Below are positions 1 through 21,120 of a stretch of DNA of 21,120 nucleotides, piece after piece. This DNA comes from a virus. The notes under the pieces were generated by a model. It worked only from the letters and a program-made list of their open reading frames with translations, did not search any database and was not told the origin of the DNA. The position numbers and the translations under genes are program-made. Within the stretch, counting starts at the first letter, position 1; each line of letters begins with the position of its first letter. Where the stretch lies: the IMG/VR virus record IMGVR_UViG_3300032309_001906, positions 1 to 21,120 of that record; one strand, 5' to 3'.

Positions 1-89
1 CGCTCGGCCGGGCAGAAATCCTCAATCAATTCAACGCGGAAAAGAACCCGACCCGTCGGTCGGAACTGCTCCGCAAACTCGGACTGTAA
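1..89 (+). CDS. C-terminal end of an upstream head gene (partial)
   Basis: Only the last 28 codons are present, read in the frame starting at base 3 and ending in TAA at 87-89. The peptide is charged and helical, ending in SELLRKLGL. It lies 25 bases before the major capsid start, the place where scaffold, protease or decoration genes usually sit in tailed phages. The fragment is too short to assign a family, and the reading frame itself is supported mainly by its position and amphipathic composition. Confidence 0.5.
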   Translation, partial: LGRAEILNQFNAEKNPTRRSELLRKLGL

Positions 90-114
90 TCCAGTCCACT
101 AGGAGAACACTACA

Positions 115-1005
115 ATGGCCAACTCAATCGGAACAACGAATGCCAATGTAATCGCTCAGAGGGCTCTCGAGATCCTCGTGGCAGATTACAGCTTCCTGAG
201 AAACTCCGTAACGGATTTTAGCAACGAAGCGGCAAAATACAACGCATCAGTCTTTACCCACCGCATCTCTGCGACAACCGCCCAGGATTATTCCCAGGCT
301 AACGGTTACGTAGCGACTGCGACCACTCAGACAGACGTGCAGATCACTCTAAACAAGTTCAAGCACGTTTCGTACTCTGTGGACGATCAAGAGCGCACCA
401 GCTCCAACATCAACCTGATCGAGCGTTTCGCCGGCGCAGCCGCGCATGCTCTCGGCTTGCAGATGGTTGGCGACTTGCTGGCCCTTGTAACTTCCAGCAC
501 CTTCACCAGCGCATTGACGGTTGCTTCCAGCGCCTTCTCCTACCGTTCGGTAGTGTCGGCCGGAATCACCCTCAACAACAACAACGCCCCGGTCAACGGC
601 CGGTACGCTGTTCTTAGCCCCAGCTTCTACGGCGCTCTCTTGAACGACAGCACCGTGGTGGCGAATCCTCAGATCACGGGCGACCTAGTCCGCACGGCTG
701 GGATTGGCAACGTGGCTGGATTCAACATCAACCAGTACAGCGCAGTGCCTTCCAACAGCATCACGCTCGGCGGATTCTTCGCCCAGCAGGAAGCCTTGTT
801 GATCGCGGCTCGCGTTCCTGAAGTACCCACAGGCGTTCCGATCCCTGGAACGATTGACGTGGTAACGGAACCCCGCACTGGCCTTTCCGTCCAAGTTCGT
901 GAGAACTACGACGTGGTTAAGGGCATGCTGCAACGCACCTACGCTCTGATCTACGGCGTGAAAGCCGGAGAGCCGAACAGCCTCGTGCGTATCAACGGTA
1001 GCTAA
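115..1005 (+). CDS. Major capsid protein (HK97-fold/P22 coat-like)
   Basis: This 296-residue protein is read as the shell subunit of the phage head. The N-terminal part is Ala/Thr/Asn-rich, followed by a segment around residues 75-100 (KFKHVSYSVDDQE) and a helix near 105-125. The stretch GRYAVLSPSFYGALLND (about 162-178) resembles the P22 coat/Gp5-like capsid family, in which the protein is told it is a plain HK97 fold without a protease region. The C-terminal third carries AARVPEVPTGVPIPGTIDVVTEPRTGLSVQVRENYD, typical of capsid P-domain and A-domain ends. An AGGAG Shine-Dalgarno site lies at 101-105. A strong hairpin follows the stop codon. Length is normal for the family. Identification rests on sequence style and on the order capsid, connector, tail genes. 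Confidence 0.82.
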   Translation: MANSIGTTNANVIAQRALEILVADYSFLRNSVTDFSNEAAKYNASVFTHRISATTAQDYSQANGYVATATTQTDVQITLNKFKHVSYSVDDQERTSSNINLIERFAGAAAHALGLQMVGDLLALVTSSTFTSALTVASSAFSYRSVVSAGITLNNNNAPVNGRYAVLSPSFYGALLNDSTVVANPQITGDLVRTAGIGNVAGFNINQYSAVPSNSITLGGFFAQQEALLIAARVPEVPTGVPIPGTIDVVTEPRTGLSVQVRENYDVVKGMLQRTYALIYGVKAGEPNSLVRINGS

Positions 1006-1017
1006 TTCACTCGGGGA

Positions 1018-1048
1018 GGGCGGTGAGCTGAAAGGCTCACCGCCCTTT
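1018..1048 (+). terminator. Strong hairpin after the capsid gene
   Basis: An 11-bp perfect stem, GGGCGGTGAGC with GCTCACCGCCC, has a 6-nt TGAAAG loop and is followed by TTTCC. It lies 13 bases after the capsid stop. The U-tract is only three bases, so it may be a partial (read-through) terminator or a 3' stabiliser that raises capsid mRNA relative to downstream genes. Confidence 0.75.
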
Positions 1049-1057
1049 CCACTTTAA

Positions 1058-1067
1058 GAAATCCTCT
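1058..1067 (+). promoter_or_regulatory. GAAATCCTCT pre-start motif, copy 1
   Basis: The ten bases GAAATCCTCT end one base before the ATG of the connector gene and follow the capsid hairpin. The same ten bases recur at 6878-6887, and the first eight at 12803-12810, each time between a hairpin and a start codon that lacks a Shine-Dalgarno site. Function unknown. Confidence 0.45.
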
Positions 1068-1068
1068 C

Positions 1069-1368
1069 ATGTCTGAATTTACTGAATGCCTCAAGGAAAG
1101 TCTGGCCGCTCTATACGAGCAAACTGGCACGGCCGCCACTATTGGATCTACAAGCGTTACTGGAATCTTGTCTGCAATAAGCCGAAAAGAGAACGTGGAT
1201 TTAGGCGGGTTTGATTTGGATTTAAATTCCACCTTTACAATCGACGTGGGCAACTTGGCCACTGCGCCAACAATCGGATCTATTTTGCGGGCAAACTCAA
1301 TCAGCTATCGGGTGGCATCCATTGATACTTCCGTTGGTAGTTACGTGCTTGGGTTGCGAGAGGTTTAG
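1069..1368 (+). CDS. Head-tail joining/connector protein candidate (gpFII-like)
   Basis: A 99-residue protein directly after the capsid gene. The N-terminus is helical (TECLKESLAALYEQTG), then comes a beta-rich region (TGILSAISRKENVDLGGFDLDLNSTFTIDVGNL) and an ending SISYRVASIDTSVGSYVLGLREV. The length, the mostly beta character and the motif of a locus that sets and reads a small property (PTIGSILRANSISYRV) are what one sees in small head-tail attachment proteins of the lambda FII kind. Position between capsid and tail terminator supports it, although a five-gene cassette now separates it from the latter. No Shine-Dalgarno site precedes the ATG; instead a GAAATCCTCT motif lies at 1058-1067. 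Alternative: another neck protein. Confidence 0.55.
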   Translation: MSEFTECLKESLAALYEQTGTAATIGSTSVTGILSAISRKENVDLGGFDLDLNSTFTIDVGNLATAPTIGSILRANSISYRVASIDTSVGSYVLGLREV

Positions 1369-1371
1369 AAT
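1363..1371 (+). repeat. Direct repeat GTTTAGAAT, left border of cassette
   Basis: The nine bases GTTTAGAAT contain the TAG stop of the connector gene and the start of the glycosyltransferase ATG. The same nine bases occur at 6039-6047, just before the tail-terminator start, and AGAG lies upstream of both. The pair brackets the five-gene accessory cassette and may mark how it entered the late operon. Confidence 0.5.
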
Positions 1372-3055
1372 GGCTACTCGAAATCCTAAAATCTCTATTT
1401 ACGCAATCGCCGGGCACGAAGCGCAATTCATGGAGCGCTTTGTAACGGCATTTTTACCATACTGCGATGAGCTGGTAATTTGCATAGCCCAGGGCGCTCG
1501 ACCTGACGATGGCACGCGGTCAATTGCCGAGAAGTCAGGGGCCAAGATAGTTGAATATAAAAACGCACCTGCAGGCGCGAGCTGGCCGCACGTCGACAAC
1601 TTTGCCGCCGCCCGCAACACCGCACTGGATGCCTGCACTGGCGACTATGCGGTATGGGTGGATTGCGATGACTTGCCACATAAAGACCTCAAAAACGCGT
1701 TTAAAAGGGGCGTAGAAGCGTTTGAGCAGAATCCCAAGCTCGGCATCTATGCTGGCGTCTATGACGTTATAAACGCCTCTTTACGCCCCGTACGCGAGAG
1801 GATGGTAAGGCGTATAGATGGCGTATGGTCTGGAAAGTGGCATTATGCGGTGCATGAGGCGCTGTTGCCTAACGCTGAGCTGGAATCTGTGGGCGAGCAG
1901 GCGGTTTGGGTAGAGCATCACCCTGGCGGATATAAGCCAAACAGCGCCGACCGCAATCTACGCATCTTGCAGGGCCAGTTAAGCGAGGCAGGCAAGTATG
2001 CGTACTACTACCAGCAGGAATTATTCCTAGGAAATCGCAGGGTTGAGTCGGAGCCGTGGTCACACGTTGCGGCCGTCTGGCCAGGGCAAGAGGCAACGCT
2101 GGCTTACGAGGCCGCATGCAATCAGGCCACAGCCACGCAAGATCGCAACGTTCGGATTGGCCTATACCAAAAGGCACATCAGATGAACCCTGGGCGCAGG
2201 GAAGCGATCTACTATTTAGCCAGGGAAGAGGCCAGCGTGGGTGCGTGGTTACAGGCTTATCACTTGCTCAAGTCTGCAATGGTTCAACCCGATCCTGGCG
2301 TTAGAATCTGGAACGCTCAACGCACTGTGTACGACTTTGAGTGCATCGATTTGTACCTTGCGGCCTGCAAAGCCGTTGGAGACACAACCGAAGCTCAAAA
2401 GATTGAAAAGATGTGGCGGGCACAGAAGCCGGTAAAGATTACCGTTTGCCACGCAACGCGAGGACGCCCACAGGAAGCCATCAACGCCCGCATCTTGTGG
2501 ATGAAAAAGGCGGCAGATCCAGCCTCAGTCGAGTGGATCTATTCAGTCGACGATGACGATCCTAAAGCCGACATGCTTAAAAATTGGGGAATAGTTAAAG
2601 GTAAGGGTGGGTGTATTGCCGCATGGAACAGAGCGGCCGAAGTAGCCCGTGGAGAGATTATCATTCAAGGCTCCGACGATTGGGATCCTCCGCTGCACTG
2701 GGATAAAATAATTAGCGATAGGATTGGAGATACCAGCAAGCCCAAGGTGCTGGCGATTTCCGACGGCTACCGCAAAGACGATCTGCTATGCATGGCAATC
2801 CTCACAAAAGCACGGCTGCAAGATCAGGGCGCCATGTTTGCCGCTGAATATGACGAATGCTCTGGCATTTGGTCAGATAACGAATTTTCTAAAAGAGCCA
2901 CATACGATGGCGTGATCATTCCAGCCAAGGACATCGTATTCACTCACAATAATCCGATCTTTACTGGCGCAGCGCAGGACGCGGAATTTAAACGCCACAA
3001 CGCCAAAGAGAACTATGAGCTTGGCGAAAAGATATTTAAGGAACGTAATCCGTGA
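1370..3055 (+). CDS. Tandem-domain glycosyltransferase (two GT-A modules with TPR-like linker)
   Basis: A 561-residue enzyme with two glycosyltransferase-like parts. The first (about residues 7-200) starts KISIYAIAGHEAQFMERFV and has a DCDD metal/sugar-nucleotide motif at 98-101, as in family 2 GT-A enzymes. The middle (about 255-330) is helical with repeat-like segments (YYLAREEASVGAWLQAYHLLKSAM) resembling TPR. The second module begins near 353 (KITVCHATRGRP), with VDDDDPKAD and GSDDW near 434-438 as a second DxD-type motif. The ATG at 1370 is preferred over an upstream in-frame ATG at 1322 because it falls two bases after the connector stop. It probably transfers sugars to a virion or host-surface glycan; donor and acceptor are unknown. 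It overlaps the next gene by GTGA. Confidence 0.75.
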   Translation: MATRNPKISIYAIAGHEAQFMERFVTAFLPYCDELVICIAQGARPDDGTRSIAEKSGAKIVEYKNAPAGASWPHVDNFAAARNTALDACTGDYAVWVDCDDLPHKDLKNAFKRGVEAFEQNPKLGIYAGVYDVINASLRPVRERMVRRIDGVWSGKWHYAVHEALLPNAELESVGEQAVWVEHHPGGYKPNSADRNLRILQGQLSEAGKYAYYYQQELFLGNRRVESEPWSHVAAVWPGQEATLAYEAACNQATATQDRNVRIGLYQKAHQMNPGRREAIYYLAREEASVGAWLQAYHLLKSAMVQPDPGVRIWNAQRTVYDFECIDLYLAACKAVGDTTEAQKIEKMWRAQKPVKITVCHATRGRPQEAINARILWMKKAADPASVEWIYSVDDDDPKADMLKNWGIVKGKGGCIAAWNRAAEVARGEIIIQGSDDWDPPLHWDKIISDRIGDTSKPKVLAISDGYRKDDLLCMAILTKARLQDQGAMFAAEYDECSGIWSDNEFSKRATYDGVIIPAKDIVFTHNNPIFTGAAQDAEFKRHNAKENYELGEKIFKERNP

Positions 3056-3816
3056 TTTACACCCACAACGCACTGCGCCTAGGCGACAACTTGATGCAGT
3101 TAAACTTTCTACGTCGGCTATGCCTGCAAAATCCAGATCTCGAGATTACCCACTATCACAATCCAGAGCTGTGCAAGTTTGAGGAGATTGATGCCTTGCG
3201 TAGCGACATGTCTTTACGGCTACGCATTCGACCAATCAGCGAAGCGCCAGCTGATAGTATTGATTCCTGGCGGAATGTAGGCGGGTATTGGGAGCGTCAC
3301 CCCGACAAATTAAACTTTGCCAAATTTCATCTATGTTGGTTTGAGGAACTGTCCAGCAGGATGTGCGTAAAGAATCCGATCCGGAAAGCCCACGATCTTC
3401 TGTTTGACTATCCAGCCCTAGATTCTTTTATTCCGATGGCGCCAGACTGCGACATTGTCGTGATAAATTCGCCAGGGCTTTCTGGACAATTTACAAACTT
3501 TAACCCCGACGATTTTCGCAACCTAGTATCTAAACTAGTTAGCAAGGGCCATCGCGTAATCAGCACAGTCGATACTGGATTATGCCCGGCATTTGATAAC
3601 AAGAATGTGACTTGGATCGGGGCGACGGCTGCAAAGGCTAAAGCCGTCATCGGAACATCCACCGGGCCGAGCTGGCCGTGCCTAAACGTTCATAACAAAA
3701 ATGCCTTCCATTTGCTGTGTGCAGATACAGAGACAGTCATATTTACCAAACGCGGTCAGATGGCTAGGAGCGCATTTCACGCCCTGCACATTCTTGAAGA
3801 GGAAGGCTTACTGTGA
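3052..3816 (+). CDS. GT-B-like glycosyltransferase (GT9/heptosyltransferase-like)
   Basis: A 254-residue protein that starts at a GTG overlapping the preceding TGA. The opening IYTHNALRLGDNLMQLNFLRRL is the LGD-type start of family 9 and related GT-B enzymes. Later come DIVVINSPGLSGQFTNFNPDDFRNLVSKLVSKGHRVISTVDTG, matching the second Rossmann half, and GTSTGPSWPCLNVHNKNAF near the end, similar to the C-terminal nucleotide-sugar loop that reads G-x-D/T-S-G-P in this family. It is shorter than typical heptosyltransferases (about 330). It is therefore read as a divergent or minimal sugar transferase acting with the preceding enzyme. Substrate unknown. A non-catalytic GT-B-like protein is possible. 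Confidence 0.6.
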   Translation: MIYTHNALRLGDNLMQLNFLRRLCLQNPDLEITHYHNPELCKFEEIDALRSDMSLRLRIRPISEAPADSIDSWRNVGGYWERHPDKLNFAKFHLCWFEELSSRMCVKNPIRKAHDLLFDYPALDSFIPMAPDCDIVVINSPGLSGQFTNFNPDDFRNLVSKLVSKGHRVISTVDTGLCPAFDNKNVTWIGATAAKAKAVIGTSTGPSWPCLNVHNKNAFHLLCADTETVIFTKRGQMARSAFHALHILEEEGLL

Positions 3817-4331
3817 AGAAGGAGCTGACTCAGGCGATGGACTTATTGGCGGCCGATCCAGCCGTTAGGTTTATAGGCTACGGGGTGAAGATAGGCGGCC
3901 GGGCGGCAGGCACGCTTAATAATGTTTCGGATGCACAACTGATCGAAACGCCTGTCGCTGAAAATCTGATGGTAGGACTAGCCACGGGCCTGAGTTTAGC
4001 CGGGCTAAAACCCGTCGTCTTTATTGAGCGGATGGATTTTATTCTCAATGCACTGGACGCCATCGTGAATCATCTAGGCGCAGCCCAGCACATTAGCTGC
4101 AATCAATTTAAGCCGGCCGCCATCTTGCGGGTAGTTATAGGAAACAAAAACAAGCCGCTCTACACGGGGCCAACCCATACGCAGGACTTCACCGAGGCTA
4201 TTAGGAAAATGATCGATTTTCCAATCGTCGAACTAAAGAAGGAAAGCGTAGTGAGCGAATATCAAAACGCACTGCACAGACTGAGCGCCGGGACATCCAC
4301 CATGCTGGTCGAGCGAAAGGATGAGTGGTGA
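3813..4331 (+). CDS. TPP enzyme pyrimidine-binding (PYR) subunit, E1-beta/transketolase-like
   Basis: A 172-residue protein holding just the PYR domain found in E1-beta subunits and transketolases. ETPVAENLMVGLATGLSLAG (residues 45-64) matches the E1-beta segment ETPISExGFxGxAxGxAxxG; Glu50 aligns with the glutamate that activates the thiamine pyrimidine ring. KPVVFIERMDFILNALDAIVNH follows, as in E1-beta. The usual C-terminal transketolase domain (about 130 residues) is absent, so the protein is a minimal subunit. Its partner is presumably the PP-domain protein at 5416-6030. GTG start overlapping the previous stop, with an AGAGGAAGG ribosome site at about 3798-3806. The reaction cannot be told; E2 and E3 genes are not present in the window. 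Confidence 0.78.
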   Translation: MKKELTQAMDLLAADPAVRFIGYGVKIGGRAAGTLNNVSDAQLIETPVAENLMVGLATGLSLAGLKPVVFIERMDFILNALDAIVNHLGAAQHISCNQFKPAAILRVVIGNKNKPLYTGPTHTQDFTEAIRKMIDFPIVELKKESVVSEYQNALHRLSAGTSTMLVERKDEW

Positions 4332-5419
4332 AGCAGAACAAGTACAGCGACCTTAAAATCTTTTCGTTCCCAGAAAAGATTGCCAGCTTTCGCGACGATA
4401 TTATCACCGCACCCATCTACGTGCGGATTAAGCCGACCAATATCTGTAACCACGCATGCCGTTTCTGCGTTTATTCTGACGGCACAACTCGGCCCAAGGA
4501 TCGGCCTGACTTGCACCTACAGGCTGGCATGCACACCAGCATGAACGAGCGGGACGTGATGCCACGAGATAAGGCGCTAGAACTAATAGAGGATCTTTCA
4601 AGCATGGGAACAAAAGCCGTCACCTTCAGTGGTGGCGGAGAGCCTTTGCTGCATAAAGACATTGTCGAGATTATGACTAAGACACTCTCGTCTGGGCTGG
4701 ATCTATCCATTATTACCAACGGGCAACTGCTTGCGGGGGAAAGGGCAGAAGTATTGGGCAAGGCAAAGTGGGTGAGGATTTCGATGGACTACACAAGCGC
4801 AGAGCAGATGTCGTCTAGCCGTAACGTGCCCGACAGATCGTTCGATTCCGTGATGCAGAATATAAAAAACTTTTCCAACACGAAAACAGAGAGCTGCGAT
4901 CTTGGGATTAACTTTATTATTACCCGCTACAATTATGAGGGACTAGTTCCGTTCGCTAAACAGCTCAAGGATTCAGGCGTAAGCAATGTCCGCTTCTCTC
5001 CCGTGTACGTGCAGAACTTTAAAGAATATCACAACACGATTGCCACCAGGGTGAGGGAGCAACTGGCCGAATGCCAATCCTTTTGCGACTCAGATTTTAC
5101 CATCAACACGACCTATGATTTGGATAGCCCAAGTAAATCGCCCGTTCGGCCATTCCATCGCTGTCTTTACGCTCAGGCCGTTTGCGTGGTAGGTGCGGAT
5201 CTTAATATCTACGCATGCCACAATACCGCATACAGCAATCACGGCCGAATCGCCTCAATGAAGAATCAATCATTTAGCCAAGCATGGTTCGGAGAAGAGG
5301 CGAGAGCATGGCATAAAAACTTTAACCCTGGCGTCAGTTGCCTGCACGAATGCGCAAACCATGCCAAGGTAGCGCTGTTTGAAAAGCTGGCTACCGATAG
5401 TCACGACGCCTTCGTATGA
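4328..5419 (+). CDS. Radical SAM protein with SPASM-like C-terminus
   Basis: A 363-residue enzyme. The cluster motif CxxxCxxC is at residues 40, 44 and 47 (ICNHACRFC), and the SAM-binding GGGEP follows at about residue 100 (VTFSGGGEPLLHKDI). The C-terminal third has further cysteines near 279, 284, 296, 337 and 341 (HRCLYAQAVC, YACHN, SCLHEC), the arrangement of SPASM domains that bind extra iron-sulfur clusters and often modify peptides or sugars. Two GTG codons are adjacent; 4328 is chosen because it makes the GTGA overlap seen with its neighbours, the other is 4325. It sits between the two halves of the TPP enzyme, suggesting a shared pathway. Radical chemistry on a sugar or on a peptide is possible. 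Confidence 0.85.
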   Translation: MKQNKYSDLKIFSFPEKIASFRDDIITAPIYVRIKPTNICNHACRFCVYSDGTTRPKDRPDLHLQAGMHTSMNERDVMPRDKALELIEDLSSMGTKAVTFSGGGEPLLHKDIVEIMTKTLSSGLDLSIITNGQLLAGERAEVLGKAKWVRISMDYTSAEQMSSSRNVPDRSFDSVMQNIKNFSNTKTESCDLGINFIITRYNYEGLVPFAKQLKDSGVSNVRFSPVYVQNFKEYHNTIATRVREQLAECQSFCDSDFTINTTYDLDSPSKSPVRPFHRCLYAQAVCVVGADLNIYACHNTAYSNHGRIASMKNQSFSQAWFGEEARAWHKNFNPGVSCLHECANHAKVALFEKLATDSHDAFV

Positions 5420-6030
5420 ACAAGCAGGATCTGATTAATTTTGAACTGCGCATTAAGGCGCTATTCGAGCAAGGCAAGCTGCCATATCTGATTCACCTAT
5501 GCGGTGGTAATGAAGATCAGCTCATCGAGATATTCAAAGACATAAAGCCAGGCGATTGGATCTTCTCAAGCCACAGATCCCACTATCACTATCTGCTCGC
5601 CGGCGGAGATGCTGACGTGCTCGAGCAGATAATTAGAGAGGGTCGCTCCATGTTTGTCTTTGACCGTAAAAAGAATTTCTATACGTCAAGCGTGTTGGCC
5701 GGCACTTGCGGGATAGCGGCCGGAGTGGCGCACACATTAAAAGAGCAGGGAAGCTCGGCAAAGGTGTGGTGTTTCTTGGGCGATGGAGCTGAGGATGAAG
5801 GCCATTTTTATGAGGCCGTAAACTACGTGGCCGGGGCGGATCTACCCTGCACCTTTATTATCGAGGATAACGATCGATCCGTGGATACGCCGAAGGCAGC
5901 CAGGGGAAAGGCCACGATGACTTGGCCTGATTGCGTCAAGCGATACCACTACACCCCAACATTTCCGCATGGTGGCGCTGGATGTAAAACCATGGTCACA
6001 TTTGATCCGTCCATTCGCCCGATCTGGTGA
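5416..6030 (+). CDS. TPP enzyme pyrophosphate-binding (PP) subunit, E1-alpha-like
   Basis: A 204-residue protein matching the core of E1-alpha dehydrogenase subunits. IFSSHRSHYHYLLAGGD (about 49-65) resembles the E1-alpha segment with R-x-H before the active site. The TPP motif is GDG at 122-124 (FLGDGAEDEGHFYEAVNYV) and the matching Asn at 152 in EDND, 27 residues later, as expected for GDG-x(25-30)-N. True E1-alpha proteins are about 330-370 residues, so this one is trimmed, like its PYR partner at 3813-4331. ATG overlaps the preceding TGA. Together the pair probably forms a compact two-domain TPP enzyme (heterotetramer is an inference). The last 30 residues diverge from the family. Confidence 0.8.
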   Translation: MNKQDLINFELRIKALFEQGKLPYLIHLCGGNEDQLIEIFKDIKPGDWIFSSHRSHYHYLLAGGDADVLEQIIREGRSMFVFDRKKNFYTSSVLAGTCGIAAGVAHTLKEQGSSAKVWCFLGDGAEDEGHFYEAVNYVAGADLPCTFIIEDNDRSVDTPKAARGKATMTWPDCVKRYHYTPTFPHGGAGCKTMVTFDPSIRPIW

Positions 6031-6038
6031 CAAGAGGA

Positions 6039-6047
6039 GTTTAGAAT
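6039..6047 (+). repeat. Direct repeat GTTTAGAAT, right border of cassette
   Basis: Nine bases identical to 1363-1371. Here they lie between an AGAGGAG ribosome site (6033-6039) and the tail-terminator ATG. Confidence 0.5.
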
Positions 6048-6494
6048 ATGCCCGCCGTCACCATGCTCGATCGTCTAATTGAAGCTGCTTTTCAAGAGCT
6101 TCTATCTGCAACCGTAACTGGGCCGACATATCATTTATCCCACGACAAAACGGAAAACATGCCGCCATCTATTGTAATAAAAGCAATGTTAGGAACCGAA
6201 GAGCCGGTGCAAGGATCTGGCGTGTTTAGCGTGCCAGTTGAAATTGTGGTGGATGATTCTTATGACGATATAACCGTCGAGGCTCACACTCAAAAATGCT
6301 CGAAGATTCTGCAGTGCTTTTACGATTCTTCCAGCCTGTCATCTAGGCTTAATGCCACAACGGCCATTGGATCAGCTCGCACCTATAGCGCGAAACTGGA
6401 ATCTAGCGAAGCCAGCGCCAATAACGAGGAGCGCAGCTACACGCAAAACTACAAACTTACAGTCATTGCCTACCCCAATTCCATTGCGAGTTGA
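6048..6494 (+). CDS. Tail terminator/tail completion protein candidate
   Basis: A 148-residue protein, first gene after the cassette, with a strong AGAGGAG site 8 bases before the ATG. It begins with a helix (MLDRLIEAAFQELLSA), then has beta-rich text (FSVPVEIVVDDSYDDITVEAHTQKCSKIL) and ends NYKLTVIAYPNSIAS. The helix-then-beta layout, 130-150 length and place just before the tail tube match tail terminator proteins of siphophages, which cap the tail tube and join it to the head. Family is inferred from order and shape rather than an invariant motif. Confidence 0.55.
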   Translation: MPAVTMLDRLIEAAFQELLSATVTGPTYHLSHDKTENMPPSIVIKAMLGTEEPVQGSGVFSVPVEIVVDDSYDDITVEAHTQKCSKILQCFYDSSSLSSRLNATTAIGSARTYSAKLESSEASANNEERSYTQNYKLTVIAYPNSIAS

Positions 6495-6512
6495 CACCAA
6501 TAAAAGAACATT

Positions 6513-6860
6513 ATGGCAGCAACAACTATCGGAACGAGCGGTTTAAGTTTTGGAATTACGGCTGAATCGGGCGGTCTTGTTCAGTCATTTACTGAGACGC
6601 GGAATGTTCAACGCGCAGAAGTACGCAATCAGTCTGGGGAAGTTGTTGCCGCAGCTATGTATAACCCTACTGATACCTTTACTTTTACCACTACGGCAAC
6701 AGGCAGCTATGCGACTACGGCCGGAGCAGTGATCACTACTTTGGCTAACGCCACAAGCACAGGCGGGAAAATGATTGTCGATTCAGTAGCGACCAACAAA
6801 AGCTCTGACGGATTTGTTACTGTTAACGTGACCGTCACTCGCTTCCCCAACATGTCCTAA
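6513..6860 (+). CDS. Tail tube protein candidate
   Basis: A 115-residue Thr/Ser/Ala/Val-rich beta protein (TDTFTFTTTATGSYATTAG, VNVTVTRFPNMS). Position after the terminator candidate, before the chaperone pair, and a hairpin directly after the stop (as after the capsid gene) suggest the abundant tail tube subunit. It is shorter than many tube proteins (140-250), so a minor structural protein is possible. No clear ribosome site; the ATG follows an A-rich AATAAAAGAACATT. Confidence 0.45.
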   Translation: MAATTIGTSGLSFGITAESGGLVQSFTETRNVQRAEVRNQSGEVVAAAMYNPTDTFTFTTTATGSYATTAGAVITTLANATSTGGKMIVDSVATNKSSDGFVTVNVTVTRFPNMS

Positions 6861-6873
6861 CCGCCTCTGGCGG
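6861..6873 (+). terminator. Short hairpin after tube gene
   Basis: CCGCC-TCT-GGCGG, 5 bp with a three-base loop, begins directly after the TAA. It has no U-tract, so it is more likely a 3' end stabiliser or translational element than a full terminator. Analogous to hairpins at 1018 and 12786. Confidence 0.4.
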
Positions 6874-6877
6874 GCAT

Positions 6878-6887
6878 GAAATCCTCT
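6878..6887 (+). promoter_or_regulatory. GAAATCCTCT pre-start motif, copy 2
   Basis: Identical ten bases to 1058-1067, between the hairpin and the ATG at 6893, which has no Shine-Dalgarno site. Confidence 0.45.
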
Positions 6888-6892
6888 TACTT

Positions 6893-7264
6893 ATGATTGA
6901 GACATTTTGGGGAACAACAAATTTAAAAGTAGCCGCAGCTGTGGCTACCTATGGGGCAACCCTTAGGGCCGTCGATCCAGTAACCTGCATAGTTAAAGAC
7001 GGGCAACGCCAGTTTACCTTTTGGTTTAATGATGCTGGCACTGGTAGCGCAAAAGAAGAAATGGAATGCAGCTGGGCTCAAATGAAATCAGAGCCTGAAT
7101 CGGCTATTCGCTATATTAGAGCTGCCCTAGAAAATCGCGAAACACTGCTTGGCCTTATGAAGCGTGCCGAGCCAATTATCGCAATTAAACGCGGTGAACA
7201 GACCATTCTAGTTAGCGAGCGTGCAAAGCCAGAACTTAAGAGGGCACTCCTCAATAAAATGTGA
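6893..7264 (+). CDS. Tail-region protein of unknown function
   Basis: A 123-residue protein between the tube candidate and chaperone G. It starts IETFWGTTNLKVAAAVATYGATLRAVD and has a mixed alpha/beta pattern, ending VSERAKPELKRALLNKM. I do not recognise the family. Position before the chaperones suggests a role in tail assembly. Its stop TGA overlaps the start of the next gene. Translation seems to begin without a Shine-Dalgarno site. Confidence 0.6.
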   Translation: MIETFWGTTNLKVAAAVATYGATLRAVDPVTCIVKDGQRQFTFWFNDAGTGSAKEEMECSWAQMKSEPESAIRYIRAALENRETLLGLMKRAEPIIAIKRGEQTILVSERAKPELKRALLNKM

Positions 7265-7647
7265 TGGACGACAATTCTTTAGACCTAGAACTAAATAACG
7301 CCTTTATTAGTCCTGCGAAAACGTGGCAAGGGCAAGAGCTTGCGCCTTATACGGAAGGATCTCGGCTTATTATGAGCCAGGTACGGAACAAAGAGGATAG
7401 TGGGTTATTTTTTATCTATTCATTCCTATTCATTCATTTGGAGCTAAAGAAAAATCGTAAGGCACTATTGCGCCTAGCCTGGAACATTGATGAGTTTAGA
7501 TCGAGCGTCATGGACTTTGCGTGCACAATAAAAGATAGCGAAGCGGCTACTGCTTTTGTTTCATCAATATTTGATGAAGCCGCCAAAGCTCAGTATGAAA
7601 TTGTAGACACTAGTGGCGGCCAGCTGGCTCCACCGGGAAACGCCTGA
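7264..7647 (+). CDS. Tail assembly chaperone (gpG-like), 0-frame product
   Basis: A 127-residue mostly helical protein that would coat the tape-measure protein during tail assembly, as lambda gpG does. It ends in APPGNA just after the slippery heptamer GGGAAAC at 7635-7641, and it is followed by a -1 frame open reading frame, the conserved arrangement of G and G-T in long-tailed phages. The ATG at 7264 overlaps the prior TGA; a GTG one codon upstream (7261) is also possible. No sequence motif is diagnostic, so identification rests on the frameshift and position before the tape-measure gene. Confidence 0.7.
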   Translation: MDDNSLDLELNNAFISPAKTWQGQELAPYTEGSRLIMSQVRNKEDSGLFFIYSFLFIHLELKKNRKALLRLAWNIDEFRSSVMDFACTIKDSEAATAFVSSIFDEAAKAQYEIVDTSGGQLAPPGNA

Positions 7648-7847
7648 CGCCAGCGGATGCCGCTATGGGCGCATTTCCGCTGGCTCAAGAGTTTGGATGG
7701 TCTTTTGAATATATCTTATGGGATCTACCTTTAAGCCTATTTCATCAGGCTCATTCTTGGCTTTTCTGGAAGAAGGGCATTCCTATGAGATATTTTCATA
7801 AAACAGAACAGGACAGGGATGACATAGCTCGCCTGCTTGGGATATGA
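7264..7847 (+). CDS. G-T fusion chaperone made by -1 ribosomal frameshift
   Basis: A -1 slip on GGGAAAC adds 68 residues, beginning RLTPADAAMGAFPLAQEFGW and ending DIARLLGI at 7847, for a product of about 194 residues. The T-part has a helical and aromatic character (SFEYILWDLPLSLFHQ) and includes WLFWKKGIP. An internal ATG at 7665 exists, but the frame is open back to the stop codon near 7616, passing the slippery site, which favours fusion over independent start. The 60-codon ORF is otherwise without a ribosome site. It ends with ATGA overlap to the next gene. Confidence 0.72.
7635..7641 (+). promoter_or_regulatory. Slippery heptamer G_GGA_AAC
   Basis: In the 0 frame the codons GGA (7636-7638) and AAC (7639-7641) follow a G, giving canonical X_XXY_YYZ with X=G, Y=A, Z=C. 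The stop TGA is two codons downstream. Lambda uses GGGAAAG at the same position in its G gene (established knowledge). Confidence 0.85.
7649..7684 (+). promoter_or_regulatory. Stem-loop downstream of slippery site
   Basis: GCCAGCGGA (7649-7657) is perfectly complementary to TCCGCTGGC (7676-7684), a 9-bp stem with an 18-nt loop that can form an inner GCC/GGC stem. It starts 7 nt after the heptamer, the spacing expected for a frameshift-stimulating structure. Confidence 0.8.
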
Positions 7848-8641
7848 CTGCCAATAAAATCACAGTAGACAGTGCCATGGCCGCATTACGCACAGAGATG
7901 AAAGACTATTTAGCCTATACATCAAAAAGCGTAGAAGAGGCATTAGCTCATACTGCACGTAAAGTAATATTAGGGGCAGGCGGTGGAGATTATGGAAACA
8001 GAAAGGAAGGGCTTTACGGGCTCACCCGTTCACTTGCATTTAAAAAACGCACTGAAATTGACGCCATGATGGAAGGCAAAAACTATCGGATTAAACGCAT
8101 TTACTCCAGCAGAGCAATTGGCGGAATGGGCGCTCCGCTTGCTGGAGGATCAGGATTAAGCGGCAAAATGTATAGATCTTCAGATAGCGCAAACTACAAA
8201 AAACAAACTTCCGCTATGTTTGCGAAAGGAATTTTAACCAGACCAAAAGGAACTAAAGAAATTATTTACACGCGTAAAAAGGACATTGATTACACGACAA
8301 GCGAGGCAATGCGTCGATTTAAATATTCCCGATTTTTGTCCGTAGGATGGTTGCCCGCTACCTATGTCTGGAAAAACTTGTGGAAAACAGGAATGGTAAA
8401 AACATCCGCCCTAAAGTCTAATTCGTCTAAATATGGTTCGATTGAGTTCTCTGGAAAGGACTACGGGTTTTCAGTTGTCATTACAAACCTTTTGCCAGGC
8501 TTTAATGTAGTCGATCAAAAATACAGCATTGTTGCAAAAGCGCTGGCCAATACCGCTCAAGATATTCGCACCTATCTTGCTGGGAAATTTAGTTTTCGTA
8601 GGGATTGGAAGTTTATTAAGGGGCAACCAGTAGTCGCATGA
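7844..8641 (+). CDS. Tail-region protein of unknown function
   Basis: A 265-residue, lysine-rich basic protein placed between the G-T pair and the tape-measure candidate. The N-terminus is helical (SAMAALRTEMKDYLAYTSKSVEEALAHTARKVI), followed by a Gly-rich stretch and a segment of short basic beta-like text (KGTKEIIYTRKKDIDYTT). I see no motif of a known family; the location suggests a neck or tail-assembly component, and similar regions in siphophages sometimes hold tail completion proteins. It starts by ATGA overlap and ends overlapping the next ATG. Confidence 0.6.
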   Translation: MTANKITVDSAMAALRTEMKDYLAYTSKSVEEALAHTARKVILGAGGGDYGNRKEGLYGLTRSLAFKKRTEIDAMMEGKNYRIKRIYSSRAIGGMGAPLAGGSGLSGKMYRSSDSANYKKQTSAMFAKGILTRPKGTKEIIYTRKKDIDYTTSEAMRRFKYSRFLSVGWLPATYVWKNLWKTGMVKTSALKSNSSKYGSIEFSGKDYGFSVVITNLLPGFNVVDQKYSIVAKALANTAQDIRTYLAGKFSFRRDWKFIKGQPVVA

Positions 8642-10035
8642 GCGCAACAATCAGAATTGATGCGGAAGGATCCGCCCCAGAGTTTGCCGATAGGGTGGCA
8701 GGAGCCTTTGATCGACTATCTCTTTCAGAAGGTAAAGTTAAGGGCGCAATGCGTGGCATTAGCAGCGCATTGGACGGTGCGACAAGCGCGGCCGATCTAG
8801 CCACAAAAGGCGCTGACATTCTTGCGGACAAGCTAGTTAAGGGGGTAGGCGGGGCAGCCGCGGTTGGGGCTGGTAAGCTAATTGCAGACGCAATGCGTCG
8901 CGTTGGGGCAGATCTAACTGCCGCAGCCGATTCAGCCAGCGCAGCGTCCAAAGCATTTAACGCCCTAGACTTTAAGAGCGCCATAGCCTCTTCCGCTCAA
9001 ATGAGCTCGGCTATTGATAAAATAAGAGCCAGCGCAGATGCGATTCGTGAGTCTCCAAATCCATTTGTTCAAATTGCTAATTACGCCACAGGGGCCGCCA
9101 AAAATATGGACGAGCTGGCCGAGGCAACTGAACGAGAAAGGCAAGCTCTTATGGGCCTAGCCGCTCAGCAGGATCGCATGTCTGCCGAATCGAAGGTTGG
9201 CAAAACACCCGGTCAGCGTGCGGAAATGGATAGATTGGCTCAAAATAAAAAAGAATTAGATCAGGCAAATCTAATTGCAGATCCTTTAATTCGAGAAAGA
9301 GCTAAGTCAGATATTGCAAGGCGTCAGGCCGCTGAAGAACAGATAAAAGAGGATGATCGTCACGCAAAAGCTGTTGAACAGGTAGGGAAAGAAGCTGCCC
9401 AACAAGATGAAAAACTTAGGGATGCAGCCGCAAAGGGAGATGCAGAAGCCAGAAAAATTGCGGATGAATTTGATGCCAAAAAAGCAGAAGAAGCCAAAAA
9501 GGCTGAAGAGGATGCAGCGAAAGCTAAAGATAAGACCGATCGTGAATCTCGATTTACTTATGGTGGCGGTGGTGGCGGAGAAGGCGACAGATATTCTGGC
9601 ATGTCGTCTCGTGATGTTGCCGCCCAATCTGAGTACGGCCGTCAAGCAAACAAACAAAGCGATCTAGCAACCGCGCGAGCGGTCAAAGAAGAAAACTCCA
9701 GAGAGGCGCAGAGATCATTGGACGAAACAAAAGCAAAGATAAGAAAAGAACGCGATGCCGCAGACAAGTATCAATCACACAAAGACGATCAGATCAGCAA
9801 TGTGGATGCGCTAAATAGGCAACGAGCCGATCGAGAAGCGGCAGAAAAAAAGGCAAGAGAAGATCAAAGAAAGGGAACTACAAAAGCTGAGACTGATAAA
9901 ACAGCAGTAGGCGCAAGCGGTGAAAAGGGAGCTGCTAAAGGTCAAACTGGGAGCGCCGATAAAGGATTAGGAGACATCTATACACTACTGGAAGATAATT
10001 TAAAGGAAATGCGAACTTACGCTTTCGTAAAATAA
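8638..10035 (+). CDS. Tape-measure protein candidate
   Basis: A 465-residue helical protein. Residues 1-140 are Ala/Gly-rich with heptad-like repeats (SALDGATSAADLATKGADILADKL), 150-300 and 350-430 are highly charged coiled coils (KKAEEAKKAEEDAAKAKDK, REAAEKKAREDQRK), with a poly-Gly patch at about 313-317. Tape-measure proteins set tail length; at about 0.15 nm per residue this would give a tail near 70 nm, short for a siphovirus (inference). No transmembrane stretch or lytic domain is apparent. Chaperones lie just upstream (one gene between), as in lambda, supporting the call. Confidence 0.6.
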   Translation: MSATIRIDAEGSAPEFADRVAGAFDRLSLSEGKVKGAMRGISSALDGATSAADLATKGADILADKLVKGVGGAAAVGAGKLIADAMRRVGADLTAAADSASAASKAFNALDFKSAIASSAQMSSAIDKIRASADAIRESPNPFVQIANYATGAAKNMDELAEATERERQALMGLAAQQDRMSAESKVGKTPGQRAEMDRLAQNKKELDQANLIADPLIRERAKSDIARRQAAEEQIKEDDRHAKAVEQVGKEAAQQDEKLRDAAAKGDAEARKIADEFDAKKAEEAKKAEEDAAKAKDKTDRESRFTYGGGGGGEGDRYSGMSSRDVAAQSEYGRQANKQSDLATARAVKEENSREAQRSLDETKAKIRKERDAADKYQSHKDDQISNVDALNRQRADREAAEKKAREDQRKGTTKAETDKTAVGASGEKGAAKGQTGSADKGLGDIYTLLEDNLKEMRTYAFVK

Positions 10036-10039
10036 ATAT

Positions 10040-10807
10040 ATGGCAACTTCAATACTTGGCACTTTTCCAATCCTAAATCACAAAAAGTCACAGACAGATG
10101 AGTATGGTTTTGATTACGTGTCTTATCAGTACACAATAAAGACATCAGACTTAGCCAAATACACAATTAAAAAGGACGATGTCTTTACGGGAATTGAGTC
10201 TTGGAATGGGAAATCATTTGCTAAAAGCCAAAGTTTGGGTTCAGTTTACGTTGTAGATAATGTAGAAACGAAAAACACGTCAGGCGGGCTTACGGAACTA
10301 ACAGTAAATACCGTTGGATCAAAAAATGATACTGAAGTAAATTCTCCGAGAATTTCGCTTTTGTTTGGTGGGCCACTTATATTTGGATTATCAGGAACTC
10401 CTCAAGCTGGTCAAATATTTGGATATGGCAAGGCTGGTGCTGGGCAAAATATTGAAATTAAATTCTTAGCTATTGGCGGTGCTGCAGGGCAACAAGCACT
10501 ATATACCACTTATATTGGTTCTATTATGCCAGCAATATTCAGAGGCATTTCACTTCCTGTTCCAGCACTAGCTCCTGGCAATTATTCCGATTTAAGATAT
10601 TTAGACCCAGAAAATGGAGATTATAGAAAAATTGGATATGATGTGTATTATTATGGTTTTGTTTGTAAATCAATTCTGACTGAAAAGCGTGGCAACCTTC
10701 TTTTGGCAACACTTACATTTTCTGAAGCAGGTTATGCTATGGCTTATAGCCAGAGTGGCCAAAATGTTACTGGAACAAGATTTTACGATTTTCCGCGTAT
10801 AGGATAA
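10040..10807 (+). CDS. Distal tail/minor tail protein candidate
   Basis: A 255-residue protein rich in beta-strand residues, with SYQYTIKTSDLAKYTIKKDDVF at about 28-50 and a C-terminal half rich in Tyr/Gly (YDVYYYGFVCKSIL). Position directly after the tape measure is where the distal tail protein sits in siphophages. Composition is clearly more AT-rich than the head genes. No ribosome site is obvious before the ATG. I do not recognise a family. Confidence 0.55.
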   Translation: MATSILGTFPILNHKKSQTDEYGFDYVSYQYTIKTSDLAKYTIKKDDVFTGIESWNGKSFAKSQSLGSVYVVDNVETKNTSGGLTELTVNTVGSKNDTEVNSPRISLLFGGPLIFGLSGTPQAGQIFGYGKAGAGQNIEIKFLAIGGAAGQQALYTTYIGSIMPAIFRGISLPVPALAPGNYSDLRYLDPENGDYRKIGYDVYYYGFVCKSILTEKRGNLLLATLTFSEAGYAMAYSQSGQNVTGTRFYDFPRIG

Positions 10808-10810
10808 AAT

Positions 10811-11140
10811 ATGCCAAGAGAACCAAAGCTAGATATGTTGCCAGACAAAGAGATGAAACTGTCTGGTGAGCATTTTCGCAAAGTAGTAAGGCGGATTGAA
10901 TCAATTGTGCCTGTTGCTGGTGATGGCATAAAAGTTGAGTCGATAGAAGGTGGACACAAAATAACCAATGACTCACCAGCACCTTTTGGGCCGTGCGGAT
11001 TCATCGCACAAGGTTATGCTCTTGTATTTGATACAATAGATTTAAATGTGTGTAGCAATGGCAGCCCAGACACCATTTCTGTTGTAATACTTGCAAATGG
11101 TCGCAACTCTTTTGCTGAAGTTTGCGAGGGGATTGGCTAG
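10811..11140 (+). CDS. Small tail-tip protein of unknown function
   Basis: A 109-residue protein starting 3 bases after the preceding stop. An N-terminal helix (SGEHFRKVVRRIESIVPVAG) leads into a beta region that reads KVESIEGGHKITNDS, with cysteines at about 62, 76 and 104. I do not recognise the family. It is in the tail-tip cluster and presumably a small virion or assembly protein. Confidence 0.5.
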   Translation: MPREPKLDMLPDKEMKLSGEHFRKVVRRIESIVPVAGDGIKVESIEGGHKITNDSPAPFGPCGFIAQGYALVFDTIDLNVCSNGSPDTISVVILANGRNSFAEVCEGIG

Positions 11141-11159
11141 GTGACAAGTAAGGTAGATT

Positions 11160-12782
11160 ATGGCAAGCAACATTGATATTCTTTTAGACAAATCTAGCGG
11201 GTTACTGATTGGCGGCTCAGCTCCAGCAGGTGTTTTGCCAGCCTTTACAAGAAATGATGTCTACCCGTTCCGTTTGCGCGTTCTTGAACGAAATGTAGAC
11301 GGTTCATACACAGATGCAGTTCTTTCTAGCCCATCATTTTCACTTGGCATTGGTAATATCGACGCGGTAGCAACTGATGGTCAATTTAAATTAACAACAA
11401 CAACAGGCACTTCTACAGCAATATCATTTAATGCCACTACAGCCCAGGTTCTTTCTGCGGTAAGCGCTATAGCTGGGAATGTCGGCGTAACCACGTATGG
11501 CGATACTGGATCTGCCTGGATTATCACGGCCGCCACTGCCAACACGGCTCTTAGCTTTGGAGCACTTTCATTTACTCTGTTTCCGTCTGCGGCCGTTCAA
11601 ATAAACACGCGGAGAGCGCCAGCAGCTTCTGTTTACGCACAACAAATTATATCTTTAAGCAGAAATCCGGCTGTTTTCTCAAACTCATTCACGCCTGTAT
11701 CGGGCGATGGAATTTCTCTTACAAAAATTCAGGATGGATCGTCAACTTTAAACGAAACTTATTCTCTTAGCATTGGGAATGACGTTTATGGCGGGTCATA
11801 CAGCCTGGCTTATGGCGGATATTCGGTTGGCATTCCTTACGATCAAAGCCCAAACAATGTTGGTTCTGCTTTGTCTGCTGTAACTGGTATTGGCGCAGGC
11901 AATATATCTGTTGTTAGCGATTCAAAAAGGGGATTGATTATATCCTTTGTTAATGGTCTTGGGCTTCAAAACGTAACGACCGCACTTGAGCTAGACTCTT
12001 CTGGGATACAAACCTACAGCTGGTATACATCAACCGTCACAATGTCTACCAGCGAAATGGAAGAATTGTTTAACGAATCCGGGACAGACACGATTACGCC
12101 AACGCTAGAAATTGAAATGACGGAGAGCGGACAAACCAAAACTCTTCTTCAATATACTGCAACAATAAGCAAAGATTTAATCCTAACAGGATCACTAGTT
12201 CCAGCTGACCTTGCTTTATACTATACAAAGGCTCAAGTAGATTCAGGATTTATCGCTGACTCCGCGACAAATGTTAATGCATCTAATAGGTCGCTCAAAT
12301 CTTCTTCTGGTGTTACTGCGGTAAATTACGGAGGCCGAACGCTAGTAAATGCCGCTGGTTCAACTGTAGTAAGCTTTGCAACTGGATTGCAACTATCTGG
12401 CAATCTTGGATTTTACGGAGCAACGGTTACCGCTCAGCCAGCCAATATCAATGTTGTTTCTGGTTTAATAAATACTGGACTTATCGCAAACGGAACGACC
12501 TATGGAGTAATGCCTCAATCCACAAGGACACTTACCACATTGACTTCAGTTACATTTGGAACGGTTGCTGTAAACGACCAACATTATCGCGACGTGGTGG
12601 TTACGGGTGCGGACGTAAATGATATAGTCCTTATTGGTTTGCCTGCGGCAGTTTCTGCTGGTGCAATAATTCAAGGCGTAGCCTACAAAACAAATACGGT
12701 CTGTCTTTCGTGCACAAATGCAGACAATGCTTCGATTGCCGTAAACACAGCCACCTACCGAATTTCTGTCATCGGTTATTAA
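11160..12782 (+). CDS. Tail fibre/baseplate protein with common phage C-terminal fibre domain
   Basis: A 540-residue Ser/Thr/Gly-rich beta protein. The N-terminus (FTRNDVYPFRLRVLERNVDGSYTDA, about 29-52) resembles the BppU-like N-terminal domain that attaches fibres to the tail tip. Central part 60-320 consists of repeating beta segments. The last 70 residues (QHYRDVVVTGADVNDIVLIGLPAAVSAG...NTVCLSCTN...YRISVIGY) fit a C-terminal domain common in tail fibres, with a GDxV/NDIV loop and ending NTATYRISV. Probably receptor contact or scaffold for it. A hairpin and GAAATCCT motif follow. Composition is mixed, AT-richer toward the middle. Confidence 0.7.
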   Translation: MASNIDILLDKSSGLLIGGSAPAGVLPAFTRNDVYPFRLRVLERNVDGSYTDAVLSSPSFSLGIGNIDAVATDGQFKLTTTTGTSTAISFNATTAQVLSAVSAIAGNVGVTTYGDTGSAWIITAATANTALSFGALSFTLFPSAAVQINTRRAPAASVYAQQIISLSRNPAVFSNSFTPVSGDGISLTKIQDGSSTLNETYSLSIGNDVYGGSYSLAYGGYSVGIPYDQSPNNVGSALSAVTGIGAGNISVVSDSKRGLIISFVNGLGLQNVTTALELDSSGIQTYSWYTSTVTMSTSEMEELFNESGTDTITPTLEIEMTESGQTKTLLQYTATISKDLILTGSLVPADLALYYTKAQVDSGFIADSATNVNASNRSLKSSSGVTAVNYGGRTLVNAAGSTVVSFATGLQLSGNLGFYGATVTAQPANINVVSGLINTGLIANGTTYGVMPQSTRTLTTLTSVTFGTVAVNDQHYRDVVVTGADVNDIVLIGLPAAVSAGAIIQGVAYKTNTVCLSCTNADNASIAVNTATYRISVIGY

Positions 12783-12785
12783 CGC

Positions 12786-12799
12786 AGGGCAAATGCCCT
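12786..12799 (+). terminator. Short hairpin after fibre gene
   Basis: AGGGC-AAAT-GCCCT, 5 bp with a four-base loop, starts three bases after the TAA and has no U-tract. Third of the hairpin-plus-GAAATCCT set. Confidence 0.45.
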
Positions 12800-12802
12800 A
12801 AA

Positions 12803-12810
12803 GAAATCCT
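12803..12810 (+). promoter_or_regulatory. GAAATCCT pre-start motif, copy 3
   Basis: The eight bases GAAATCCT abut the ATG of the next gene at 12811. Upstream AAGAAATCCT also matches AAGAAATCCT of copy 1. Confidence 0.45.
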
Positions 12811-13359
12811 ATGGGGAAAGTTCTTCACGCCAGTAAAAGCGGATATTTCCCATTTTGCCTTCAACCTTTTTCTTCCGAGGGATCCTTTCATTTTACAACA
12901 GCAACTCTTGAAAACGCTATGAGGGCGTTTTGGGTTTTGCGATCTTTTTCAATAACTGGCTCATATAATACTTTTGATAGCAGTAGGGACTTTAATATTG
13001 TTTTGTCTAATACTGCTTCCACGGAAGAAGAAATTGTTTGCAATCCAATCTGGGAAGTTTCTTCTTATTCAAACTTAAACACAGAAAGCATCAATGGCTC
13101 GTGGTACAGCGGCAATAATTTCTATACCTATGGGGATTTGATAGTTCCAGATTATTCAATTTCTGCCATTTACGAAGAAGGTGGCGGCGCTGGATTTGCA
13201 ATAACTTCTTTAGATTATTCGGATTATGCGGAATCTTTTAGCTTGGAAGGCATGACATTTTATGGAACCAGTGGTGGTGCTTCTGGATTTTCAATAAATC
13301 CTATTTCATATTGGTCTTATGGAGAGACATACGATACAACTACTGGCGAGTCGTTGTGA
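12811..13359 (+). CDS. Tail-tip protein of unknown function
   Basis: A 182-residue Ser/Tyr/Gly-rich beta protein (SYSNLNTESINGSWYSGNNFYTYGDL; SYWSYGETYDTTTGESL). No known motif. Aromatic-rich composition suits a virion surface or receptor-region protein. It is AT-rich relative to neighbours and follows the GAAATCCT motif. Its stop overlaps the GTG of the zinc-protein gene. Confidence 0.55.
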   Translation: MGKVLHASKSGYFPFCLQPFSSEGSFHFTTATLENAMRAFWVLRSFSITGSYNTFDSSRDFNIVLSNTASTEEEIVCNPIWEVSSYSNLNTESINGSWYSGNNFYTYGDLIVPDYSISAIYEEGGGAGFAITSLDYSDYAESFSLEGMTFYGTSGGASGFSINPISYWSYGETYDTTTGESL

Positions 13360-13577
13360 GTTGCTCCGCCTGCCAAAAGGCCAGGGGTTTTGCTAGTTCT
13401 CTTGGAGCTTGGGCTAAAGCCGGAATGCCAATAGCAAGCCAACAAATACTCCGCCTAAGGCTAGAGACTTGCAAAGCTTGTGAGCATTTTAAAAGTCCAA
13501 TATGTAAGAAGTGCGGGTGCGTAATGATCGCAAAAGCTAGGATGGCCACTTCTAAATGTCCTGAAGGTAAATGGTAG
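13356..13577 (+). CDS. Small Cys-rich zinc-ribbon-like protein
   Basis: A 73-residue protein with eight cysteines: CSAC (residues 3 and 6), CKAC at about 38 and 41, CKKCGC at about 49, 52 and 54, and one more near the end (SKCPEGKW). CxxC pairs of this type bind zinc, and similar short proteins are common next to phage tail-fibre genes, function unknown. GTG at 13356 overlaps the previous TGA (GTGA); upstream ATG choices would overlap the previous gene far more. Confidence 0.7.
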   Translation: MSCSACQKARGFASSLGAWAKAGMPIASQQILRLRLETCKACEHFKSPICKKCGCVMIAKARMATSKCPEGKW

Positions 13578-13602
13578 TCTTTGACATACGCCATCCAGAA
13601 GT

Positions 13603-13938
13603 ATGGCCGCTGGCGTCTATAATCTTACTATTGAACAGGGCGTTGATCTTGCGCTTGAAATCGCAGTTAAAGACTCTACTGGAGCTACTTATTCGCTAGC
13701 TGGATCCACGGCTGCCGCTCAGATTCGCGACACCTATAACGGAACACTGCTGGCCACCTTTGCGGCCGTCACTGCTACCGGCACGACCGGCAGCCTCACT
13801 TTGGCGTTGAACGCTGCTACGGCCTCTGCGTTACCTATCAGCGGTGGAAAGTGGGATCTGCTTCTGACTACATCGGCCGCAACTAAAATCCGCCTGTTGC
13901 AAGGCTCTGTAACCATTGCAGGTGAGGTTACTGAATAA
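13603..13938 (+). CDS. Minor structural protein with BppU-like beta fold
   Basis: A 111-residue protein with the text YNLTIEQGVDLALEIAVKDSTGATYSLAGSTAAAQIRDTYNGTLLATF and a C-terminal SGGKWDLLLTTSAATKIRLLQGSVTI. This pattern (an initial QG or EQG, then a repeat of beta strands and a final LL-x-G-x-V) is common in phage tail-fibre-associated N-terminal domains. It probably anchors or decorates fibres. Its TAA shares one base with the next ATG (TAATG). Confidence 0.6.
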   Translation: MAAGVYNLTIEQGVDLALEIAVKDSTGATYSLAGSTAAAQIRDTYNGTLLATFAAVTATGTTGSLTLALNAATASALPISGGKWDLLLTTSAATKIRLLQGSVTIAGEVTE

Positions 13939-14102
13939 TGCCGATTACTGCCACAGTATGTGGCCCAGCTAGTATTACGGTTGCGGTTAGTGGGCCATCT
14001 AGCGTAAGCGTTGCGGCTGGTACGCCTATTGTTGTCGGCCAAGCAGGCGCTGCTGGCGTTACTACTGCTACAGCCGTGGCGCTGGCAATTGCCCTAGGAT
14101 GA
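13938..14102 (+). CDS. Short 54-residue collagen-linker/fibre-associated peptide
   Basis: ATG overlaps the preceding TAA. The product is Ala/Thr/Val/Gly-rich (TVCGPASITVAVSGPSSVSV, GQAGAAGVTTATAVALAIALG). Its two imperfect copies of GPxSxxVxV and its fit in a chain of overlapping genes support it as real. Composition is like the fibre repeats around it. Function unknown; possibly a fibre linker or decoy of the fibre domain. Confidence 0.6.
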   Translation: MPITATVCGPASITVAVSGPSSVSVAAGTPIVVGQAGAAGVTTATAVALAIALG

Positions 14103-14118
14103 CAAGGAGTCAAAGAAA

Positions 14119-15246
14119 ATGAAGCAGATCTGGCCTAATTACTCTTATTCGCCCGCTACAAACGTCCTTACGCTCACAGGGCTAAACATAGATCGCGACC
14201 AGCTTCTACTTGTAACGGCCGCCGATCGCGGACGGATCATGTACAACTTTGCAGATAGCTCAGTTACAGCCTCCGCTTTTACGTCGGGCGCAAATACCGC
14301 GCTCACCTTGGTTGCAACAACGGCCGGGCTAACGACCACCGCAGCTCTAGTCATCTACTACGACGATCAGCTTGCCAGTACCACGGTCACCGTCAGCTCT
14401 CTCCCAGCCATCTCTGGCACGGTGACGGCAAACATTTCAGGTATAAACCTATATGATCAAGGAATTTTAGACGGAGGTGATAATCTAAAGGTTGGATTAT
14501 ATTCAATAAATGGAAATGATGCCCCTGCTTGGTTAGCTGATGGCGGGGGTAATGTTCCCATCTCTGGCACGGTTTCTCTTGGAATACAACAATCTGATGA
14601 TTCGGACGTAAACATTAAATTCCTTCCAATAGGATTTGCACAGTCAGATGGCGGCGGGATGCTTGATTATTGGGTTGGAGTTAAGCAAACAAATCCACTG
14701 CCAGTTTATTTGCCATCAACCTATTCTCTCCCAACTGGCACAAACCGCATCGGCGTAGTCACGATTGGCGGGGGAACAGTAACGATTGGAGCGGGGACGG
14801 CGCAGATCGGAAGCGTAACGGCAAGCATCAGCGGAACAGTGCCTGTGTCCGGCACATTCTGGCAGACGACACAGCCAACATCCCTGGCATCCTTGCCGGC
14901 TCTAGCTGCAGGTACGGCTCAAATTGGTTCTGTTACCGCATCCATTTCTAATTCGGCAGTAACAGTTTATCCGGCACAAGGAACAAGCGTAACTAATTCA
15001 AATTTTACCAGCCTAACTTCTTCTACTTCTCTTGTGTCTGCGGTTGCAGGTAGAGAAGTGCTAACCGTATTTAATGAAGGGGCTGGCAATTTACACATCT
15101 CGCCTGGAGCTACCTGTACAACTGTAGCTTACCAAGTGCGTCTATCGGCTGGTGATTATTGGGAATGTCCTGCGGGACAACTTTCACTGGCTCATACTGC
15201 AGTATTCGCTACTGCTGGAACGGCTAGAATAACGGAAGTTAACTAG
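14119..15246 (+). CDS. Repetitive tail/virion protein (mosaic)
   Basis: A 375-residue protein with an AAGGAG ribosome site at about 14103-14108. The N-terminal 100 residues are beta-rich, ending DDQLASTTVTVSSLPAISGTV. ISGTV linkers recur, and GTVPVSGTFWQTTQP (about 237-251) is a widespread phage tail motif. The peptide AGTAQIGSVTASIS occurs twice. The C-terminal domain (GREVLTVFNEGAGNLHISPG...GDYWECPAG...ATAGTARITEVN) resembles a domain shared by many tail-fibre proteins. An AT-rich segment near 14424-14740 breaks the otherwise GC-rich text. Likely a virion surface protein. Confidence 0.65.
   Translation: MKQIWPNYSYSPATNVLTLTGLNIDRDQLLLVTAADRGRIMYNFADSSVTASAFTSGANTALTLVATTAGLTTTAALVIYYDDQLASTTVTVSSLPAISGTVTANISGINLYDQGILDGGDNLKVGLYSINGNDAPAWLADGGGNVPISGTVSLGIQQSDDSDVNIKFLPIGFAQSDGGGMLDYWVGVKQTNPLPVYLPSTYSLPTGTNRIGVVTIGGGTVTIGAGTAQIGSVTASISGTVPVSGTFWQTTQPTSLASLPALAAGTAQIGSVTASISNSAVTVYPAQGTSVTNSNFTSLTSSTSLVSAVAGREVLTVFNEGAGNLHISPGATCTTVAYQVRLSAGDYWECPAGQLSLAHTAVFATAGTARITEVN
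14408..14423 (+). repeat. 16-bp direct repeat CCATCTCTGGCACGGT, copy 1
   Basis: Exact copy at 14558-14573, 150 bases later and in frame. Encodes the ISGT linker. Confidence 0.7.
14558..14573 (+). repeat. 16-bp direct repeat CCATCTCTGGCACGGT, copy 2
   Basis: Second copy of the repeat at 14408-14423. Confidence 0.7.
14791..14949 (+). repeat. Synonymous duplicate of peptide AGTAQIGSVTASIS
   Basis: Fourteen codons at 14791-14832 and 14908-14949 give identical residues, but 12 of the 14 codons differ in at least one base. Confidence 0.7.
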
Positions 15247-15255
15247 GGTTAGGCT

Positions 15256-16068
15256 ATGCCTCTTCAAAAAAATCTAACCAATACCTTTGCCATTAAGCCT
15301 AATTCAAAAGGCTCAAATTATGTATTCCAAAAATTTACAGATTTTTTAGAAGGAGAAGAAACAGGAACAAACGGAGCAAGTGTTTTGGTTGGCGATAACG
15401 GCTCAATCTTTGAATTGCGATTCGCAACAACTGGCGCAAGGACGGGCGTTGACTCAACTTATTTAAGCCCAACATCGCAACTTGAACCTGCTATCGGTAT
15501 TCGTTTAATCAGAACAGGTGGAACGATAAATAATCGCGGAACGCTTGGAGTGCAGCAATCAGGTCATTTACCGTCAAATAACAATCAAAATTTTCTGTAT
15601 GCCATGCGCTTTGGATTTTCATCTGTTTCTGACATAGTGTTTAGAATGGGTACTGCTGGTGGGTGGACTTCCGACATTTGGGCGGCCACAGATTCGGTCG
15701 GCTTTGAGCTGGACACCTCATTATCTGCAAACTTTCAAGCAATGAAGGGAACTTCAGCCAGTGTATTGCAAAGAACTGATACAGGCATAGTCGCTTCCGC
15801 AAGTAAATCGTACATAATGAGCGTTGAGCTTATTACTGCAACAAGTTATAACTATAGAATCTGGGAGCAGACAGCAGCAAACGCATCTCCAACACTTGTC
15901 TACAACCAAACTCTAACTACTAGCGATCAAAACGATTGGGCGTTCGTATTTGGGATTAAGACACTAGCGGCCGCAGACAAGGTGCTTTATGCAGATTGGT
16001 TTTTGGCTAGGTACTTTAATACTTTAACGCCAGCTAGTAACGCAATCAGATTTCCATTTGATTTATGA
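15256..16068 (+). CDS. Lectin-like/jelly-roll tail protein candidate
   Basis: A 270-residue protein rich in beta strands. Segments such as GDNGSIFELRFATTGARTG, FLYAMRFGFSS, WTSDIWAATDSVGFELDTS and YIMSVELITATSYNYRIWEQTAANASP look like a concanavalin-type jelly roll seen in some phage fibre-tip proteins. No catalytic motif is seen. It is the last tail gene and its stop overlaps the lipoprotein ATG, leading directly into the lysis genes. Receptor-binding function is an inference. Confidence 0.5.
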   Translation: MPLQKNLTNTFAIKPNSKGSNYVFQKFTDFLEGEETGTNGASVLVGDNGSIFELRFATTGARTGVDSTYLSPTSQLEPAIGIRLIRTGGTINNRGTLGVQQSGHLPSNNNQNFLYAMRFGFSSVSDIVFRMGTAGGWTSDIWAATDSVGFELDTSLSANFQAMKGTSASVLQRTDTGIVASASKSYIMSVELITATSYNYRIWEQTAANASPTLVYNQTLTTSDQNDWAFVFGIKTLAAADKVLYADWFLARYFNTLTPASNAIRFPFDL

Positions 16069-16190
16069 GCTTGCTGGTTCTGACGGCATCCTTTTTGCTA
16101 TGCTCCTGCTCGCCAAAGACAGAGGACAACAATGTTTTACCACGATACAGCGACATGGGTGCAGCTACCGACGCAGGCCAGGTGAAATGA
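16065..16190 (+). CDS. Small lipoprotein (Rz1-like), 41 residues
   Basis: Starts MSLLVLTASFLLCSCSPKTEDN: hydrophobic h-region and a lipobox LCSC with Cys15 as lipid site, then a short polar tail. Small lipoproteins of this kind are outer-membrane spanin subunits or lysis helpers. It overlaps the previous stop by ATGA. There is a second, longer lipoprotein at 16914, a better spanin candidate, so this one may be accessory. Confidence 0.6.
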   Translation: MSLLVLTASFLLCSCSPKTEDNNVLPRYSDMGAATDAGQVK

Positions 16191-16331
16191 ATGACTGCGC
16201 CGGACTCAGCCGAATGGCGTGAGCTGGAAAGCTCGCTCCGCTATCTTGAGAACGAAGGATTCATAGAGCGCTGGCGCGATAAGGATGGCGTCGAATGGGT
16301 TAGGATTGCGGAAGGAGCGGAAGGGCTATGA
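16191..16331 (+). CDS. 46-residue winged-helix-like small protein
   Basis: MTAPDSAEWRELESSLRYLE...DGVEWVRIAEGAEGL has an amphipathic helix then a beta hairpin-like end (FIERWRDKDGVEWVRI), reminiscent of the last part of a winged helix. It is immediately after the lipoprotein stop, ATG at 16191, and overlaps the next gene by ATGA. Function unknown. Confidence 0.55.
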   Translation: MTAPDSAEWRELESSLRYLENEGFIERWRDKDGVEWVRIAEGAEGL

Positions 16332-16588
16332 GTACCGACCAGGTCGCTGAACTTTCGGAACGATTGAGCCTAGTCCGCGAATCAATCGCAAGGATCGAAA
16401 CCCGCCAATCGGTAATTCTGGATTTATTAGAAAGGTCGCAAGCTAGCCTAGGTGAGTATCACGGCCGTTTGACTAACATGGAGCGCGACGCTCACACGAT
16501 TAAAACAAAACTGTGGTTAGTGGCGTTAGTTTCCGGCGCAGTATTTAGCACGATATGGGAACTGCTAAAACGCCGCCTGTCGTTTTGA
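16328..16588 (+). CDS. XhlA-like holin-associated membrane protein
   Basis: An 86-residue protein with an amphipathic coiled coil (about 1-55, SERLSLVRESIARIETRQSVILDLLERSQ) followed by one transmembrane segment (LWLVALVSGAVFSTIWELL, about 62-80) and a basic tail KRRLSF. This is the architecture of the XhlA haemolysin family, which works with holins and endolysins. Situated between two small membrane/lipoproteins and upstream of the endolysin. Confidence 0.65.
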   Translation: MSTDQVAELSERLSLVRESIARIETRQSVILDLLERSQASLGEYHGRLTNMERDAHTIKTKLWLVALVSGAVFSTIWELLKRRLSF

Positions 16589-16603
16589 CACCCTGCAAAG
16601 GGC

Positions 16604-16774
16604 ATGGAACAACTCATCCCCACCCTACTTAGCGTCGATTGGCTCGGCGTGCTCGGAGCCGTTACCGCGCTCCTAACGGCAGTGATCGCAATCGCGTCCT
16701 TCATTCCTGGCGACCAGCCTGAAAAATCCCTGCAAGCCGTGGTGGACGTGCTTTCACGATTCTCGCGAAAATAG
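16604..16774 (+). CDS. Small membrane protein, holin candidate
   Basis: 56 residues. One transmembrane segment, WLGVLGAVTALLTAVIAIASFIP (about 13-35), then GDQPEKSLQAVVDVLSRFSRK, a soluble tail. The FIPGDQPEKxLQxVVDxLxxFSRK ending is one I associate with small phage membrane proteins next to lysis genes, from memory. It may be a holin or a holin partner. Start at ATG 16604, 15 bases after the XhlA-like stop. Confidence 0.6.
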   Translation: MEQLIPTLLSVDWLGVLGAVTALLTAVIAIASFIPGDQPEKSLQAVVDVLSRFSRK

Positions 16775-16780
16775 TCGCCC

Positions 16781-16951
16781 ATGATCGCCGGAATACTAAC
16801 GGCGTTGGGCGGGATAATCGGAATCGTGCTCTGGTTTTTAAAACGCAAATCGCCGCTTCAACGAAACTTCGAGTCGATCGAACTAGAACGCCGCAAAAGA
16901 CTGAGAGACATCAATGCCTGGTGGACGCATCGCCCTCCTACTGATTCTTAG
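16781..16951 (+). CDS. Rz: Inner-membrane spanin (Rz-like)
   Basis: 56 residues: a transmembrane helix at about 3-20 (AGILTALGGIIGIVLWFL), then a basic turn KRK and a charged helix (FESIELERRKRLRDIN) facing the periplasm. The short lipoprotein gene begins inside it at 16914 in another frame, 38 bases of overlap, the classic Rz/Rz1 layout. It is shorter than lambda Rz (153). Together the pair would fuse or span inner and outer membranes in the last step of lysis. Confidence 0.6.
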   Translation: MIAGILTALGGIIGIVLWFLKRKSPLQRNFESIELERRKRLRDINAWWTHRPPTDS

Positions 16952-17162
16952 CCTTGCGCTGTGCTCCTGTGCGACAACCTCGCAAACGCAGGACGGCCCG
17001 CCGCCTAGCCCGGACAGCATCAGCTACTTCATCTACGAGTGGGACAAAGCCGAGCGAACAAACAAGCCCTGCCCGCAGGCTTACAGAGATTTGTTTGCAA
17101 AATCGCTCAAAGCGTTATCTGATAGCTTGGCAGAAACTGAAAGAGAGCGAGCGAGGCAGTGA
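16914..17162 (+). CDS. Rz1: Outer-membrane spanin lipoprotein (Rz1-like)
   Basis: 82 residues. Signal peptide MPGGRIALLLILSLALCSC with lipobox LCSC (Cys19), followed by ATTSQTQDGPPPSPDSISYF, a Pro-rich stretch typical of Rz1. The start overlaps the inner-membrane spanin gene; the stop overlaps the endolysin GTG. Probable outer-membrane lipoprotein that pairs with the Rz-like protein. Confidence 0.65.
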   Translation: MPGGRIALLLILSLALCSCATTSQTQDGPPPSPDSISYFIYEWDKAERTNKPCPQAYRDLFAKSLKALSDSLAETERERARQ

Positions 17163-17680
17163 CCAGCCTCGCGGAAGCTAGTTCCCGCACCTTGCGGGCG
17201 ATTGATTCGTTAGATCCGCAATTTCAAAAACAGGTCAGGGGATGGGTGAATGAGATGGTGACCAGCCGAATCGAGCCGCTGATTTACTGCGGCCGTCGCA
17301 CCATGGAGGAGCAGGCCGCTCTTTATGCAAAAGGCAGGACGGATGGCAGTAGCAAGATCGTGACCAAGGCCAAGCCAGGGGAAAGTTATCATAATTACGG
17401 CCTGGCGTTTGATTGGGTGCCGTTAAAGCAGTCGGGCAAAAACGCGGATCTCTGGATCGCGGATTGGGACAATGAAACGGCTTTTCGCTTGGGCGAGCAC
17501 GTGGGCGTTACCTTTGAGCTGGCTGCTATCTCTTGGGAAACAGGCCACCTGCAATCTAGTAAATACAAGAGCTGGCGTGACATCTCACGCAACTCCGTGG
17601 AACAAGTGCAGGTCAAAGACATCCGCAAAAAGAGCAAGGCTACAAGCCTAGTCAGTAACAGGCCGTGGAGTTCACGGTGA
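17159..17680 (+). CDS. Endolysin, M15 family peptidoglycan endopeptidase (VanY/CwlK-type)
   Basis: 173 residues. The zinc-ligand motif SxHxxGxAxD is SYHNYGLAFD (His78, Asp85), and the third ligand is His130 in WETGHLQ, with Glu127 three residues before as the catalytic base. RRTMEEQAALYAKGRT at 46-61 fits M15 endolysins (R-x-x-x-E-Q-xx-L-Y-xx-G-R-T). It would cut peptide stems of the cell wall. There is no signal peptide, so a holin is needed. GTG overlapping the previous TGA; ends overlapping the MazG-like gene. Length is usual for the family. Confidence 0.88.
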   Translation: MTSLAEASSRTLRAIDSLDPQFQKQVRGWVNEMVTSRIEPLIYCGRRTMEEQAALYAKGRTDGSSKIVTKAKPGESYHNYGLAFDWVPLKQSGKNADLWIADWDNETAFRLGEHVGVTFELAAISWETGHLQSSKYKSWRDISRNSVEQVQVKDIRKKSKATSLVSNRPWSSR

Positions 17681-17991
17681 CGCCCGAACATGAGAAGCAT
17701 TTGGCGGGCATCTTGCGGGATTTAACCAGGGATCTGGACGCCAAGTACCGCAAAGGCCAAGACGAGCACGGTGGCGCGCTTTGGCGCAGGCCCGTGTGGA
17801 AAGATGCGTGGGAAGAGGTGCTCGATCTCTGCACCTACGTCCACACTCTAAAGATGCAGCTCTCCGTCATCGCGGAGATTGCGCTGATCGGGGCCAGCGA
17901 CGAAAGCGTGGTGGCGGCTCAATCGCGGGAAAGTTGCCGTCAGATCCTAGCCGTGCTCGAGGGATTCCCGTCAGCTGCAGATAAGAAATGA
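17677..17991 (+). CDS. MazG-like/all-alpha NTP pyrophosphatase-like protein
   Basis: 104 residues (from the GTG at 17677, which makes a GTGA overlap and has GGAG six bases upstream; an in-frame GTG at 17665 gives four more). The text KYRKGQDEHGGALWRRPVWKDAWEEVLDLCTYVHTLKMQL resembles a phage all-alpha NTPase-like family with the EExxD motif (EEVLD) that coordinates magnesium. Such proteins hydrolyse nucleoside triphosphates to monophosphates. Whether all ligands are kept is not clear; the second helix motif is less obvious. Placed with metabolism/accessory genes. Confidence 0.6.
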   Translation: MTPEHEKHLAGILRDLTRDLDAKYRKGQDEHGGALWRRPVWKDAWEEVLDLCTYVHTLKMQLSVIAEIALIGASDESVVAAQSRESCRQILAVLEGFPSAADKK

Positions 17992-18731
17992 AAACGATCC
18001 GCAAGTGGAAGCGGTGGCTGGCGGTGAGCTGTAGCCACGGACACCTAGCAAACGCGGCCGCTTGCCGTGCCGCCTTAGAGATGAAGCGGAGGTGGAAACC
18101 AGATATGACGCTGCACTTAGGGGATTTCGTCGATCTGTCCGGGCTAATGGGTAGCGCAAGGAAAGATCCAGATTCTCCCGAACGCAGTTCGTCCATTCGT
18201 GAGGACTTTGACGCTGGCCTTAATTTTGTTCGAGAACTAGGCGCAAACTGGATTTATGAGGGGAATCACGAGCATAGGCTCACAGCTCTACAATACTCGC
18301 CTAGCGCGATTGTGGCGCACTGCTGCACGTCTGCGAAGTCGGAGATCTACAATATGTGCAAGGATCTAAAGGCGCAGTATGTGCCTTATGATATTGAGAA
18401 AGGCTGGCGTATTCTAGGAGGCACGGCATTCGGCCACGGTTTCATGTTTTCAGAATCAGCCGTGCGCGACCACGTAGAGATGGTCAGAAAGCCTGTCGTC
18501 ATGGGCCACTTGCATCGGGTTGATAGGATCGCAGGCCGTAGTTTCGGAGCGCCGGTTGGATGGTCGATCGGTTGCCTAGCTGATATTCCCAGCATGCACT
18601 ACGCTCGGCGCCAGCGATCCGTTACCAGGTGGCAGCACGGCGTGGCGTGGGGCGAATATGTGGAAGGCGGGCAGGGGTGCACGGTGAACGTGCTCTCGCC
18701 AGTAGGAGGCGTATGGCGGTATCCAGTATAA
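17988..18731 (+). CDS. Calcineurin-like metallophosphoesterase
   Basis: 247 residues. Motifs: SCSHGH (14-19), LGDFVD (about 44-49), EGNHEHR (91-97), FGHGF, and MGHLHRVD (near 174-181). The expected first motif DxH is CSH, so the first Asp ligand appears replaced by Cys15. The rest of the metal site is intact. It may hydrolyse nucleic acid or nucleotide phosphodiesters; specific substrate unknown. ATG overlaps the previous stop. A winged-helix gene overlaps its last 19 bases. Confidence 0.8.
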   Translation: MKTIRKWKRWLAVSCSHGHLANAAACRAALEMKRRWKPDMTLHLGDFVDLSGLMGSARKDPDSPERSSSIREDFDAGLNFVRELGANWIYEGNHEHRLTALQYSPSAIVAHCCTSAKSEIYNMCKDLKAQYVPYDIEKGWRILGGTAFGHGFMFSESAVRDHVEMVRKPVVMGHLHRVDRIAGRSFGAPVGWSIGCLADIPSMHYARRQRSVTRWQHGVAWGEYVEGGQGCTVNVLSPVGGVWRYPV

Positions 18732-19012
18732 AGTCAGATTGGGCAACCGTTCTGACGGAGTATGTCGCCGGGCATCGGCAGGAAGTGGTGCCAGCTGGAT
18801 GGCTAACTAAAAACCAGATCGCCGAGCTATGGGGTAAGTCGGCAAACTACGCTAATAAACTCCTAGCACGATTGGTTGCAGATCGCAGGGCAGAGAAAAA
18901 AAGTTATGTAATCCGATTGCCTCACGTTGATTCAAGCGGAAAAAAGTTTCTAGGCCACTGCAGGAAGGTGCCGCACTACCGACTTATTGCGGGCAAATCG
19001 CCTAAAAGCTAA
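18713..19012 (+). CDS. Winged-helix/HTH DNA-binding protein candidate
   Basis: 99 residues, starting at an ATG with AGGAGG three bases upstream, inside the end of the phosphoesterase gene. GWLTKNQIAELWGKSANYANKLLARLVADRRAEKKSYVI (about 30-68) looks like a helix-turn-helix with a beta-wing after it. C-terminus is basic (GHCRKVPHYRLIAGKSPKS). A regulator of the late or early genes is possible. It overlaps the convergent RHH gene by four bases at the stop codons. Confidence 0.55.
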   Translation: MAVSSIKSDWATVLTEYVAGHRQEVVPAGWLTKNQIAELWGKSANYANKLLARLVADRRAEKKSYVIRLPHVDSSGKKFLGHCRKVPHYRLIAGKSPKS

Positions 19013-19152
19013 CGTCTATTTTGTTTGGCCAGCTCTTTAACGAGCAGGGTGGTGATATATGCCGAAAGGGATAATCCACTTTTTTTGGCAAGACGCTCAC
19101 CGTTGCGTTTTACTTTTGGGTCGATCGTAAGGTTTGTTTTCGCCTTTTTCAT
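19009..19152 (-). CDS. Ribbon-helix-helix protein A (minus strand), regulator candidate
   Basis: 47 residues, MKKAKTNLTIDPKVKRNGERLAKKSGLSLSAYITTLLVKEL...: a beta strand (TNLTI), then two helices (KVKRNGERLAKKSG; SLSAYITTLLVKEL), the RHH fold of CopG/Arc/ParD proteins. The upstream in-frame extension is hydrophobic and not included; this ATG is at 19152. Transcription would start about at the ATG because its promoter's -10 (TACAAT) ends 7 bases before it, so translation is likely leaderless. Its promoter holds a palindrome it may bind itself. It looks paralogous to the divergent protein at 19258-19419. Confidence 0.72.
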   Translation of the reverse strand: MKKAKTNLTIDPKVKRNGERLAKKSGLSLSAYITTLLVKELAKQNRR

Positions 19153-19159
19153 AGGGAGG

Positions 19160-19187
19160 ATTGTATGCGTAATAAATACGCATTCAA
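19160..19187 (-). promoter_or_regulatory. Promoter of RHH protein A
   Basis: On the minus strand TTGAAT (19187-19182), 16 bases, TACAAT (19165-19160), close to sigma-70 consensus. The -10 to ATG distance of 7 bases implies a leaderless or near-leaderless mRNA. Confidence 0.6.
19165..19183 (+). promoter_or_regulatory. Operator 1, palindrome ATGCGTA-N5-TACGCAT
   Basis: Perfect 7-bp arms with spacer ATAAA, occupying the spacer of the minus-strand promoter and touching its -10 and -35 elements. Expected binding site for a dimeric repressor, most simply an RHH protein. Confidence 0.65.
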
Positions 19188-19223
19188 GTTTAAAAAGAAA
19201 AGTTAATGCCCAAAAGAAAAGTG

Positions 19224-19258
19224 TTGCTAATACGCCGTGTGTGCGTAGCAAAGGCGTA
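19224..19258 (+). promoter_or_regulatory. Operator 2 and weak promoter of RHH protein B
   Basis: TACGC (19231-19235), 7 bases, GCGTA (19243-19247) is an inverted repeat, flanked by TTGC and GCAA, with a third GCGTA in GGCGTA at 19253-19258. A weak promoter may be TTGCTA (19224-19229), 16 bases, TAGCAA (19246-19251), ending 6 bases before the ATG. It mirrors the layout of operator 1. Confidence 0.5.
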
Positions 19259-19419
19259 TGCCTCGTCGTCCACTCAGCGGTTTAAAAGCGGAAAAGACAA
19301 ACATCGTTTTGCCCGTTGCGTTAAAAAAGGCATCACTAAAACTGGCCGCTGCCCGTCGCATTTCCCTTTCCCAACTCATCACCCAACTGCTTGCAAAAGC
19401 ATCGGGAGAGCCAAGCTAG
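19258..19419 (+). CDS. Ribbon-helix-helix protein B (plus strand), regulator candidate
   Basis: 53 residues: basic start MPRRPLSGLKAEK, then TNIVLPV (strand), ALKKASLKLAAARR (helix 1), SLSQLITQLLAKASG (helix 2). Aligned with RHH protein A without gaps from the KTN start, about 14 of 37 positions are identical by eye, and both have SLS...ITxLL. A different-frame reading at 19206-19592 over the same region has no such structure and is rejected. It is 5 bases before the excisionase candidate gene, possibly in one operon. Confidence 0.7.
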   Translation: MPRRPLSGLKAEKTNIVLPVALKKASLKLAAARRISLSQLITQLLAKASGEPS

Positions 19420-19425
19420 ATACTT

Positions 19426-19791
19426 ATGAGCTCGGGGCGCCTCAACGATACTTCCATGAAACTCCGCCAGGAGAACCGAGCTCTTTCCCTTCGCCAACTA
19501 GGCGCCGCTTACGGTTTGGGTTACGTTCGGATCAAGCAAATGCAGGCACTGCCTGGATTCCCACTGATCGCGGGAAAGGTAATTCCGTCTGATTTTGATC
19601 GGTGGAGGCTAATGCAGACTGGCCTAAGTTCACAGCATCGCGGAGATCGTCTACGCAGTGCCGTTGGTACAACTCATGCACTAACGTCGAAGAGTGATTC
19701 ACGAGTCTCATGGCAACGGATTGAGAACAGCCTGAAAGCCGCAGTCTCGTCACTCGGGTTACCCGAAGGGAGTGGAAGCAGTGACGTTTAA
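19426..19791 (+). CDS. Excisionase candidate (Xis-like), overlaps integrase
   Basis: 121 residues; the first 67 look real. RALSLRQLGAAYGLGYVRIKQMQALPGFPLIAGKVIPSDFDRWRLMQTGL has a helix-turn-helix like the MerR/excisionase family and the PGFPL...DFDRW pattern seen in small phage excisionases. The C-terminal 54 residues (after MQTGL) are antisense to integrase codons and may be a by-product of there being no stop. The second ATG at 19456 is an alternative start. It converges with the integrase, with 260 bases in common. Function would be excision of the prophage. Confidence 0.5.
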   Translation: MSSGRLNDTSMKLRQENRALSLRQLGAAYGLGYVRIKQMQALPGFPLIAGKVIPSDFDRWRLMQTGLSSQHRGDRLRSAVGTTHALTSKSDSRVSWQRIENSLKAAVSSLGLPEGSGSSDV

Positions 19792-20629
19792 GACCGCAAA
19801 TATCCAGCAGCCTGCGCCAGCAAAGCGAGGCTCGCGTGCGGGGAACCTCACAAGTCATCTCGCGTCCCTCGGCCTTCATTCTAGCCAGCATGGGTTCAAT
19901 AGCGGCCGGGATGGGAATGGAGAAGGATTTGCCAGCTCCTCCCTTGGGGCAGGGGAAGGTAAGGACGCGATTCTTCAGATCTACGCACTCAAGCGGGATC
20001 TGTGTTTCACGAAGTCTGCAGCCTGTAGCCAGGGCGATCTCGAAGCTGACTCGCATCCATTCGGGCACACCTTCCACAGCCAGAGCCTTCCGGGTAATTT
20101 TAATTTCATTGTCCGAAAAGACTGGTTTAACGCGGGCTATCGGGCCTCTTTTAATTCTGTAATCCAAAAGGGCAACGGAGTCCATTTTGCCCAGCAGTCG
20201 GCCTTGGCGGTAAATCCATTTAAGAATCTTCAGATCTTGGCAGGCTTGGTTCCTGCCCGCCTTGCCGCCGGACGTGCGGGGGAGGCTTTGGCGCCACTTC
20301 AAATAAATTTCACAATCGGATGGAGAAAACGCTTGCAGGGTTATTTTTTTTTCGATAATAAATCGCACAAGATGACGCCAGCAATTCCTGTAATACACTT
20401 TTGTCAGAGGGGAAACGGGATGATTCTCGATCAAATCCTCAACCCAATCGTGGCCGCTATCCGCTCGTTTTTCGTTGACTCCAATTCGAGCCGCTTCAGC
20501 CGTTGCCTTGGCGCGATGCAGGGTATTGTCGATTCGGTAGCGAGTGCTTTTTGTGCGCCACTTGCCCGTGGGATCTTTGAAGCGAATATAGAACCAAGGA
20601 TTTCCTTTTTTAACGTAAGAATATGCCAC
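19532..20629 (-). CDS. int: Tyrosine recombinase, phage integrase
   Basis: 365 residues. N-terminal arm-binding-like start (WFYIRFKDPTGKWRTKST, 12-29), core-binding domain about 60-150, catalytic domain from about 170. Catalytic set: Arg205 (ATGCRLRET), Lys at 229 or 234 in the beta hairpin, His286/Arg289 (HSLR), His312 (LVNHSS) and nucleophile Tyr321 (HELYQRH). It catalyses site-specific recombination at the attachment site next to it. GTG start; no clear ribosome site. C-terminal 44 residues after Tyr321 are somewhat long and coincide with the convergent Xis-like gene. Confidence 0.92.
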   Translation of the reverse strand: MAYSYVKKGNPWFYIRFKDPTGKWRTKSTRYRIDNTLHRAKATAEAARIGVNEKRADSGHDWVEDLIENHPVSPLTKVYYRNCWRHLVRFIIEKKITLQAFSPSDCEIYLKWRQSLPRTSGGKAGRNQACQDLKILKWIYRQGRLLGKMDSVALLDYRIKRGPIARVKPVFSDNEIKITRKALAVEGVPEWMRVSFEIALATGCRLRETQIPLECVDLKNRVLTFPCPKGGAGKSFSIPIPAAIEPMLARMKAEGREMTCEVPRTRASLCWRRLLDICGLKRHCFHSLRVTRVTRLRLSGCSQSVAMRLVNHSSTLVHELYQRHCVDDLRDAVNLGQSALASTDQNQTELPFPRSVGIQAVPAFA

Positions 20630-20630
20630 A

Positions 20631-20644
20631 GTTACAAGGGTAAC
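20631..20644 (+). promoter_or_regulatory. Inverted repeat GTTAC-AAGG-GTAAC upstream of int
   Basis: A perfect 5-bp inverted repeat immediately before the integrase GTG. Possibly an operator or an arm-type recombinase site. Confidence 0.35.
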
Positions 20645-20720
20645 ATTTGCTCAGTTTAAAGCAATAACACACAGCAACCATGCAAAGCATAATCAATCAA
20701 ATCGAAGAAGGAGATAGAAC

Positions 20721-20746
20721 CGTGGGTTCAAATCCCACCCCGTCCG
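20721..20746 (+). other. attP core: 3' end of a tRNA gene (T-arm and acceptor)
   Basis: GTGGG-TTCAAAT-CCCAC is a perfect T-arm (5-bp stem, 7-base loop) and CCCGTCC plus G is an acceptor 3' strand and discriminator. No 5' half of a tRNA is present upstream, so this is a tRNA fragment at a phage attachment site next to int. The tRNA identity cannot be fixed; a G discriminator would fit serine among others. Host CCA is not encoded here. Confidence 0.75.
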
Positions 20747-20937
20747 ATGCTTATCACTGCAACGACTTACGCCGAAACGGTAACACGGCGGTAATAACTG
20801 AGCCCAAAAAGGCTCACTACCAACAACTAAATTTAAATTCGCGGGGCGGGTACGATTTAACACCAGAAGCGTTCGTTTATCACCCTAACCCCGCCGTGTG
20901 CCGTATGTGGAACGCCCAGCACGAGGCCAGCAAATGA
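20722..20937 (+). CDS. Small phage gene starting inside the tRNA fragment
   Basis: 71 residues from GTG at 20722, with AAGGAGA at 20707-20713, eight bases upstream. An in-frame ATG at 20680 gives 85 residues but has no ribosome site. The first codons are the tRNA sequence (GSNPTPSDAY). The later text (GGYDLTPEAFVYHPNPAVCRMWNAQHEASK) has a clean coding look but no known family. The stop overlaps the next ATG. Confidence 0.5.
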   Translation: MGSNPTPSDAYHCNDLRRNGNTAVITEPKKAHYQQLNLNSRGGYDLTPEAFVYHPNPAVCRMWNAQHEASK

Positions 20938-21086
20938 TTTCGTGGGAAGTCATGCGGGATCTTGCGCAAGTATCGGCCTTAATCCTTGGCTGGCTATTGG
21001 CGATCGGTTGCGGAATCACCGGCCTGACCATTGGCGCGGTGATCTTTTTCTGGGTCGTAGATTTTATCCGCAAGGAGTTGCTGTGA
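20934..21086 (+). CDS. 50-residue membrane protein
   Basis: MISWEVMRDLAQVSALILGWLLAIGCGITGLTIGAVIFFWVVDFIRKELL contains two hydrophobic stretches (about 12-26 and 27-42), probably a hairpin, and a basic end. ATG overlaps the preceding TGA. Function unknown; small phage early membrane proteins often affect superinfection. Confidence 0.6.
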   Translation: MISWEVMRDLAQVSALILGWLLAIGCGITGLTIGAVIFFWVVDFIRKELL

Positions 21087-21120
21087 GCGTACGCGACCTA
21101 GAGCAAGAGGGCGTATTGCC
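21083..21120 (+). CDS. Partial gene running off the window
   Basis: GTG overlaps the previous TGA, AAGGAG lies upstream at about 21071-21076, and the reading MSVRDLEQEGVL runs to the end of the window without a stop. Too short to identify. Confidence 0.5.
   Translation, partial: MSVRDLEQEGVL

Follow-up and report, generated by a model that had tools for sequence, protein, structure and literature searches.

The main operon of this phage begins with ORF1, whose 5′ part contains the attachment core, and the order of the elements around the core suggests that integration would split this gene, so that only free phage DNA would carry it whole; we put the probability of this reading at about 0.68. 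The sequence analyzed here (the window) is a stretch of 21,120 bases that represents the whole virus record IMGVR_UViG_3300032309_001906 and is part of a phage of ~34-36 kb. The start codon, leader, and Shine-Dalgarno sequence of ORF1 are located on the side of the core that faces the integrase gene (int), and the body of ORF1 is located on the opposite side. Judging from this anatomy, Int would catalyze recombination between the 27-bp core and the 3′ end of a host tRNA-Ser(CGA) gene, and the phage copy would restore the tRNA. The ORF1 start would then remain beside int at one prophage end, facing host DNA, and the ORF1 body would sit behind the restored tRNA with no usable start. ORF1, and perhaps also the transcription that feeds the operon, would be off in the lysogen and would become active once the phage is excised or grows lytically.

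The leftmost gene of the window encodes a capsid protein and is followed by tail and lysis genes, a divergent pair of ribbon-helix-helix genes, the leftward int gene (19532-20629, minus strand), and a run of small rightward genes that is truncated at the right edge of the window. Int, a tyrosine integrase, matches phrog_1 (integrase) with an E-value of 3.6e-31 and PF00589 with an E-value of 9.1e-6 (26.0 bits, slightly below the Pfam cut-off of 27.1). One member of the ribbon-helix-helix pair (19012-19158, minus strand) is an Arc-like protein and a candidate lysogeny repressor (phrog_582 Arc-like repressor, E-value 5.2e-5), and the other, encoded divergently from it (19258-19419, plus strand), is ribbon-helix-helix-like (RHH_5, E-value 0.033, under the cut-off; phrog_582, E-value 0.13). 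Relatives of int were detected in 75 viral loci, with best segments 77-95% identical, and a tblastn search against phage GenBank records gave zero matches. A complete relative (G021) closes as a circle of 35,745 bases, in which nearly all genes from ORF1 through lysis point right and int alone is clearly leftward (ORFs were called by length only); ORF1 is thus the first gene of a single long operon-like run. ORF1 (85 amino acids, 20680-20937, plus strand) is followed by ORF2 (20934-21086, plus strand), which encodes a small hydrophobic protein, has a start that overlaps the ORF1 stop (ATGA), and has a relative in L181 (43% identity over 37 amino acids). Purifying selection acts on int over most of its length (pN mostly 0.01-0.1 versus a mean pS of 0.43). 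At the int 3′ end (19532-19624, codons 336-360), synonymous variation is near zero (pS 0.03-0.14) and non-synonymous variation is high, a pattern that would be expected if the opposite-strand ORF at 19426-19791 is a constrained gene there. Between the capsid and tail genes, the window carries a cassette (1322-6030) with a family 2 glycosyltransferase, transketolase-like halves (Transket_pyr and E1_dh), and a radical SAM protein, and the equivalent slot in G021 contains glycosyltransferase-like proteins and other genes (names judged by eye).

The attP core (20720-20746, plus strand) corresponds to nucleotides 47-73 of a tRNA and is identical to the 3′ ends of tRNA-Ser(CGA) genes of Verrucomicrobia. 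It comprises two bases, the T-arm, whose stem-loop can be read from the sequence as GTGGG-TTCAAAT-CCCAC (20722-20738, plus strand), the acceptor 3′ strand CCCGTCC (20739-20745, plus strand), and the discriminator G (20746). Among the relatives, 72 have a readable int start (L058, L066, and L074, in which this start is missing, were excluded from the count), and a tRNA 3′ end is present beside int in every one of these; the exact core 24-mer was found upstream of int in 64 of them, nearly always at a distance of -116 (-117 in L028 and -119 in L062), which is far beyond chance. The remaining eight include one with a single changed base (L043), one in which the core runs across the join of a self-closing contig and is located at its far end (L038), five with tRNA-Met ends, and one with a tRNA-Pro end. 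By searching genome contigs for the 27-mer core, 18 stretches were identified, 16 of which were called tRNA-Ser(CGA) by ARAGORN and two of which (L164 and L170) run off the contig end. Nine of these stretches are named as Verrucomicrobia subdivision 6, six as other Verrucomicrobia (including one Akkermansia), and three otherwise (Planctomycetia, Paceibacterota, and "bacterium"); the predicted target is the tRNA-Ser(CGA) of freshwater Verrucomicrobia, mostly of "subdivision 6".

Conserved phage genes, and no host genes, lie to the right of the core in all family members. Exact terminal repeats of 51-127 bp were observed in six of the ten long relatives compared, which implies circular maps with an intact attP, and in one relative (G026) the contig join itself passes through int and attP. 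Read in this way, the core is an intact attP on non-integrated phage DNA rather than a prophage end. The initial annotation of this DNA had also described an intact attP, with a T-arm and acceptor strand about 90 bases upstream of int (the T-arm starts 92 bases upstream), a GTG codon at 20722 within the T-arm, and phage-like genes on the other side, and had expected a match at a host tRNA 3′ end; all of these points hold, and the host genes to the right of 20746 that it named as the mark of an integrated prophage end were not found. Between int and the core lies a candidate arm-type site, GGTAACATTT (20639-20648, plus strand), which recurs in the aligned flanks, and to the right of the core a conserved flank (20747-20794, plus strand), which also codes for ORF1, may represent the P′ arm (GTAACA at 20780 and GTAATAA at 20791). 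GTAACA-like words are repeated on either side of the core in the alignment and are candidate arm-type sites.

Five of the loci with this host tRNA (L161, L164, L165, L170, and L175) were considered as prophages of the window's family and rejected, since a different sequence with GTGACAG repeats is located directly behind the same tRNA-Ser(CGA), which makes this tRNA look like an integration hot spot. No tRNA gene was called in the window, which is a phage fragment, and among loci L001-L160 ARAGORN made calls only in L079, a 260-kb viral contig in which the same 24-mer occurs near position 1243, downstream of four clustered tRNA genes and probably within an undetected tRNA-like gene.

ORF1 was compared in 70 distinct clade A sequences. 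A start codon (ATG in 66 and GTG in four) is present at -48 or -42 from the T-arm in every one of them, and the frame stays open from there through the core. Three segments of ORF1 may be distinguished: the leader (20680-20719, plus strand), which contains the ATG start and an AAGGAG motif (20708-20713) preceding the GTG at 20722; the core with the arm region to its right; and the body (20795-20937, plus strand). The body shows pN/pS values of 0.33, 0.24, and 0.11 in frame (three length classes) versus 1.39-7.9 in the other frames, which indicates that it is protein-coding and under purifying selection. Searches of ORF1 against Pfam and PHROG gave no match, and a role as excisionase or repressor was rejected for want of such a family match. 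The AlphaFold model of ORF1 is of low confidence (pLDDT 51.6) and mostly disordered.

Two start codons can be considered for ORF1 in the window, the ATG at 20680, 42 bases to the left of the T-arm, and the GTG at 20722 inside the T-stem. The initial annotation had chosen the latter and had proposed that in the lysogen, transcription of the completed tRNA reads into the gene and thereby expresses the first early genes. The Shine-Dalgarno data speak for this start: none of the 70 upstream ATG/GTG codons has a Shine-Dalgarno sequence at -5 kcal/mol or better, whereas 39 of the 70 T-arm codons do, with -8.8 kcal/mol for GTG 20722 on phage DNA, and the purine run that precedes the GTG in the host tRNA still gives -6.5. 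The leader codons are also free of amino-acid selection (pN/pS 0.90), and together with the missing Shine-Dalgarno sequence this means that the upstream ATG may not be the start, although several other genes in the window likewise have no Shine-Dalgarno sequence. On the other hand, the T-arm codon is GGG in five of the 70 relatives, which are the five tRNA-Met phages, and the T-arm GTG is out of frame in all eight clade B sequences, so GTG 20722 as the sole start was rejected as a family rule. The upstream in-frame start is kept throughout at 42-48 nucleotides, and no in-frame stop occurs in 39 distinct 12-codon leader segments. When the letters of 53 leaders were shuffled column-wise, about 18 of the 53 were expected to contain an in-frame stop versus none observed, no shuffle out of 2000 reached zero, and the starts numbered 31.6 instead of 53. 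The shuffle destroys the relatedness of the sequences, and its result is not a probability; a cruder mutational estimate of the absence of stops gave P of about 0.10, which is not significant alone. Judged from these patterns, translation more probably begins at ATG 20680, and GTG 20722 may serve as a second start in the window; the annotated gene start thus stands only in this second role.

The choice between the two starts is irrelevant to the main conclusion, because the ATG and the Shine-Dalgarno sequence are both located between int and the core, and with either start ORF1 would be beheaded upon integration. What the ORF1 body would meet behind the host tRNA can be read from the host loci. 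Each of the 10 host loci inspected has, in the clade A frame, a TGA after which no ATG, GTG, or TTG occurs until the T-arm GTG, and in the clade B frame, a TAA occurs three codons before the core in five of the 10. In the predicted RNA of the tRNA-phage junction, the T-arm GTG is mostly paired within the T-stem, with an unpaired probability of 0.23 versus 0.92 at attP, values that come from one window-based sequence with no control set. With the host TGA, no later start, and the GTG paired in the junction RNA, ORF1 is expected to be inactive in the lysogen, and the likelier effect of integration is that ORF1 is switched off, not on. The geometry of the initial annotation, with early genes behind the tRNA and int at the far end, is right, but we found no evidence for a coupling of tRNA transcription to these genes, the start signals of the phage being removed by integration, and we consider expression of the early genes from the tRNA unlikely.

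A second alternative is that the first ~40 codons of ORF1 are not a functional protein, that attP and its arms are open by chance, and that only the downstream operon matters. The relaxed leader and the mostly disordered model would fit such a situation, and the arm DNA is probably constrained by Int binding. However, the arm region to the right of the core shows pN/pS values of 0.47-0.54 in frame versus 1.03-1.39 out of frame, clade A sequences contain no further start to the right of the core until the last ~15 codons of ORF1, and two clades maintain the spanning frame in two different readings. We therefore regard a meaningless N-terminus as quite unlikely.

The second of these clades (clade B) has integrases that are 52-55% identical. 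A start is present 40-49 nucleotides to the left of the core in 8/8 sequences (L086, L095, and L157 are close copies), and the core is read in a different frame, as RGF[K/E]SHPVR. After the P′ arm, a reading frame of ~73 amino acids (L157, L091, and L104) is swapped with one of ~134 amino acids (L086, L097, and L181), and the coding of leader, core, and arm is unchanged in these loci despite the downstream swap. Clade C (L081, L096, L135, and L138, whose contigs measure 32-65 kb) has integrases that are 39-43% identical and the same tRNA-Ser(CGA) core, and was rejected as a third case of a spanning gene in 4/4 sequences, as the frame that reads into the next gene has no start within 250 nucleotides upstream of the core. 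Clade C thus uses the core with no spanning gene, implying that the arrangement is optional.

ORF1 is also maintained in a lineage that has lost the attachment site. A search for the ORF1 body yielded 80 viral loci; the T-arm is present in 74, three are truncated by the end of their contig, and the site is lost in the remaining three (L266-L268). In the latter, the equivalents of 19007-20250 and 20447-20794 are absent, which correspond to the ribbon-helix-helix pair, most of int, the leader, the core, and the right arm (the retained middle piece aligns from 20260 in L268). No PF00589 integrase domain was detected in any of the three contigs in a search that included positive controls, and two of the three have terminal repeats of 123 bases. 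The loss of int appears to be old, because these sequences differ from one another by 8-12% at the DNA level. All three keep the ORF1 body, fused in frame to a new start, suggesting that the product is wanted even with no integration and is probably not a recombination factor; we think that ORF1 is an accessory early lytic protein instead. We also looked for a promoter of the operon. Two weak sigma-70 consensus sites in the window are not clearly above shuffled sequences, none is present in L266, and a sigma-70 promoter was not accepted. The fragment at 20251-20446, retained in L266-L268, is a candidate promoter, and the dips in synonymous-site variation within it are modest.

Integrated copies were searched for in several collections. 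The family int was found in none of the 18 core-bearing genome stretches, and tRNA-Ser in none of the core-bearing viral loci. No close int was detected in the 17 genomes behind the core-bearing host loci, the best match in 62 genomes of the host order is only 55% identical, and no int was found at E ≤ 1e-60 in 387 genomes of the phylum, a search that had no positive match to show its sensitivity. Likewise, no attL/attR pair of a lysogen was found in these collections, which hold one genome per species. That the attachment site is vestigial and the phage no longer integrates, as this lack of a lysogen and the existence of an int-less lineage might suggest, is very improbable in view of the purifying selection on int, the exact match of the core to current host tRNAs, the switching of the target with int adjoining it, and the presence of the candidate Arc-like repressor.

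Such switching is seen in the relatives in which the core has been swapped to that of tRNA-Met (five) or tRNA-Pro (one), with the length of 27 nucleotides and the frame kept. Of the 62 genomes of the host order, 15 contain a match to the Met core and 11 a match to the Pro core, and ARAGORN analysis of 12 such loci called tRNA-Met(CAT) in 6/6 and tRNA-Pro(TGG) in 6/6. The integrase tree requires a single switch to Met and another to Pro (support of 73 for a single Met group), and no column diagnostic of the target was found among five Met and 12 Ser integrases. As nucleotides 47-73 of the tRNA always amount to 27 nucleotides (nine codons), the target tRNA could be swapped (Ser, Met, and Pro were seen) with no break in the frame.

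Several known systems resemble this arrangement. In mycobacteriophage BPs and its relatives, attP is located within the 3′ part of the repressor gene, and integration restructures the gene so that the prophage form is active (PMC4557955). This integration-dependent immunity also places attP inside an ORF and ties expression to the integrated state, but rep and int of BPs are co-directional, whereas the gene affected here, a first gene transcribed divergently from int, is not a repressor, contains attP in its 5′ part, and would be disabled by integration. The suicidal integrases of archaeal SSV-type viruses have a tRNA-derived attachment site that is translated in the protein, a gene that is split on integration, and tRNA targets that switch with the frame kept (PMC8371274), all of which is similar to the present case; there, however, the integrase itself is split, while here int stays intact and a neighboring gene of a bacterial phage would be split. 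Myxophage Mx8 has attP inside the int coding sequence, and integration gives int a new 3′ end (PMC6070905); a coding sequence altered by integration is common to both, but the core lies outside int here. In tRNA-dependent lysogeny, a tyrosine integrase likewise uses an attB that overlaps a host tRNA gene, but the core is short, and the host tRNA is lost and replaced by a phage tRNA (PMC10865867), whereas the 27-nucleotide core described here covers the tRNA through nucleotide 73. The arrangement works like these cases in principle and is a member of none, as the split gene is neither a repressor nor an integrase and loses its 5′ end. Among open-licence papers, we found none that describes an attP at the 5′ end of an operon's first gene, although differently phrased reports may have been missed.

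We tentatively propose that in two integrase clades, attP might physically switch a gene off and on, in that integration would unplug the start codon, the ribosome site, and possibly the promoter, excision would restore them, and the target tRNA could be swapped with the frame kept, a possibility that we hold to be somewhat less probable than not. The three tRNA targets beside integrases that are about 90% alike would represent a natural cassette set for the study of integrase target change. If the switch is real, integration alone would suffice to silence an early phage gene and excision to activate it, with no repressor needed for this step, and the concept of an attP within a gene, which now covers repressors and integrases, would come to include the start of the lytic operon.
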